From NCBI GenBank assembly GCA_020444275.1, contig JAHLLG010000004.1, positions 124,001-188,000 on the forward strand: 64,000 bases of DNA, in the 5' to 3' direction. The stretch is from Bacteroidota bacterium (GTDB lineage Bacteria; Bacteroidota; Bacteroidia; Bacteroidales; UBA12077). Below, one piece after another: positions 1 through 64,000 of this stretch. Both the position numbers and the translations under genes were made by a program. The stretch's first letter is position 1. Each line of letters begins with the position of its first letter. The notes below the pieces were generated by a model that saw only the letters and a program-made list of their open reading frames with translations, was not told where the DNA came from and ran no database searches.

Positions 1-1
1 T

Positions 2-1156
2 GTGGGAGCAAAAAATGAAGAGGCAGACAGAACGGGTTTCGCACACTTCTTTGAACACTTACTTTTTCATGGAACAAAAAATATTCCTCAAGGAGAATTT
101 GAAAATACAGTTATGAATGCAGGTGGTTATTGTAATGCATATACTAGTTACGATGTAACCTATTATTATCAACTACTGCCTGCTCACGAATATAAACTTG
201 GGTTATGGGTCGAGTCAGAAAGAATGCTGCACCCAATAATTACAGAAGAAGGAATTAATCGTGAACGAGAGATCGTAAAAGAAGAAAAACGTATGCGTTA
301 TGAAGGGAAACCTCTGGGAAATTCATACTACGATATGATGGGCGCAATGTTTACCTACGAAACCTACGGTCACAATATGATAGGCTCAATGGATGACCTT
401 GATGCATCATCGATAAAAGACTTTAAAGGCTTTTTTGAAAAATATTATGTTCCGAATAACGCTTGCCTCGTAGTAGCGGGTAATGTAGATATATTGGAAA
501 CAAAAAAGTGGATTGAATATTACTTTAAGGATATTCCTAAAGGGAAAGAGGTGAAAAGACCTAAAGATTTTGGTGGTCCTTCAGGGAAAGAAAAAATTAT
601 TGAAAAAACAGAAAAAGGGCTCAAAAAGACAGCTGTGTCGTTAAATTATTATGCTGTGCCTGAAACACATAGCGATGCACCGATAATGAACGTAATTGCG
701 GCGATTTTATCGGGCGATAATACGTACTCATACTTTGATAAGGATATATTAGTGGATAGTGATACAATAATTCAGCACGTATCGGCAACAACAGAGCTTT
801 GGGAAAAAGTTGGTGTTTTCAGAATAAAAGGGAAACTAAAAGTAGAAGGTCAGGAGCAACATTTAATATCAAAAGTTGAAGAGCAACTCGAGAGACTAAA
901 AAATGAACCGGTTGACGACTACGTTTTACAGCAGGTAATTAATAGTTTCGAAGTAGGTTATACCGATTTTTACTTTCATGCCGAATCGCTGGCAGATATG
1001 ATTACAAATTACCACCATTTCTGGGGCGATGCAAACGAATTTAATAACGTGATTGAAAAATATACTAGTATAACAGCTAAAGACATTCAGAGAGTTGCCA
1101 AAAAATACTTTAATAAAGATAATCGGGTATCGATTATTTATCATCCTGAAAAATAA
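2..1156 (+). CDS. M16 family zinc metallopeptidase, catalytic member of a pair (5' end outside window)
   Basis: This is the C-terminal part of an M16B-type (processing-peptidase-like) zinc peptidase. The inverted zinc motif HFFEH lies 15 residues into the visible protein, in the typical context GFAHFFEHLLFHGT. The downstream segment NREREIVKEE should supply the third zinc ligand. The first visible codon, GTG, falls in the conserved stretch just before the zinc motif, so the real start and any signal peptide lie before the window. The stop is 6 nt before the next gene, a second M16 protein without the zinc motif. Catalytic and non-catalytic M16 genes in tandem are a common arrangement and the two products usually work together. 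The protein is probably periplasmic; its substrate cannot be read from the sequence. Confidence 0.9.
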   Translation: MGAKNEEADRTGFAHFFEHLLFHGTKNIPQGEFENTVMNAGGYCNAYTSYDVTYYYQLLPAHEYKLGLWVESERMLHPIITEEGINREREIVKEEKRMRYEGKPLGNSYYDMMGAMFTYETYGHNMIGSMDDLDASSIKDFKGFFEKYYVPNNACLVVAGNVDILETKKWIEYYFKDIPKGKEVKRPKDFGGPSGKEKIIEKTEKGLKKTAVSLNYYAVPETHSDAPIMNVIAAILSGDNTYSYFDKDILVDSDTIIQHVSATTELWEKVGVFRIKGKLKVEGQEQHLISKVEEQLERLKNEPVDDYVLQQVINSFEVGYTDFYFHAESLADMITNYHHFWGDANEFNNVIEKYTSITAKDIQRVAKKYFNKDNRVSIIYHPEK

Positions 1157-1162
1157 ATTGTC

Positions 1163-2617
1163 ATGAGAAATATATTAATAACATTCGTTATATTATTCAC
1201 TGCTTTTTCAGTAAAAGCACAGATAGACAGGACACATGCACCAAATCCTGACAGCCCTAAAAAATTAGATGTTGGGGTTTTGATTCCAATCGAAATGGAT
1301 AACGGACTGCAAGTTTATTTGGCTCCTATTAAAAACTATCCAAAATTTACGCTTTCGGTTAATATTGAACAACCAAATATTTACGATGACGAAAGACAAG
1401 AGGAAAGTGGCATTTTAACAAAAGCATATTATAAAAAATTATCAGAGAAATATCCGAACGGGCAAATAGATTCTCTGGTAAGATTAAAAGGAGCAATGCT
1501 TTCGGCAACTACTCGTGGAGGAACTATTAAGGGAATGAATCGCGATATTGATGTTTTACTTGATCTATATACTGATTTATTATTCAATCCGCTAATTAAG
1601 GAAGAATACATTGAGGATAAGAAAGAACAATATAAGAAATCTCAGGAAAATAAAACTGAGCAAAGTTCTGTATTTAGTGATAAGCAGTTTGTTTTAGAAA
1701 GATTGGTTGACTCTTTACTTCATGGTGAGGCTAAGGAAGAGGAAAAAAAGAAAGAAATAATTCAAAATTACGACAATATTACCATTGAAGTTATAGAAGA
1801 TTTTATACAGAAAAGGATTGTTGCGAATAACTCGGTTATTGTTCTTATTGGAGATTTCTCTGAAAAGAATACGGCGAAATTAATGAAGAAATATTTCGGG
1901 AAATGGCAACAGGGAGAGCCTATTGAAAAAGAAATAGAACTTAAATCTTCCAAATCGGCAATAGAAAAAAGAAGGATAGTTGTTCTGGATAAACCGAATG
2001 CAGTACAATCAAAAATACGATTTCAATGGATTTTAGGCGATGCTTACGCTTATGGAGAGCATGCAGTTAAAATTGAAGTATTAAACGAAATATTAGGTGA
2101 GAGTCAGCTTTCATATTTATATAAAAACTTAAGAGAAGACAAAGGTCTGTGCTATTTTGTTGGCTCAAGTATTGTTCCGGACGATAATGGCGGAAGAGCA
2201 TCCATATGGATGAGTGTTCGCACTGATCAAACAGCATATGCTATTGAAAATATACTTTTAGAAATGCTACGAATCAGAAACTTCGATGTGTCTGATCATG
2301 ATTTGAAAGTTGCCAAAAGTAGTTTAATCGGCGAGTTTACACGTTCGTTGAGTGGTATTGCTCCGGTACCATATATTTCTTTTGCTATGATTAAAGAAAC
2401 ATACAATTTACCTGACGATTATTTACAGACTAAAGTGTCTAAATATTACGAAGTAAATACGAAAGATATTCGTGAAATGGCAGAAAGGTATGTTAAACCA
2501 TTTAAGAATGTACTCGTGATTACAGGTAAAGCAAGTGAATTGCACGGTACATTGGAAAAATTTGGAGAAGTAACTTATTTAGATGAAGACGGAAACGAGT
2601 TAATATTCGAAGAATAG
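1163..2617 (+). CDS. M16 family protein, zinc motif absent (partner subunit)
   Basis: This is a 484-residue secreted protein with a signal peptide at about residues 1-19 ending in VKA-Q. Its fold markers are M16-like: an N-terminal half with EESGILTKAYYKKL where an active member has HxxEH, and a C-terminal half with the usual LREDKGLCYFVGSS motif, the R/Y-type substrate-binding segment. Without the HxxEH residues it should be catalytically inactive and act as the partner of the upstream enzyme. It starts 6 nt after that gene, so the two are almost certainly cotranscribed. A strong hairpin terminator follows at 2638-2667. Confidence 0.88.
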   Translation: MRNILITFVILFTAFSVKAQIDRTHAPNPDSPKKLDVGVLIPIEMDNGLQVYLAPIKNYPKFTLSVNIEQPNIYDDERQEESGILTKAYYKKLSEKYPNGQIDSLVRLKGAMLSATTRGGTIKGMNRDIDVLLDLYTDLLFNPLIKEEYIEDKKEQYKKSQENKTEQSSVFSDKQFVLERLVDSLLHGEAKEEEKKKEIIQNYDNITIEVIEDFIQKRIVANNSVIVLIGDFSEKNTAKLMKKYFGKWQQGEPIEKEIELKSSKSAIEKRRIVVLDKPNAVQSKIRFQWILGDAYAYGEHAVKIEVLNEILGESQLSYLYKNLREDKGLCYFVGSSIVPDDNGGRASIWMSVRTDQTAYAIENILLEMLRIRNFDVSDHDLKVAKSSLIGEFTRSLSGIAPVPYISFAMIKETYNLPDDYLQTKVSKYYEVNTKDIREMAERYVKPFKNVLVITGKASELHGTLEKFGEVTYLDEDGNELIFEE

Positions 2618-2637
2618 GTTAAAATTTTAGGGTTAAG

Positions 2638-2667
2638 GGAAGATCAATACATGATCTTCCTTTTTTT
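2638..2667 (+). terminator. Rho-independent terminator after the M16 pair
   Basis: GGAAGATC (2638-2645) and GATCTTCC (2653-2660) form a perfect 8-bp stem around a 7-nt loop, followed directly by seven T. It closes the M16 pair. It also overlaps the first possible ATG (2651) of the next reading frame, which argues for a later start of that gene. Confidence 0.85.
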
Positions 2668-2680
2668 AAATTTATGTGTT

Positions 2681-3346
2681 ATGCTCGAAACGAAGATGTC
2701 TTTTTTAAATAGTGTAAATCATGAGATTAGAACTCCGTTAAATTCTATTCTGGGTTTTTCAGCATTACTGCTAGACAGAAATTATGATATAGAAAAAGTT
2801 AAAGAACTTTCGCAAAACATTAATAATTCAGGAAACAGATTGAAATTCTATTTAGAAAATCTAATTTTGATCCTCGAATTAAAAGACAAACTCTATTGTG
2901 TAACTTCTTCAAAAATAGAATTTAGGTTATTTCTTCATGATCTAATAACATCTATTAATGAGAACCTTAGTGGTCAAGATAATTTTGTTATTGAAGTAAA
3001 CTACAATTCAGAATTATTTAATACTACAATCCAAGGTGATAAAAGGTTATTAATAAAACTTTTATCAAGCTTAATTCTGGATAACATATTTAATGATATT
3101 GAGGGGAAAGTTAATATCTTGTATAGATCAAATAATGTAGGTTCTGTAAAAGTAAAAAGGATCAAAGAGAAACGAACGGAATCTGAAATTGAAAGTGTAA
3201 ATACAAATAAGAAAGATTCTTTTAGCAAAGAGATTAATACTGCAATTGCGAATCAATGTTTAGAAATTATGAACGAGTATGTGAGTTTATACTCGAACTA
3301 TTCAACAAAACAAACTAATTTTGAAATTCATACCCCGAATAAATAA
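2681..3346 (+). CDS. Histidine-kinase-like protein with degenerate ATPase domain (probable pseudokinase)
   Basis: The N-terminus holds a good HisKA H-box, NHEIRTPLNSILGFS, about 12 residues in. A segment LLIKLLSSLILDNIFND occupies the place of the N-box. The C-terminal text IANQCLEIMNEYVSLYSN resembles the end of a HATPase domain, but the D-box and G-box glycines are missing. At about 220 residues it has no sensor or membrane segment. It may be a decaying kinase, or a retained phosphotransfer or dimerisation module. I chose ATG 2681 because the earlier in-frame ATG at 2651 lies inside the terminator hairpin; ATG 2696 is also possible. It sits alone between M16 genes and no response regulator is adjacent. 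Confidence 0.6.
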   Translation: MLETKMSFLNSVNHEIRTPLNSILGFSALLLDRNYDIEKVKELSQNINNSGNRLKFYLENLILILELKDKLYCVTSSKIEFRLFLHDLITSINENLSGQDNFVIEVNYNSELFNTTIQGDKRLLIKLLSSLILDNIFNDIEGKVNILYRSNNVGSVKVKRIKEKRTESEIESVNTNKKDSFSKEINTAIANQCLEIMNEYVSLYSNYSTKQTNFEIHTPNK

Positions 3347-3391
3347 TTATTTGTTATTTGGTTATTTAAGAGGATTTATAAATCTATATAA

Positions 3392-6196
3392 ATGATGAAA
3401 AAAATTTCCACATATATCATATTGGCATTAATTTTTATTTGTAATACCTATGCCAGTAATACAACAGATACAATACCACTGGATCCGGCAATTAGATATG
3501 GAGTATTAGAAAACGGCCTAACTTATTATATTCGTCATAACGAAGAGCCAAAAGAACGAGTTAGCTTTTATCTGGTTCAGAATGTTGGAGCTATTCTTGA
3601 AAATGATAATCAGAATGGCTTAGCTCATTTTTTAGAGCACATGGCATTTAACGGATTGGAGCACTTTAAAGGCAAAGCTATGCTGGAATATCTTGAAAAA
3701 AACGGTGTTTCTTTTGGACGAGACATAAATGCCTATACTACTACCGACGAAACCGTTTATAATATAAGTAATGTGCCGGTATCTAATCCTCATTTAATTG
3801 ATTCAACGTTAATGGTTTTGTATGACTGGTGTGATAACCTGTTATTGGAAAACTCAGAAATTGATGCGGAAAGAGGTGTTATAGCTGAAGAATGGAGAAC
3901 AAGAAGAAATGCAAGGTTTCGAATGAATAATAAAGAGTTAAATAGTCTGTATTTTGATAGTAAGTATTCAAAACGCGATGTAATTGGCGATTTAGAGGTA
4001 ATTAAAAAATTTAATTATCAAACAATAAAAGATTTTTATCACGATTGGTACCGCACAGATCTACAAGCAGTAATTGTTGTGGGTGATATTGATGTAGATA
4101 CGATAGAAACGATTATAAAAGAGAGATTCTCAAAAATAAAAGCTATTGAAAATCCTAAGGAAAGAAAAACATATGAAATACCCGATAATAAAGATCCACG
4201 TTATGCTTTGATTACTGATAAAGAAGCAACATTCAGCAATGTGAAGCTTGTCTTTAAGCATGATCCAGTTTGTGCGGAAAATATGGGTAATAAGTTTTTA
4301 AGAGAGATGTATGTTCGAAACGTATTTACAAATATGCTTGGCAACCGGTTAAATGAACCTTTGCATACAGAAAATCCTCCTTACATGGGAGCTATGGCAT
4401 ACATTTTTCAGAAATATCGTTCCAAGGAAGATTATACGTTATATATTGTTCATGCTGAGGGGAAAGCCTTGAAAGCAACAGAAGCTGCAGTTCAAATTGT
4501 GGAGCAGGCGAAACGATTCGGTTTTACCGAAACAGAATTTGAAAGGGCAAAAACAAATCTCTTAAACCAGTTCGATGATGCATACAAAAAAAGAGAAGAA
4601 ATTGACAACGATTCGTATGCAAAAGAATATAGAAATCATTATTTAACAGGAGAACCAGCTCCAGGTATTGAATACGAATTTAAATATCTTAAGGAAATTT
4701 TGTCTCAACTTACACTTGAAGAAATAAATGCCGTAGCTCAAAAATATTTAACCGATACCAATATGTTAATAGCAGTTTCTGGTCCGGAAAAGGAAGGATT
4801 AATTCATCCAACAAAGGAGGAAATATTAGCTGTTATAAACAACAATAAGAATTCTGAGATAGAACCATACGACGATTCATTCAGTGGTTCATCTTTAATA
4901 TCTGAATTACCGACGAAGGGGAAAATTCTTGAAAGAAAACCCATTGAAAAATTAGGAGCAGAAGAAATTACGTTAAGTAATGGTATAAAAGTATTTGTTA
5001 AAGAATCAGACCTCGATAAAGAAAGTGTGATTATTAATGCACATTCCTGGGGTGGGAGATCGGTTCTTCCGCAAAAACAATTGATCAATGCAAAGTTTTT
5101 TGGCGATTTTATTGGTTCGTATGGTGTAGCCGATTTTTCATCTATGGATTTACAAAAACTATTAACCGGGAAAAATGCTTCGGCTAATTTTAGTATTGGC
5201 GATTTAACTGAAACCATTTCTGGTCATGCTTCAACAAAGGATCTGGAAACAATGTTTCAGTTGATATATCTTAAGTTTACAGCACCTCGGTTCGATAAGA
5301 AAATGTATAATTCTGTTTATTCAAGGTTAGAATCCTACGCACAAAGCTATGGCAACGATGTTGATCGTGTGTTTAAAGATTCAGTTAAATTAATCATGAA
5401 TAATTATCATCCAAGAGTACATATCATGAAAAAAGAACTTTTAGATGAACTAAGTTTTGATGGAATAAAACAAATATACCAAGAGCGATTCGGAAATCCG
5501 GGTGATTTTACCTTTGTTATCTCTGGTGACTTTGAGCAAAAGCAATTGGATAGTTTATTAGAAACGTATATTGCATCCTTACCTGTTAAGGAGGGAAAGG
5601 AGAAGTATATTGATCATAAAATTAAGCCTCCAAAAAAGGATGTTGTCAATCATTTTGAGTTGCCAATGGACACAAAAAAATCTACGGTATATGTTAATTT
5701 GCACAAGGAATATACATATTCTGTAGAAGATGAAATTTACTTGTATGTAATTTCAAGACTGCTTTCTAAACGATATTTGGATGAAATACGCGAAAAAGAA
5801 GGTGGAACATATGGTGTAGGAGTTAGTTCATCGTTTAAAGATTATCCTTACGACGAGTTAAGATTACGTTTTGCGTTCGATTGTGATCCTGAAAAAGCAG
5901 AAAAACTAAAAACAATAGCCCTGGCTGAGATTGATAAATTGTTGGATGGTATTATTAACGAGGAAGATCTGGAGGAAATAAAACAAAATATTAATAAAAG
6001 TGGGGAAGAACGCTTAAACAATTTAGGCTATTGGCATGGCAAGCTTTCAGATTATGCAATCGAAGGTGAAATGCCAATTCTTCGTGATGAAATAGAAGGC
6101 CTTGTTAAACAAATGACTCCAAAGGCCGTTACAAAAAAGGCAAACAAATTATTAAAGAGGACAAAAAGAGTTGAGGTAATCATGTCGGCAAAATGA
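3392..6196 (+). CDS. Large M16 family zinc peptidase with two M16 halves (PqqL-like)
   Basis: This 934-residue protein has a signal peptide (about residues 1-21). The N-terminal half holds the inverted zinc motif HFLEH at residues 79-83 and the downstream ERGVIAEE segment at about 160-167. The C-terminal half begins near residue 510 and has no zinc motif but keeps the KEGGTYGVGVS segment. This is the single-chain architecture of PqqL and insulysin-like enzymes, with length in the family range. It likely degrades peptides in the periplasm. It follows the kinase-like gene by 45 nt and precedes the efflux operon by 117 nt. An alternative start is the second ATG, 3 nt later. Confidence 0.9.
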   Translation: MMKKISTYIILALIFICNTYASNTTDTIPLDPAIRYGVLENGLTYYIRHNEEPKERVSFYLVQNVGAILENDNQNGLAHFLEHMAFNGLEHFKGKAMLEYLEKNGVSFGRDINAYTTTDETVYNISNVPVSNPHLIDSTLMVLYDWCDNLLLENSEIDAERGVIAEEWRTRRNARFRMNNKELNSLYFDSKYSKRDVIGDLEVIKKFNYQTIKDFYHDWYRTDLQAVIVVGDIDVDTIETIIKERFSKIKAIENPKERKTYEIPDNKDPRYALITDKEATFSNVKLVFKHDPVCAENMGNKFLREMYVRNVFTNMLGNRLNEPLHTENPPYMGAMAYIFQKYRSKEDYTLYIVHAEGKALKATEAAVQIVEQAKRFGFTETEFERAKTNLLNQFDDAYKKREEIDNDSYAKEYRNHYLTGEPAPGIEYEFKYLKEILSQLTLEEINAVAQKYLTDTNMLIAVSGPEKEGLIHPTKEEILAVINNNKNSEIEPYDDSFSGSSLISELPTKGKILERKPIEKLGAEEITLSNGIKVFVKESDLDKESVIINAHSWGGRSVLPQKQLINAKFFGDFIGSYGVADFSSMDLQKLLTGKNASANFSIGDLTETISGHASTKDLETMFQLIYLKFTAPRFDKKMYNSVYSRLESYAQSYGNDVDRVFKDSVKLIMNNYHPRVHIMKKELLDELSFDGIKQIYQERFGNPGDFTFVISGDFEQKQLDSLLETYIASLPVKEGKEKYIDHKIKPPKKDVVNHFELPMDTKKSTVYVNLHKEYTYSVEDEIYLYVISRLLSKRYLDEIREKEGGTYGVGVSSSFKDYPYDELRLRFAFDCDPEKAEKLKTIALAEIDKLLDGIINEEDLEEIKQNINKSGEERLNNLGYWHGKLSDYAIEGEMPILRDEIEGLVKQMTPKAVTKKANKLLKRTKRVEVIMSAK

Positions 6197-6313
6197 GCTT
6201 AATGGGTTATTGTAGTTTCAATAGGAGTAATTAAACTTTGTTTAACTTTTTTTGTCTTAGATGTAATAAATTTAGAAATTCGGGGTCTACCTTTTAATGC
6301 AAATTATAAAAAA

Positions 6314-7510
6314 ATGAAACAAATTGACAGAAGAATAGTCATTGTAGCAGCTTTGATTTTTATTGTAGGGCTTGCTTTTGGTTTGATGAAATTTTTAAGT
6401 GCACAAAAACCAGAACCACCAAGAAGACCTGCTGTTGTTGCTAAACGAATGGTAAAAGCAGAAGAAATAAAGTATACCACAATAAAATCGCCAGTGTCTG
6501 CACCAGGAAGGGTTGCATCCATATCGCAAGTAGATATCATTGCCGAGGCATCAGGTAAAATTCTTGTGAACAATATTCCTTTGAAAAAAGGAGCAAAATT
6601 CACAAAAGGAGATGTATTATTTACTATTTATCCCGATGAGGCCATACTCGCTTTAAAATCAAGAAAGAGTCAGTATTTAACAACTTTGGCGAATTTATTA
6701 CCCGATATTAAGATCGATTATCCGGAATATGAAGACGAATTCAGAACGTTTTTTAATGCTATTGATGTAAATAAAAAGTTACCCGAATTTCCTACAATCA
6801 AAAATGAAAAACTGGAAATATTCCTGGCAAGCAGAAATGTATTGAGTAACTATTATAGCATCTTAAAAGATGAATTACAATTGAGTCGACATACCATAAT
6901 AGCACCATTCGATGGTACCTATTCCGAAGTTTATTTGGAAGCTGGTGCGTACACCAACATGGGAGGAAGAGTTGCTCATGCCATTCAAACCGATATACTG
7001 GAAATTGAAGTTCCCTTAGATAAATTTGATGCCGAGTGGGTTAAAATTGGCGATAACGTAGATCTATATTCAGAATCGCGAGAGTTAAAATGGAGAGGAA
7101 ACATTGTACGAAAAAGTCAGTTTGTTGATGAAAATACCCAATCGCAAGGAGTCTTTATCAGGGTAAAGAATCTGGGTAAAAAACCATTACTTGTTGGAGA
7201 ATATATCAAAGCACAATTTCCGGGGCATCCTATTCAAGATGCTATGGAGATTCCGCGAAATGCCGTTTTTAATACCAACGAAGTTTTTATTGTTGAAGAT
7301 GGCAAAATTCATAATGAGATGATCAATATCATCAAGGTGAATGAGAAAACACTTATTTTCGATGGAGTTGACGAGGGGAAAACAATAGTAGTTCAACCAC
7401 TTATAAATGTTCAGGAAGGAACATTAGTTGATGTTTTGGGACAAGATTCAAACACTGGTAAAAAAACTACGAAAAAGCAGGATAAACCGAACGCAGGGAA
7501 TAAGGAGTAA
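6314..7510 (+). CDS. RND efflux membrane fusion protein (HlyD/AcrA-type adaptor)
   Basis: This 398-residue adaptor is anchored by one N-terminal membrane segment (about residues 8-28). A biotinyl-lipoyl-like half motif (ASGKILVNNIPLKKGAKFTKGDVLFTI) follows, then a helical hairpin region, the second lipoyl half with IIAPFDGTYSEVYLEAGAY, and beta-barrel and membrane-proximal domains. The C-terminus is Lys-rich. It would bridge the inner membrane pump to TolC. The pump gene begins 18 nt downstream and the TolC gene follows, so all three parts are in one operon. The substrate is unknown. Confidence 0.92.
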   Translation: MKQIDRRIVIVAALIFIVGLAFGLMKFLSAQKPEPPRRPAVVAKRMVKAEEIKYTTIKSPVSAPGRVASISQVDIIAEASGKILVNNIPLKKGAKFTKGDVLFTIYPDEAILALKSRKSQYLTTLANLLPDIKIDYPEYEDEFRTFFNAIDVNKKLPEFPTIKNEKLEIFLASRNVLSNYYSILKDELQLSRHTIIAPFDGTYSEVYLEAGAYTNMGGRVAHAIQTDILEIEVPLDKFDAEWVKIGDNVDLYSESRELKWRGNIVRKSQFVDENTQSQGVFIRVKNLGKKPLLVGEYIKAQFPGHPIQDAMEIPRNAVFNTNEVFIVEDGKIHNEMINIIKVNEKTLIFDGVDEGKTIVVQPLINVQEGTLVDVLGQDSNTGKKTTKKQDKPNAGNKE

Positions 7511-7528
7511 ATGTAAATCATTGTAAGT

Positions 7529-10500
7529 ATGAGAAAAATTGTAGAACGATTTGTAGAATACCCCATATATGCTAATCTAATCATTGCTTTTGTTGTTATT
7601 GCCGGAGTTGCTGGTCTTTTAAGCATGAAAAAAGCGTTTTTTCCTGAGTCGGAAAGTAGAATTATTAATGTTTCTGTTTTTTATCCGGGTGCTTCTCCCG
7701 TAGAAATGGAAGAAGGGGTTACTTCACGTATTGAAGAAGCTGTCAGGGGCATTGTCGGTATTAAAGAAATTAATTCCACATCGGTAGAAAACAGTTCTGT
7801 GGTTACTATAGAAACTACAGGCGAATATCCAATCGATGAAGTTTTAATGGAAGTTAAAAATGCGGTCGACGGAATCTCATCTTTACCTTCAGCTGCCGAA
7901 CGACCTATTGTAGCAAAACGCAGATCACGATCAGGGGCGTTATATATGACTCTGGTTGCTAAAGATGGTGCTGATGTTGATCTGATGACCTTGAAAGAAT
8001 ATGGACAGCGAGTTGAAGAGGATTTGATGCGCTCAGGAGTAATGAGCCAGGTTAACTTATCGGGTTATCCTGCTCCGGAAATTTCTGTGGAGGTGAAAGA
8101 AGAAGCGTTGTTGCGATATAATATCACGATAAATGAGATTATACGAGCAATTCAAGCCAACAATCAGGATGTTTCTGGTGGTCAGATAAAATCCGACGAG
8201 GAAGAACTTTTAATCCGTTTGCGATCAAGAAGCACAAATCCAAACGAAATAGGAAATATTATTGTTCGTGGTACAGGTAATGGTGGATTTATACGAATAC
8301 GCGATATTGCAGAGGTTAAAAAGAAATTTGCAGATACTTCTGACAAATCATGGATTAATGGTAAAAACGCAGTATTCCTTAGTGTTGATAAACTTCCCGA
8401 AGAAGATTTAGAAGAAATTACTGAATATGCAGAGCAATATGTAAAAGAGTTTAATGAAGAAAACCCCGGTGTTGAGCTCGATGTATCGTTTTCCTTTCTT
8501 GAGATACTGGATAGTCGTCTCGATTTGCTGGTTTCAAATGGAAAAATCGGATTGTTTTTAGTAATCCTCGTTATATCGATGTTTCTTAATATAAGAATAT
8601 CATTCTGGGTTGCTATAGGTATACCATTCAGCTTTTTGGCCATGTTTGTGTATGCTAGTCTTGCCGGTATAACCATTAATATGATTTCTTTATTCGGAAT
8701 GATATTAGTAATCGGTATTCTGGTGGATGATGGAATTGTAATCGCCGAGAATATCTACCTGCATTTTGAGAAAGGGAAAACACCTATGCGGGCAGCTGTT
8801 GATGGAACACTCGAAGTGTATCCTGCAGTTTTAACATCCGTTACAACAACTATTGTAGCATTTATTCCTCTATTGTTGCTCTCAGGAACACGAATGGAAA
8901 TGATGTATCACATGGCCATTGTGGTAGTGGTGAGCTTATTCTTTTCATTATTTGAAGCATTTTTTGTACTGCCGGCACATTTAAGCAGTCGGTTTATATT
9001 AAGAAAGCAGAGTATCGAAAACCAAAAGCGTGGTATCAAAAAATATTTCGAACGATTTATGGTGTGGTTGCGCGATGATATTTACCACCATGCCTTAAAT
9101 TGGTTGTTACGTTGGAGACATGCAGTGATTGGTATTCCAATCGCTTTTTTCCTTATTACGTTTGGGTTATTAAATGGCGGGTTTATTAAAACTACCTTCT
9201 TCCCTATGGTCGATTTTGATAATTTCGAGGTTAATATCGCATTTACACCGGGAGATGGTGAAAAGCAAACTAAGGAATACCTGGATAGATTTGAGAATGC
9301 CGTTTGGGAAGTTAACGATGAGTTGGTCGAAGAATTAAACCTCGATACTGATATTATTGATATTGTATCGAAATCAATTGGAGGATCATTTAGTGGACAG
9401 GAGATTGGATCGCATGCAGGTAATTTAAATGTTTATCCGATAAATTTAGAAGGTATTGCAATTAGCGGACACGAAATAGCAAATAGAGTGCGCGAGAAAA
9501 TAGGGAAAATTCCCGAAGCAAGAAAATTTACGGTTGCAGGTCGAAACAGATGGGGAGCTCCGGTTTCCATTAGTTTAATGTCGAAAAATCTACAAGAGCT
9601 CGACGAGGCAAAAGAGTATCTAATGAGTAGGTTAACAGAACTTCCGCAGTTAAAAGATATTAACGAAAATGTAGCTTTAGGAAAGCAGGAAGTACGTTTG
9701 AAATTAAAACCCAAAGCATATTTTTTAGGTTTAGATGAGACTACAATTGCTCAACAGGTTCGTCAAGGGTTTTATGGAGGCCAAGCACAACGTTTGCAAG
9801 AAGGTCGCGACGAGCTTCGTGTTTGGGTTCGTTACCCAAAATCGGATCGAATGACCCTTGGACAAATGGAAAATATGAAAATAAAAACACCGCAAGGTGA
9901 ATATCCATTAACAGAACTTGCAGATTATCACATGGAGCGTGGACCCGTTGCAATTAAACGTTATCAGGGATCTCGTGAAATACGGGTTGAAGCCGAACTG
10001 GTTGATCCAATGGCTCCGGTTCCTGAAATTTTAACTCAGATCTCAACAGAAATTATGCCCGATGTTGAGGCGCAGTTTGCAGGAATTCGATACGAATATC
10101 AAGGACAACAAAAATTTGGTAACGAGGCAGTGAATAAAATATGGCCTTACTTCCTGGTGTCATTCATTGTAATTATTTTTATCATGATTATGCATTTTAA
10201 GAGTTTAAACCAAACGCTTATTATTCTTTTTATGATTCCATTATCTATCTTAGGTGTTTTCTGGGGACACGGAATTCATGGAAAACCAGTTTCGTTAATG
10301 AGTTTGTGGGGAATGGTTGCTTTAACTGGTGTAATTATTAACGATGCAATTGTATTCTTATCAAAATATGATGGTAGTTTATTGGAGGGAATGAAAGTTA
10401 AAGATGCCATTGTAGAAGCCGGAAAACTAAGGCTTAGACCAATTATTTTAACTACAGTGACTACTTCAGCCGGATTATTCCCGATGATATTGGAAAAAAG

Positions 10501-10756
10501 TATCCAGGCTCAATTCTTAATTCCTATGGCTATTAGTTTAGCATATGGTGTGGCTATCGGTACCGTATTTATATTGATATTCTTCCCGGTATTAATCATG
10601 TTACTGAATGATGTCAGAGTGTACATGAAATATTTGTGGACAGGCGTTAAACCCGAAAGAGAAGAAGTAGAAGTGGCCATTATTTTGCATAATAGAAAAG
10701 TGCAGTATGAAAAAAATGGTTATGCACCCATTGAAGAAGTTAAAGAAAATGAATAA
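7529..10756 (+). CDS. RND-family efflux pump, inner membrane permease
   Basis: The 1075-residue protein has the duplicated AcrB/MexB-like plan: a TM helix at residues 12-30, a large periplasmic loop, a block of about five TM helices, then the same again. The proton-relay helices are recognisable as GILVDDGIVIAEN in the first half and TGVIINDAIVFLS in the second. It is driven by the proton gradient and exports through the adjacent adaptor and TolC genes. The acidic pair in the first relay (DD) and the ND in the second fit the hydrophobe/amphiphile exporter group more than metal exporters, but the substrate cannot be assigned from sequence. Confidence 0.94.
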   Translation: MRKIVERFVEYPIYANLIIAFVVIAGVAGLLSMKKAFFPESESRIINVSVFYPGASPVEMEEGVTSRIEEAVRGIVGIKEINSTSVENSSVVTIETTGEYPIDEVLMEVKNAVDGISSLPSAAERPIVAKRRSRSGALYMTLVAKDGADVDLMTLKEYGQRVEEDLMRSGVMSQVNLSGYPAPEISVEVKEEALLRYNITINEIIRAIQANNQDVSGGQIKSDEEELLIRLRSRSTNPNEIGNIIVRGTGNGGFIRIRDIAEVKKKFADTSDKSWINGKNAVFLSVDKLPEEDLEEITEYAEQYVKEFNEENPGVELDVSFSFLEILDSRLDLLVSNGKIGLFLVILVISMFLNIRISFWVAIGIPFSFLAMFVYASLAGITINMISLFGMILVIGILVDDGIVIAENIYLHFEKGKTPMRAAVDGTLEVYPAVLTSVTTTIVAFIPLLLLSGTRMEMMYHMAIVVVVSLFFSLFEAFFVLPAHLSSRFILRKQSIENQKRGIKKYFERFMVWLRDDIYHHALNWLLRWRHAVIGIPIAFFLITFGLLNGGFIKTTFFPMVDFDNFEVNIAFTPGDGEKQTKEYLDRFENAVWEVNDELVEELNLDTDIIDIVSKSIGGSFSGQEIGSHAGNLNVYPINLEGIAISGHEIANRVREKIGKIPEARKFTVAGRNRWGAPVSISLMSKNLQELDEAKEYLMSRLTELPQLKDINENVALGKQEVRLKLKPKAYFLGLDETTIAQQVRQGFYGGQAQRLQEGRDELRVWVRYPKSDRMTLGQMENMKIKTPQGEYPLTELADYHMERGPVAIKRYQGSREIRVEAELVDPMAPVPEILTQISTEIMPDVEAQFAGIRYEYQGQQKFGNEAVNKIWPYFLVSFIVIIFIMIMHFKSLNQTLIILFMIPLSILGVFWGHGIHGKPVSLMSLWGMVALTGVIINDAIVFLSKYDGSLLEGMKVKDAIVEAGKLRLRPIILTTVTTSAGLFPMILEKSIQAQFLIPMAISLAYGVAIGTVFILIFFPVLIMLLNDVRVYMKYLWTGVKPEREEVEVAIILHNRKVQYEKNGYAPIEEVKENE

Positions 10757-10768
10757 GTTATTGAAATT

Positions 10769-12064
10769 ATGATTACAAAAATAAAATATATAGTATCCGT
10801 TTTTTTGATCTTTGGTTCGTTACATGCGTTTTCTCAGGAATCAGAACTGTCGCTTTCACTAGCCATTGAAAAGGCGTTGGAAAGTAATTACGGTATTATC
10901 ATCTCAAAATCGGATGTAAAAATTGCCGAGTTAAATAATACCTGGGAAGCTGCAGGCAGATTTCCTACCATTGGTTTTACAGCTTCGCCGGGTTATAGAA
11001 ACGAGTTGGTAGAAGGTAATGCTGCAACAACATTGTCGGGGAACTTAAGTTTAAACTGGACACTTTTTAATGGGTTTCGTGTAGCTATTACAAAAGATAA
11101 ACTGGAGAAGTTTGAAGAACTTGCCAAAGGACAATCCGGAGTGATCATCGAAAATACTATTCAGGATATTATCCTGGCATACTATAATATTTTGTTGCAA
11201 AAGGAACGTCTCAATGTGTTAAATAAATTAATGCTTCTGTCTAAAGATCGGTATGATTATGAGCAAACGAAATATGAAATTGGCGGATCGGTTACATATG
11301 ATGTGCTTTTAGCTAAAAATATCTATCTGGAAGATAAAGCTTCGTTTTTAAATCAGGAGGTTGTAGTTAAAAATGCCATACGAAATTTGAATTTTTTAAT
11401 GGGTGCACAGTTAACCCAACAGTGGAAATTTAATGAGGAGTTCACATCGGATACAGCCCAATTTAAATTAGGTGATTTAATGGATAAGATGATGGCTAGT
11501 AACCGAACGTTAAAGAATCAGTACATTAATTTAATGTTGAAACAGGAAGAAATTAAACTGCAACAAAGTTCGGTATATCCTCGGGTAAGTTTAAATGCCG
11601 GAGTAAGCAATTCATATTTATGGAACGATCCGGAAATTCCAACGAATACAAATCCCGTTGAAACACTTACGCCCAATGGAACGGTAACACTGTCGTACGA
11701 TATTTATACTGCCGGTAGTCGAAGAAGAGCAATTAACGTAGCCCGAATAAATGAAGAAATAAGTACTGTACAGTTGGAAGAAATGAAGCATAGCTTAACC
11801 AATCAGTTATACAATGAATACGAAACCTATAACGTGCGCAAAGCTTTATTGAATGTAGCCAATGAAAGTGTAGCTGCAGCAGAACTTAATCTGCAAATAG
11901 CCAAAGAAAAATTTGAGTCAGGAGCTATTAATTCGTTTAATTACAGAGATATACAGTTAAATTACCTGAATTCGGCATTAAACCAGTTACAATCTATTTA
12001 TAATCTGATCTATTCAAATACTTCATTAACCCGGTTAACGGGTGGTTTGCTAACAGAGAATTAA
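10769..12064 (+). CDS. TolC family outer membrane efflux protein
   Basis: This 431-residue secreted protein has a signal peptide ending near AFSQ (about residues 1-22). It carries the two repeated OEP domains of TolC-type channels, with LSLAIEKALESNYGI at the start of the first and long amphipathic helices rich in N, Q and L. It starts 12 nt after the RND pump and is the last gene of the efflux operon. It should trimerise into the outer membrane channel of this tripartite pump. Confidence 0.92.
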   Translation: MITKIKYIVSVFLIFGSLHAFSQESELSLSLAIEKALESNYGIIISKSDVKIAELNNTWEAAGRFPTIGFTASPGYRNELVEGNAATTLSGNLSLNWTLFNGFRVAITKDKLEKFEELAKGQSGVIIENTIQDIILAYYNILLQKERLNVLNKLMLLSKDRYDYEQTKYEIGGSVTYDVLLAKNIYLEDKASFLNQEVVVKNAIRNLNFLMGAQLTQQWKFNEEFTSDTAQFKLGDLMDKMMASNRTLKNQYINLMLKQEEIKLQQSSVYPRVSLNAGVSNSYLWNDPEIPTNTNPVETLTPNGTVTLSYDIYTAGSRRRAINVARINEEISTVQLEEMKHSLTNQLYNEYETYNVRKALLNVANESVAAAELNLQIAKEKFESGAINSFNYRDIQLNYLNSALNQLQSIYNLIYSNTSLTRLTGGLLTEN

Positions 12065-12384
12065 ATAGAATAAAATTATAACTCACAAAAAAACAATACG
12101 ATAAAGCACTTCAAAGTACAGTAATTTAAAATAAAGAGTACATTAAAAAAAGAAGAATTACCACCGCGATTAATTTTATAATTTAGAATGATTATAAACA
12201 TAGACATGTTTTATCTGATATTTCTTAGGAAGCTAAAAAACACTTTTATCGTTTATCGATAATGCTGAAAATGAGCTCCTTGTAATATTTTGGATTTTTA
12301 AAAAAGTTTTAAGTATTTGTAGTTGATTTGAAAATTTATTAGCCAAATTAACCTAAAACTATTTATTAATCTAAAATTTAAATT
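12065..12384. other. Noncoding stretch between efflux operon and M4 peptidase gene
   Basis: These 320 nt are strongly AT-rich and hold no convincing reading frame. A short inverted repeat TTATCG/CGATAA lies near 12247-12263. No full TAnnTTTG promoter was found, although the M4 gene downstream needs one of its own. The last 30 nt before its ATG are almost pure A/T, a usual translation leader in Bacteroidota. Confidence 0.4.
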
Positions 12385-15195
12385 ATGACAAAATTTTTAC
12401 GAAAATTAGCATTTCTGCTGGTTTTTAGTGGATTGCTTATTGGTAATGTATTCTCACAGGAAAATATTAAACATCAGGTAATTGATGATAATGGAAATCC
12501 TAAATTTATTCAGTTAAAAGAAGCCGTTAATTTTGATTCAAAATCGACAAATTTATTAACTGAATATCTTGATCTTAATCAGGAAGACTCATATGCGCTG
12601 AAACGTTCGGAGAAAGATAAATTGGGTCAGGTTCACTATAGGTATCAGCAATATTATAGGGGTATAAAAGTGGAGCACGGAAGATATATTGTGCACACCA
12701 GTGGCGAGAAGGCTACATCCTTAAACGGAGATTATAAACTGATACCCGCGAATTTAGTTACAGAACCAAAGCTAACAGAAGCGCAGGCATTGCAAAAAGC
12801 TTTAAATTATGTAAATGCAAAAGAGTATATGTGGGAAAACAATGAGGCGTTTGCAAAATTAACCGAGCCATCTAAAACCTTTTATCCACAAGGTGAAAAG
12901 GTTATTGTTGAAAATGATCTCTCTGACGTTAAAGAAGAAAATACACAATTACATTTAGCTTATAAGTTTAATATTTATGCTGCTGATCCGGTAAGTCGAG
13001 CCTATATATATGTAGATGCGATTACTGGCAAAATTTTAATGAAGGATGACATTATAAAAAAGGTAGCAGCTACAGGACAGGCAGATACTCGCTACAGCGG
13101 TTTAAGAACCATTTATACAGATAATTATGATGGTAATTATAGACTACGTGATTATACAAGAGGTGATGGTATTATTATTTGGGATATGAACCAGGGAACT
13201 GATTATGCTTCTGCTGTAGATTTTATCGATAATGATAATACGTGGTCTGCAGCGGAGTTTGATAATGCAGAAAAAGATGATATTGCTATGGAAGCATCCT
13301 GGGCATTTGCTAATATTTATGATTACTGGATGAATGTTCACGGAAGAGATAGTTACGATAATCAGGGTAGCATAATGAATGCATATGTTCACTATGATGT
13401 TGCTTATGATAATGCTTACTGGAACGGTTCCGTTTTTACCTTTGGCGATGGAAGCGACACCTATTTTGATGCCTTGGCTTCGTTAGATGTTTCAGCGCAT
13501 GAACATGGTCATGGAGTGTGTTCTTATACAGCCGATCTGGTTTATTCTAAAGAGTCTGGTGCGTTAAATGAGGCATTTTCAGATATTTGGGGAGCGTGTT
13601 TAGAAGCTTATGCAGCACCGGAAAAAATGATATGGATCATGGGTGAAGATATTGAAAGAAGAGATGGTCACCTCGGTTTACGTTCATTATCTGATCCAAA
13701 ATCCGAAGGTTTACCCGATACTTATTTGGGAGAGTACTGGGTAACACGTGGAACAGATAATGGTGGCGTTCATACAAATAATGGTCCGTTTTGCTACTGG
13801 TTTTATTTAATTTCTGAAGGTGGTTCTGGTGTAAACGATAATGGTGATGCCTATTCAGTAAGTCCAATCGGCATTGAAAAGGCAGAACAGATTGCTTATA
13901 GAACCGAAAGTGTTTATATGACAGCAAGTTCTCAATACGCAGACGCTCGTGTTCTGACCATACAAGCTGCTGAAGATTTGTATGGAGTAGGATCATATGA
14001 GGTAATCCAGGTTACCAATGCCATGTATGCCATTGGTGTTGGTGATGAGTATAGCGGAGGAACAACTGATACCGAAGCACCAACTGCGCCAGCAAATTTA
14101 ACCGCAAGTAATATAACCAGTTCGTCTGTTGATTTAACCTGGACAGCATCAACTGATAATATCGGCGTTAACGGATACGATATTTATAAGGATAACGCAT
14201 ATTTAGCATCATCAACATCAACTAGTTATAGTGTGTCGGGACTAAGCGCATCTACCTCTTATAATTTTTATGTTAAAGCAAAAGATGCAGCCGGTAATAT
14301 TTCAACAGCAAGTAACACAGTTAATGTAACTACTTCTGAGGCTGTTGTCGATACCGAAGCTCCAACTGCGCCAGCAAATTTAACCGCAAGTAATATAACC
14401 AGTTCGTCTGTTGATCTGACCTGGACAGCAGCGACTGATAATATCGGTGTTACCGGTTATGATGTATATCAAGATGATGCATATTTGGCCTCAACAACTT
14501 CTACAAGTTATGGTGTTTCAGGATTAAGTGCATCTACTGCGTATAGTTTCTATGTAAAAGCGAAAGATGCTGCAGGAAATATTTCAGGAGCCAGCAACAC
14601 CTTAAATGTTACAACAGATGAAGCAACAGGTGACTTGCCAATGGTTAGTTCCATAACTCTTACCGTAACCAGACAAGGCAGAAGATATTACGGTCGCTCA
14701 ACCATTAATGTTAGCTCGGAAGGAAATCCTGTAAGTAATGCTTACGTTGAAATAACATGGTCTGGTGCATATAATGGTACAAGTACTGGTTATACTGATG
14801 CATCTGGTAACCTAGTTACAACTGTTACTGTTACGGGAACCGATTTAACAGTTACCATTGATAATATTACAGCTGCCGGATATTATTGGGATACTGCAAA
14901 TAGTGAAGTTTCAGAAACATATTCTTCGTTTGCTTATATGCCAACAATAGAAGCAACAACTTATCCGAATCCTTGTGCATCAGAAGTAAACTTCATTATT
15001 GAACATGATTTTGCTTCTATAGCAACGATCAGTTTATTTGATATTACTGGTAAACAAATTATCAATAAGCAAGTTGAAATTATGCAAGGAAATAACCTTA
15101 TTAAGATTGATGTTGAGTATTTAGATACTGGAATTTATTTATATCAAATTTCAACTGAAGCAGGAATAAGTACAGGAAAAATAATGAAAAAGTGA
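12385..15195 (+). CDS. Secreted M4 (thermolysin-like) metallopeptidase with FN3 repeats and T9SS sorting tail
   Basis: This 936-residue preproprotein starts with a signal peptide (about 1-24), then an FTP/PepSY-type propeptide up to about residue 225. The catalytic domain has HEHGH at 372-376, the third zinc ligand E396 in GALNEAFSD, and the GGVHTNNGP segment that carries the catalytic His of thermolysins. Two FN3 domains of 94 residues each follow (about 562-750), nearly identical at DNA level, then a linker domain and a C-terminal type IX secretion sorting domain starting at about TTYPNPCASEV. It is expected to be exported by the Por/T9SS route and attached to the surface or released. A terminator follows at 15243. 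Confidence 0.93.
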   Translation: MTKFLRKLAFLLVFSGLLIGNVFSQENIKHQVIDDNGNPKFIQLKEAVNFDSKSTNLLTEYLDLNQEDSYALKRSEKDKLGQVHYRYQQYYRGIKVEHGRYIVHTSGEKATSLNGDYKLIPANLVTEPKLTEAQALQKALNYVNAKEYMWENNEAFAKLTEPSKTFYPQGEKVIVENDLSDVKEENTQLHLAYKFNIYAADPVSRAYIYVDAITGKILMKDDIIKKVAATGQADTRYSGLRTIYTDNYDGNYRLRDYTRGDGIIIWDMNQGTDYASAVDFIDNDNTWSAAEFDNAEKDDIAMEASWAFANIYDYWMNVHGRDSYDNQGSIMNAYVHYDVAYDNAYWNGSVFTFGDGSDTYFDALASLDVSAHEHGHGVCSYTADLVYSKESGALNEAFSDIWGACLEAYAAPEKMIWIMGEDIERRDGHLGLRSLSDPKSEGLPDTYLGEYWVTRGTDNGGVHTNNGPFCYWFYLISEGGSGVNDNGDAYSVSPIGIEKAEQIAYRTESVYMTASSQYADARVLTIQAAEDLYGVGSYEVIQVTNAMYAIGVGDEYSGGTTDTEAPTAPANLTASNITSSSVDLTWTASTDNIGVNGYDIYKDNAYLASSTSTSYSVSGLSASTSYNFYVKAKDAAGNISTASNTVNVTTSEAVVDTEAPTAPANLTASNITSSSVDLTWTAATDNIGVTGYDVYQDDAYLASTTSTSYGVSGLSASTAYSFYVKAKDAAGNISGASNTLNVTTDEATGDLPMVSSITLTVTRQGRRYYGRSTINVSSEGNPVSNAYVEITWSGAYNGTSTGYTDASGNLVTTVTVTGTDLTVTIDNITAAGYYWDTANSEVSETYSSFAYMPTIEATTYPNPCASEVNFIIEHDFASIATISLFDITGKQIINKQVEIMQGNNLIKIDVEYLDTGIYLYQISTEAGISTGKIMKK
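14068..14631 (+). repeat. Tandem FN3-coding repeat, unit 282 nt, two copies
   Basis: Copies begin at 14068 and 14350, exactly 282 nt (94 codons) apart. The first 60-odd bases of each, from GATACCGAAGC on, differ at only one or two positions, while later parts show scattered changes. This points to a recent in-frame duplication or gene conversion within the peptidase gene. Confidence 0.85.
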
Positions 15196-15242
15196 TATTA
15201 GAAATCAAAAAATGTAAAGGTTAATAAGTTTATTGTCAAATT

Positions 15243-15276
15243 AAGAGACTGTATTATTTAATGCAGTCTCTTTTTT
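15243..15276 (+). terminator. Rho-independent terminator after the M4 peptidase gene
   Basis: AAGAGACTGTAT (15243-15254) pairs with ATGCAGTCTCTT (15261-15272), with one wobble, around a 6-nt loop. A T run continues to 15276. It lies about 50 nt after the peptidase stop codon. Confidence 0.85.
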
Positions 15277-15309
15277 ATATTAAATAATAGTGTATACTAT
15301 TTTAAAACA

Positions 15310-15340
15310 TTGATTATTGTCGATTTTATAGATACATTTG
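15310..15340 (+). promoter_or_regulatory. Bacteroidota-type promoter of the two-component pair
   Basis: The -7 element TACATTTG (15333-15340) is a full match to TAnnTTTG. A TTG at 15310-15312 lies 20 nt upstream as the -33 element. The predicted start of transcription near 15347 gives a very short leader before ATG 15356. Confidence 0.6.
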
Positions 15341-15355
15341 GTTTTTTAATGCCTT

Positions 15356-16324
15356 ATGTTTCGGTTAATAGCTCTTATAATCTCCATCGTTTTGCAGCTT
15401 ATTGCTGTAGCTATTGCTTTGCGTCTTACCAAAATTACCAAGTATAAAATTTCCTGGATATTAATCTCGCTGGGTTTTGTTTTTATGGCTATTCGCAGGT
15501 TTATTGATCTTTTTCAGTTTATGCAACGAAAACCCATTGACGATTTAAATTTGCTAAACGATTGGATTGCAGTTATTATATCTATTCTAATTTCCCTGGG
15601 TGTTATCATTATTCCTGAAATTTTTAATTACATCAACAAAGAGGAACAAACCAGAAAAGCCGCAGAAAGGAAGGTGCTGGGAGCTGTTTTAAGAACTGAG
15701 GAAAAAGAGAGAAAACGATTTGCCAATGACCTGCACGATGGTTTGGGACCATTATTATCTACCATAAAAATGTCGTTAAGTGCTTTGGTTAAAGCAGAAA
15801 AAGATCCTACGCAAATTGAAATCATAAAAAATGCAGAAAAGGTTACTGAAGAAGCTCTTGTTAGTATCAAGGAAATTTCCACGAATTTGAGTCCGCATGT
15901 ATTAGTTAATTATGGTTTAACAAGTGCTATTCAGAAGTTTACCGATAAAATTAAAGATTCAAAAATTATAGAGATCGATTTTAAATCGAATATGTTTGGG
16001 AAACGACTGGAAAGCGAAGTAGAAATTATTCTATACAGAACATTCTGTGAACTGGTTAATAATACCATAAAACATGCAAAAGCAAGTAAAATTAACATAA
16101 ACCTTAATTTGAAGCATAATATAATAGATCTGTTATATGATGACGATGGAGTTGGATGTAATATCGATCATATTTTAAATGGAGAAACAGAAGGAATGGG
16201 ATTACAGAATATGATATCGCGAATATCTTCTATCAATGGGTTTCTTGAGATTGACAGTGAAGTAGGAAAGGGTTTTCACGCTTATGTAAGTATTAGAACA
16301 GAAAAGACAAACAACGATGCATAA
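15356..16324 (+). CDS. Membrane sensor histidine kinase, NarL/DegS class (HisKA_3)
   Basis: This 322-residue protein has three N-terminal TM helices (about residues 3-22, 33-50 and 68-90) with almost no periplasmic part. A coiled linker leads to a HisKA_3 dimerisation domain with phospho-acceptor H127 in NDLHDGLGPLLS. A HATPase domain follows, with N-box ELVNNTIKHAKAS, D-box DDDGVGCN and G-box EGMGLQNM. With so little extracytoplasmic sequence, the signal is probably sensed in the membrane. The downstream regulator overlaps by 8 nt, so they form a cognate pair. Confidence 0.93.
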   Translation: MFRLIALIISIVLQLIAVAIALRLTKITKYKISWILISLGFVFMAIRRFIDLFQFMQRKPIDDLNLLNDWIAVIISILISLGVIIIPEIFNYINKEEQTRKAAERKVLGAVLRTEEKERKRFANDLHDGLGPLLSTIKMSLSALVKAEKDPTQIEIIKNAEKVTEEALVSIKEISTNLSPHVLVNYGLTSAIQKFTDKIKDSKIIEIDFKSNMFGKRLESEVEIILYRTFCELVNNTIKHAKASKININLNLKHNIIDLLYDDDGVGCNIDHILNGETEGMGLQNMISRISSINGFLEIDSEVGKGFHAYVSIRTEKTNNDA

Positions 16325-16955
16325 AATAGTATTAGTAGATGATCATAAATTATTTCGCGATGGTTTAAAACTACTGCTGAATAAAACAGGAAAAACCGAA
16401 GTTGTAGCAGAAGCTTCCAATGGAAAAGAACTATTAGAAATTATTGAAAATTTTACTGATGCAATAGTTTTTATGGATATCCAAATGCCTGAAATGAATG
16501 GAATTGAAGCAACTAAAGAGGTATTAAGTGTATATCCTGAATTAAAGATCATTGCATTAACCATGTTTGGTGAGGATGAATATTATTATCAAATGATTGA
16601 AGCCGGTGTAAAGGGATTTTTACTTAAAGATACTAACATGGACGAAGTGATGGAAGCTATTGAGCTGGTTGCTGGTGGCGAAAACTGTTTTTCGAAAGAG
16701 CTGCTCTACCATATTGTTCGTAATTTGTCTCAAACCAAAAAGACAGATTATACCGATCCTAATCTTTCCGACCGTGAAGTGGAAATATTACAACTTATTT
16801 GCGAAGGGTTGTCTAATCATGAGATTGCCGAGAAGCTTTTTATTAGCAAACGAACTGTGGATAAGCACCGATCAAATATCTTAGATAAAACAGGCACAAA
16901 TAATACAGCCAGTTTAGTTATGTATTCCATAAAGCAAGGAATTATTAAAATTTAA
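16317..16955 (+). CDS. Response regulator, NarL/FixJ family (receiver + LuxR HTH)
   Basis: The 212-residue protein has an N-terminal receiver domain with the acidic pair D8-D9, phospho-acceptor D54 in VFMDIQMPEMNG and the conserved Lys in FLLKDT. The C-terminal LuxR-type HTH begins near residue 145 (LSDREVEILQLICEGLSNHEIAEKL). The start overlaps the kinase gene by 8 nt, indicating translational coupling. It is likely a transcription regulator driven by the upstream kinase. Its targets are unknown; the neighbouring surface peptidase and efflux genes are candidates only by position. Confidence 0.94.
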   Translation: MHKIVLVDDHKLFRDGLKLLLNKTGKTEVVAEASNGKELLEIIENFTDAIVFMDIQMPEMNGIEATKEVLSVYPELKIIALTMFGEDEYYYQMIEAGVKGFLLKDTNMDEVMEAIELVAGGENCFSKELLYHIVRNLSQTKKTDYTDPNLSDREVEILQLICEGLSNHEIAEKLFISKRTVDKHRSNILDKTGTNNTASLVMYSIKQGIIKI

Positions 16956-17048
16956 GACTAATTAAAGGCTAAAGTACGGCTATCCTGAGTTTGCCTGACA
17001 ACCAATGGCACTAAATAAGAATTTAATCTGCTTTTTAATTTAAACAGG

Positions 17049-17160
17049 CTTCGACAAGCTGCCTGACCAAGAGAAGCGAATGTCATCCTGAGCTTGTCGA
17101 AGGATGTAAACGAATGTTCTCAAGAAACAATCATATTTCGACAGGCTCAATATGACATTA
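17049..17160. repeat. Dispersed intergenic repeat of the TGAGCTTGTCGAAGGA type
   Basis: CTTCGACAAGCT (17049-17060) and AGCTTGTCGAAG (17091-17102) are perfect 12-nt inverted copies. A related half, TTTCGACAGGCT, lies near 17137. The flanks read ATGTCATCCTGAG and CAATATGACATT. Sequences of this kind recur between genes in many Bacteroidota genomes. Here it sits between convergent genes and could act as a terminator-like structure for both. Confidence 0.5.
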
Positions 17161-17187
17161 ATTTTAGAAAAGTTCTGCAAGAATAAG

Positions 17188-18471
17188 CTAATGCGTTGAG
17201 TTTAATATTTGAGGTGTAAATGTCAACTGAACATAAGTAAAATACTGCAAGTTATCAGAGACTCCACTTACTCCCTGCAATATTTCCATACTTTTTGTTG
17301 GCTGGAATAATGCCATTCCAATCCGAATTTCTAATGGAATATCTGCTTTGTACTTATACATTATGTCAATTTCATCTCCGAGCGATTTTTCAAGATTTTT
17401 ATCCGCGGAAACTGGATCAGGAACACTTTTATGGGTTAAAAAGTGATGATACGTTAAACTCAGACTATTTTTCTTACTAAATTTAATATCAGATTTAGCG
17501 TATAGATCAACAATACCAGCATCGGAAACACTTTTAGTGAGGTCACTGAAATAATCCATGTCTCCTGAAAACCGATGTCGGCCACCATACAATAAATCAA
17601 ACGACCGATCAGTATTAGTATTTCCGGAAATACTATTGCCACTGATGATATCGAATCCAGAACCTATTCTCAATTTATCTGTAAACGCATAAAAACCTTT
17701 AGCTGATATTAAATAGGCATTAATGTTTTGCCCGGTTCTATTAGTTCCTGTCTGATGAAAGAGCGAACTCTCAAACTCCACTTTTTTAGTTTTGGTTTTA
17801 AAATAGGGTCCGTACGTAGCCGATACATAAACCGTTTCACTTTCTTCCTCTTTTTGATATCCGGAGATGATTCCCGTAAATGTTAATTCAGACTGTTTTC
17901 CTATCTTTTGACTGAGATATACAAAATCTAAAAATTTCATTTTATCAGGTGTGTATTCGTTACCTGCTTTATTTTCGGCATCATTGTTTAAGGATAAACC
18001 AATGTCAGCTCTAAAATGGTTATTATCATATTTAACCAGAATACCATCATAAGCTAATCCGGATTGTGCCCAGTTTCTTGCTGATAATAGTCTTTGATCA
18101 TCATATGACCACTCCTGACGCCCTATTTTAAAAGTATAATAATTCCCGAAGTTTACCGAAAACCACGCTTCGTATAACTCTACACTGGCATGATCACCTT
18201 TAACTCCTGTTGCGTTATAAAGCGATTCGTCACCCCAGACTCTAACATCTTGTCCGGTTATTTTCAACGCATATTCTTCGTGCGTATAACTTAATCCCAG
18301 TCGGGTTCGCTGAGATACGAAATAAGCTGTTTTATCATCTTCGGCAAACAACGATTTGTATCCGTTACGAATTTCACCTCGAGGTCGTAATTCTGTGTTA
18401 ATACTAAGTTGTGCCCGAAGACTAAAGCTGTACAATAGCGATACTAAAATTAAAAATGCAAATCTGTTCAT
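17188..18471 (-). CDS. Outer membrane channel, alginate-export/phosphate porin-like beta-barrel
   Basis: This 427-residue secreted protein has a signal peptide ending at LRA-Q (about 1-20). The rest alternates short beta strands and charged turns, with early motifs ELRPRGEIRNGY and FKIGRQEWSYDDQRLLSARNW that recall the AlgE-like (alginate export) barrel family. It ends in an aromatic-rich strand. It begins 62 nt after pstB on the same strand and is probably expressed with the phosphate uptake genes. On that basis I infer a phosphate or phosphate-ester channel; the family alone does not prove this. Confidence 0.75.
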   Translation of the reverse strand: MNRFAFLILVSLLYSFSLRAQLSINTELRPRGEIRNGYKSLFAEDDKTAYFVSQRTRLGLSYTHEEYALKITGQDVRVWGDESLYNATGVKGDHASVELYEAWFSVNFGNYYTFKIGRQEWSYDDQRLLSARNWAQSGLAYDGILVKYDNNHFRADIGLSLNNDAENKAGNEYTPDKMKFLDFVYLSQKIGKQSELTFTGIISGYQKEEESETVYVSATYGPYFKTKTKKVEFESSLFHQTGTNRTGQNINAYLISAKGFYAFTDKLRIGSGFDIISGNSISGNTNTDRSFDLLYGGRHRFSGDMDYFSDLTKSVSDAGIVDLYAKSDIKFSKKNSLSLTYHHFLTHKSVPDPVSADKNLEKSLGDEIDIMYKYKADIPLEIRIGMALFQPTKSMEILQGVSGVSDNLQYFTYVQLTFTPQILNSTH

Positions 18472-18533
18472 ATGTAAATAATTTAATAATATGGTTTATA
18501 TGGTTGACACCAAAAACTTCGCATTATTACATG

Positions 18534-19295
18534 TTAACTATATATTCCTTTGATATAAGATTTTGTAATAGGATTTTTAGGATTCTCAAAGATTTGCTTA
18601 GCCGGGCCATGTTCAATAATTTCTCCCAGGTACATAAATATTACATAATCGGCTACACGACGAGCCTGGCGTAAAATATGAGTTACCATTACAATAGTGT
18701 AGCGCTGCTTTAGTTTAAGAAAGAGTTCCTCAATTTCACGACTTGAAACCGGATCAAGTGCTGAAGTTGGTTCATCAGCCAAAATTATATCCGGATCTAC
18801 AGAAAGCCCTCTGGCTAAACAAAGTCGTTGTTGCTGACCAATAGAAAGTGCCGAAGCCGGGTCTTTTAATCGATCTTTAACTTCTTCCCACAAACTTACC
18901 TGACGCAAATAGTATTCAACACGTTTGTTAAGATATTTCTTTTTTCTGCGGCCACTAATTCTTAATCCGTAAGTGATATTATCGTAAATACTCATTGGTA
19001 ATGGATAAGGACTTTGTGCTAATAGGCCCATTTTCTTTCTTAGTTCGGTAATTTCAATTTTAGGATGAAGAATATCTTCATTATCGTTAAAAATCTTACC
19101 CTGGGTTTTTACTTCTGGATACAAATCTGTAAGTCGGTTTAGACTTTTTAAAAGTGTAGTTTTTCCGCACCCCGAAGGACCGAGAATTACGGTAAGTTTT
19201 TTTTCAGGAATCTTAACATGAATATCTTTCAATATGTGTTTATTACCAATATGCAGGTTAAGATGCTCAATATTTATTTTCGATCCGTTAATCAT
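18534..19295 (-). CDS. pstB: Phosphate ABC transporter ATP-binding protein PstB
   Basis: The 253-residue ATPase has Walker A GPSGCGKT at residues 39-46, the signature LSIGQQQRLCLARGL, Walker B IILADEPTSALDP and the H-loop in VMVTHILRQARRVAD. Length and motifs are those of PstB. It is the fourth gene of pstSCAB and starts 6 nt after pstA. No phoU gene follows; an outer membrane channel gene does. Expected role: energising high-affinity phosphate import. Confidence 0.95.
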   Translation of the reverse strand: MINGSKINIEHLNLHIGNKHILKDIHVKIPEKKLTVILGPSGCGKTTLLKSLNRLTDLYPEVKTQGKIFNDNEDILHPKIEITELRKKMGLLAQSPYPLPMSIYDNITYGLRISGRRKKKYLNKRVEYYLRQVSLWEEVKDRLKDPASALSIGQQQRLCLARGLSVDPDIILADEPTSALDPVSSREIEELFLKLKQRYTIVMVTHILRQARRVADYVIFMYLGEIIEHGPAKQIFENPKNPITKSYIKGIYS

Positions 19296-19301
19296 GGCAA
19301 T

Positions 19302-20180
19302 TTATTTTATTTTATTTTTTTGATATTTCATTGAAAATGCACGCGATGTAATACTAATGATAAGTACTATAATGGTTAGTATTACCGCTGATGCATACGC
19401 TCTGTTTTGTACTTCGGGAATAGGAGAGCTTAACTGAAAAAATACAGATAAAGGAAGGGTTGCCGTGGGTTGTGACAATGAGGTGGGAATATAATCTGTA
19501 TATCCTGCTGTAAATAGAACAGCCGCAGCATCACCAATTGCTCTTCCAAATGAGAGTAATACTGCGGTTATTAACCCCGGAATACATTGTCGTAATACAA
19601 TTCTAAAAGCTGTTTCCGATTTTGTTGAACCCAACGAAAAGGCCGATTCAATTAATCCTTTAGGGACCGTTTTTAAAACTTCGTCCATAGAGCGGACCAT
19701 AATAGGAATGATGAAAAGTGCTACGGTTAAAATACCGGCTAAAAGAGAGGTTCGTAATCCTAAATAAACCATCAGCATAAAGCCAAATGCCCCATAAACA
19801 ATAGATGGGATTCCCCATAAAAGGTCCAGAATAAAACGAATGGAATTAACGGCTCTTTTTTGTTTCATTTTGTGGATATTGATATAAAGAGCCAGTGGTA
19901 GACTAACCACCAGAGCCAAAAGCGTTGCTCCGGTTGATAAGTATAATGATCCGATGATAGCATTTAGTATTCCACCTTCTTTTCCGAAATAATAGCCGCC
20001 TTTGGGTGTTTCACTGATCATACTCCACGATAAAGAAGGAACTCCTTTTATAAGTATACTAGCGATTATGGCCAGTAATGCCATTATAATTATAGTGGTT
20101 GATAAAATCATAAAAACTCTGAATAGTAGTTCTTCTGATTTTTTTAGCAGCTTTCGATTAACTCTAAATTTTCTTTTCAT
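19302..20180 (-). CDS. pstA: Phosphate ABC transporter permease PstA
   Basis: This 292-residue inner membrane permease has about six TM helices. The family pattern is IPSIVYGAFGFMLMV, and the EAA loop is GLIESAFSLGSTKSETAFRIVLRQCIPGLI shortened in usual fashion. Its start overlaps the end of pstC by 17 nt. With PstC it forms the translocation pore. Confidence 0.95.
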   Translation of the reverse strand: MKRKFRVNRKLLKKSEELLFRVFMILSTTIIIMALLAIIASILIKGVPSLSWSMISETPKGGYYFGKEGGILNAIIGSLYLSTGATLLALVVSLPLALYINIHKMKQKRAVNSIRFILDLLWGIPSIVYGAFGFMLMVYLGLRTSLLAGILTVALFIIPIMVRSMDEVLKTVPKGLIESAFSLGSTKSETAFRIVLRQCIPGLITAVLLSFGRAIGDAAAVLFTAGYTDYIPTSLSQPTATLPLSVFFQLSSPIPEVQNRAYASAVILTIIVLIISITSRAFSMKYQKNKIK

Positions 20181-21075
20181 AATAATTGATTAAATATCTC
20201 GATCCCAGGTTAAAAATCGTTACAACAACAAACAGTATCAGAGCAGCCAGCATTAACGCCCGGTCGTACATAGGAATAGATAGCATCTCACCATAATTGT
20301 TAGCAATAAGAGCCGGCAATGGATAACCAGCCTGAAATATGCCTCGGGGTATTTGAACCACATTACCTACAACCATCAGAACAGCAATGGTTTCTCCGAA
20401 AGCTCTTGAAACGCCTAATCCAAAAGAGGATATGATGCCCGGGAATGCTTTTTGGGTGAGTACCTTTTTTATGGTTTCCCATTTCGTAGCACCAAGCGAT
20501 AAAGATGCTTCGGAAAGCTCCAAGGGAATGCTTCGGTAAATTTCTATAAGTATATTCAGTACGAATGGAATAATCATTACCGATAAAACAATAGCACCCG
20601 ATAAAATGCTGTATCCCGAGGACTGAATATTAAACCAGGAGGCCATTTTGGCAACAAATGGCACGATGATTAGGATTCCCCAAACACCATAAATTACAGA
20701 TGGTATGCCCGCCAGGATATCAATTACCGGGTGCATTATTTTTAGTACAATTCTCTTGGTATATTGAGTAATATAAATGGCAGTCAATAAACAAATTGGA
20801 GCTGCAATCAGAATGGAAAGAAAAGTGATCCATAATGAACTTAAGATAAAGGGTAAAAAACCAAACTGACCCGATAAAGGTTTCCACTTACTTGAAAAAA
20901 GCAACTCTAACACTGATTTTTCCTGGAACAGTGTGGCCGATTTAATGATTAATCCTGTTAACAATATAATTGGCATGGTCCAGATTAGGATATAACAGCA
21001 CTTCATCCAGAATTCGCTGCCTGATTCACGTAAAACTCTCCGGGTTTTAAAGTTTGGTAATGCTATTGCTTTCAT
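20164..21075 (-). CDS. pstC: Phosphate ABC transporter permease PstC
   Basis: This 303-residue permease has about six TM helices. GIPSVIYGVWGILIIVPF is the typical Pst permease segment, and the EAA loop contains ELSEASLSLGATKWETIKKV. It lies about 100 nt after pstS in the same direction and overlaps pstA by 17 nt. Family, order and length agree with PstC. Confidence 0.95.
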   Translation of the reverse strand: MKAIALPNFKTRRVLRESGSEFWMKCCYILIWTMPIILLTGLIIKSATLFQEKSVLELLFSSKWKPLSGQFGFLPFILSSLWITFLSILIAAPICLLTAIYITQYTKRIVLKIMHPVIDILAGIPSVIYGVWGILIIVPFVAKMASWFNIQSSGYSILSGAIVLSVMIIPFVLNILIEIYRSIPLELSEASLSLGATKWETIKKVLTQKAFPGIISSFGLGVSRAFGETIAVLMVVGNVVQIPRGIFQAGYPLPALIANNYGEMLSIPMYDRALMLAALILFVVVTIFNLGSRYLINYYEKKI

Positions 21076-21176
21076 TACAAAATGTGTTTTACAGAGTTAT
21101 AATTTTAAAAAGGCAGATGTGTTTGATGTCTGACCAGAATCCCGAACATCTGCCGGATTGTTATTCCACGAGTTCG

Positions 21177-22163
21177 TTAAGGGGTAGTTAGTTTTTGAAG
21201 CCCATTTTGTAGTTTTTCGTCCGTTAAACGAACATAACCACCTTCATTTACAAATTCTTGCCCCTGTGTTATTATCCATTGAAGAAACTCCGAAACCTCA
21301 GTTCGATCAGGTTTTGCTTTGGCAACAAAATATAACTCTCTGGCTGGCGGAGCAGGATATCTTTCGTTTTTTATGGCATTCATAATATGGTCTAATGAAT
21401 CATAAAAGCGTTCATCATCATCGATGTTACCATTTGCATTAAGGTCGATAGGAATTACTTCCAGTCCCGGATGTTTTTCCCGAGTAGTAATATCGTATAT
21501 ATAGATAATATTGTTGTATCCAATTCCATTCATATCAGATTTTACAGCATCGGCCATTCCCGGATCGCCATAAATACCAATACCGATTAAACTTTCCTGA
21601 TCTTTATCCAAAAACGAACCCCACATTTGTGCTGCACCGCAGGCATCAGATCGTGTGTAAACATTAATATTATTTTTGTAGGTGCTGTTTTCGAGCAATT
21701 CGGCCCACGTTTTTATTTCACGTGTAATAAATAGTTTTATAAACTCTTCTTTTGTTATTCCTCTGTTTAGTATTTGATCAATAACAGGCGAGTTGCTGTT
21801 TATGGTTGGCAAAACGGCATCTTTGGTAACAGAGACCCACCAAACACCTTTGGCTTTTTCCACATCTGAGATTTCTCGTGAGAACATTCCCAAATCAACA
21901 ATACCCGACAAAGCATCTGTCATTCCTTTACCTGCGCCACCTGCTGAAATGTCTATTCTAACATCAGGATGTATTTTGCGAAATTCTTCAGCCCATTTGG
22001 CGGTCATGGGGTATAACGCAAAAGCTCCTGAAATAGTAATGGTTCCTTTCAGCTTGTTCGTGTTTCTATTATAATCAGAATTTATGCGGTCGTTTTTCGT
22101 GCGGTTACATGAAAGTGCTATAAGCACTATGCTAATTAAGATAGGAATTAGATTTTTTTTCAT
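21177..22163 (-). CDS. pstS: Phosphate ABC transporter substrate-binding lipoprotein PstS
   Basis: The 328-residue protein has a lipoprotein signal with the lipobox Cys at residue 19 (LIALSC). Phosphate-binding loops are visible as TISGAFALYP near the N-terminus and SAGGAGKGMTDALSG, which is the phosphate-contacting segment. It is membrane-anchored in the periplasm and delivers phosphate to PstCA. It is the first gene of the operon and has its own promoter upstream. Confidence 0.93.
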   Translation of the reverse strand: MKKNLIPILISIVLIALSCNRTKNDRINSDYNRNTNKLKGTITISGAFALYPMTAKWAEEFRKIHPDVRIDISAGGAGKGMTDALSGIVDLGMFSREISDVEKAKGVWWVSVTKDAVLPTINSNSPVIDQILNRGITKEEFIKLFITREIKTWAELLENSTYKNNINVYTRSDACGAAQMWGSFLDKDQESLIGIGIYGDPGMADAVKSDMNGIGYNNIIYIYDITTREKHPGLEVIPIDLNANGNIDDDERFYDSLDHIMNAIKNERYPAPPARELYFVAKAKPDRTEVSEFLQWIITQGQEFVNEGGYVRLTDEKLQNGLQKLTTP

Positions 22164-22187
22164 AATAACTGTTTTAGGTTAACAAGT

Positions 22188-22218
22188 CAAAAGTAGATAC
22201 TTGAACAATCAATCTAAA
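22188..22218 (-). promoter_or_regulatory. Promoter of the pst operon
   Basis: Read on the minus strand, TACTTTTG (22195 to 22188) is a full -7 match. TTTA at 22218-22215 sits 19 nt upstream as a weak -33. The predicted start, near 22181, leaves a leader of about 18 nt before pstS. I could not identify a Pho-type operator. Confidence 0.55.
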
Positions 22219-22278
22219 CAGCTAAAAACGGTAAAATGATATGAGAGTTAATGCGTAAGTATTTATGCTTATTAAAAG

Positions 22279-22315
22279 AAAGACCTAACAGGTTTTTGAA
22301 ACCTGTTAGGTCTTT
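22279..22315 (-). terminator. Terminator after the carboxylase gene
   Basis: A perfect 17-bp stem (22279-22295 with 22299-22315) closes on a 3-nt loop. On the minus strand it is followed by CTTTTAATAAG. It separates the acc/oadA transcript from pstS. The stem could also stop transcription from the other side. Confidence 0.85.
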
Positions 22316-22339
22316 TAGAAGTATTGAAGTATTTAATCT

Positions 22340-24292
22340 TTAAAGCTTTTCAACGGCCATTAAAGGTTTTCCTTTGGTTATAAGCGTTGCGTCTTCTACA
22401 AGAATCTTTACAATTTTACATTTAAAAGGAGCCTCAATTTCGTTAAATAATTTCATGGCTTCTAAAATGCAAATAGGATCACCCTCATTTACAACTGTAC
22501 CTTCTTCAACAAACGCAGGTTTATCAGCTCCTGGCGATCTGTAAAAGGTTCCGGCCATTACAGCATCTATTGTTTCGCTGTATTCTTTAGTATCTGTTTG
22601 TGGAGCTGATTCTTTAGCTTTCTCTTTTTCTTGTAGCTGTGGTCTTACTTCATCATGTACTTCCGGATGAACCGACTCAATAAGTGGTTCTGCAATTATA
22701 TGACCTTTGGCACTACCATTACCAGATCGCATCGACAAGTTGAAATCACCTTTACGGATAACCAACTCGCTCAATTGCATGCTGGCGGCTTTTTCTAAAA
22801 TGGTATTCATTCCGTCATAATCTTCCGGATGTAATATCGGCTTTGCATTTCCTGATACCTCAGATTTAACTTTTGCCTTTTCTTCTTCAGGTTTTTTCAG
22901 TAGCTCTGCAACTTCTAAATCGGCAGGAGTTTTAGGTCTGCTTCCTTCTGGTAATGCTCTCCACTTGAAATATTCCATCGAAACTTCAGGGAATAAGCAA
23001 TATGATAAAATATCCTCTTCGTTTTCGATCAGTTTAGGATCGGAAATGTTCTTGGTTGCGGTAGGTAAAATGGGTTTTAAATCATCAGCAGGGCGATGAT
23101 CAATCGGTTTTTCTTTACCTAAAATTTTCTTGATAAACTTTTGATCGATTGGAGCAGGTGAGCGTCCGTACATTCCTTTTACATAGTTTTTTACTTCCTG
23201 AGGAACCACTTTGTATCGTTCTCCTGTAAGCACGTTCATTACGGCTTGTGTTCCCACGATCTGACTTGTAGGCGTTACCAACGGAGGATAACCCAGATCT
23301 TTACGCACGCGGGTAACTTCTTCCAAAGCTTCTCCCAGCTTTTCACTTGCACCTTGTTGTTCTAGTTGTGAACGGAAATTCGAAATCATGCCACCCGGTA
23401 TTTGGTGAACCAATATTTCTGAATCGATAATAGGTTCGTAACCTCTTCCTTTGGATCGTTGTGGTGTTAAAGCAGTAAAATATTTATTTACTTTACGTAA
23501 AGCATCCAAATCCAGATCAACATTAAATTCTGTTTCATCAAAAATGGCATGAATAGTTTCTACCGGTGGTTGCGATGAGTATCCTGCCATAGAAGAAATG
23601 GCACAATCCACAGCTCCGGCTCCGGCTTTTGCTGCTTCAAAGTAAGCTGTTTCGGCCATACCACTTGTTGCATGGCAGTGTACCTGAATAGGAATATCAA
23701 ATTCTTTCTTTAATGCTGTAACCAGGTCGCGCGACATGGTTGGAGATAGTAATCCTGCCATATCTTTAATACATAGCGAATCGATACCCATTTGTACCTG
23801 TTCTTTTGCATCGCTAACATACTTGTCAATGGTATGCACCGGACTAATGGTATACGAAAGCGTTCCCTGTGCATGAGCACCATGCTTTTTAACGGCCTTA
23901 ATAGCTGCTTCCAGGTTTCGGGAATCATTTAATGCATCGAATATTCTGAAAATATCCACGCCATTTTCGTGAGCTGTTTCTACAAACCGATCAACCAAAT
24001 CATCCGGATAATTTTTATATCCAACAATATTCTGACCGCGCAGTAACATTTGCAGGGGAGTGTTTTTTGCTTTCGATTTGATTAAACGCAACCGTTCCCA
24101 GGGATTTTCACGCAAGAAACGAAGGCATACATCGAATGTGGCGCCTCCCCAAACTTCCAGCGAGTAGTATCCTACCTGGTCAACAACATCAATAATATCA
24201 ATAATATCTTTAGTACGCATACGGGTAGCCCAAAGCGACTGGTGTCCGTCTCTAAGCGTAGTGTCTGTTATTCTTAATGTATTTTTCTTCAT
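22340..24292 (-). CDS. Biotin-containing carboxyltransferase/decarboxylase subunit (OadA / PycB-like)
   Basis: The 650-residue protein opens with the pyruvate carboxyltransferase TIM barrel: ITDTTLRDGHQSLWATRMRT at residues 7-26, metal-binding HCHATSGMA further on. A conserved post-barrel domain follows (MYGRSPAPID). A linker and a C-terminal biotinyl domain end with EAMK, biotin on K614. It transfers carboxyl groups between pyruvate/oxaloacetate and carboxybiotin. There is no biotin carboxylase domain, so it needs a separate BC subunit or a sodium-pump beta subunit, neither in this window. It lies 6 nt after accA in the same direction. Confidence 0.9.
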   Translation of the reverse strand: MKKNTLRITDTTLRDGHQSLWATRMRTKDIIDIIDVVDQVGYYSLEVWGGATFDVCLRFLRENPWERLRLIKSKAKNTPLQMLLRGQNIVGYKNYPDDLVDRFVETAHENGVDIFRIFDALNDSRNLEAAIKAVKKHGAHAQGTLSYTISPVHTIDKYVSDAKEQVQMGIDSLCIKDMAGLLSPTMSRDLVTALKKEFDIPIQVHCHATSGMAETAYFEAAKAGAGAVDCAISSMAGYSSQPPVETIHAIFDETEFNVDLDLDALRKVNKYFTALTPQRSKGRGYEPIIDSEILVHQIPGGMISNFRSQLEQQGASEKLGEALEEVTRVRKDLGYPPLVTPTSQIVGTQAVMNVLTGERYKVVPQEVKNYVKGMYGRSPAPIDQKFIKKILGKEKPIDHRPADDLKPILPTATKNISDPKLIENEEDILSYCLFPEVSMEYFKWRALPEGSRPKTPADLEVAELLKKPEEEKAKVKSEVSGNAKPILHPEDYDGMNTILEKAASMQLSELVIRKGDFNLSMRSGNGSAKGHIIAEPLIESVHPEVHDEVRPQLQEKEKAKESAPQTDTKEYSETIDAVMAGTFYRSPGADKPAFVEEGTVVNEGDPICILEAMKLFNEIEAPFKCKIVKILVEDATLITKGKPLMAVEKL

Positions 24293-24298
24293 AATTCA

Positions 24299-25153
24299 TT
24301 ATTTATTAACTGTGAATTTACCCATGGCAGAGAATTTTTCAAATCTTTTCTGAAGTAATTCGTCAACAGATAATTTTTGTAATGCTTTTATATTTTTGAG
24401 GATAGCTTTTTCGATTAAGTCAGCAACTTTTTTGGCATCAGTGTGCGCTCCTTCGCCCGGCTCTTCAATTATTTCATCAATAATACCATGATTGTGTAAT
24501 GCTTTTGCTGTTAAATTGAGTGCTTCGGCAGCGTCGGGTGCATATTTGGCATCGCGCCACAAAATAGAAGCACATCCTTCAGGTGAGATTACCGAATAGA
24601 TGGCATTCGACAACATTAAAATTCTATCTCCAACACCAATACCTAATGCTCCGCCACTTCCGCCTTCGCCTATTACTACACAAACAACTGGAACTTCCAG
24701 AGATGCCATTTCGGTTAAGTTTTTGGCAATGGCTTCGGCCTGGCCTCGTTCTTCGGCTTCTAATCCGGGGAATGCTCCGGGAGTATCAATAAAGGTCACA
24801 ATAGGAACATTAAATCGTTGTGCGAGCTTCATTAAACGCAAAGCCTTTCTGTATCCGTCGGGTTTTGCCATTCCGAAGTTTCGTTCAATATTTTCGTGTG
24901 TCTTTTTCCCCTTGTTATGGCCAATGAGCATTACCTTCTGGCCGCCAATTTCAGTAAATCCACCAATCATGGCTTTATCATCTGAAAAGTAGCGATCGCC
25001 ATGCAGCTCAATAAAATTTTTGGCCATAAACGATAAATAATCTTGTAATATTGGTCGTTTGGGATGTCTGCTAATTTGCACAATATCCCAGGGCGTTAAA
25101 TTCTTTTTCACCTTTGGTTTATCCATAACAGCATGATCTGATTTTTGTCCCAT
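24299..25153 (-). CDS. accA: Acetyl-CoA carboxylase carboxyltransferase subunit alpha
   Basis: The 284-residue protein carries the crotonase-like carboxyltransferase fold with the classic segments ARHPKRP-like [30 protein letters not shown] and [20 protein letters not shown]. It is shorter than the usual ~320 residues because the N-terminal helical part is reduced. With AccD it forms the alpha2-beta2 enzyme that makes malonyl-CoA for fatty acid synthesis. It starts 33 nt after accD. Confidence 0.94.
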
Positions 25154-25186
25154 AGTATTCTTTTTATATGATTTGGGATAAGATGA

Positions 25187-26014
25187 TTATCGGTTATAAT
25201 AACTTAAGACATTGCTTAAGTAATCTTTTAAATCTTTTCTGTTTACGATTGAATCTACAAAACCATGATCGAGCAGGTATTCTGCCGTCTGAAAATCGTC
25301 GGGTAGTTTTTCTCCAATGGTTTGTTCTATAACTCTACGTCCGGCAAAGCCAATGAGTGCTCCGGGTTCCGATACGTTAATGTCACCCATCATGGCATAA
25401 CTTGCAGATACACCTCCGGTTGTTGGATTTGTTAAAACAGAAATGTAAGGTATGTTTTTCTTATTTAATCGGGCAACACCTGCACATGTTTTAGCCATTT
25501 GCATAAGCGATAAGGCTCCTTCCTGCATTCTGGCACCTCCTGATGCAGATATTACAATGTATGGTAAATTGTGATCAAAAGCATAGTTGGCAGCTTGTAG
25601 GATCTTTTCTCCGGTTCCGCTTCCGAGGCTTCCTCCTAAAAAACGAAAATCCATAATGGCCATCACAACAGGAGTTCCATTCATTTTTCCTTTGCCTGTT
25701 ACTACGGCTTCGTTAATTCCTGTCTTTTTAATATTCGCCTCGTACTTATCTTTGTAGCTACCTTTTAAGTCATTAAATTGAAGTGAATCTTTCGGACTAA
25801 TATGATCAAATAGTTCTTCGAAAGAGCCTTTATCGAACAGTAGTTTTATTCGTTCGTGCGAACTTATTGCACCGTGATAGTTGCAAATTGGACAAACATT
25901 TAGGTTCTCTTTCCATTCTTCTGTGTAAACATGCGAATGGCACTTTTTACATTTTACCCAAAGTTGTTTTTTTGATTTCTTTTTTTCCGCTGTAGTGTTT
26001 GTATACCAAGCCAT
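25187..26014 (-). CDS. accD: Acetyl-CoA carboxylase carboxyltransferase subunit beta
   Basis: The protein is about 275 residues long. An N-terminal four-Cys zinc ribbon (CKKCHSH...CPIC, near residues 22-45) is followed by the carboxyltransferase domain with SASGGARMQEGALSLMQMAK and LTNPTTGGVSASYA. I chose ATG 26014 over the TTG one codon earlier; a purine-rich AAGGGGAGAAAG lies just upstream and resembles a Shine-Dalgarno site. It is the first gene of an accD-accA-oadA-like unit. Confidence 0.94.
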   Translation of the reverse strand: MAWYTNTTAEKKKSKKQLWVKCKKCHSHVYTEEWKENLNVCPICNYHGAISSHERIKLLFDKGSFEELFDHISPKDSLQFNDLKGSYKDKYEANIKKTGINEAVVTGKGKMNGTPVVMAIMDFRFLGGSLGSGTGEKILQAANYAFDHNLPYIVISASGGARMQEGALSLMQMAKTCAGVARLNKKNIPYISVLTNPTTGGVSASYAMMGDINVSEPGALIGFAGRRVIEQTIGEKLPDDFQTAEYLLDHGFVDSIVNRKDLKDYLSNVLSYYNR

Positions 26015-26017
26015 CAA

Positions 26018-26324
26018 TCTTTCTCCCCTTTAAATAAATTTGTATTATACCTAAATAACGTAAAATTTATCCACTTTATTTAGACAAATATGCAGATAAA
26101 TAGTTTGGCAAAATAGTCAATTTTATAAAAAAATGCCAGATAATTTGGAATTAATCTATACAAGTATCTTAACGATGTTGCGATTTACTTTGCTTAAATC
26201 ACTGTTATGATGCTTAAACCGGTAATTTGTATTTTGGTCATATTTGGTTTTGTTTTGTGCAAATAATGATACTTTTGATTAAACATTGGTGCATTTTAAA
26301 TGTATATTAAAGAAAATCTTTATT
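26018..26324. other. Divergent intergenic region between accD and PepSY-like gene
   Basis: About 300 AT-rich nt between divergent genes. A clear plus-strand promoter is at 26249-26277. On the minus strand, a near-match CATATTTG around 26088-26095 may serve accD. No RNA gene or coding frame was seen. Confidence 0.45.
26249..26277 (+). promoter_or_regulatory. Promoter for the PepSY-like / barrel pair
   Basis: TACTTTTG (26270-26277) matches TAnnTTTG. TTTG at 26249-26252 lies 17 nt upstream. Transcription would start near 26284, which supports ATG 26325 rather than the earlier TTG at 26286 as the start of the following gene. Confidence 0.5.
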
Positions 26325-26897
26325 ATGAGCAGAGTGTTAATCCTTAGTTTGGGTCTTTTGTTTGGTAGTAACCTGTTTGCCCAGGAAAAAACAGAGCGAG
26401 AGTACCGTGTAGATCAGAAAGAGGTGCCTATTAAAGCTGTGCAGTGGATTAATCATAACTTGAAGGATGTAAGCAAAATAAAATGGTTTTATGAGCAATC
26501 AACCGGAAAATCGAGCTATGAAGCAAAGTTGAGAAAGAGCAAAACACAATTTAGTATTGAGTTTGATACACTCGGTATAATAGAAGATATTGAGCAACGA
26601 TATGATTGGAAAAAGATAGATAACTTAACACGAATAACGATTGAAAAGTATTTTACAACAACTTACAAGAAGCACCAGGTTATTAAAATTCAAAAACAGT
26701 TTGTTGGAGATTCTCAAGAGTTAAGTGCTTTAATGTTAAACGATGATCAAACAGGAGTTGAAGTAAATTACGAAATCGAATTCCATGGGAAAACCGAAAC
26801 AGAAAATGAGTTGTGGGAAGGACTTTTTAACGAAAAGGGAGAATTACTGCAGCTTAGAAGAATACAACAGAAGCCGAAAACGAATTTAGAATTTTAA
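26325..26897 (+). CDS. Secreted PepSY-like domain protein
   Basis: The product is about 190 residues with a signal peptide ending at LFAQ (about 1-20). The pattern PIKAVQWINHNLKDVSKIKWFYE, then SYEAKLRKSKTQFSIEFDTLGIIEDIE, resembles the PepSY-like (BLIP-like) periplasmic domains common in Bacteroidota, probably in two copies. The longer frame from TTG 26286 would begin at the transcription start, so I took ATG 26325. The gene ends TTTTAATG, overlapping the next start by 1 nt, so the two are coupled. Function unknown; a periplasmic binding or inhibitor role is only a guess. Confidence 0.75.
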   Translation: MSRVLILSLGLLFGSNLFAQEKTEREYRVDQKEVPIKAVQWINHNLKDVSKIKWFYEQSTGKSSYEAKLRKSKTQFSIEFDTLGIIEDIEQRYDWKKIDNLTRITIEKYFTTTYKKHQVIKIQKQFVGDSQELSALMLNDDQTGVEVNYEIEFHGKTETENELWEGLFNEKGELLQLRRIQQKPKTNLEF

Positions 26898-27571
26898 TGA
26901 GAGCACTCTTTCTTATCATATTGCTTTGTGTATCGGATTTTCTATGGGCGAAAGATTCGGAAACCGGTTTAGGTGTGGTTCCGGAACTTAGTCTGAGTTA
27001 TAATTTTGGATACTATAAATTAAGCTCTAAGATAGAGTCGTTTCAGAGCTTTTATGAAAAAATAAATAGTAATGAAACCTGGAACTATGCTTACGAGCAA
27101 ACCGATGTACAGTTGTTTGTTGGCAGAAGTTTGAATCCGTTCAGTTCGCTGGCCCTGGGTTATCAATACGGAATTGGGTCCGGTGATAAAAACACACATC
27201 GGATTATTCAACAATATGCTTACGCCATTACGCCTGGTGCTATTAAGTGGGCTCACAGAATAAGGGCAGATCAGACGTTCTATCAGGATGATCCGATGAA
27301 ATTCCGGTTCAGATATCGATTTTCGTTTGAGTTGCCTTTACAAGGGCAATCGGTTGATTATAATGAGTTTTATTTTGTTTCAACCAATGAATTGCTATAT
27401 GCTTTGCAGGATAGCAAGCAGGAATATGAATATCGTTTAGCTTTCTTAAGTGGATATTTTTTTGGAAATAACAATAAATTGCAGTTTGGAGCCGAATACC
27501 GGGTTAAAGCTACCGATAGCTCAAACAAACAAAATGTGTGGATCAGGTTGCGATATATTTTTAATATTTAA
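26897..27571 (+). CDS. DUF2490-like small outer membrane beta-barrel protein
   Basis: The 224-residue protein has a signal peptide ending at LWA-K (about 1-19). The remainder is made of short amphipathic strands with many aromatic residues and ends in WIRLRYIFNI, an outer-membrane-type terminal strand. The spacing of KWAHRIRADQTF, FRFRYRFSFELPL and EFYFVSTNELLY resembles DUF2490. Its start overlaps the stop of the PepSY-like gene, so a joint envelope role is likely but unknown. Confidence 0.7.
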   Translation: MRALFLIILLCVSDFLWAKDSETGLGVVPELSLSYNFGYYKLSSKIESFQSFYEKINSNETWNYAYEQTDVQLFVGRSLNPFSSLALGYQYGIGSGDKNTHRIIQQYAYAITPGAIKWAHRIRADQTFYQDDPMKFRFRYRFSFELPLQGQSVDYNEFYFVSTNELLYALQDSKQEYEYRLAFLSGYFFGNNNKLQFGAEYRVKATDSSNKQNVWIRLRYIFNI

Positions 27572-27748
27572 TTCAACCCTGACTGCGGAAAATCAAGGGT
27601 TACGATAGTTAAATCGTACGGCCGCAATATTGTTTATGAAATTTATGAATAATGCAGGTTAGTGGATATTTGTAGATTTTTTGACTACTTTAACAACAAA
27701 AATTAACGAGAATAAACATTAAATCGTTAAATTTAGTTTTTATACACA

Positions 27749-28660
27749 ATGGGAATTATGGAAAAAGAAATTGAAAACATATTGGTTCCGGTAGACTTTA
27801 ATGAATCGTCGGTAAAAGCTGCCAGGTATGCATATCAAATAGCAAAAAAAACGTATGCTAAGATCGTCTTATTAAATGTTATCGAAATTTCAGGAATATT
27901 ATTAGACTTTTTTTCTTCAGCCGATCAGTTGGTTAAAGTTACCGAAAAAGCAAAAGACAACCTACACAAGATTATACAAGATTTAAAAGAAACAGATCAG
28001 GATATAGAAGTATCAAGCAGAGTTGAAAGAGGTAAGCCTTATCAGAAAATCCTTGAAATAGCAGAAGAAATTGATGCTAGATTAATTATCATCGGTGAAA
28101 ACCATACAGGAGATCAGAAAACAAAAGATCTGGGGAGCACTGTTTATCATGTTACACTCAAATCGTCGGCTCCTGTAATTACGTATAAAGGAACACGTGA
28201 TGAGGTGATCGACAAGATTGTTGTTCCGTTGGATTTAACCAAGCAATCGAAAAAGCAAATTTTAAGTGCTATAGCTTATGGTATAAATTATAAGTCAAAA
28301 ATTTACTTGGTTTCTTCAATTATTGGAGGTGTAAAGCTGAAGGAGAGCAGAATCTATAAAAAATTAAAAAAGGCCAAACGAACGCTTGAGGAGAATAATG
28401 TGAATTGTGAAATTCAGCTGTTTAAGAGATCAGATGTAGCTCCATACCAAAGAGTGCTGGATTTTACCCACGAAATTAATGCCGATATGATTTTGGTAAT
28501 GACTCACCAGGAGGGGTATACATACGACAATTATATTGGAGCATTTGCACATCATATTATAAACGAATCGGATGTTTCGGTGCTTAGCTTAACTTCATGT
28601 AGTGTTGATTCACAAACTTTGCTGAGTGCAATGGTTGATCCGTTTGCTATTTTTAAATAA
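27749..28660 (+). CDS. Universal stress protein, two UspA domains in tandem
   Basis: The 303-residue protein has two Usp domains (about 7-148 and 155-285). Each starts with the beta-strand pattern (I)LVPVDFNESS or IVVPLDLTKQS. The first domain ends with LIIIGENHTG; the second with MILVMTHQEGYTYDNYIGAFAHHI. The ATP-binding glycine motif G-2x-G-9x-G is not obvious, so nucleotide binding is uncertain. It shares its C-terminal end (VDPFAIF) with a second tandem Usp at 36759-37640. It is a single gene with no operon partner. Confidence 0.88.
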   Translation: MGIMEKEIENILVPVDFNESSVKAARYAYQIAKKTYAKIVLLNVIEISGILLDFFSSADQLVKVTEKAKDNLHKIIQDLKETDQDIEVSSRVERGKPYQKILEIAEEIDARLIIIGENHTGDQKTKDLGSTVYHVTLKSSAPVITYKGTRDEVIDKIVVPLDLTKQSKKQILSAIAYGINYKSKIYLVSSIIGGVKLKESRIYKKLKKAKRTLEENNVNCEIQLFKRSDVAPYQRVLDFTHEINADMILVMTHQEGYTYDNYIGAFAHHIINESDVSVLSLTSCSVDSQTLLSAMVDPFAIFK

Positions 28661-28680
28661 TATGATTTGCCGGTTTTTTT

Positions 28681-29106
28681 CTACTGATTCTTGGGAATTT
28701 TTATCTTAAAATCTGATTTCTTAATTAAGAAATAGGTAACACCCAATGTAAAAATCATTACAGCTAACCCAATGAGCTGTTCGGTGGTGTATTTTTTAAA
28801 ATCCCAAACAATAGCTTTTCTTGCAATAGCAATAATGGCTACCAAAATAATAAACTCAACATGAACGATATCTTCTTTCAAATATGCCTTTACTGTTTCA
28901 AGCAGCTCCAGCCCAATAAGAAGTACCAAAAAGATGCTGAATAAATTCATTAATCCGTTGGCATCAATAATAAACAGAGGTGCTTTTATGATCTCTTTAG
29001 CGATTTCGTAAACAATATCAATAAAAGCCAAAACAATTATGGTTAGCATAACGATAAGTATTCCCCAGATAATTAGCTTTTCTATATACTTTATAAATGC
29101 CAGCAT
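28681..29106 (-). CDS. psiE: PsiE family membrane protein (phosphate-starvation-inducible E)
   Basis: The protein of about 141 residues has four TM helices. The PsiE pattern is visible in LFSIFLVLLIGLELLETVKAYL and VHVEFIILVAIIAIARKAIVWD. I chose ATG 29106 because the longer frame to 29139 would start inside the -7 promoter box at 29137-29144. PsiE family proteins are linked to phosphate starvation in enterobacteria; their molecular role is unknown. It does not adjoin the pst operon here. Confidence 0.82.
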   Translation of the reverse strand: MLAFIKYIEKLIIWGILIVMLTIIVLAFIDIVYEIAKEIIKAPLFIIDANGLMNLFSIFLVLLIGLELLETVKAYLKEDIVHVEFIILVAIIAIARKAIVWDFKKYTTEQLIGLAVMIFTLGVTYFLIKKSDFKIKIPKNQ

Positions 29107-29136
29107 CGTGTTTAAAGAATTGGTTAGGTTTATAAA

Positions 29137-29144
29137 CAAATATA
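29137..29144 (-). promoter_or_regulatory. -7 promoter element for psiE
   Basis: TATATTTG on the minus strand (29144 to 29137) fully matches TAnnTTTG. No good -33 is visible. It decides the start of psiE at 29106, giving a leader of about 25 nt. Confidence 0.5.
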
Positions 29145-29215
29145 TGCAATTATTGTTTATGGAGCCAGCAATAACCGTAATTTCTGGTGCTAATTATTGT
29201 GTATAGTATAATAGT

Positions 29216-31654
29216 TTATTCATATTTTAATACATCAACAGGGTTTAGGTTTGCATATTTTATGGTTTGACCGATTACGGTTAACAAAGAAATAAGACTG
29301 ATTAATAACCAGGCCAGTATAAAAACAATCCAGAAATAGTTAAAATCTATTTTTACGGCAAAATTATTAAGCCAGTTTTTAAAAAAGAAATAACTAATAG
29401 GACAGGCAAACAGCGCCGAAATGGTTATCCATCGCAAATATTGTTTTGCAAATAAAATTACCAGTGATCGTGAACTGGCTCCATTCACTTTTCGAACGCC
29501 AATTTCTTTGGTGCGCTGCTGTAAAATGTAAATGGATAGTCCGAGTAAACCCATACAACCAATAACAACAGCTAATATAGTCGATAATATCAACTTAACT
29601 TGAAAAGCTTTTTCCGATTGGTATTGTTCCTGAATAATATCTGATAAAAACGAATAGTTAAATTCGCATTCCGGATAACGCGTTTGCCAAATCGATTGAA
29701 TCTTTTGTATAGTTTCATTTATATTTTCTTGTTGTATTCGTACAAAAATTGCGTTCAGATATTCGGGAAACATTTTTATTCCAACAGGTTCAATTTTATT
29801 GTGTAACGATTTGATATGAAAATCTTTTACTACCCCAACAATTTCGCCTTTGTTGTATTCCGAAACCAAATGGCTTTTTGTTTCAATAAGTTGCCCAATG
29901 GCCTCTTCAGGATTTCGGTAGCCAAGCAGCTTGCTTGCACGTTCATTGATGATATAGCGTATTTCTGAGGTATCTGCAAACTCATGGGAAAAGTAACGAC
30001 CGGCCAGCAACTCAATGTTCATCGTTATAAAATAGTCGTAGTTTACACCGATGTAAGCAAAAAACAGATCTTCGTTTGCATTTTGTTTTCGCACGGTTAA
30101 GCTTGGATAAATTTGATTAATGGGAACCGTTCCGGCACTGGTAACCTGATCAACCTGACTAATCTTTTCCAGCTCCTCTTTAAAGGAATTGTACTCTTCG
30201 CGCACTTTGGGATGATCAACTTCTATATACAACAGGTTATTCGGATTAAATCCGATATCTTTTGAGCGAATGAGTTCAACCTGCATGGTCATTAACAGGG
30301 CAAAAGTGATTAATCCGATAGAAATAAAAAACTGGAAGATAACCAGGTAAACCTTTGTGTCGAATTTCTTGTGTTGTACCTGTTTTTTCCCTTTCAGTGA
30401 TTTAAGGATCTTAAATCTGGATATAAAAATGGCCGGATAAATTCCTGCTAACAGCGAAATAAAAATGAATGTAGCCAGTAAAATGGCAACGTAGTTTGGC
30501 GAATCGAAGAATACCCAATGAAATGCTTTTCCGCTGATATTTTGATATACCGGCGACAACAAAAACAAAAGGACGATGGAAAAAAGAAATGCCAGTAGGA
30601 TCATTACAAACGATTCGATAAAATAGTGAAGAGCAAGTTGTAGTTTGTGACTGCCAAAAACTTTTCTCATGCCTGTTTCCAGTGAGCGCATCTCGCTGCG
30701 CGCATTGGTCAGATTAACATAATTGATTACTGCCAGAAACAGCGTTAGTATAGCTACACCAGAAAGGAGGAACAGGTTTTTAAGGTCTCCATTATTTTCC
30801 AGTTCATATTCCAGATGCGAGGTTAAATGGATATCTTCAATATTTTTAAGTTTCATCTCAATGGCATCTGTTATATCATCGTTGTCCTGCAGCATGGTGC
30901 GATACGCCGGATCAACATATTTCAACAGAAACTGCGGGAATTGCGATTGCAACGATGCGGCCTGTCTGGCATCTTTAAGTTTAATGTACGTATATCCCAC
31001 ATTTACTCTCCATTCGTGATAAACTCTGACCAGATACTCTTTGAGCAGTGGCAGTGAAATAATAATTTCGGGATGAAAGTGCGTGTTATCCGGGATATGG
31101 TCGATTATTCCTGTAACTTTTAACGCATATTGCAGGTTTTCGATTCTGACCAACAGTGTTTTGCCCAACACATTTTCGCTTCCGAAAAGCTTTACGGCCG
31201 ATTTTTTAGTTAAAACCACCGAATTTGGATCGCGCAGCAATTCACCGGGATTACCGGCTAACAGGTTAAAATCAAAAATTCCGAAAAAATTGCTGTCGGC
31301 AAAATATACCTTGTTCTGATGAAATACCTGGTTTTTATTCTGTATATAAATTTCGCTCGGATATAGTTTCGTTGCGGTTTCAATTTCGGGATAGGTATTA
31401 ACCAGTGCTTCGGCATAATTAAAACTAGTTACGGGCATTTCGCGTGCCATGCCGTTATAGTTAAAATCCCGTTCTATCCTGAAAATCTTTTCCGAATCGG
31501 TAAAGTGTTTATCGTACCCCGACTCTTCGATAACCCATGTTGCAATAAACAGAGCGATAACTATTCCGGTGCATAATCCGGTAAAATTTAATAGCGTATA
31601 AAATTTATCTTTAACTAAATGTCTGAAGCCTACTTTTAAATGTTCTAAAATCAT
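29216..31654 (-). CDS. FtsX/MacB-type ABC transporter permease (812 aa)
   Basis: The layout is that of the long Bacteroidota ABC permeases: an N-terminal TM helix (about 21-42), a MacB-like periplasmic domain, a block of about three TM helices (about 285-415), a central TM helix, a second periplasmic domain, and a final FtsX domain with the motif GVRKVNGASSRSLVILF and three TM helices. Such proteins couple periplasmic work or lipoprotein/peptide export to a separate MacB-type ATPase, which is not adjacent here. Length is usual for the family. The substrate is unknown. Confidence 0.9.
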   Translation of the reverse strand: MILEHLKVGFRHLVKDKFYTLLNFTGLCTGIVIALFIATWVIEESGYDKHFTDSEKIFRIERDFNYNGMAREMPVTSFNYAEALVNTYPEIETATKLYPSEIYIQNKNQVFHQNKVYFADSNFFGIFDFNLLAGNPGELLRDPNSVVLTKKSAVKLFGSENVLGKTLLVRIENLQYALKVTGIIDHIPDNTHFHPEIIISLPLLKEYLVRVYHEWRVNVGYTYIKLKDARQAASLQSQFPQFLLKYVDPAYRTMLQDNDDITDAIEMKLKNIEDIHLTSHLEYELENNGDLKNLFLLSGVAILTLFLAVINYVNLTNARSEMRSLETGMRKVFGSHKLQLALHYFIESFVMILLAFLFSIVLLFLLSPVYQNISGKAFHWVFFDSPNYVAILLATFIFISLLAGIYPAIFISRFKILKSLKGKKQVQHKKFDTKVYLVIFQFFISIGLITFALLMTMQVELIRSKDIGFNPNNLLYIEVDHPKVREEYNSFKEELEKISQVDQVTSAGTVPINQIYPSLTVRKQNANEDLFFAYIGVNYDYFITMNIELLAGRYFSHEFADTSEIRYIINERASKLLGYRNPEEAIGQLIETKSHLVSEYNKGEIVGVVKDFHIKSLHNKIEPVGIKMFPEYLNAIFVRIQQENINETIQKIQSIWQTRYPECEFNYSFLSDIIQEQYQSEKAFQVKLILSTILAVVIGCMGLLGLSIYILQQRTKEIGVRKVNGASSRSLVILFAKQYLRWITISALFACPISYFFFKNWLNNFAVKIDFNYFWIVFILAWLLISLISLLTVIGQTIKYANLNPVDVLKYE

Positions 31655-31893
31655 AATTAGTACTTTGTTGTTTTGGAAATTTAGACTTGAGCTTTTAAAT
31701 GAGGTTTAGTTAAAACAGGTTTAAAATGCTGTAAAACATAATATAATATACATATATACAGTGCGTTAGGAGTTTACTAAAGAGGTCGTTCCTATTTGTT
31801 TCTTGTTAACAGGCTTTTTCTATTAAACAGTTTTAATTGATGCATAAAAGTTACATTCTCACTAGCTTGTAGACTGTTATAAAGAATGGTATG

Positions 31894-31924
31894 TTGAATT
31901 TGGTTATCAAAATCAATATATTTG
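31894..31924 (+). promoter_or_regulatory. Promoter of the lipoprotein gene
   Basis: TATATTTG (31917-31924) is a full -7 match, with TTG at 31894-31896, 20 nt upstream. Transcription should begin near 31931, about 11 nt before ATG 31942. Confidence 0.55.
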
Positions 31925-31941
31925 AAATAAACTAAAACATC

Positions 31942-32565
31942 ATGAAACATATCATTTTAAGTCTGTCGTTGGTATTTATTTTTATAAGTTGCCAGAATCA
32001 AAAATCGAAGAGACCCGAACAAACTGTCGAAGATCAAATAAAAACCGAGCTATCAAGAAATATTGAAAATGAAACCATATTTTTAGGACTTAAGTTTGGT
32101 ATGGAAGGTGAAGAAGTCCATAGCTATTTTAAAGATTTAGTAAGCAAAGGAAAACTCATGTTGTTGCCACACGAATATCTTTCCGATAAAGGCAAAATCT
32201 ACATGTATACGTTTGACTTTGGCGATGAGGATACTACATTACAAAATATAACAGGAACTTTTAAAGCATATTACCTGGCAAATAAACTCTATAAACTGCG
32301 AATTTCTGTTGAATCGAAAAACGAAGACAATATTCAAATCGTTAAGTCGAAGCTAAAAGAAGAATATATTTTAAAATATGGCGAGAACTATATTACCAGA
32401 GAAAGCATTTATAACAATGCCGAAGTATATGTGTGGGTTGATGGAAATACCATGATTGAAATAAGCCTGGGTCTTAGTAACAATGTGTTAATTATTTATA
32501 CCGATTTAGTTGCCGTAAAAAACAGTGAAGAAACACCTCGTGAAGCATTAATGCGGGAAGTTTAG
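31942..32565 (+). CDS. Hypothetical lipoprotein
   Basis: The 207-residue protein has a lipoprotein signal peptide with the lipobox Cys at residue 17 (FIFISC). The mature part is hydrophilic with mixed alpha/beta character; GLKFGMEGEEVHSYFKDL resembles the start of small periplasmic domains that follow a signal peptide, but I do not recognise the family. It stands alone, with its own promoter and no close neighbours in the same direction. Confidence 0.7.
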   Translation: MKHIILSLSLVFIFISCQNQKSKRPEQTVEDQIKTELSRNIENETIFLGLKFGMEGEEVHSYFKDLVSKGKLMLLPHEYLSDKGKIYMYTFDFGDEDTTLQNITGTFKAYYLANKLYKLRISVESKNEDNIQIVKSKLKEEYILKYGENYITRESIYNNAEVYVWVDGNTMIEISLGLSNNVLIIYTDLVAVKNSEETPREALMREV

Positions 32566-32656
32566 TTACTTGTTGTTCGCTATGAAGCGAAGTGTAGGAT
32601 GTTAACTTTTATACATAAGAAATTTCTTCCTTAAAAGGGATTCCATATAAAAATTA

Positions 32657-32685
32657 TTGAATGTCAGCAATTTAGAGTATCTTTG
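32657..32685 (+). promoter_or_regulatory. Promoter upstream of the 54-residue gene
   Basis: TATCTTTG (32678-32685) is a full -7 match and TTG at 32657-32659 sits 18 nt upstream. The predicted start near 32692 leaves a leader of about 140 nt before ATG 32831, long for this genome. The leader holds a possible 28-codon upstream frame (32710-32796). Confidence 0.55.
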
Positions 32686-32830
32686 CGTTTCTTTCTTTTC
32701 AACAAACGTATGATGATGAATGACAGTGCACGTTTCAATAGTTACATGTGTATGGTTTTACTTCTCTGCAAGGTTTTAATTACGAAAAGAGCATAATCGA
32801 TAGTAGCAATTTAATAGAAAGGATAAATAT

Positions 32831-32995
32831 ATGGCCGAAAAAAAGCAACCCGTTTTTAAATCGCCAGATTTAAATAAAATGCAGAGTGTGAAAGTAGATT
32901 TTAAAACAACGATTTATATACCGCTTGGAGCCGATCCGATAAAGGCCAAAAAACGTTATTTAGAACAGATTAATGCCCGATATGTAAAAAGGTAA
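32831..32995 (+). CDS. Small conserved-looking protein, 54 residues
   Basis: The frame from ATG 32831 encodes 54 residues starting MAEKKQPVFKSPDLNKMQSV and ending in a basic YVKR. The pattern K-SPDLNKMQ, V-D--TTIYIP-GADP and A-KRYLEQINAR has the look of a conserved small cytoplasmic protein rather than a chance frame. It has a full Bacteroidota promoter upstream and an A-rich leader (GAAAGGATAAATAT). I do not know a function. Confidence 0.55.
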   Translation: MAEKKQPVFKSPDLNKMQSVKVDFKTTIYIPLGADPIKAKKRYLEQINARYVKR

Positions 32996-33117
32996 ATATT
33001 CCTTATAACATTTCTTTATTCATTTTAAAAGGCTCCTGATTTTCTGGAAATCTTTTCTTATGTGCGCGGTCTTACATGCCTTACAATCCAACAAAATCAT
33101 CTCCATGCTTAGATATG

Positions 33118-33148
33118 TTTCGATTCGGGCATAGAAATTGTACCTTTG
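33118..33148 (+). promoter_or_regulatory. Promoter of the lipase gene
   Basis: TACCTTTG (33141-33148) is a full -7 match. A weak -33, TTTC (33118-33121), lies 19 nt upstream. The predicted start near 33155 leaves a leader of about 18 nt before ATG 33173. Confidence 0.5.
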
Positions 33149-33172
33149 TTATAACTATAAAATAGATAGATC

Positions 33173-34342
33173 ATGAGAATACTCCTTATACTGGTTTCTT
33201 TAATCGTGAATAACCTTTCTTTTGCACAATTGCGCGAGGGTTTCGATCCCAACGAAGCCAAATCGTTAATTGCCATCTGTAACAGTTACACTTTTCTGGA
33301 CCTGTATGGTTCCGATACTTCGATCATTCCTAAAGATTACCATAAAGTATTTACTTCCGAAGTAATTGGTATGGATAACAAGTTTCAGGTTTATGAAAAC
33401 GGTTTAACAGGAGTTATCTGTTTTAGAGGCTCTACAGCAAACACTTCCAGCTGGATTGAGAATTTTTACTCAGCAATGATACCGGCCGAAGGAAGCATGG
33501 CTATTAATGATAATTTTCGCCCCTATGTATTTGCAAAAGATACTGCTGCTGCAGTGCATTCAGGATATGCATTGGCAACAGTTTTGCTAAGCTATTCAAT
33601 TATTGAGCAAATAAATAACTTGAATGCAAAAGGAATTTATAATATTATTATTACAGGTCATAGCCAGGGTGGGGCTTTAGCTCAAATGGTTCGGGCATAC
33701 CTGGAAAACCTGCCCGAAGGCACTATTTCATCTAAAAATGTATTTAAAACCTATGCCTTTGCCAGTCCGATGTGTGGCAATAAAACATTTGCCATAGAAT
33801 ACAATTACAGGTACAAAGAAACCAATATGAGCTATACCATTATTAATCCTACCGATTTAGTACCCCAAATGCCGATGCCTTTTAAAGAGGAAGCCCTTAC
33901 CATCGATCAGGATTTTATCGTAGACTGGATTTTTGGCCGCGAAACCTTCGACGCCAATGATTTATTGGGACTAGCCATTAAAAAAATGGAACCTGCCCTA
34001 AAAAACTATATCTATTCCAGCAATCAGATCATCGAAAAGTTTATATCGTTCGCCTATGTTTCTATCGACTTACCCGATTATGTTAACGATATTAAGTATT
34101 ATCAAACAGGAGCTATTCGAAAATTAGAACCGTTCCCTTATCCTAAAATTGAGGTGGATACCACGGGCATGGGCGAGCAAGAGTTAGAGGCATTAGTAAT
34201 AGGAGAAGATGGTAAATACTATAAAAAAGAACCTTCATTCTTTCAACACAAACCCTATAATTATTATGTAGCGATACTAAAGGAATATTTTTCGAGAGAA
34301 TACAGAGCACTGGACCGATTGTATTTGCCTGAGAATTTGTAG
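33173..34342 (+). CDS. Secreted class 3 lipase-like alpha/beta hydrolase
   Basis: The 389-residue protein has a signal peptide ending at SFAQ (about 1-19). The alpha/beta hydrolase nucleophile elbow GHSQGG places the catalytic Ser at residue 164; the preceding GVICFRGSTANTSSW fits the oxyanion-side strand of Lipase_3 proteins, and FASPMCGN the following strand. Asp in NPTDLVPQMP probably completes part of the triad. Secreted esterase or lipase activity is expected; the substrate is unknown. It is monocistronic and convergent with the MscS gene. Confidence 0.85.
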   Translation: MRILLILVSLIVNNLSFAQLREGFDPNEAKSLIAICNSYTFLDLYGSDTSIIPKDYHKVFTSEVIGMDNKFQVYENGLTGVICFRGSTANTSSWIENFYSAMIPAEGSMAINDNFRPYVFAKDTAAAVHSGYALATVLLSYSIIEQINNLNAKGIYNIIITGHSQGGALAQMVRAYLENLPEGTISSKNVFKTYAFASPMCGNKTFAIEYNYRYKETNMSYTIINPTDLVPQMPMPFKEEALTIDQDFIVDWIFGRETFDANDLLGLAIKKMEPALKNYIYSSNQIIEKFISFAYVSIDLPDYVNDIKYYQTGAIRKLEPFPYPKIEVDTTGMGEQELEALVIGEDGKYYKKEPSFFQHKPYNYYVAILKEYFSREYRALDRLYLPENL

Positions 34343-34378
34343 TAATATCATCGTTAAAAACAAAAAAGATCGTTGAAC

Positions 34379-35440
34379 CTAGTCTTTCTCATCAAGTTGT
34401 TCGGTTTTTTCGTCAATGTGGTCTAAAATTTTTTTCTGGATATTTTTGAGTCGTTCCATCTTTTTCTTCAGGTTTTCGATTTCGATTTTATCCTTAAGGT
34501 CTTTAATCTGGTCCTGAATATCTTCAATTTTTTCAGTAATCTCGTTTAAATACTCTTTCTTTTTTTCTATAGCCCCGGCCTCGGTTGCTTTATCAAAAAT
34601 TAAATCTTCGGGAGATTTATCTGGCTCTTCTTCGCGTATAACAATTTCTTGTTTAGGAATAAACACGGTATCGTTAACCTGGCGCTGGTTCATAAAAGTT
34701 GGCGAAACGATTTCAATGTTACTGTCGTGTAATGCACTTATAACATTGCTGTTAAGTAGTGAGCTCGTGCTAAAATATTTTGTGCTGTCTTCTAAAAAAC
34801 CATGAATTTTATAGGTTACGGAAAAATCGCCCAGGTTGGTGATATAAACATACGGATCGTTTAAACCGGTTTCGGCAGCTGCATTTTTTAAGCTTTCCAT
34901 AATTTTTCGTTGCGAAACATCATAACCTAAGGATACCGTTGTTGATATTACCGTGTTATTCTTGCGGGTTAACTTTACCGGATTCGAAGCGATATGCAGA
35001 TTCGGAATCGTAACAAAGTTGCTGTCTTCGAGCTGTATTTCGGTATGTAAGATATTTTTTCGCGTAACGCGCCCCATGAGATCGCCTACTTTGATCAGGT
35101 CGCCCAGTTTGAACCGATTCATGCTGTTGTTCATTATGCCGGCAATTAAGTTGCCCAATAGTGTTGTGGAACTTAGAGCAATGGCTGCACTAATAATTAT
35201 TCCCAGGAAACTAAGAATTTGTCCCTTTAAGCTTTGGTCTATGGGCAGCGATAAAATAAATGTAATACCGCCTGCCAAAATAATTAGTGCAGCAATCGAT
35301 TGTTTTGTAACTCTGAACGATTCCTGATCTTTTTTAATGCGGTTGAATAACCATTTGTTAAGAAATAGAAATACAAACAAGAGCACGATTACAGCTGCCG
35401 ATCCTGTTAATGATATTAAGATTTTTATGACCTGATCCAT
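34379..35440 (-). CDS. MscS family small-conductance mechanosensitive channel
   Basis: The 353-residue protein has three N-terminal TM helices (about 5-28, 46-65, 75-110). The third is the Gly/Ala-rich pore helix, leading into the MscS beta domain (FKLGDLIKVGDLMGRVTRKNILHTEI). The C-terminal 70 residues form a charged coiled coil (about 285-350), longer than in minimal MscS. It releases solutes on osmotic downshock. No tight operon link; the AI-2E permease gene lies 206 nt upstream in the same direction. Confidence 0.92.
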   Translation of the reverse strand: MDQVIKILISLTGSAAVIVLLFVFLFLNKWLFNRIKKDQESFRVTKQSIAALIILAGGITFILSLPIDQSLKGQILSFLGIIISAAIALSSTTLLGNLIAGIMNNSMNRFKLGDLIKVGDLMGRVTRKNILHTEIQLEDSNFVTIPNLHIASNPVKLTRKNNTVISTTVSLGYDVSQRKIMESLKNAAAETGLNDPYVYITNLGDFSVTYKIHGFLEDSTKYFSTSSLLNSNVISALHDSNIEIVSPTFMNQRQVNDTVFIPKQEIVIREEEPDKSPEDLIFDKATEAGAIEKKKEYLNEITEKIEDIQDQIKDLKDKIEIENLKKKMERLKNIQKKILDHIDEKTEQLDEKD

Positions 35441-35646
35441 AATGACCTGTATTAGATGTAACGGGTAAGCAGAAATTTACGAAATACTTATTTGATTTCG
35501 AAATAAAACGCTTAAAACGACGGCAAAAAATTAGTCGCTAGCGTTGTTAAAAAGAAATATTTATGCTACAAGTAACTTTATTATATAACTTATCAATAGG
35601 TACCAAAGGATTATAGTTATAGATATTTTGTACTGTAAAATTAACC

Positions 35647-36705
35647 CTAAATGTTTGGTAAAATTAACTGATAATCTTTCCCGGAAATTAAATAGGAAAT
35701 CATTTTTGTTTTTGGAAACTGCTCGAAAATAATTTTAAGAAACACGGTGATCGGAATAGACAGAATTAAACCGGGTACACCCCATAAATATCCCCATAAC
35801 ATGAGCATTATTAATACCGTAATTACATTAATTGAAAACGATTTACCCATAAATATTGGTTCTAAAACACCTCCCATTAGTATTTCAATTCCGGTTAAAA
35901 TGCCGATAAAAAGTATAAGACTTCCGGTTGTGTCGAGTTCAACCAGAGCGAACAACCCGAGGAACGACACGGAAACAAATGAACCGATCATCTGAATAAA
36001 ATTGAACAGGAAAGCAAACAACCCCCAAAAAATTGGCCAGCTAACATCAAAAATCAGGCATGTAAGTGTAAAACCGATACCTGTAAGCAGACTGATAAAG
36101 AATTTTACGATCACAAATTTGATCAGATCTTTCTCTATTCGCCTAAAAACCTTGATCGACAAATTCTTTTGTTTGATGATGGTGTGATTTAACAGTTTCT
36201 GGAAATTAATCGACTCTGAAAGCCAAAGTATGGTAAAAAAAACGGTCATTAAGGTTAACGTGAGGGTATTTCCAATAAATTCTATGGTAGAGCCCACATT
36301 TTTAAATATGTTGCTTTTCTGAATATAGTGTAAAATTTCATTTTCGCTTTCAGTGTGCGGTATACCAAAAATATTTTCTATGGCCAGGATCAATTGAACG
36401 AGCTTGATTTTAATTTCATAAAACAACGTGTCATCGGCTAGTATCTCTTTGCTCGAAAGTTGAATTAGCTCAATTCCTGTTTTCAAAAGAACAGCAATAA
36501 TCAGGATAATGATGGATACGCTAATTAAATTTGGAATGCCTTTTTTTAAAAGCCATCGTTTTATAGGTAAAAACATGAGTGCAATAAACATAGACAGCAC
36601 TAAAGGAATAAAAATAAACGACAAAATCTTTAAAGTATATAGTATTACGGGAACTACTATAAAAAGTAAAAGCGTGTTGGTTGTCTTAATCTGATGCATG
36701 TTCAT
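35647..36705 (-). CDS. AI-2E family transporter
   Basis: The 352-residue inner membrane protein has about eight TM helices, including VILYTLKILSFIFIPLVLSMFIALMFLPI at the start. The family tail PGLILSIPITVFLKIIFEQF is present, as is GGVLEPIFMG. AI-2E family members export small molecules or act as Na+/H+ antiporters; the name does not show a quorum-sensing role here. It is 53 nt after the universal stress gene and probably shares its transcript. Confidence 0.9.
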   Translation of the reverse strand: MNMHQIKTTNTLLLFIVVPVILYTLKILSFIFIPLVLSMFIALMFLPIKRWLLKKGIPNLISVSIIILIIAVLLKTGIELIQLSSKEILADDTLFYEIKIKLVQLILAIENIFGIPHTESENEILHYIQKSNIFKNVGSTIEFIGNTLTLTLMTVFFTILWLSESINFQKLLNHTIIKQKNLSIKVFRRIEKDLIKFVIVKFFISLLTGIGFTLTCLIFDVSWPIFWGLFAFLFNFIQMIGSFVSVSFLGLFALVELDTTGSLILFIGILTGIEILMGGVLEPIFMGKSFSINVITVLIMLMLWGYLWGVPGLILSIPITVFLKIIFEQFPKTKMISYLISGKDYQLILPNI

Positions 36706-36758
36706 TGCCTATAATTTATTTCGTATTACATTAACAGTTTAAAAGAAAAAGAGTTGAG

Positions 36759-37640
36759 TTATGGTTTTATAATTCCAAAGGGATCAACAAAAGGTGTTAA
36801 ATACGAATTCCCTTTTTCCTTTGCGGCACCTTTGGTTATGCTTATAACAGGTATGGTTGCTTCGTTTATAATATGATGGGCAAATGCTCCCAGGTAATTA
36901 TCAATGCCTGTTTCTTTATGTGTCATGATGAGTATCGCATCGCAATTATTCTTGTCGGCGGTATTGAGAATCTCCTGAAAGGCCATCCGTTTTTTCTTTT
37001 TAATTAACTGAATCGAATAGTTGATTTGGTTTTCGTCGTACATCTTTTTATACCGGCTCAGCTTTTCATTGATTCTGGCATGATCAGTAGTGCCAAATAA
37101 TACCGAGGCAATTTTAATGGTTGAGTGATAACTTTTTGCAAGTTTTACCGATTTTTCAAGTTTTAAACTGCAGTTACGTGTTAAGTCCAGAGGCAGCAGC
37201 ACGTTTTTGAAAATGGTTTCCGGAACCGATTTAGCAGTTATAACCGGAAATTTCGATGAAATAATGATTTGCGATAACGTAGATCCTATTTTCTTTATTC
37301 CTTTTGTCGATGGATAATTATCGGCCAGGATCAGATAACGTGGTTGAATCCTGTCAGCGTATTCAAGAATGGCCTTATGCCTTGTTCCTTCCAGAACGTG
37401 CATTTCAGTATCGGGCGATAGATTAAATTCTTCCACAATACTTTCCAGCTTTTTAGCTGCAAGTTCTTTAAACATATTGGAGTTAAATGCACCTTTCCAC
37501 CACGATTCGCTGGTTACCACATGCACCAGGTGTATTTTTCCATCAATTTGTTTGCTTAATTTATCCGCATACTGAACTGATAAATTCGAATGCTCCTCAA
37601 AATCTACGGGTACGATTAAAATATTATTTTCGTTTTTCAT
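36759..37640 (-). CDS. Universal stress protein, two UspA domains in tandem
   Basis: The 293-residue protein has two Usp domains, starting NILIVPVDFEEHS and NVLLPLDLTRNCS. Like the other tandem Usp at 27749-28660, it ends in ILIMTHKE...DNYLGAFAHHIINEA and a tail VDPFGII, so the two are paralogues. Its ATG directly follows the TAG stop of the Sua5 gene (TAGATG), which indicates translational coupling. A stress or nucleotide-sensing role is inferred from the family only. Confidence 0.88.
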   Translation of the reverse strand: MKNENNILIVPVDFEEHSNLSVQYADKLSKQIDGKIHLVHVVTSESWWKGAFNSNMFKELAAKKLESIVEEFNLSPDTEMHVLEGTRHKAILEYADRIQPRYLILADNYPSTKGIKKIGSTLSQIIISSKFPVITAKSVPETIFKNVLLPLDLTRNCSLKLEKSVKLAKSYHSTIKIASVLFGTTDHARINEKLSRYKKMYDENQINYSIQLIKKKKRMAFQEILNTADKNNCDAILIMTHKETGIDNYLGAFAHHIINEATIPVISITKGAAKEKGNSYLTPFVDPFGIIKP

Positions 37641-38594
37641 CTATTTCGTTTTTTTACTTTGATATGCTGCTTTTTGTAATCTGTCCATAATGGCAATGCC
37701 GATCCCCGTTTCCGGAACAGGTTCGGCCACAATGTGTGTTACATCCGACTCATCTAACCGGTGCATGGCACTAAACAGATTTGCTGCCGCTTCCACCGGA
37801 TTTCTGGTTTTGGACAAAATCTCCACGTGTGAAAATCTGCACGAACTATCCGGTTCTCCAAACGAAATAAGTCCGGCTTCGGTCTGGCTTTTATAATTTA
37901 CACAAGGGTTTTCGACAATATACAGTGGTTTTTTCGGACTGTAATGGCTTTTTAAAAGACCCGGAGATTTTAGTTGTGTTTTCCGACCTGCAGTTTTAGA
38001 AATAGGAAGAACGTGTTGCAAGTCTTGCGACGTAATTGCACCGGGTCTTAAAATTTCAAAGCCATCGTCGTTTATGGATATTACGGTAGATTCAATTCCT
38101 ACATTTGTTTTCCCTCCATCCAACGTATAGATATCCGGAAACTGTTTTTTTACATGTAATGCTTCGGTAGGACTAATCATTCCAAATTTATTGGCACTTG
38201 GTGCAGCAATGGGTGTTTTTGCCGCTCGTATGAATGCCAGGGCCATGTCGTTTGCCGGCATGCGAACGCCCGCCGTTTGCAGACCCGATGTAACAATATC
38301 TGGAACTGAACTGGTTTTTGGCAAAACCATGGTTAAGGGTCCGGGCCAGAACTTTTCGGCAAGCTGATATACCCGGTCATCATTTCCGGCATATACGTTT
38401 GATATATCATTCAGATCGGCAATATGTACAATAAGCGGATCAAATGAAGGACGTTCTTTAACCGCAAATATTTTAGCAACCGCCAGGGGATTAAACGCAT
38501 TGGCTCCCAATCCGTATACCGTTTCGGTTGGAAAGGCAACAAGCTCTCCTTTTACGATTAGTTCTGCGGCATATTTTATTTCTGTACTATTCAT
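37641..38594 (-). CDS. L-threonylcarbamoyladenylate synthase, Sua5 type
   Basis: The 317-residue enzyme has the YrdC/Sua5 domain with VAFPTETVYGLGANAF, the KERPSFDPLIVHI motif and PIAAPSANKFGMISPT. The C-terminal Sua5 extension begins at LKSPGLLKSHYSPKKPL and runs to the end. It makes threonylcarbamoyl-AMP from threonine, bicarbonate and ATP for the t6A modification of ANN-decoding tRNAs. The full Sua5 form (not the short TsaC) agrees with the length. Confidence 0.94.
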   Translation of the reverse strand: MNSTEIKYAAELIVKGELVAFPTETVYGLGANAFNPLAVAKIFAVKERPSFDPLIVHIADLNDISNVYAGNDDRVYQLAEKFWPGPLTMVLPKTSSVPDIVTSGLQTAGVRMPANDMALAFIRAAKTPIAAPSANKFGMISPTEALHVKKQFPDIYTLDGGKTNVGIESTVISINDDGFEILRPGAITSQDLQHVLPISKTAGRKTQLKSPGLLKSHYSPKKPLYIVENPCVNYKSQTEAGLISFGEPDSSCRFSHVEILSKTRNPVEAAANLFSAMHRLDESDVTHIVAEPVPETGIGIAIMDRLQKAAYQSKKTK

Positions 38595-38628
38595 ATCGAT
38601 TCGTTGTCTGCTGGTTCAGTTTAAAATA

Positions 38629-38850
38629 TTATCCTTCAAACATGGTGTAGAAAAAGCTTTCGGCAACGGGTAAAAGCGTAATCACGATCAGTGCCGTAAC
38701 GATCAGGAAGAATACTACTCCCAGCATAGAAGCATGCCTTAGCTTTTTATTTTTTTTCAGATGTTTCATAATAAACAACCATTTCATTTTGCTCGATTGC
38801 TTATACATGGTATAGTATGAATTGGTTTTACCCAGAGATATTTTGCGCAT
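38629..38850 (-). CDS. Small single-pass membrane protein, 73 residues
   Basis: The protein has a basic N-terminal half and one TM helix (about residues 43-66, ASMLGVVFFLIVTALIVITLL). I chose ATG 38850 because a canonical GGAGG lies 5 nt upstream (38856-38860 on the minus strand); the preceding GTG would sit too close. Strong Shine-Dalgarno sites are rare in this phylum. It ends 34 nt before the Sua5 gene on the same strand. Function unknown. Confidence 0.6.
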   Translation of the reverse strand: MRKISLGKTNSYYTMYKQSSKMKWLFIMKHLKKNKKLRHASMLGVVFFLIVTALIVITLLPVAESFFYTMFEG

Positions 38851-38988
38851 CACAACCTCCTTTTATATTTGTTGTTTAACAGATTGTATGTGTATTGTAT
38901 GATGAATTGTATGATACCTTTTGAGCAACCCGGTTTTGTGCTTTACATCAGATTACTATAATAGGTTAACAAGATTAACGAAAGATTG

Positions 38989-39285
38989 TTATGAAATTTT
39001 CGGAGGTGTCCAGATGGAAAAATCGTATTGCGGTATCAATACATACGTATAATTCACGTGCATGCTATGGATTAACTGCAATGGTTTAAGAACGCTCACA
39101 ACATGATCGCAAAACAGCTGGTCTTCAACTGTGTTTTCGTTGCTCTCGTGCGTTTCGTTTGCCGAGCAGTTTATTTCAATGCGTATACTTTCCATGGTAA
39201 ACGAATGGCATGTGTTATGAATCAATAGTACTGCGGTGACTATTGAAAAAATGAATGTCCATACAATATGCTTATTCCTGCTCAT
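38989..39285 (-). CDS. Small secreted or membrane-anchored hypothetical protein
   Basis: This 98-residue frame has an N-terminal hydrophobic segment (about 9-25) that is either a signal peptide or an anchor, two or three Cys, and a C-terminus WTPPKIS. Short Cys-containing secreted proteins with a C-terminal PP are common in Bacteroidota, often near metal or copper genes, but no such neighbour is seen here. A full -7 box lies 8-15 nt before the ATG, so the transcript would be nearly leaderless. Confidence 0.5.
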   Translation of the reverse strand: MSRNKHIVWTFIFSIVTAVLLIHNTCHSFTMESIRIEINCSANETHESNENTVEDQLFCDHVVSVLKPLQLIHSMHVNYTYVLIPQYDFSIWTPPKIS

Positions 39286-39292
39286 GATGGTG

Positions 39293-39300
39293 CAAATGTA
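39293..39300 (-). promoter_or_regulatory. -7 promoter element of the 98-residue gene
   Basis: TACATTTG on the minus strand (39300 to 39293) matches TAnnTTTG. No -33 was found. The predicted start is at or next to the ATG at 39285. Confidence 0.4.
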
Positions 39301-39484
39301 AAGAAAGAATTTATTTTAGCGCATATTTTTTAGAAATCTTCACAACATAGAAAGCCAGAAGTTTTGTGCTGCCGGGTTTATATGGTATGTATTAGGTGTG
39401 AGGTTGCTTTAGCCACACCAAAAGCGCAATTTACTTAAGCGGGAAAACTAAATCCGAAGAGAAATTTATATAAATAGGAACAGG

Positions 39485-39658
39485 ATGTATAAATATATGA
39501 TCAGAAACAATAAAGAGATAAACAGGATTAATATAAAAACGGAAAGAATTTATACCAGGTTAAGCCGGAAAATCAAAAGAGTAAGACGAATTAATAAAAA
39601 AGTACGGCGGATTGATATGCAGATTAAGCTGACCAGGGTTAAATATATCCCGGATTAA
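39485..39658 (+). CDS. Possible 57-residue highly basic peptide
   Basis: ATG 39485 opens a 57-codon frame ending at TAA 39658. The product is almost all Arg, Lys, Ile, Asn and Tyr, with a repeating I-x-R/K pattern (RINIKTERIYTRLSRKIKRV, then RRINKKVRRIDMQIKLTR). It would form a strongly basic amphipathic helix. The DNA shows internal partial repeats such as AGGATTAAT / CGAATTAAT. It may be a real nucleic-acid-binding or membrane-active peptide, or a chance frame in a repeat. Confidence 0.3.
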   Translation: MYKYMIRNNKEINRINIKTERIYTRLSRKIKRVRRINKKVRRIDMQIKLTRVKYIPD

Positions 39659-39709
39659 TAAAAAGTAATGGCGGATGAAATATGGCTTACACAGAATTTA
39701 TTTTTTTAG

Positions 39710-39717
39710 TACATTTG
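39710..39717 (+). promoter_or_regulatory. -7 promoter element of the DUF2089 gene
   Basis: TACATTTG is a full match to TAnnTTTG. The -33 region is not clear. The predicted transcription start is near 39724, 21 nt before the ATG. Confidence 0.5.
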
Positions 39718-39744
39718 AGTAACTGTTAACCCAACAAAAGAATA

Positions 39745-40014
39745 ATGAAAAAGAGAGAATTACCACTCAGCTGTCCCAGCTGCGAAAAGCAATTGCAGGT
39801 TACCCATATGCAGTGCCCCAACTGCGAAACGAAAATTGAAGGAGCCTATACCATTCCCTCGCTTATGAGTTTAAGTAAAGAGGAGACCTTTTTAATGCTC
39901 GAATTTGTAAAAAACAACGGAAGTTTAAAACAACTATCCAACATCATGCATATGAGTTACCCGGCCATACGCAGCCGACTGGATAAACTGATTCAACGAC
40001 TGGAGGAGTTGTAA
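39745..40014 (+). CDS. DUF2089-like zinc ribbon + HTH protein
   Basis: The 89-residue protein has a four-Cys zinc ribbon (CPSC...CPNC, residues 10-29). A DNA-binding-like HTH part follows: SLSKEETFLMLEFVKNNGSL, then KQLSNIMHMSYPAIRSRLDKL. This is the DUF2089 arrangement. It is likely a small transcription regulator, perhaps anti-sigma-like, of unknown target. It has its own promoter and no operon partner. Confidence 0.85.
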   Translation: MKKRELPLSCPSCEKQLQVTHMQCPNCETKIEGAYTIPSLMSLSKEETFLMLEFVKNNGSLKQLSNIMHMSYPAIRSRLDKLIQRLEEL

Positions 40015-40035
40015 AGAACGGGTAATAAAACCTTC

Positions 40036-40200
40036 CAAAGAGCAGTCATTCCGAATACTGACAGTTATCGTCAGCATGAAGGAATCTTCAGCCTTCAATA
40101 CTCTGCTAACAAAAGATTACCTAACTGGTGCAGACGATCTTCTTCTCCTGATTGCTATAGGGATCATCGTAATAACGATGTGTTTTCTTCTTGAATACCC
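40036..40200. repeat. Dispersed intergenic repeat (ATTCCGAAT ... ATGAAGGAATC type)
   Basis: The stretch reads GCAGTCATTCCGAATACTGA, CAGCATGAAGGAATCTTCAG and later CTATAGGGATCATCGTAATAACGATGTG. These fragments look like pieces of the dispersed intergenic repeats seen in many Bacteroidota, related in kind to that at 17049-17160. A 66-codon frame across it is probably not a gene. It marks the border between the core region and the accessory region that begins near 40.4 kb. Confidence 0.45.
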
Positions 40201-40344
40201 TCACGTTTTACTCGTTACAAAGCAACAGACATTAAAAAAATGTAACTGCCTTGACATTAATAAAATAGTTACGTAATTTTAATCCTGATTTACACTTACC
40301 GGAACAATTACGAATACGAAAGGGAGCCAAAAAGTAGTATTGTA

Positions 40345-40467
40345 ATGGTTCAACAAAACAACACGTTATTCGCCCGTTTCCAGGAAATTTTCTCGGAGAG
40401 TTTTGCTGTTCAAAGATTTTGGATTCTATTCCAACGGAATATGCAGTATATAATTTTTATTTTTTAA
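40345..40467 (+). CDS. Possible 40-residue frame (remnant or leader)
   Basis: ATG 40345 opens a 40-codon frame, MVQQNNTLFARFQEIFSE onward, ending at TAA 40467, 23 nt before the next gene. The composition is protein-like, but no promoter or family is visible. It could be a remnant left at the border of the accessory region. Confidence 0.2.
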   Translation: MVQQNNTLFARFQEIFSESFAVQRFWILFQRNMQYIIFIF

Positions 40468-40490
40468 AACATTAATTTAAAACCATAATT

Positions 40491-40814
40491 ATGATTGACC
40501 GAAACAGTAATGATTACAAATGGCTTGCAAGGTTTTATTTTGGAAGCTGTAATAATCCTAAAAGGGATATTGACCCTTACAACAACTTACAAGATTTTTT
40601 AGTTGCGCCTGTTAATAGTTTAAGATGGGGTGATACTGCCGAAAGTATTAAGCGCTCCAAATTTATTTTTGCTGATATTTTTTCCAAATCGGTAGCTCAT
40701 TATGGGGTTGGTTTAGCTCCATATGATATCTATGATTCGCTTCTAGCAGCTAGTGAAAGTCTTACAAACCAAGATATCGTTGATTACTGGTACTCCAAAG
40801 CTAATTGGTCATGA
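40491..40814 (+). CDS. Hypothetical protein, 107 residues, first of a coupled pair
   Basis: This is a soluble protein with no signal peptide or TM segment, starting MIDRNSNDYKWLARFYFGS. It is rich in Tyr, Asp and Ser and probably alpha-helical in its second half (SIKRSKFIFADIFSKSVAHY). The stop TGA overlaps the ATG of the next gene (ATGA at 40811-40814), which supports real translation. I do not recognise the family. Confidence 0.6.
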   Translation: MIDRNSNDYKWLARFYFGSCNNPKRDIDPYNNLQDFLVAPVNSLRWGDTAESIKRSKFIFADIFSKSVAHYGVGLAPYDIYDSLLAASESLTNQDIVDYWYSKANWS

Positions 40815-41767
40815 AAAAAGTGATACTAATAACATTGGTTTTACTACAAATTTTTCCTTTGTTAAAAGCTCAGGATAATGAAGAGATTGATTCTTCAAAA
40901 ACTCCCTTAATAAATATTCCTATAGTCAAGTCTGAGAATTTAAACATAGACTTAAAGTATATTGACCCAGAAAAGGGTCAGTTTGGGATAGACTATGATC
41001 TTGTTCTTTCTACTAAAAAGGAAAATAACCATAGTTCTAGTTTTAATTTTAAAAGTAGAGGTTTTATAACTGTTTCAAATACGAACAGCAATAGTCTTAA
41101 TACGATTAAAAACATTTTAAATTATACAATAGAACCTAGGTTTTCAGAATCTCAAAAGGCAACTACAACAAGAACTAGAGATGTTGGTACTTCAATTGTT
41201 GATGGACAGGACGTAAGTGCCAAGGAAACTCGACCATTGTATGTTTGGCTCGATTTACATGCTAACCATGAGACATCTCAAGATTTCAAAGACTATAATT
41301 ACGCAGCTGGAGCATCAATGGTAGTTGATGCTCCAATAATTGGTCGGATTATTGATATTCCGTTTCAATTGTTAAGGACTAATAATTTTCAAGGATTTAA
41401 TAAGCTTGAAGTAAATGCTGCCTTTGATTATGTTTGGGGATTGGAAAACACTCAATTATTGTCTGATACAACTTCGATATCTTCAATTAATCGAGCAACT
41501 ATAGGAGGTTTTTTTGAAACAGAAGTGTTTAGCAATATAAGATTTGTATGTAATGTTGAATCATATTTTTTATTGGATGCACCAGAATCAATTAAACGGA
41601 TTAGTAAAGATGAAAACTATTTTTTGCAGTTAAGACTTGATATTCCAATTGATAAAAATAAAGATAAAAGCAATAAGTATATTTCAATCAAATACATTGA
41701 AGGAACATTACCTCCAAATTTTAACAAAGGATATGTTTTGGGAGCTGGATTATTCATGACTTTTTAG
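40811..41767 (+). CDS. Hypothetical outer membrane beta-barrel-like protein
   Basis: The 318-residue protein has a signal peptide ending at LLKAQ (about 1-19). The rest alternates strands with charged turns and ends in YVLGAGLFMTF, a typical last barrel strand with terminal Phe. I chose ATG 40811, which overlaps the stop of the previous gene by 4 nt; the longer frame begins with TTG. It may display or export the product of the upstream gene, but this is only a guess from coupling. Confidence 0.65.
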   Translation: MKKVILITLVLLQIFPLLKAQDNEEIDSSKTPLINIPIVKSENLNIDLKYIDPEKGQFGIDYDLVLSTKKENNHSSSFNFKSRGFITVSNTNSNSLNTIKNILNYTIEPRFSESQKATTTRTRDVGTSIVDGQDVSAKETRPLYVWLDLHANHETSQDFKDYNYAAGASMVVDAPIIGRIIDIPFQLLRTNNFQGFNKLEVNAAFDYVWGLENTQLLSDTTSISSINRATIGGFFETEVFSNIRFVCNVESYFLLDAPESIKRISKDENYFLQLRLDIPIDKNKDKSNKYISIKYIEGTLPPNFNKGYVLGAGLFMTF

Positions 41768-41798
41768 ATTAATACAATCAAAAAATTACAGAAATAGT

Positions 41799-41817
41799 AA
41801 CCTGTACAGGTTGTTTT
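41799..41817. promoter_or_regulatory. Perfect 14-bp palindrome with T run
   Basis: AACCTGTACAGGTT (41799-41812) is a perfect palindrome followed by GTTTTT. It could be a short terminator (5-bp stem, GTAC loop) after the barrel gene, or an operator. The sequence cannot decide. Confidence 0.35.
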
Positions 41818-41890
41818 TGGGATTGTTCTGATAGATTTTAATCTAAAAACTATTTAATAAGGGCTTAGTTTATATGTAAAATTAAAAATT

Positions 41891-42160
41891 ATGATTATGA
41901 AAGAACAAATGTTTTCAAAAGATGGTATATTTAATCATCAATTAGGTATACATAACTACGATTCGTTTGGCAGATCCGTTGTTTACCAAGCGTTAGAAAT
42001 GGCAAAAGAAATTATTGTTAAGCAAACAGAAGCTACTGATAAGATAACAGTTCAAATGAATTTTCGTGTTGAGATGTGGGGTGAAGATACTAAATGCCAT
42101 AAAGTTGGACATGGTACTGGAGGTGGAGGGTTCACCTGGATTTCAGTTGATGAAGTCTAA
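41891..42160 (+). CDS. Hypothetical 89-residue protein with Gly run near C-terminus
   Basis: The protein is soluble, with an amphipathic helix around residues 27-50 and strands after it (DKITVQMNFRVEMWGEDTK). Near the end it has HGTGGGGFTWISVDEV, a four-Gly run 9 residues before the C-terminus. It stands in its own transcript, closed by the terminator at 42205-42246. Because a conjugation-type enzyme gene follows, the glycine run is worth noting, but nothing else shows a ubiquitin-like fold. A start two codons later (ATG 41897) is possible. Confidence 0.5.
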   Translation: MIMKEQMFSKDGIFNHQLGIHNYDSFGRSVVYQALEMAKEIIVKQTEATDKITVQMNFRVEMWGEDTKCHKVGHGTGGGGFTWISVDEV

Positions 42161-42204
42161 GTTTTTATCTGTTTTGCTGTAAAATGCATTTAAACTTTCA
42201 AATC

Positions 42205-42246
42205 ATGTGGGTTAGAGTACTTCCTTAACCCACATTTTATTTTTCA
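42205..42246 (+). terminator. Rho-independent terminator before the conjugation cassette
   Basis: ATGTGGGTTA (42205-42214) pairs perfectly with TAACCCACAT (42226-42235) around an 11-nt loop, followed by a T-rich tail. It separates the 89-residue gene from the MBL cassette. Confidence 0.85.
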
Positions 42247-42577
42247 CCTGTTTTCAAATGACAAATTGCGCTATTTATTTAAGTAAAATCTTAAAATAGG
42301 ACCATAACGTCTTTTTATATTGACACATAAGGTATTGTATTTTCGTTTTTTATTTTTAATTTCACAATTACTTGTCCGCCGAAAGCAAAGGCGGAGGAGA
42401 ACACTTTTCGCCCGTGATCCTAAACAGGGCTTTGAACGTAACATTTGGACTTCGAAAAGGAGCATGTTTAATTAGGCATGTTTATGATTTTGTGTTGTTA
42501 AAAACTCACATTGTTAATATGAGATTATATATGAAAATTATTATTTTTATTAATAACCCAAATTAAAGTTAAAGATT
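42247..42577 (+). other. Leader/intergenic region before the MBL gene
   Basis: This 331-nt stretch should hold the cassette's promoter. It has a GC-rich hairpin TCCGCC/GGCGGA (42375-42395) and a direct repeat GCATGTTTA at 42462-42470 and 42476-42484, 14 nt apart, a possible operator. No full TAnnTTTG box was found. A 64-codon frame over the hairpin looks spurious. Confidence 0.4.
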
Positions 42578-43735
42578 ATGATTGATCCAAGAATTAAGTA
42601 TTATCCTGTAGATAATGGTGACACATCCTTAATAACATTATCGGATGAAACAAAAATATTAATTGATATTAATATTACAGAAGATTCACAAGACGAAGAA
42701 AATAAGGATAGATTTGATGTTTTTGATGATCTATTGAATAATGAACTCAAAAAGGATAATGGAATACCTTATACTGATGTTTTTATATTAACTCACCCAG
42801 ATGTTGATCATTGTCGTGGTTTCGAAAAGTGTTTTTATCACGGAAACCCAAATGATTATGATGAAGATGATAAAAAAGATAATCAGATATTGATAAAAGA
42901 GTTATGGTATACACCTAAGGTATTTTCAAGATATTCAAATGATTTATCTCAAGACGCAAAAGTTTTTAAAAAGGAAGCAAAAAGAAGAATGGAGCTATAT
43001 AAATCTGATCCTAATGAAGCTGATAATGATGGTAATAGGATTAGAATAGTTGGTTATACTGATAATGATGACTTAAAAGGACTTCATGATAGGTTGGTTG
43101 TTCCAGGAGAAACTATCAACGTTTTCAATGATATTGAGAAAGATGATTTTAAGTTATTTATTCATGCTCCATTAAAAAAGCGAAGTGATGATGAAGATAA
43201 AAATGATTCAAGTATAGTTTTTCAAGCAAAATTTGACGTAGATAATGAGAAAAATGCATGTTTAGCATTTTGGGGTGGTGATGCTTGTTGGAGAGTTTGG
43301 GAAGACATTCTTGATAAAAGTAAAGATGAAGATTTAAATTGGGATCTATTTTTAGCACCACATCATTGTTCGTGGGGATTTTTTAATGAAAACACTGATG
43401 AAGGTAAGAAAGAACCTAAACAATCGTCTTTGGATGTTCTTGATAAGAAAATAGGAGAATTTCCTAAAGTAATTGTTTCTAGTAAAGAAATAAAAAATGA
43501 TGATGTTAATCCCCCAAGTTATAAAGCCCGTAATCAGTATGTAAATAGGGTGAAGGAAAAGAATTTTCACGTAACATCCACAGATTCTGGCAAAACACCC
43601 CCAGAACCAATCGAATTTGAAATATCAAGTAATGGACCAAGTAAGAGTTCAAGAAGCAGTTCAAATAAGGCTTTAAAGACAAGCCTAATTACAAAAGCTG
43701 CAAGTCAACCAAAAACATATGGCCGAACTTTATAG
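42578..43735 (+). CDS. Metallo-beta-lactamase-fold hydrolase of a Ubl-like conjugation cassette
   Basis: The 385-residue protein has the MBL metal motif THPDVDHCRG (H73, D75, D77, H78), where the usual second His is Asp, as in ComEC-type and related MBL proteins. Further ligands are likely in FWGGDA and LAPHHCSWG. There is no signal peptide. The last ~40 residues (about 345-385) are a Ser/Lys/Asn-rich, probably disordered tail. It overlaps the E2-E1-JAB gene by 17 nt, so both are coupled. A nuclease or phosphodiesterase activity is possible from the fold; the substrate is unknown. Confidence 0.82.
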   Translation: MIDPRIKYYPVDNGDTSLITLSDETKILIDINITEDSQDEENKDRFDVFDDLLNNELKKDNGIPYTDVFILTHPDVDHCRGFEKCFYHGNPNDYDEDDKKDNQILIKELWYTPKVFSRYSNDLSQDAKVFKKEAKRRMELYKSDPNEADNDGNRIRIVGYTDNDDLKGLHDRLVVPGETINVFNDIEKDDFKLFIHAPLKKRSDDEDKNDSSIVFQAKFDVDNEKNACLAFWGGDACWRVWEDILDKSKDEDLNWDLFLAPHHCSWGFFNENTDEGKKEPKQSSLDVLDKKIGEFPKVIVSSKEIKNDDVNPPSYKARNQYVNRVKEKNFHVTSTDSGKTPPEPIEFEISSNGPSKSSRSSSNKALKTSLITKAASQPKTYGRTL

Positions 43736-46052
43736 TAATAAATTTAAAAGACTAAATTACGAACAAGGTTCACCGGATATTAAATCTGCCATTTTTGCAA
43801 TATCAAGTATTGCTGTTCGTGATTCCGTTGAGTTATTCTCTTTTAAAAAGAATATTATTGGTATCTCTTTTAAATTGAGTATTGACTTACCGTCAAGGGG
43901 AACTGTAAATAATATTGATATAAGAGAAATAGAACCACTTTTTTTACTTGTTGATGCTGATATATATCCTTATAAAGCTCCTTTAGTTTTTAGTGATAGA
44001 ATGGATTTTCCTTCAGAAAAATTGCCTCATTTAAATCCATGGCCTAAGGGTTATCCAGCTAATTTGTGTTTACATCGTGGTAATACAGATGAATGGTTTG
44101 TTGAACATACTTTAGAAGAATATATTTTAAGAATTAAAGATTGGCTTAGAGATGCCGCCAGAAATAGATTAATTAAAAAGGATCAATTGGATGAATTTGA
44201 AATTACGAGAATAAATGAATCATATGGATATAATATATATAATCCACAAAAGTTAATTGATTTAATAGATTATAATCATAATGCTAATTACGCTTTTTTA
44301 TGGTATGAAATTATACAGGACGATCTTTTAATCAATACTGAAAAAAGTCATTATTCAATAAAATATGTTTTCAAAATTAATAGTGAAAACGTAGATAAGG
44401 TAATAGAATTAAGCAAGGAAATAAATGATCATAAACAATCTAGTAAGGAGTTCAATAAAAGGGCTATAGGGATATTTTTATATCCTCCAGAATCTAAAAT
44501 TTCGGAAAGATATTTTACAAACTTTCCAAGTAAATATGAAGAATTTGAAGAATGGTGCATAAACTTACACCTAGATATTAAAGAAGTTGTAAAGATATAT
44601 TTAGAAAGTGGATATCATTTATTGGGGGGAATACCAATTTCTATTGCAATAAGGCGACCACAAGGAATTATAAATTCAAATTCTAATATAGAAATATTAA
44701 ATTTTGTAATTAATGCAGGTGGCGATTATTGGCCTACTGACAGTAAGATTCATAAAGACTCAAAAGTTTTAATACTTGAAAATCGTAAACCCGTCGATTT
44801 AAATTTTGCAAAGGAAATATCAAGCCAACGTAAAGATATTTTTAAAAGGAATTCCATTTTTATAGGTTGTGGTGCCGTGGGATCAAAACTAATTCTTCAT
44901 ATGTCTAAATCAGGCTTAAATAACTATGAAATTATAGATAGTGACACTCTTTCACCACATAATTTAGTAAGACACGCTCTGTTTGCTAATAGTTCTGGGA
45001 AAAATAAAGCAGAAAGCTTAACTAAAGAAATTCAAAAGATATTTTATACTGATGAAACCAATTTGAATATATCATATAGTAAAAGTAAAGGAGAGAATTA
45101 TCTAAATTCTTTAACTAAAACTAGGGCTAATAAAATATCAACAATTATTGATACGACTGCCTCTAATAGTTTTCAAATGTTCTTATCAGATTACAATTTA
45201 CCAAATACTATTAAATGTATTCGATGTGAAATAGCCTTCAATGGAAAGTTAGGAATATTAAAAATTGAAGGTGAAAATCGTACTCCAAGACTTGATGACT
45301 TAAATATGTATTTGATTGATCAAGCTATAGATAATGAGTTTGTTTCTTCGTGGTTGCGTGATTTTAGGAATAAAAGAGAGAAAGGTGGATTTGAATTCGA
45401 AGAAATAAACATTGGAGTAAGTTGTAATTCAAATACATTAAAACTTTCAGATGACATTATATCCTTACATACATCATATTTTTCTTTTGGCATAAAAAGA
45501 TCCTCTAATAGTAAAAAGGGAGAGATTCATTTAACTATGTTGTCAGAAAAATCTATAGAACCACTTACTTCAAAAAGAATTCAAATTAATGAAGTAAATG
45601 ATTTGCGTTTTAAAAACGATTCGGATTGGAGATTAAGGATTGGAGATGAAATATCAAAATCACTGTTTAAAGAGCTTAAGAATAATAAACCAAATGAAAC
45701 TGGGGGATTGTTAATTGGGAAAGTTGATGTTAAAAGAAAAATTATCTATGTAACCAGATTTACTAAAGCTCCAAGCGATAGTATAAAAAAGCCTTATCTC
45801 TTTGAAAGGGGGAAAAAGGATGTGCCAGAAATTATAAATAGCTATAGAGAAAAAACAGGTGGATTAATTGATTATGTAGGAGAATGGCATACTCATCCTA
45901 CTGGTAGTTCGAAACCTAGTCAAACTGATTTTACCGCAGTAAAAGAATTAAGAAGTATATTAGATAAAATTCCTTATCCAACCTTTATAATAATTGTAAC
46001 ACCAACAAGATTGAATCCTTACATCTTTGGTCCAAAAATATTAATTCATTAA
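43719..46052 (+). CDS. E2-E1-JAB triple fusion (ThiF-type ubiquitin-like conjugation enzyme)
   Basis: The 777-residue protein reads as three enzymes in one chain. An E2-like domain (about 1-150) has HLN...YPANLCL, echoing the HPN...C motif, with candidate catalytic C117. A ThiF/E1 domain (about 375-620) has GCGAVGS at 383-389, DSDTLSPHNLVRH for ATP/Mg binding, and Cys candidates in IKCIRCEIAF. A JAB/MPN domain (about 640-777) has E660 and H724-T-H726 ... S734-D737, the complete JAMM motif. It could activate, transfer and remove a protein tag, as Cap2 and Cap3 do together in type II CBASS. It lies between the MBL and membrane-protein genes. Confidence 0.9.
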   Translation: MAELYSNKFKRLNYEQGSPDIKSAIFAISSIAVRDSVELFSFKKNIIGISFKLSIDLPSRGTVNNIDIREIEPLFLLVDADIYPYKAPLVFSDRMDFPSEKLPHLNPWPKGYPANLCLHRGNTDEWFVEHTLEEYILRIKDWLRDAARNRLIKKDQLDEFEITRINESYGYNIYNPQKLIDLIDYNHNANYAFLWYEIIQDDLLINTEKSHYSIKYVFKINSENVDKVIELSKEINDHKQSSKEFNKRAIGIFLYPPESKISERYFTNFPSKYEEFEEWCINLHLDIKEVVKIYLESGYHLLGGIPISIAIRRPQGIINSNSNIEILNFVINAGGDYWPTDSKIHKDSKVLILENRKPVDLNFAKEISSQRKDIFKRNSIFIGCGAVGSKLILHMSKSGLNNYEIIDSDTLSPHNLVRHALFANSSGKNKAESLTKEIQKIFYTDETNLNISYSKSKGENYLNSLTKTRANKISTIIDTTASNSFQMFLSDYNLPNTIKCIRCEIAFNGKLGILKIEGENRTPRLDDLNMYLIDQAIDNEFVSSWLRDFRNKREKGGFEFEEINIGVSCNSNTLKLSDDIISLHTSYFSFGIKRSSNSKKGEIHLTMLSEKSIEPLTSKRIQINEVNDLRFKNDSDWRLRIGDEISKSLFKELKNNKPNETGGLLIGKVDVKRKIIYVTRFTKAPSDSIKKPYLFERGKKDVPEIINSYREKTGGLIDYVGEWHTHPTGSSKPSQTDFTAVKELRSILDKIPYPTFIIIVTPTRLNPYIFGPKILIH

Positions 46053-46062
46053 ATTTTAAATT

Positions 46063-46548
46063 ATGAAAGAGATAATAGAAAAATTGTCAACTTATAATAT
46101 CTTTAATTATCTTTTCCCTGGTATTTTATTTACCTTCATTTTAAGTAAAATAACAGCATATAACTTTATCCAGGACGATATTCTTATAGGGTTATTTCTT
46201 TATTACTTCATAGGATTAGTGGTGAGCAGAATAGGTTCTTTAATTATTGAGCCTATATTAAGAGAGTTAAGATTTCTGAAATTTTCAAATTATAAAAATT
46301 ATACCGATGCATCAAAGAAGGACGAAAAAATAGAACTATTTTCAGAAATCAATAACATGTATAGAACTATTTGTAGTATGTTTTTCCTTTTAGGCATTCT
46401 TAAGCTGTATGAGTTAATAGCTCTAAAATATCAAATTAAACATGAATGGTCCTTAATAGTTCTATTCACAATACTTTTTATAATATTTATGTTCGCTTAT
46501 AGAAAGCAAACATCTTTTGTAAAATCAAGAGTTGATAATATTCCTTAA
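46063..46548 (+). CDS. Multi-pass membrane protein of the conjugation cassette
   Basis: The 161-residue protein has about four hydrophobic segments (about 14-30, 42-65, 105-122, 128-146) and starts KEIIEKLSTYNIFNYLFPG. It begins 11 nt after the triple-fusion gene and so belongs to the same operon. No enzyme motif is visible. In defence operons, small membrane proteins in this position are often the effector that disturbs the membrane; here that is an inference from context. Confidence 0.7.
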   Translation: MKEIIEKLSTYNIFNYLFPGILFTFILSKITAYNFIQDDILIGLFLYYFIGLVVSRIGSLIIEPILRELRFLKFSNYKNYTDASKKDEKIELFSEINNMYRTICSMFFLLGILKLYELIALKYQIKHEWSLIVLFTILFIIFMFAYRKQTSFVKSRVDNIP

Positions 46549-46618
46549 TATAAAATTTTAAAGATGCATATGCATATTAGTTGAATTTTTTCATTCGTTC
46601 TTAGTTGATAAAAGCTAC

Positions 46619-46735
46619 ATGCTTAAAAAGAATTCTGAACACTTTTTAGAACTTGCAAAAAGAGCAGTCGAAATTGCCATTGAAGAAAACGAAGAAACAG
46701 CATTAAAATATATTGAATCAAACATGAAGCAATAG
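46619..46735 (+). CDS. Possible 38-residue helical peptide
   Basis: ATG 46619 opens a 38-codon frame ending at TAG 46735. The product is an acidic-basic amphipathic helix (SEHFLELAKRAVEIAIEENE, then ALKYIES). The composition is coding-like. It could be the remnant of an antitoxin or another gene, or a real micro-protein. Confidence 0.25.
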   Translation: MLKKNSEHFLELAKRAVEIAIEENEETALKYIESNMKQ

Positions 46736-46785
46736 AGCTTACACAAGGTGTCAGGTTTTAGAATAGAATGCGTCCGTTTAAAATA

Positions 46786-46804
46786 ATTCACTAAAATAGT
46801 GAAT
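46786..46804 (+). promoter_or_regulatory. Operator palindrome of the HigBA system
   Basis: ATTCACTA-AAA-TAGTGAAT is a perfect 19-bp inverted repeat, centred about 30 nt before the -7 box of the toxin gene. It covers the expected -33 region, so binding by HigA would block transcription. Confidence 0.65.
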
Positions 46805-46821
46805 AAAAACATAAACTTTTT

Positions 46822-46839
46822 TATATTTGTAACGTACAA
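46822..46839 (+). promoter_or_regulatory. higB promoter -7 box with a second small palindrome
   Basis: TATATTTG (46822-46829) is a full -7 match. It overlaps the small inverted repeat TTGTA-ACG-TACAA (46827-46839) at the expected transcription start, near 46836. The leader before ATG 46843 is only a few nt. Confidence 0.55.
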
Positions 46840-46842
46840 TCT

Positions 46843-47166
46843 ATGGAAATTGAGTTTGAACATGATTATTTGCAGGAGCTATATACTGAAGGAAAAGCAA
46901 AAAATAAGAAGTATAGATTTCAACCTCAAATAATCAAAAAATACATTAAAACTGTTAACTTATTAAGAAGTGCACCTAACACAGAATTTCTTTATAAAAT
47001 TCATAGTTTACATTATGAAAAAAAATCAGGTGATTTAAAAGAAATAGAAGCAGTCTGGTTAAACGATCAATATCGTTTAGAATTCAAGACTCGCATCGAA
47101 GGCGAAGAGCCACACACTATTACTATTTGTTCTTTGTTAGATTTAAGTAATCATTACAAAAAGTAA
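46843..47166 (+). CDS. higB: HigB/RelE-like toxin of a type II toxin-antitoxin pair
   Basis: The 107-residue protein has the RelE/HigB fold pattern: helices around residues 10-45 with KYRFQPQIIKKYIKTVNLL, then LYKIHSLHYEKKSGDLKEIEAVWLNDQYRLEF, where the Arg near the end of the strand is a usual catalytic-site residue. Length fits. The gene precedes its antitoxin by 10 nt, in the toxin-first order of HigBA. It is predicted to cut mRNA on the ribosome. Confidence 0.82.
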   Translation: MEIEFEHDYLQELYTEGKAKNKKYRFQPQIIKKYIKTVNLLRSAPNTEFLYKIHSLHYEKKSGDLKEIEAVWLNDQYRLEFKTRIEGEEPHTITICSLLDLSNHYKK

Positions 47167-47176
47167 GTTAAAAAAC

Positions 47177-48268
47177 ATGAGCACTACATTAACTCCCCAC
47201 ATAGCAACACATCCAGGCGAACTATTAAAAGATGAGCTTGACGAAAGAAAAATTAAACAAAGAGATTTTGCTGCTGAAATAAGTATGCAACCAACTATGC
47301 TTAATGAGATAATTAAAGGCAAAAGAGCCATTACTGCCGATATTGCCATTTTACTCGATAAAGCATTGGATATTCCGGCAGATTACTGGATGAATTTACA
47401 AGCTCAATATGAGTTAGATAAAGCACGAATAAAAGAAAAAAATATTCTAAAGGTTCAGCGAATCGAAAAGTGGCATATCATAAAACAACTTGTACCTGTA
47501 AAACATTATAAAAAGCTTGGGTATCTTAAAAATGAACTGGAGTATGATATTAAAGCAGTTAAAGATATATACAATATTGATACTATTGATCATTTGATTG
47601 AGTCAGTTGCAAAATGTAAATCGGAAGTACCCGCATTTTACAGAAAATCCGAGAAATTACAAGTAGATGAAGTTAATTTATTAGGGTGGAGTAAATTATT
47701 AATGTATCGAGCAAATAATGAAAATGTAAAAAGGTTTAATCCAGATAAATTACCAGAGCTTAAAAACAAATTACATTCTATCTTTTATAAAAACTCAAAT
47801 GTAAGAGAGGAAACTAAAAAGCTTTTAGCTAATCATGGAATTAAATTGATATTTCAAGAAAAATTTGAAAAAACTCCTATTGATGGTTATTCGTTTTGGA
47901 GTAAGGATAATCCGGCAATTGGGTTAACGCTGAGGCATAAAAGAATAGACAATTTTGCATTTACAATATTCCATGAATTAGGGCATATATTTATGCATTT
48001 ACAAAATAATAAGGCAAAGCAGTTTATCGACCTGGAAAAGAAAAAGACATCTAATTCAATTGAAGAAAAGGAAGCAGATTCATTTGCTCAAGAAAATTTA
48101 ATATCAAATGAAAAGTGGGAAGAACTGCAAACTATTAATTTAGATGATCAAAGCTTAATTTCTTTTGGGAAAAAGCACAAAATAAATCCAGCTATAGTTT
48201 TAGGAAGAATCTGTTATGAAAGTAATTTTTATGCAATAAAATCAAAAATTGATAAATCTATTAATTAG
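47177..48268 (+). CDS. higA: HigA-type antitoxin fused to an ImmA/IrrE metallopeptidase domain
   Basis: The first ~75 residues are a HigA Xre-type HTH (HPGELLKDELDERKIKQRDF to ITADIAILLDKALDIPADYW). The C-terminal part (about 160-363) is an ImmA/IrrE (M78-like) zinc peptidase domain with HELGH at residues 266-270. The protein should repress the operon through the palindrome at 46786 and neutralise HigB. The peptidase part suggests a built-in way to break repression, as ImmA does for conjugative elements, but cleavage is not shown. Confidence 0.85.
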   Translation: MSTTLTPHIATHPGELLKDELDERKIKQRDFAAEISMQPTMLNEIIKGKRAITADIAILLDKALDIPADYWMNLQAQYELDKARIKEKNILKVQRIEKWHIIKQLVPVKHYKKLGYLKNELEYDIKAVKDIYNIDTIDHLIESVAKCKSEVPAFYRKSEKLQVDEVNLLGWSKLLMYRANNENVKRFNPDKLPELKNKLHSIFYKNSNVREETKKLLANHGIKLIFQEKFEKTPIDGYSFWSKDNPAIGLTLRHKRIDNFAFTIFHELGHIFMHLQNNKAKQFIDLEKKKTSNSIEEKEADSFAQENLISNEKWEELQTINLDDQSLISFGKKHKINPAIVLGRICYESNFYAIKSKIDKSIN

Positions 48269-48489
48269 TTTTAATAACTAACAACATTGAGTTCCCCCGC
48301 TAAGCTTAGTTTGTAACTGCGCTTTTGTTTTACCTACTTATAGACAATCCTCATCCGTATTCCCCAGCTCGCACGGACATGCTGTCCGCGTATTTGTGCG
48401 CCTGTTTTTAATATAATCATTGTTTTTGCGCCTGTTTTTATTGTATTGCATCTGTTTTTAGTGTAAATTGCACTTAAATATTTTAAATC
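48269..48489. other. Intergenic region before the Fic gene
   Basis: It contains an inverted repeat CGGACA/TGTCCG (48374-48388) and three of the four G-C-x-x-CTGTTTTTA boxes described separately. No -7 box of the usual type was found. Confidence 0.4.
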
Positions 48490-48542
48490 ATGGCAAAAGG
48501 CACTCACTTTTCTCAACATGCACCTGTTTTTAATGGATTAAA
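48398..48542 (+). repeat. Four iterated GCxxCTGTTTTTA boxes at the Fic gene
   Basis: Near-identical 13-nt boxes start at 48398 (GCGCCTGTTTTTA), 48428 (same), 48448 (GCATCTGTTTTTA) and 48530 (GCACCTGTTTTTA). The first two spacings are 30 and 20 nt, whole turns of the helix, so a protein could bind them on one face. The fourth lies inside the coding start of the Fic gene. They may form an operator. Confidence 0.5.
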
Positions 48543-50061
48543 AACACCAGAAGAGGGATTCATTGTTGGTTATGCAGCAATTATTCAAAGTTTAGATTTG
48601 CAGATGCCAATTCCTAAACCAATTTCCTTAGTTTGTAAGTATAATAAAAAATACCAAAACAACGATTGGCAGGTATTGCCCAATACCTATTTGCCAGAAG
48701 ATAATATTAAAGACACTGAAATAGTAGCTCTTTATAAGCATTTAACATTTGCTTTAAAATATGAAGGTGTTAATCTTTTATTCTTTAAATTACTAATACA
48801 ACATTACAATCAAATGGAATTAACTCAGTTGGTTCAAATTGAACCAACGGGGCAATATTCCAGAAGAATTTGGTTTTTAATAGAATGGCTAACTAAATCT
48901 CCTTTGCCGGGAAAAGAAGATTTGTCGAAAAAAAGCTATGTGCCATTGCTGGATGATAAGGTTCAGTTTGGAGTTGCAGGTGTTAAATCACCTCGTCATT
49001 TAATTATAAATAATTTACCGGGAACTCCTGATTTTTGTCCATTAATAAGAAAAACACCCAAACTGGACCAATATATTGCTGAAAACCTGGCAAAACAACA
49101 AAGTAACATCTTGAAAGATATACACAAAGATATTTTACAACGGGCTTCGGCATTTTTATTATTAAAAGATTCTAAGGCATCGTTTCATATCGAAGGTGAA
49201 ACTCCTAAAAGTCAGAGAGCAGCAAGGTGGGGAAAAGCAATTGGACAAGCAGGTGCACATGATTTAAGTAAACAGGAGCTTTTACGTTTGCAGCAAATTG
49301 TTATTGCCGATAGTCGCTTTGTTGATATGGGATTTCGTGAAAAAGGAGGCTTTGTTGGTGAGCACGACCGGACCACGGGCGAACCCATACCGGACCATAT
49401 TTCAGCACGTTGGAAAGATCTGGACCAATTAATGGATGGTTTTATTGCCACTTCAAAATTACTACAGGAATCTGATATGGATGCTGTTATTGCAGCTGCA
49501 ATGGTTGCTTTTGGTTTTGTTTTTATTCACCCCTTTGAAGATGGTAATGGTAGAATTCACAGGTATCTAATTCATCATGTATTAGCACAAAAAGAATTTT
49601 CTAAACAAGGTATTATTTTCCCGGTATCTGCCTCTATTTTGGACCATATTAACGACTACAGAAAGGCTTTGGAATCCTATTCACATCCATTATTGGATTT
49701 TATAGAATGGAAAGAAACAAAGGATCACAACGTTGAGGTATTAAACGAAACCATCGATTATTATCGTTATTTTGATGCTACCAAACTTGCTGAATTCTTA
49801 TACGATTGTGTAAAAGATACCATCGAAAGAATTATCCCTGAAGAGATAGATTATTTAACGAAGTATGATCAATTTAAAAGATACCTGGAAAACGAATTCG
49901 ACTTACCGGATAAAGCGGTTGACTTAATTGTACGATTTTTAAATCAAAATAAGGGAAAATTTTCAAAAAGAGCACTGGAAAAAGAGTTCAGCAGGTTAAC
50001 TGAGAAAGAGGTAAAAGAAATAGAAAACAATTTTAAAGGAATATTTAATATTAGTGACTAA
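48490..50061 (+). CDS. Fic family AMP-transferase-like protein, class II
   Basis: The 523-residue protein has the complete Fic motif HPFEDGNGR at residues 347-355 (catalytic H347), and the inhibitory-helix motif S231-F-H-I-E235-G236 N-terminal to it, defining class II Fic. The first 200 residues are a domain of unknown family, and the C-terminal 130 residues look like a helical winged-helix-type tail. It probably transfers AMP to a protein target, restrained by E235. It is a single gene with iterated boxes upstream. Fic proteins of this type are common in accessory regions. Confidence 0.9.
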   Translation: MAKGTHFSQHAPVFNGLKTPEEGFIVGYAAIIQSLDLQMPIPKPISLVCKYNKKYQNNDWQVLPNTYLPEDNIKDTEIVALYKHLTFALKYEGVNLLFFKLLIQHYNQMELTQLVQIEPTGQYSRRIWFLIEWLTKSPLPGKEDLSKKSYVPLLDDKVQFGVAGVKSPRHLIINNLPGTPDFCPLIRKTPKLDQYIAENLAKQQSNILKDIHKDILQRASAFLLLKDSKASFHIEGETPKSQRAARWGKAIGQAGAHDLSKQELLRLQQIVIADSRFVDMGFREKGGFVGEHDRTTGEPIPDHISARWKDLDQLMDGFIATSKLLQESDMDAVIAAAMVAFGFVFIHPFEDGNGRIHRYLIHHVLAQKEFSKQGIIFPVSASILDHINDYRKALESYSHPLLDFIEWKETKDHNVEVLNETIDYYRYFDATKLAEFLYDCVKDTIERIIPEEIDYLTKYDQFKRYLENEFDLPDKAVDLIVRFLNQNKGKFSKRALEKEFSRLTEKEVKEIENNFKGIFNISD

Positions 50062-50273
50062 ATCCTGCTTACGATGACCTGTCTGCCTAACAATTAAGGT
50101 GTTGTCAGAGATTAAGAAGCTTAAAATAGGTCTTCGTTTTTTGCTTAGTTCTTCCACTTCGTATTAGGGTTTAAAAGAAATCAAATAAAAACACTGGTTT
50201 TTTTTAAAAAGTATTGCGTAATTAAGAACATTTCGTTAATATTGCAATCCGAAATTTGTTGATAAAACAAATC

Positions 50274-50395
50274 GGGCCCATAGCTCAGCTGGTGCCGAAG
50301 AAATTAGAAATCTATGATTTCATAATTTTTCGAGCATTCACGAAACAAGAGCAAAATCAAAGATTTTGATTGTTTCGGAATTAGAGCACCTGACT
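50274..50395 (+). pseudogene. Broken tRNA copy split by an 88-bp insert
   Basis: Positions 50274-50293 repeat the first 20 nt of the intact tRNA downstream, and 50382-50395 continue the same tRNA exactly (TAGAGCACCTGACT). Between them sits an 88-bp insert in the D-loop. After 50395 the match ends in the anticodon loop, so the 3' half is lost. It cannot make a tRNA. Both copies are preceded by TTTC/ATC-GGGCCC, which suggests a tandem duplication of the tRNA start. Confidence 0.8.
50294..50381. mobile_element. 88-bp double-hairpin insert (MITE- or REP-like)
   Basis: The insert begins GCCGAAG and ends TTTCGGAAT, giving short terminal inverted repeats CCGAA/TTCGG. Inside are two hairpins: an imperfect 17-nt pair at 50296-50312 with 50316-50332, and CGAAAC/GTTTCG at 50341-50346 with 50372-50377, with an inner AAAATC/GATTTT. 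It encodes nothing. No clear target duplication is seen beyond 1-2 nt. Confidence 0.5.
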
Positions 50396-50426
50396 GATGA
50401 AGGCCTAAAAAGTAAAGATAAATTTC

Positions 50427-50500
50427 GGGCCCATAGCTCAGCTGGTTAGAGCACCTGACTCATAATCAGGGGGTCCCTGGTTCGAGCCCAGGTGGGCCCA
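50427..50500 (+). tRNA. tRNA with CAU anticodon (Met elongator or Ile2)
   Basis: The 74-nt gene folds as a complete cloverleaf: acceptor GGGCCCA with TGGGCCC, D-stem GCTC/GAGC, anticodon stem CCTGA/TCAGG with loop CTCATAA (anticodon 50461-50463), T-stem CCTGG/CCAGG with TTCGAGC, discriminator A. CCA is not encoded. It is not the initiator type. CAU reads as Met, or as Ile if the C is changed to lysidine; sequence alone does not decide. A terminator follows at 50515. Confidence 0.92.
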
Positions 50501-50514
50501 CAGGCAATAAAAAT

Positions 50515-50550
50515 AACGGATTCAACGATTTTAGTTGTATCCGTTTTTTT
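50515..50550 (+). terminator. Rho-independent terminator of the tRNA gene
   Basis: AACGGATTCAAC (50515-50526) pairs with GTTGTATCCGTT (50534-50545), with one mismatch, around a 7-nt loop. A run of seven T ends at 50550. Confidence 0.85.
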
Positions 50551-50876
50551 ATGCATTTACATACAATTTTCATACTTCTACGTTTATATTTTACATCAAA
50601 TCCCTTTCAAATTATTAAAAAAGCATTGTCCAATCATTAAGTTTTAACCCTGAAATAAAACCATTTTTTTTGTACTAAAAACTAACGAAAATTATCTCAA
50701 ACCACATGTAAATTGAATTTTTTTCAATTTTTTTAATTCTTTTTACCCTTAGTCCCTCGCATGTTATAGGTGTTTTTATAAATTTTAAAACTTGCTGTCT
50801 ATTAATTTTGCTTCAAAAAAAACGTATAACTATTGTATGAAGTATCAAAATTAAAATGTAGTTAGAGGCTGACTTC
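50551..50876. other. Intergenic region downstream of the tRNA
   Basis: These 326 AT-rich nt hold no coding frame. A -7 promoter box lies at 50803-50810. I looked for a repeat of the tRNA 3' end as an attachment site and saw none. Confidence 0.45.
50803..50810 (+). promoter_or_regulatory. -7 promoter element of the HTH gene
   Basis: TAATTTTG is a full match to TAnnTTTG, about 65 nt before ATG 50877. The -33 is unclear. Confidence 0.45.
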
Positions 50877-51242
50877 ATGCAAAAGAAAAGTTTAGACATA
50901 AAATCATTATTAGATATTCCGACCGAGTATAGATCCCAAATACGGTTAGAAGTTACATTAGATGATTTAATAAAATTTGCTGAGCATCTATCTGTGTCTT
51001 GGCAACACAACAATACATTAACGCATGAGAAACCAGACATTGGCAGAATTGATCTTGCTGTTGAAGTAACAGGGCTTACCAAATCAACAATCTATTCTAA
51101 AGTATCCAAGAATGAGATACCTTTTATGAAAAAGCATGGAGCACTTTATTTTTCTAGGAGCACCCTCCAAGACTGGATAATAGGGGGAAGACAAGAAACA
51201 AAACAAGAAATTAATAATAACTTAGATACCTATTTAAAATGA
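50877..51242 (+). CDS. AlpA/MerR-like helix-turn-helix protein
   Basis: The 121-residue protein has a C-terminal HTH of the excisionase/AlpA kind: RIDLAVEVTGLTKSTIYSKV, then IPFMKKHGALYFSRSTLQDWI. The N-terminal half is helical. Such genes are typical of Bacteroidota integrative elements, where they act as excisionase or regulator. It overlaps the next gene by 4 nt (ATGA). Confidence 0.78.
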   Translation: MQKKSLDIKSLLDIPTEYRSQIRLEVTLDDLIKFAEHLSVSWQHNNTLTHEKPDIGRIDLAVEVTGLTKSTIYSKVSKNEIPFMKKHGALYFSRSTLQDWIIGGRQETKQEINNNLDTYLK

Positions 51243-51724
51243 AAGAACATATTAGATTGACTTATAATAAGTCAGAGAAATCATTCATTATGAATGAGCA
51301 AACAGATAACTCTACAGTAGGCTTACCTGCACAGTTATATATTGAACGAAATAAAAAAGAAAATGTCAATGCTGCTTTTGCTCTACGTGGCATTAATAAG
51401 GGCAGGAAGAGCTACATAAGTGGGTTAGAGAAATTATATGAGTTTAACAATGAAACGTTTTATTATGGTTACCATAAAGGACTCTCAGGAAGATCATTTT
51501 TTGTAATCTGTGAATCAGACAATCTACTTATCGTTGAATATTATCGTGGTTGGCACTCAAGATATGAATCTGAAAGAAGGTATAGAGTTTTTGATGCTGT
51601 TAGACCTTTTTTATTAAAGCATATGAATGAACAAGATGCAAGAGATTTTCTTAGGGATCTAAAAAAGAAAATAAGTTACTCCCTTATATCTAATTCAAAG
51701 CTTAAAAGCAAAAATAATTTTTAA
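51239..51724 (+). CDS. Hypothetical protein, 161 residues
   Basis: This soluble protein has no signal peptide, with a central beta-rich part (FNNETFYYGYHKGLSGRSFF, then NLLIVEYYRGWH) and a helical basic tail (about 130-161). It starts inside the stop of the HTH gene (ATGA) and so is coupled with it. Family not recognised. Position suggests a role in the same accessory element. Confidence 0.6.
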   Translation: MKEHIRLTYNKSEKSFIMNEQTDNSTVGLPAQLYIERNKKENVNAAFALRGINKGRKSYISGLEKLYEFNNETFYYGYHKGLSGRSFFVICESDNLLIVEYYRGWHSRYESERRYRVFDAVRPFLLKHMNEQDARDFLRDLKKKISYSLISNSKLKSKNNF

Positions 51725-51751
51725 ATATTAAGCACAAAATATCATTTAATA

Positions 51752-52660
51752 ATGGAAAAGAAAAGTTTAAATAACATACAGGAATGGTATAATAATCCGA
51801 GTGATGATTTAAAATATTCAAATTGGAATGACTATATATCATGGATGAATAGGAGAATTTTTGAACAAAAACCATCAATACGGGATAAAGTTAACAAGGT
51901 AGAAGAACCAAAAAAAAATCTGAAATCAGGAGGATTATTTACCTATTCTATGATTAAGAAAATAAAAGCTGAAACAGATTTTGAAAAAGGAATCGAATCT
52001 ATAAATGGACCCAAATGGAATGATGTTTATATAGTAATCAGTATTTTTACTGAACATCTCTTGAAAAGATTTCATCCAAACCATAGTTTGTCTGTAGAAG
52101 ATATTAGCTGGGATTGTTTCACCTATCTCTATTTGAAAGGTTTCTTCGCAAAATATGACAAAAAAAAATCATCAAAATGGACTTGGGTTGCATTTGGTGT
52201 TAAAAACTACTTAATTGATTTAGAAAGGAAATATAAGAAGGAAAAATATTTTCTAAGGGATTCTGAATTAGTATTAAAATTATTAGATAACGATTCTGAT
52301 CCATATATTAATTTAGATAGAAAAATGATTCTTTTCATGTTAGAAAATATCTGTCCAGAACTTGCTGGACAGATTAAATTCCGCACTAAGCCTAAATTTG
52401 TTCAAATAAGCAAAACCCAAAAAGTTATGCTATCAGAATATATTGTTATTCATTTGTATCTTGCTGGATATAATTTCAAAACGATTTCTAGGTTTTTCAA
52501 GGTAACCCCTAAGTATATTAGTATTCTCTTTGAAAGAGGAGTTAATCAACTAAAAAGCATGAATTTATCTCTTAAACTTGATCATGATGAACCCTTTCCT
52601 TACATTTATGATAATAAACTATTAAAATTAATCACTACACTCAACAAACGCATTTTATAA
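51752..52660 (+). CDS. Divergent sigma-70-like protein
   Basis: In this 302-residue protein, the middle part SVEDISWDCFTYLYLKGFFA, then KWTWVAFGVKNYLIDLERKYKK, has the pattern of sigma region 2 (core binding and -10 recognition). The part EYIVIHLYLAGYNFKTISRF, then FKVTPKYISILFERGVNQLK, matches the region 4 HTH. The N-terminal 100 residues are not typical. It lies 27 nt after the unknown gene, in the same direction. It may serve an element-specific promoter. No anti-sigma gene is adjacent. Confidence 0.6.
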   Translation: MEKKSLNNIQEWYNNPSDDLKYSNWNDYISWMNRRIFEQKPSIRDKVNKVEEPKKNLKSGGLFTYSMIKKIKAETDFEKGIESINGPKWNDVYIVISIFTEHLLKRFHPNHSLSVEDISWDCFTYLYLKGFFAKYDKKKSSKWTWVAFGVKNYLIDLERKYKKEKYFLRDSELVLKLLDNDSDPYINLDRKMILFMLENICPELAGQIKFRTKPKFVQISKTQKVMLSEYIVIHLYLAGYNFKTISRFFKVTPKYISILFERGVNQLKSMNLSLKLDHDEPFPYIYDNKLLKLITTLNKRIL

Positions 52661-53198
52661 CTCATAGAATTTCTTATACTTACAATAATTGAATCATTTT
52701 TTTACAATTCTTATTTCATTTTTGACTACATTCTTACGTATCTTATTAGCACCAGTTATTAATAGGAATAGTGGGAGGTTGATTCCTAATTTAATAATTA
52801 TTCTAATCTATTCACAGAAATTATAATTTACTAATCTAGAATATACAATTGAATAGCAATAGATAAGATAATCGTAAAATGAAGATTTCTTTTGGCAATA
52901 GCTGCAACATAAAGAATTATTTACCTTTTAACAAGTACCTTTATTGTTAGGTAATAGTTGCTATATGTAGGACATTATTTAATGTCATCCTTCCAGAAAG
53001 TATAAAGTAGGAATCATTATTTTAAAAGTTACTTGGTGAGATATTTGTTTATGTTGCAGCTAGAGGCAAGAGAAGTGTTCCAAAGAAAATAGCAACAGAT
53101 AATTAAATCATTCAATAACTACAAATGAAAACAATGGTGACAACCCGACTTAAAGGTTCACTAGTTAAAGTTCGCTTCGCAATTATGATTATATACTG
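52661..53198. other. Noncoding stretch with several hairpins before the RM operon
   Basis: No gene is seen. Structured parts include AGGAAT/ATTCCT (52764-52787), a longer arrangement in which GCAAC and TTACCT (about 52905-52926) can pair with AGGTAA and GTTGC (about 52950-52960), and GACATT/AATGTC (52971-52986). A small RNA or attachment region is possible; nothing proves either. Confidence 0.35.
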
Positions 53199-53235
53199 AA
53201 GCTCTGTTTTAAATTGAAAGAACAGGGCTTTTTTT
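53199..53235 (+). terminator. Terminator upstream of the RM operon
   Basis: AAGCTCTGTT (53199-53208) pairs with AACAGGGCTT (53221-53230), with one wobble, followed by T to 53235. With no gene directly before it, it may end a transcript from the noncoding region or from the sigma-like gene. Confidence 0.7.
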
Positions 53236-53273
53236 GTAGAATTCAACAACTAAACAAACTTATTTCATATTTA

Positions 53274-53344
53274 GTAGAACTTATACTAAGATAAATATTT
53301 GCAATTTTAAAATATTTGTTTATCTTTGTAGAAATTATACTAAG
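53274..53344 (+). repeat. Direct repeat flanking the RM promoter
   Basis: GTAGAACTTATACTAAG (53274-53290) recurs as GTAGAAATTATACTAAG (53328-53344), 16 of 17 nt identical, 54 nt apart. One copy lies upstream of the -33 box, the other at the transcription start. This is a plausible pair of operator sites. Confidence 0.55.
53298..53328 (+). promoter_or_regulatory. Promoter of the type I RM operon
   Basis: TTTG (53298-53301) and TATCTTTG (53321-53328), spaced by 19 nt, are a full Bacteroidota -33/-7 pair. Transcription would start near 53335, so the first gene must begin after that. Confidence 0.75.
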
Positions 53345-53351
53345 AAATAAA

Positions 53352-53924
53352 TTGGAAAATAGAATTAAAGACATAGCGATTGTTCAATCTGGAATGTATG
53401 CCAAAACAGACAAGTATGGTGATGTAATATATTTACAGGCAAAGCATTTTGATGAAAAAGGAACAGTAAAACCTTTGCTTCATCCTGATTTAAGAATGGA
53501 TGGAAAAATCAAAAACCATTTATTGAAAGATGGTGATTTGCTGTTTGCAGCAAAAGGAGCTAAAAATTTTGCCATAATTTATAGAGATAGGTTTGGTCGA
53601 GCTGTCGCTTCATCTACCTTTCTTGTAATTCGAGTAAAGCCTAATTATCAAAAAATAATTTCACCTGAATATTTAAAATGGTTTCTGAATCGTCCAGATT
53701 GTCTGCGTTTTTTACAAAGTGGTGCAAAAGGTACCGGTATTCCTTCGATATCTAAAGTCTTTATTGAAGATTTAAAGATAGATATTCCATCTATGCATAC
53801 TCAGGAAATCATTTTGGAAGTACATAAGTTAAGGGAAAAAGAAAAAGACATTAAACAACAAATTGAAGAATTAAAAGAAAAAGAAATTCAGTATAAACTA
53901 AAGATAGCTGCTAAAAAAGATTAA
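53352..53924 (+). CDS. hsdS: Half-size HsdS (single target-recognition domain)
   Basis: The protein is about 190 residues long and begins LENRIKDIAIVQSGMYAKTD, the usual start of an HsdS target-recognition domain. It runs through one TRD and ends in one coiled-coil spacer helix (about 160-190). I chose TTG 53352 because the longer frame from 53316 lies inside the promoter and no ATG fits without losing the domain start. HsdM begins 3 nt after the stop. A single-TRD subunit can work as a dimer or swap with the full HsdS of this operon. Confidence 0.75.
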   Translation: MENRIKDIAIVQSGMYAKTDKYGDVIYLQAKHFDEKGTVKPLLHPDLRMDGKIKNHLLKDGDLLFAAKGAKNFAIIYRDRFGRAVASSTFLVIRVKPNYQKIISPEYLKWFLNRPDCLRFLQSGAKGTGIPSISKVFIEDLKIDIPSMHTQEIILEVHKLREKEKDIKQQIEELKEKEIQYKLKIAAKKD

Positions 53925-53927
53925 AAT

Positions 53928-55499
53928 ATGAAAAATAAAATTTCACAAAAGGAAATTAATAATATTGTTTGGAAAGCTTGTGATACTTTTAGGGGTGTTA
54001 TTGACCCTAGTCAATATAAAGATTACATTTTAACAATGTTATTTCTAAAATACGTTAGCGATGTACATAAAGATAAGTTTAAGAACTATTTAGATAAATA
54101 TAATGGAGATACAGATCGTGCAGAGCGAGCTATGAAACATGAACGTTTTGTAGTTCCTAGCCATTGTTCATTTTATTACTTATATCAAAATCGTAATGAA
54201 GCTAATATAGGTGAACTTATTAATATTGCTCTAAATGATTTAGAAGAAGCAAATCGAGAAAAGCTAAGTAGCGAAGATGGTTCTGGTATTTTTAGAAATA
54301 TTGATTTCAATAGTAGCAATCTTGGTGATATTAAAGATAAAAACTCAAGATTAAAAAACCTACTTATAGATTTCAATGATGACAAACTCAATTTAAGTCC
54401 TTCATATCTTGAAGGCGCAGACATAATTGGAGATGCATACGAATTTCTTATTTCAAATTTTGCCAGTGATGCAGGTAAAAAGGCTGGTGAATTCTTTACT
54501 CCTGCTGAAATTTCTACCCTATTAGCGAAATTAACGAAATCGAAACCCGGCGCAAGAATATACGACCCAACTTGTGGCTCTGGTTCATTGCTAATAAAAG
54601 CTGGTAAAGAAGTAGGCTCAGAGAATTTCTCACTATATGGTCAAGAAGCAAATGGTAGTACATGGGCATTAGCTGTAATGAATATGTTTTTGCATGGTTT
54701 TGACAATGCTAATATACGATGGGGTGATACTATAAGGAATCCAAAACATAAGGAAGATGATGCCCTTATGAAATTTGACACTGTAGTTGCAAACCCTCCA
54801 TTTAGTCTTGATAAATGGGGTAAAGTTGAAGATAAAGAAGATAAGGAAAAAGCTAGCACAAGTTTTGATCCAGAGAAAGATAAATACAATCGATTCTGGC
54901 GTGGTGTTCCTCCAAAAAGCAAAGGAGACTGGGCATTTATTACTCACATGATTGAATCAGCCTATGAAGGACATGGGAAGGTAGGAGTTGTTGCCCCTCA
55001 CGGTGTTTTATTTCGTGGTGCATCAGAGGGTAAAATACGTCAAAAAACTATTGAAGAAAACATTTTGGAAGCTGTTATTGGCTTACCAGCAAACTTATTC
55101 TTTGGTACCGGTATTCCTGCAACCATACTTATTTTTAATAAAGGCAAAGATAAAAACACAAATGTATTATTTATTGATGGTAGTAAAGGTTTTGAATCAG
55201 GCAGAAACAAAAACAATTTACGGACTAAGGATATTGAAAAAATAGTCGAAACTTATCAGAAGTTTACTAATGGGAAACTTGGTTCAGGTGTAATAGAGGA
55301 ACGTTTCAGTTATTCCGCTACTCTTGAAGAACTAAAGGAGAATGATTTTAACCTGAACATTCCTCGATATGTTGATACATTCGAAGAAGAACCAGAAGTT
55401 GATATAAAAGATGTACAATCCGAAATAACAACTCTTGAAAAGGAATTAGTAGATGTACAAAATGAAATGGCTAAATATCTAAAAGATTTGGGAATATGA
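53928..55499 (+). CDS. hsdM: Type I restriction-modification DNA methyltransferase HsdM
   Basis: The 523-residue N6-adenine methyltransferase has an N-terminal helical HsdM domain. SAM-binding motif I is DPTCGSGSLL (from residue 213) and the catalytic motif IV is NPPF at 289-292. The length fits. It methylates host DNA together with HsdS and protects it from HsdR. The stop overlaps the GIY-YIG gene (ATGA at 55496-55499). Confidence 0.96.
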   Translation: MKNKISQKEINNIVWKACDTFRGVIDPSQYKDYILTMLFLKYVSDVHKDKFKNYLDKYNGDTDRAERAMKHERFVVPSHCSFYYLYQNRNEANIGELINIALNDLEEANREKLSSEDGSGIFRNIDFNSSNLGDIKDKNSRLKNLLIDFNDDKLNLSPSYLEGADIIGDAYEFLISNFASDAGKKAGEFFTPAEISTLLAKLTKSKPGARIYDPTCGSGSLLIKAGKEVGSENFSLYGQEANGSTWALAVMNMFLHGFDNANIRWGDTIRNPKHKEDDALMKFDTVVANPPFSLDKWGKVEDKEDKEKASTSFDPEKDKYNRFWRGVPPKSKGDWAFITHMIESAYEGHGKVGVVAPHGVLFRGASEGKIRQKTIEENILEAVIGLPANLFFGTGIPATILIFNKGKDKNTNVLFIDGSKGFESGRNKNNLRTKDIEKIVETYQKFTNGKLGSGVIEERFSYSATLEELKENDFNLNIPRYVDTFEEEPEVDIKDVQSEITTLEKELVDVQNEMAKYLKDLGI

Positions 55500-56059
55500 T
55501 AACGGTTAAATATGAAGATATAAAGGATATACATCCGCAGGAATTTATTCTGAAACTAAGTAAAGAAAGTAAGAAGAAGTTTAAGGAGATTACTGTTAAC
55601 GATTTTATTGAAAAAGAGAATTTATCAAAATCTTTTATAGATATAAATTATACTGAGATATTTACTTATGGTGTTTATTTATTCTTTAATCAAAATCAAG
55701 AAGTTGCCTATGTCGGAAAATCAAAAAATGGATTTTACGATAGACTAATGGGACAAAAAAACACACGTTTTAAAAAACATTGGGGCTGGAACACAATTCT
55801 TCAAAAAATTGCAATGAATGTTCATGGAAAAGAATATGATAATCTAACGGATAATGATTTAAAAGAAAGTCTTGAAGTGCTTGAGGACTATTCTTTAATT
55901 TTAATTGAAGTGCAAAATAATAGTGTTCCAATAGGTAGGTTGGAAGGTTTATTAATGCGAGCTAGCAACTTTATTTGGGGCAATAGCCTTTTAAACAATT
56001 CGAAAACCAAACTTTATAAACGTGAAGTCAATAGCACAATTCAAGAAATTCTATCTTAA
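55496..56059 (+). CDS. GIY-YIG-like nuclease within the RM operon
   Basis: The 187-residue protein has a GIY-YIG-like core: G59-V-Y for the first motif, A71-Y-V-G74-K-S for the second, Arg at about 83, and a downstream Glu in RLEGLLMRA. The N-terminal 50 residues are not recognised. It overlaps hsdM by 4 nt and precedes the full hsdS by 12 nt, so it is an integral part of the operon. A role in restriction or in control of the system is inferred from position. Confidence 0.75.
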   Translation: MITVKYEDIKDIHPQEFILKLSKESKKKFKEITVNDFIEKENLSKSFIDINYTEIFTYGVYLFFNQNQEVAYVGKSKNGFYDRLMGQKNTRFKKHWGWNTILQKIAMNVHGKEYDNLTDNDLKESLEVLEDYSLILIEVQNNSVPIGRLEGLLMRASNFIWGNSLLNNSKTKLYKREVNSTIQEILS

Positions 56060-56071
56060 CTAACAAACGTA

Positions 56072-57271
56072 ATGCAAACATTAAATAAAAATAGAAAAGG
56101 ATATAAAGAAACAAAAGTTGGTTGGATACCTGTTGATTGGGAGGTGAAAACAATATCAGAAGCATTTCAAATTTGCAATCACTTACGATATCCAATTAGT
56201 CAAGAAGAAAGAAGTAAAATACAGGGGGATTATCCATATTATGGACCAACAAAAATTCAAGACTATATTAATGAATATAGATTGAATGGGACTTATGCTT
56301 TACTTGGGGAGGATGGAGATCATTTCTTAAAGTGGAAAGAGCAACCTATGACTCTATTAGTCAGTGGTAAATTCAACGTAAACAATCATGCTCATGTTAT
56401 AAAAGGTGTTGAGAATCTTACTGAATGGTTTTTTTATTACTTTAATCACAAGCCTTTAACTCCATATTTAACTAGACAAGGTGCAGGTAGGTATAAACTT
56501 ACAAAAGATTCATTAAAATCAATCCCTTGCGCTATACCTAAAGTTAATGAGCAGAAGAAAATTATTCAATTAATTAGTAGTTGGGATAAAGCAATTGAAC
56601 TAAATAGAAAATTGATCATTCAAAAAGAGCTACAAAAAAAGTGGCTAATTAAAGTGCTTTTGACAGGCAAACAAAGATTGAATGGTTGTAATAATGATTG
56701 GAGCTTTATACGATTCAAAGAAATTTTTAGTCCTATAAAAGAAAAAGCAAACGGTCGAATATTTAAAATACTATCTGTTACAAAAGAAGGTATAATTTCC
56801 CAATCAGATTATTTTAAAAAAGAAATTGCAAGTGAAGATACTTCAAAATATTTAGTTGTTCGAAAAGGGAATATGGTAATGAGTGGGTTGAATTTTTGGA
56901 TGGGATCAATAGATGTTTTATCAAAATATGAAGAAGGAATTGTTTCCCCTGCTTATAAAGTCTTTAAAATCTACAATCAAGACATATCAATAGATTTTAT
57001 GAAATTTTTCACAAGAAGTGAAATAATGAAAAAAGCATTAATTGGCTCTTCTGTTCAAGGAGCAAGTATTGTAAGGAGAAATCTTGACAATGAAATTCTA
57101 CAAGAGTGGGATTTTTATTTGCCAAATCTTGCTGAACAAGAACAAATAGCTAAAGTACTTCAACTTGCTGATAAAGAAACTGAATTGCTTCAAGTAAAAT
57201 TAGATAGCTTAATCAGTCAGAAAAAGGGATTAATGCAACAACTTCTTACGGGTAAAAAAAGATTGCACTAA
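56072..57271 (+). CDS. hsdS: HsdS specificity subunit, two target-recognition domains
   Basis: The 399-residue protein has the full HsdS plan: TRD1 (about 14-160) starting KVGWIPVDWEVKTISEAFQI, a coiled spacer ending LLTGKQRL (near residue 207), TRD2 (about 210-355) and a second spacer ending LLTGKKRLH. The two halves end in nearly the same motif, as expected for the internal repeat. It determines the bipartite recognition site. Confidence 0.95.
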   Translation: MQTLNKNRKGYKETKVGWIPVDWEVKTISEAFQICNHLRYPISQEERSKIQGDYPYYGPTKIQDYINEYRLNGTYALLGEDGDHFLKWKEQPMTLLVSGKFNVNNHAHVIKGVENLTEWFFYYFNHKPLTPYLTRQGAGRYKLTKDSLKSIPCAIPKVNEQKKIIQLISSWDKAIELNRKLIIQKELQKKWLIKVLLTGKQRLNGCNNDWSFIRFKEIFSPIKEKANGRIFKILSVTKEGIISQSDYFKKEIASEDTSKYLVVRKGNMVMSGLNFWMGSIDVLSKYEEGIVSPAYKVFKIYNQDISIDFMKFFTRSEIMKKALIGSSVQGASIVRRNLDNEILQEWDFYLPNLAEQEQIAKVLQLADKETELLQVKLDSLISQKKGLMQQLLTGKKRLH

Positions 57272-57327
57272 AAACAAGACGAATGAAAGATTTAATAAAG
57301 AAATAGTATTTATTATAAAAAGAGATT

Positions 57328-57552
57328 ATGACAAGATTAGAACTATTACAACGTATTTCAAAAATTCATGCAATTAAATGCAATAAAAGCTTATCTGACA
57401 AAGATGCTATTGATTCATTTAATACATTAAATGAATTCAGAAGTAATATTGAAACAGGAGTGTTAAAAGATATTGAAGCAAGAATCAATAAATGGCAAAG
57501 CGAATCTCCTGTTGCTTCAAATTATGAAATTGAATTACTTTTAACTAAATAA
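57328..57552 (+). CDS. Hypothetical 74-residue protein in the RM operon
   Basis: A small, mostly helical, charged protein beginning MTRLELLQRISKIHAIKCNK. No domain recognised. It stands 56 nt after hsdS and 4 nt before the DUF2188 gene. Regular spacing supports real expression. It may be a small regulator or inhibitor of the system. Confidence 0.55.
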   Translation: MTRLELLQRISKIHAIKCNKSLSDKDAIDSFNTLNEFRSNIETGVLKDIEARINKWQSESPVASNYEIELLLTK

Positions 57553-57556
57553 GATT

Positions 57557-57793
57557 ATGACAAAAAGAAAAACAAGACATGTAGTTTCAAATCCTGATGG
57601 AGGATGGAGCTCAAAAAAAGGAGGAGCAGATAGAGCTTCTAAAAATTTTGAAACAAAAAAGGAAGCTGAAAAATACTCTCGTGACCTTAGTAGAAAAGAA
57701 GGTTCTGAACTAATTATTCATGGCAAAGATGGTAAAATTCAAAGATCAGATAGTCATGGTAACGACCCTTGTCCTCCAAAGGATAAGAATTAA
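57557..57793 (+). CDS. DUF2188 family protein
   Basis: The 78-residue protein follows the DUF2188 pattern closely: HVVSNPDGGWSSKKGGADRA, then FETKKEAEKYSRDLSRKEGS, then HGKDGKIQRSDSHGNDPCPP. The fold is predicted to be a small beta-alpha-beta unit. Its role is unknown. Members often lie next to restriction or defence genes and mobile elements. It sits between the 74-residue gene and the helicase-nuclease gene. Confidence 0.85.
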   Translation: MTKRKTRHVVSNPDGGWSSKKGGADRASKNFETKKEAEKYSRDLSRKEGSELIIHGKDGKIQRSDSHGNDPCPPKDKN

Positions 57794-57821
57794 TCATTAA
57801 TTAAAATTCTATGTTTCTTCC

Positions 57822-60800
57822 ATGAAAGATTTGAAAGATATATTAAAAACCCGACTGGTCAGGAGTGATCATAATCAGGGTCTATTATTACTAAACTTGC
57901 CAACAGGTTTTGGAAAAACGCACTATGTAATAGAATATCTTGCTGATAGCATTAAATCAAATAGTAGTAAAAAGATTTGGTTTATCACAGACATAAAGAA
58001 TAATCTTCCATGGAAGAAACTTAAAAATAAAATTGGTAAAGAAAAGTTTTATCAACATTGTTTGTTTCTTGATGCCTACACGGAAAGTGTAAAAAGTTAT
58101 ATTCATAATAATAGTGATGATTTACCTAAACCTTTTAGGAATTGGGTTTCATGGCCACCTTTGAAACGTTGGGCAAAAGCTCATGCAAATGCACAAGAAA
58201 ATGGTGATAAAGAATTTGAAAGATATGCCTATGAAAATTTATGTAGGTATGAACAAGAATTTCGAAAACAACTTAGAAAGTTCTTATCTGATAAACTAAA
58301 AGGAGAAAGAGGATATACTTTAAAGCTTAATAAACTGCGCACAGATAAAGATTTACAGTGGATTATTGAAATGTATCCATCTGTCCGTTATTTTGAAACA
58401 AACATCTATTTCTGTTCAGTTAAAAAGTTTTATCACAATATTGATACAATCATTGATAACAATATCACAATTACTGATGATGAGAACATCAAGGGGAATA
58501 TTGTTTTCATTGATGAATTTGATGCAACAAAGTCAGACTTAATTGATTTGATCATTGATAATTCTATTTCCATTAATCAAGATATTCTGGGAATGTTTAC
58601 GGTTATTAACAATGGTTTACAATCCAGAGGATTTCCTTCTTATTTATTTAATGATAAAGAGACAAAGGAATACAAAGGTTTAAAAGAACGTTTTAATAAG
58701 TGTGTTAAAATGTTTCAATCTGTATATTCAGAATATCAATTTAACAAACACTTTTTCTATACTGTTGACCCAGAAGAAAGAGTTTTCCTATTTAATGACT
58801 CAACATACCACACTGTTTCCTGCAAAGATGATGAATCAATTGGGAAAATTCTATCAATAGATTATTCTGGAACTAAAAACCAAATTTATCTAGATAATAA
58901 AATTCCAACAAACGAAAAGAATAATTTACTATATCTAATTAATTATGTCAGAGGATGCTTAAACACTTTTGCATTTCTTATAAACGCTATTGCTAAAACA
59001 TATACTGAAATATCTTCAAAACAAAGCGAAGAACAAGAAAGCGAAGTGTCTAAGCTTAGTCCTGATAATGCTGTAAGAACAATACTTGACTTGTTTGATG
59101 TCAGAGAAATTAATATTCAGAACTATATCCTAACAGTCATTTTTCAAAAAGTGAGAAATGAGTCAAAATCACTTGATTTTGATAATTCTCCTTTAGCAAA
59201 TGGTTTTAGATATTATGACCTGTTGAATCAGCCAGTTCATAATGAAACGTGTAGGTTAATGTATAATGATACAGTTACTACTCCAGAAGCTTGGTTAATA
59301 AATTTATGCAGCAAAGCTATGGTAATAGGAATTTCGGCAACAGCAGGGTTTGATTCTCCCCTCTCAAACTACTATTTATCTTATATTAAACATCATTTAG
59401 GTAACGATTTCCACTCACTTAACTCTAATGAAGAACTGATACTGCATAAGAAATTTGAAGATTTAAATAGCTTACGGCATAAGAATAAAATCAAAGTTAA
59501 ATGTATTGATTCGGATTTACATGAACCAGTCAAGAATTTAGAACGACTAATCTCAGATAAAGAGATTTGTTCTCACATAAACGAACTCGTTTTTAATGGT
59601 ATTGAAGAAAAGAACTTTGCTCAGAACAGATACCTTAAACTGGCAGAGGTCTATAAATACTACATTGAGAACAACATTAAATCAATGCTTGTATTGTCAA
59701 ATAGACTACCTAAAGATTATTTGAATGATGATTTCAATTTTGATAAGCTTAAAGAGTTACTTTCAGAAGTTCGATCAAAAGTAAGAGGTGAATCAATTGA
59801 ATTATCTAGAAAACAAGTAGAGAATGAAGTATATAGATTAAATTCTGATGAATTCAAAAAGCAATATCACGAAAACATTAAGCTGAAGTTAGAAAAGGGT
59901 GAAAATGTATTCTTGATATCATCTTTTAGAACACTCGGAGCTGGTCAAAACTTGCAGTATAAAAAACCCAAAGGTATTGATATAGTAAAGATCAATAATT
60001 TAGATTATGAAGGTGATGAAAAAGATTATGATGCAATATATATAGAAAAACCTACCTATCTGTTTTCATGGTTTTCTGATGACACGCTCTTAACACACAA
60101 AGATTTACTTAAGTATGTTTTTGAGCTAGAATATTTATATCATAGTGGTATTATTGATTATTACGACAAAAAAGAAAGAATTAAGTTTGCCTTTAAAAGA
60201 TATCATCAATTCGGTATCCGAACACCTTATAACAAACACCTTTTGGAGCATCCTAAAGTAGCTCAACACGCAGCTCGAACTATAATTCAAGCCGTTGGTA
60301 GACTTTCAAGAGCGAATTACAAATCCCCTACAACTCATATTCTTTATGATATTGGTATAAAAGATTACCTGAAGAATTTTAAAAAAGATCAATTCTTACT
60401 AATTGAAGAATTTAAAGCTCTTTATGACCATTGTGTAACTACTGCAACTCCTGAATATAATGAGAGCCAAAATATTTCTGTTGTCAATAGTCTTCTATTG
60501 GCTCAACGTTTAGAAAGTTTAGTGAGTAATATTGGAAGCTGGAATGAACGAATAATAGAAGTGTGGAAAAACATGAGAGAGCATGTATTAAAATTCCCTA
60601 CAGCATCAAATAAAGAACTATCTCAAATAAAAGGAATTTCTGAATATTATCTGAAAACTTATAATTCAGAACCTATTTCCCAGTACACATATTCAACCAA
60701 AGATGATTTTAAAACAGATTTACAAATATTCTACAATGATAAAGGTGAGAATCATGTTTCAAAGGAATCTGCTAGATTAGATAAAATATTTAAAATACCA

Positions 60801-61271
60801 GGTGTAAAAGATCTTTTTATAAAAAATGAATATGCTACTCAATTTATACCTAAAGAATATATTATATCACCACCATTATATAGGAATATTTATCTTGGCG
60901 CATTAGGTGAAGTTGTAGGTAAACATATTTTAGAAACTTACATCCCAGACATAAAACTATACGATCTGCCATTAGCTATTTATGAGTTGTTTGACTTTAA
61001 AGTTAATGATGCTATATATGTTGACTTTAAATACTGGAAAGAAACTACCATTATTGATAATTTCCGTGAAAACGAAAGAATAAAGGATAAAATGCAAAGG
61101 GTTAATGCTCAAAACGTTATTGTGATAAATATTCTTGCAAAAATAAGTAGTTATGAAATTCAAGAAAAGGATGGAATTATTCAGATTCCTTATCTGTGGA
61201 ACTTTTCAAAAAATAGAGTAAATAATAATGCCATTAATAAGATAAATCAGATATTAGATGAATTCAAATAA
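57822..61271 (+). CDS. Superfamily 2 helicase fused to a PD-(D/E)XK-like nuclease domain
   Basis: In this 1149-residue protein, Walker A is PTGFGKT at 27-33 and Walker B DEFD at 231-234. Motif III-like ISATAG follows, and motif VI QAVGRLSRA starts at 823. The C-terminal ~150 residues look like a PD-(D/E)XK nuclease: E1030 in GALGE, D1058 in LFDFKV and D1068-F-K1070 in IYVDFKYW. No DUF1998 or HsdR features were seen. It should be a DNA or RNA translocase with nuclease activity. Its stop overlaps the next gene by 14 nt. It lies inside a type I RM operon. Confidence 0.8.
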   Translation: MKDLKDILKTRLVRSDHNQGLLLLNLPTGFGKTHYVIEYLADSIKSNSSKKIWFITDIKNNLPWKKLKNKIGKEKFYQHCLFLDAYTESVKSYIHNNSDDLPKPFRNWVSWPPLKRWAKAHANAQENGDKEFERYAYENLCRYEQEFRKQLRKFLSDKLKGERGYTLKLNKLRTDKDLQWIIEMYPSVRYFETNIYFCSVKKFYHNIDTIIDNNITITDDENIKGNIVFIDEFDATKSDLIDLIIDNSISINQDILGMFTVINNGLQSRGFPSYLFNDKETKEYKGLKERFNKCVKMFQSVYSEYQFNKHFFYTVDPEERVFLFNDSTYHTVSCKDDESIGKILSIDYSGTKNQIYLDNKIPTNEKNNLLYLINYVRGCLNTFAFLINAIAKTYTEISSKQSEEQESEVSKLSPDNAVRTILDLFDVREINIQNYILTVIFQKVRNESKSLDFDNSPLANGFRYYDLLNQPVHNETCRLMYNDTVTTPEAWLINLCSKAMVIGISATAGFDSPLSNYYLSYIKHHLGNDFHSLNSNEELILHKKFEDLNSLRHKNKIKVKCIDSDLHEPVKNLERLISDKEICSHINELVFNGIEEKNFAQNRYLKLAEVYKYYIENNIKSMLVLSNRLPKDYLNDDFNFDKLKELLSEVRSKVRGESIELSRKQVENEVYRLNSDEFKKQYHENIKLKLEKGENVFLISSFRTLGAGQNLQYKKPKGIDIVKINNLDYEGDEKDYDAIYIEKPTYLFSWFSDDTLLTHKDLLKYVFELEYLYHSGIIDYYDKKERIKFAFKRYHQFGIRTPYNKHLLEHPKVAQHAARTIIQAVGRLSRANYKSPTTHILYDIGIKDYLKNFKKDQFLLIEEFKALYDHCVTTATPEYNESQNISVVNSLLLAQRLESLVSNIGSWNERIIEVWKNMREHVLKFPTASNKELSQIKGISEYYLKTYNSEPISQYTYSTKDDFKTDLQIFYNDKGENHVSKESARLDKIFKIPGVKDLFIKNEYATQFIPKEYIISPPLYRNIYLGALGEVVGKHILETYIPDIKLYDLPLAIYELFDFKVNDAIYVDFKYWKETTIIDNFRENERIKDKMQRVNAQNVIVINILAKISSYEIQEKDGIIQIPYLWNFSKNRVNNNAINKINQILDEFK

Positions 61272-63405
61272 ACATTATATAAATCAGTTCGACTTTCAGT
61301 ACAATAAAGAGTTGATTCATAGAGATTTTGAAATTCTAGTGTTCAGAAAATCCGAAGGATATCTTTCTTATTATGAAATGATTTTTGATACACTTCTAGA
61401 AAAAAATTTAAAAGCTGTTTCTGTTTGCTTCTCATCAGGAAATGAAGCTTTTGCATTATATGAAAAATCATCTTCTGTAAACTTAGTCAATGAAATAAGA
61501 AAAACCTTACTAAGTGAATCCAAGCCTGATATTATTGTTGAGCAACTTGACATCTTAAATTTTGACAATAAAAAAAAGTATAAGCTATTTCAATTGTTTC
61601 TTAACGCATGTTCCAACAGTCAATCAGATAGGTTTTCCTTTAATAATATTACAGGAAGACTTCTCGTTTCCAGTCACTTAATGGCAAATTCATTTAAAAA
61701 ACAAAGAAAGGCACTTGAAATAAAAGTTAATTATGATAATTCCATTAATCTTGATGTAAGAACATTAACATCATTAAAACGATATAATGATTTTCTTAAA
61801 GGAATATCTCAAAAAGAAGTTAAAAGAAAAAAAGAACAACTTAAAAAAATACCAAAATATGAAATTATAAAGGCTACAGGTTGCTTCAAAAGAGTGTTTA
61901 ACAATGAAAAGGTTAAATTAGACGAACAATATGTAATATTGAAACCTGCAATTGATAATAAAAAAAGCAGTATTGATTTCTTTTCATTAAATCCTAAAGC
62001 TTATGAATTAACTAAGATTGGAATATTAAATAATGTTCTTATTAACCTACATAATCAATTTGGTGATTATTTATCTGTAAATCAAAAATTTTATAGTTCA
62101 GAAGATGTTATTAATGAATCTTTTAAAGCTAATCAAGAAATAGTTTTACAAAATTTACAGGATAACATATTTCTTGTTAATAAAACTAATGACAGTGAAA
62201 TATTTGAAGAAATTTTTAACAAATTAAAGTCATTAAATATCCAATTAAAAAAATCTTCAAAGATTAAATCAACACAACCTAATATACAGCTAATCCATGA
62301 TAAAGAATACTACCAAAAATATTATTCAAAGGATTTATATCAGAAATCTACAAGCGACACTCCTATTCAAAATTTAACATTGCAGCAATTCATTAATTAT
62401 AAAAAGACATCGAAAACCACAGAACCATTGCTATTTAAGATTTTAAATGAGTTAAGTATCAAAAATAATATTTGTAAAAAAAGAATAACATTATTTGATT
62501 GGGAAAGCCTAGGGATGCCTTATAAAATACACCTTGGTTATAAAAAAGTAGATTATATAAAAGATGAAAAGCAAGAAACATTTTTCTTTCTTACAATTTA
62601 TCCTGATGGTTATCTTGAATATAATGCACTTACTCCTAATCTTTTTTCAAGTGAACTACACTGGAAGTTATTAGAAATTTATAAAAGCTATAATTATTGT
62701 AAAGATAAAATTGAAGCAGTAATTATTACAGATAATGGAGATGTTAACTTAATATTGAGAACGAATTTCCAAACCTATCCAGACTTAAAAGGAGTTAATG
62801 GATATGTTATGGAAGGAGTTGATGTCAAAGATTTTAATATTAGTAAAGAAAACCTTTTAAAAAAGATTGAGACTTTCATAAATGAAAATGACGAAGAGAA
62901 AATTAATCCTATAAAAGAATTTAAGAAAATAATTATCTCAAATCCGTCTGATAACATTGATGGTGAATTTCTTGTTAACGAATATAAAAAACTTGGTAAG
63001 TCAAAAATCATATTTGAGTTTAATAAATACTTCAAAGACATATTTAATGTTTGGCTAAGACATGCAGTTAAGAATAAAGAAGTTACAGAAAAATACTACA
63101 GTGCTTTAGTTGATATTTCAATTGCCAAAACTCATGAAGGAGTCTTTTATTGGGCAAATAAAGCGATGAAAGATACTCAAGGGAAATTCTTAAAATCAAA
63201 TATAATTAGAAAGATCGAAGTTGTTCAAGGTGAAGAATTTTCCTTAAAATTATTAATGAAGACATTAAATGTAGCTTTTGTAAGAATAAATGCCCCAACA
63301 GTACTTCCGTTCCCGGTAAAGTTATTAAATGAATATGTAAATAATTATGAACGACCTATAATCAATGATACAGGAGACTTTTTAAATAACTTGAAATTAA
63401 AATAA
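61258..63405 (+). CDS. Hypothetical 715-residue partner of the helicase-nuclease
   Basis: A large soluble protein without signal peptide, TM helices or recognised catalytic motif. It is Lys/Asn/Ile-rich. There are two alpha/beta parts (about 1-250 and 400-560, with EAVIITDNGDVNLILRTNF) and a helical C-terminus ending VAFVRINAPTVLPFPVKLL. Its start overlaps the helicase-nuclease by 14 nt, so the two are made together and probably form a complex. A nucleic-acid-binding role is likely but not proven. I do not recognise a family. Confidence 0.65.
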   Translation: MNSNKHYINQFDFQYNKELIHRDFEILVFRKSEGYLSYYEMIFDTLLEKNLKAVSVCFSSGNEAFALYEKSSSVNLVNEIRKTLLSESKPDIIVEQLDILNFDNKKKYKLFQLFLNACSNSQSDRFSFNNITGRLLVSSHLMANSFKKQRKALEIKVNYDNSINLDVRTLTSLKRYNDFLKGISQKEVKRKKEQLKKIPKYEIIKATGCFKRVFNNEKVKLDEQYVILKPAIDNKKSSIDFFSLNPKAYELTKIGILNNVLINLHNQFGDYLSVNQKFYSSEDVINESFKANQEIVLQNLQDNIFLVNKTNDSEIFEEIFNKLKSLNIQLKKSSKIKSTQPNIQLIHDKEYYQKYYSKDLYQKSTSDTPIQNLTLQQFINYKKTSKTTEPLLFKILNELSIKNNICKKRITLFDWESLGMPYKIHLGYKKVDYIKDEKQETFFFLTIYPDGYLEYNALTPNLFSSELHWKLLEIYKSYNYCKDKIEAVIITDNGDVNLILRTNFQTYPDLKGVNGYVMEGVDVKDFNISKENLLKKIETFINENDEEKINPIKEFKKIIISNPSDNIDGEFLVNEYKKLGKSKIIFEFNKYFKDIFNVWLRHAVKNKEVTEKYYSALVDISIAKTHEGVFYWANKAMKDTQGKFLKSNIIRKIEVVQGEEFSLKLLMKTLNVAFVRINAPTVLPFPVKLLNEYVNNYERPIINDTGDFLNNLKLK

Positions 63406-63407
63406 CT

Positions 63408-64000
63408 ATGAATACTCCATCATTCAAAGAAGATCACATTAGCCAAATACCTGCTTTGCAGTTTTTGCAAAATATTGGCTATACATATCTTTCTCAGGAA
63501 GAAGCAATGCAATACAGAAAAGGTAAAACAACCAATATATTGCTTGAAGATATTCTTAGAACTCAGCTAAAAGAAATTAATTCTATTAAAGTCAGTTCTA
63601 CAAAGACAACGGTATTCAGCGATTCAAATATTGAGACAGGTATTGTTGCACTTAAAGAATTACCAATGAATGAAGGGTATATTTCTGCAAGTGAAACCCT
63701 ATATAACTTATTGACACTAGGAAAATCGCTTGAACAAAGTATTGATGGAGATAAGAAAAGTTTTACACTTCAATACATTGATTGGAAAAAACCTGAGAAC
63801 AATGTTTTTCATGTTACAGAGGAATACAACGTAATGCGAAGTACGAGTAAAGATCATTATCGACCTGATATTGTACTATTTATTAATGGTATTCCTGTTT
63901 GCATTATTGAATGTAAACGTCCTGATATGAAGGAGCCTATTCAACAAGCTATTTCACAACATTTAAGAAATCAACATGAAGATGGAATCCGTTCATTATA
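63408..64000 (+). CDS. hsdR: Type I restriction endonuclease subunit HsdR (3' end outside window)
   Basis: The frame opens at ATG 63408, 2 nt after the previous stop, and stays open to the window end (197 codons). The N-terminal nuclease domain shows the PD-(D/E)XK core: D154 in RPDIV and E168-C-K170 in VCIIECKRP. The opening SFKEDHISQIPALQFLQNIG is typical of HsdR N-termini. The SF2 translocase part lies beyond the window. It cuts unmodified DNA in the complex with HsdM and HsdS and closes the operon order S'-M-...-S-...-R. Confidence 0.92.
   Translation, partial: MNTPSFKEDHISQIPALQFLQNIGYTYLSQEEAMQYRKGKTTNILLEDILRTQLKEINSIKVSSTKTTVFSDSNIETGIVALKELPMNEGYISASETLYNLLTLGKSLEQSIDGDKKSFTLQYIDWKKPENNVFHVTEEYNVMRSTSKDHYRPDIVLFINGIPVCIIECKRPDMKEPIQQAISQHLRNQHEDGIRSL

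Follow-up and report, generated by a model that had tools for sequence, protein, structure and literature searches.

A diverged DdmDE-like gene pair between hsdS and hsdR of a Bacteroidales type I restriction-modification operon

The operon and its genes

The window, the whole 64,000-nucleotide stretch of DNA that was analysed, ends in an intact type I restriction-modification (RM) operon in which hsdM, hsdS and hsdR are all present and co-directional. The first gene (53316..53924, +) encodes a half-HsdS with one target-recognition domain and a coiled coil (Methylase_S, 2.5e-9). It is followed by the methyltransferase subunit gene hsdM (53928..55499, +; TIGR00497 hsdM, 297 bits for a cutoff of 243), by a GIY-YIG-like nuclease gene that occupies the hsdM-hsdS slot (55496..56059, +; PF01541, E=0.0013, under the curated cutoff) and by hsdS for the full-length specificity subunit (56072..57271, +; PADLOC Specificity_I, E=2e-62). 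A 74-aa open reading frame (ORF) at 57328..57552 (+) is known from the ORF call alone: the family search (Pfam, NCBIfam and PADLOC) gave no notable match, and the ORF is absent from related operons. The next gene (57557..57793, +) encodes a DUF2188 protein (PF09954, 3e-22) that is also the PADLOC candidate PDC-S16 (1.6e-33). This DUF2188 gene lies directly 3' of hsdS, and a related operon (L075) has a 55%-identical copy in the same position.

Two large genes, here named ddmD (57822..61271, +; 1149 aa) and ddmE (61258..63405, +; 715 aa), fill the space up to hsdR. They overlap by 14 nt and contain no internal stops, and only 2 nt separate ddmE from hsdR, which starts at 63408 (63408..64000, +, within the window; PF04851 above cutoff). 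Read past the end of the window, hsdR is complete, with 1075 aa in total and a PD..ECK nuclease motif. Across the whole operon all genes are on the + strand with intergenic gaps of -14 to 56 nt. An earlier note on this DNA had placed two intact ORFs of 1149 and 715 residues between hsdS and hsdR, and its coordinates are exact, the two being co-directional and tightly packed. The GC content of the operon is 25-35%, ddmE being the lowest among the large genes (25%).

A candidate Bacteroidota-type promoter, TTTG-N19-TAnnTTTG, was found at the operon head (53298..53328, +), and no second match on the same strand occurs from 52501 to 64000. Since about 3.4 matches to this pattern are expected by chance per 64 kb on both strands, the match is only weakly above chance. 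The TTG start listed for the half-hsdS falls within this promoter candidate, and the true start is probably further downstream. Gene spacing and this weak promoter match suggest that the type I enzyme and the two inserted genes probably share transcripts. A search for insertion scars gave no notable repeats shared by the two ends of the cargo block. A tRNA-Met gene upstream of the operon (50427-50501) is a possible island edge.

Identity of the two proteins

Neither the 1149-aa nor the 715-aa protein has a useful match in Pfam, NCBIfam or PADLOC. When the 1149-aa helicase was searched with phmmer against the sequences of solved structures, it matched DdmD (9ix4_A) at 4.4e-48 over residues 13-1120; the match to the Vibrio cholerae DdmD was 4e-26. 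We aligned six DdmD homologues, from this genome, two Nostoc, a Bacteroidales MAG, Persicobacter and Cetobacterium, and mapped the helicase and nuclease residues. In the Walker A motif P27-T-G-F-G-K32-T33 (57900..57920, +), T28, G29, G31, K32 and T33 are invariant, as are D231, E232 and D234 of the Walker B or DExD-type motif D231-E-F-D234 (58512..58523, +). S505-A-T507 is conserved across the six, and helicase motif VI, Q823-x-x-G-R827-x-x-R830 (60288..60311, +), is invariant. The same holds for the PD-(D/E)XK core E1030, D1058 and D1068-x-K1070 (60897..61031, +), whose residues line up with the nuclease end of the solved V. cholerae DdmD (GALGE..ERFD..DsK). Judged from the alignment, the conservation of helicase and nuclease residues is far beyond chance, and the protein is predicted to end in a PD-(D/E)XK nuclease with its catalytic residues in place. 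The fusion of an SF2 helicase with a C-terminal PD-(D/E)XK domain, proposed in the earlier note on the basis of the same residues, is thus upheld.

The 715-aa protein is more diverged. As a single sequence searched against solved structures it matched DdmE at 6.9e-7; a five-homologue profile searched against the PDB matched DdmE 9iw3 at 7e-30 and the V. cholerae DdmE at 1.4e-22. The identity to the solved DdmE proteins is low, the Pfam Piwi model did not detect the protein, and an AlphaFold2 model built from three sequences reached a pLDDT of 47. The Argonaute fold of the 715-aa protein is therefore inferred from the solved homologues.

The earlier note had taken the 715-residue protein to lack a recognised domain and the pair to match no known system. 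The latter is wrong: the two proteins match solved DdmD and DdmE by sequence, DdmDE being a system that the note had not listed, and the profile of the partner matches the Argonaute-like DdmE. The note had itself named a result that would refute its reading, a clear match between the 715-residue protein and a known defence family that has a helicase partner; DdmE is such a match. A new two-gene system is ruled out by the PDB matches to both proteins. The note was right that the pair differs from Hachiman, DISARM, Druantia, Zorya and Gabija, for which neither protein has a PADLOC match at E up to 1; a Cas3-like helicase was rejected as well, with a weak PADLOC match only.

The known DdmDE systems of V. 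cholerae (VPI-2, VC1770-VC1771) and Lactobacillus casei are the same two-gene operon of a helicase-nuclease and an Argonaute-like partner. Sequence similarity with the pair in the window extends over most of both proteins, at about 20-30% identity among aligned homologues. The pair adds a diverged member to this known system, in an unusual location, and a DdmDE this diverged escapes the Pfam, NCBIfam and PADLOC profile libraries. Long inactive prokaryotic Argonautes (pAgos) are catalytically dead and rely on a partner nuclease, as this DdmE would by homology; it differs from them in being missed by the Pfam Piwi model and in having its own partner, DdmD.

Type I operons, their cargo and inactive Argonautes

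Known DdmDE stands alone, whereas the pair in the window is nested between hsdS and hsdR. In V. cholerae, ddmDE (VC1770-71) lies beside, not inside, a type I RM cluster (VC1765-69), as judged by locus tags (PMC11411939). We found no DdmDE nested in an hsd operon in the open-access literature searched. The ddmD and ddmE homologues of cyanobacterial, Bacteroidales and Persicobacter loci are adjacent and co-directional, and overlap or nearly do so. We examined the flanks, about 10 kb or as far as the contig reaches, of eleven further DdmDE-like loci: two Nostoc, a Bacteroidales MAG, Persicobacter and Cetobacterium plasmids, Paraperlucidibaca and five genomes of the same order. None contains a homologue of HsdM or HsdR, so that DdmDE does not depend on a type I operon nearby. 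Nesting occurred in a single case and the distribution of DdmDE is patchy. Searches of the phylum with single proteins, and a scan of viral contigs, gave no further relatives; a profile was needed.

Relatives of the operon itself were taken as loci of the same order with HsdM at 56-80% identity. Gene order in this subfamily is fixed: half-hsdS, hsdM, slot 1, hsdS, slot 2, hsdR. The half-hsdS lies directly 5' of hsdM in 15 related operons and is thus a conserved part of the subfamily. Slot 2, between hsdS and hsdR, holds 0.5-6.7 kb of cargo in all but one (L079, without any) of the 16 measurable relatives, almost all of it co-directional with the operon. The cargo includes CBASS parts, a long pAgo, SLATT_5, DUF3800, Schlafen-AlbA, Fic, PDDEXK_3, HAD and DUF2188 genes. 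In one locus (L071:5532-11549, -) CBASS components are split over both slots, with the CD-NTase between hsdM and hsdS and the HNH-SAVED effector between hsdS and hsdR. In another (L076:6113-12571) the hsdS-hsdR slot carries a long pAgo (Piwi 5e-17; EcAgo in the PDB, 9.8e-75). The pAgo precedes a 298-aa protein that seems to have transmembrane segments, and a Ser/Thr kinase and DUF3010 are in the same slot. More distant type I operons are without the half-hsdS yet often have cargo. The hsd operons of this order are carriers of exchangeable defence modules, and the proposal that a two-gene defence module is embedded in the type I operon was borne out by the homology to DdmDE and by the operon genes.

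Other hsd operons are already known to contain embedded genes: rlo/mlo of Campylobacter (PMC5183652), prrC (PMC12707154) and GmrSD/TgvAB (PMC11411939). TgvAB of V. cholerae VPI-2 is also a two-gene defence system between hsdS and hsdR; it differs in being a type IV restriction system like GmrSD, with no relation to DdmDE (PMC11411939). The accessory genes of the Campylobacter (PMC5183652) and E. coli prrC (PMC12707154) operons include no Argonaute module in the available portions of these sources.

The pAgo in this slot of L076 prompted a survey of every Piwi match in 324 genomes of the order, which gave 20 loci (L131-L150, L135 being the same region as L076). HsdM or HsdR lies within 10 kb at 12 of these 20, some flanks being under 10 kb and the profiles having been derived from the same order; about ten are co-directional, operon-like arrays. 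Three have the order hsdS-hsdR-pAgo or hsdM-hsdS-hsdR-pAgo, with hsdR-pAgo gaps of 29 nt (L132), 11 nt (L133) and 4 nt (L143); L144 has pAgo-hsdM-hsdS-hsdR with 21 nt between pAgo and hsdM, and L135 has the slot position. Control AbiEii loci of the same Piwi-bearing genomes had type I RM genes in none of 20 cases (Fisher p 4.5e-5, a statistic from one order, related proteins and a single control family picked once the pattern had emerged). In all 20 Piwi proteins G replaces the first catalytic Asp, and all keep the MID pocket residues Y-x3-K, Q and K. HsdS was already among the proteins of pAgo operons in Ryazansky et al. 2018 (PMC6299218). In one of the type I operons a GmrSD-family (type IV restriction) gene lies immediately 3' of the pAgo (L140:7399-9513, -).

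Proposed function and alternatives

Very probably, the hsdS-hsdR slot of this type I operon carries a diverged DdmDE module for plasmid defence as cargo. Homology, intact active-site residues, full-length ORFs and operon packing are what the sequence shows, and DNA-guided plasmid elimination is, by homology, the most likely function. DdmE of DdmDE systems generally is a pAgo without catalytic activity; it uses DNA guides and recruits DdmD, which translocates on ssDNA and cuts plasmid DNA (PMC12409362). By homology, the Argonaute-like, catalytically inactive DdmE of the window would bind short DNA guides and then pair with plasmid DNA. It would recruit DdmD, which would load onto the displaced strand; the SF2 motor would translocate and the C-terminal PD-(D/E)XK nuclease would cut or nick, leading to plasmid loss.

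The default reading is that the type I enzyme and DdmDE are probably independent of each other. They could form complementary layers, RM acting against unmethylated incoming DNA and DdmDE against established plasmids. Since related operons hold unrelated cargo in the same slot and the 11 other loci have no RM neighbours in the flanks examined, the pairing of DdmDE with RM is modular.

To our knowledge, the source of the guides of DdmE and other inactive pAgos, and the way in which plasmid is told from chromosome, are not settled. One alternative is that the DNA ends and single strands that HsdR generates on unmethylated invaders supply DdmE with guides, so that methylation would set self and non-self. 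The position of DdmDE within the hsd operon, 2 nt from hsdR, is in line with such coupling, as are the frequency of type I genes near Piwi loci compared with the AbiEii loci and the loss of the first catalytic Asp in Piwi proteins that keep the guide-binding residues. The 11 DdmDE-like loci without a type I operon next to them and the many non-Argonaute genes in the same slots speak against it, and we consider it unlikely. A joint system in the order at large, in which HsdR restriction of unmethylated DNA would supply guides and the inactive Argonaute would recruit DdmD, or HsdR itself in the hsdM-hsdS-hsdR-pAgo operons, is quite unlikely; if true, it would turn sequence-specific restriction into a guide-directed system. 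Given DdmDE in a type I operon and the local association of pAgo with type I genes, restriction as a source of guides or of a nuclease is a testable idea.

By analogy with PrrC, which is encoded in a type IC locus and activated on EcoprrI inhibition (PMC12707154), the embedded DdmDE might serve as a back-up, set free or triggered once an anti-restriction protein blocks the type I enzyme. This is very unlikely, as the V. cholerae DdmDE is active without embedding, DdmDE is normally not embedded, and no PrrC-like sensor domain was found.

ApsAB of E. coli ST38 is, like the pair in the window, a helicase-nuclease with an Argonaute-like partner; it is an anti-plasmid system, and ApsA and DdmD belong to one broad family (PMC11096173). 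That the pair is of the ApsAB type is highly improbable: the match of its partner to solved DdmE spans most of the protein, whereas ApsB, which carries a MID-like Y-x3-K..QG..K motif, is reportedly not similar to DdmE in sequence (PMC11096173), and the 1149-aa helicase is near DdmD (1190) in size and far under the much larger ApsA (over 1435). A chance neighbour without functional role in a decaying defence island, a reading that the single nested case and the patchy distribution would allow, is likewise highly improbable with both ORFs at full length, all catalytic residues kept and the operon genes intact and tightly packed.

With the pair read as DdmDE, the expected target is plasmids, so that the phage challenge proposed in the earlier note is a less suitable test to begin with. 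The DdmDE-like pair of Persicobacter (L012:12360-18364) lies on a plasmid beside parA/parB; this plasmid, which also has type II CRISPR-Cas genes, is itself a plasmid bearing an anti-plasmid system.
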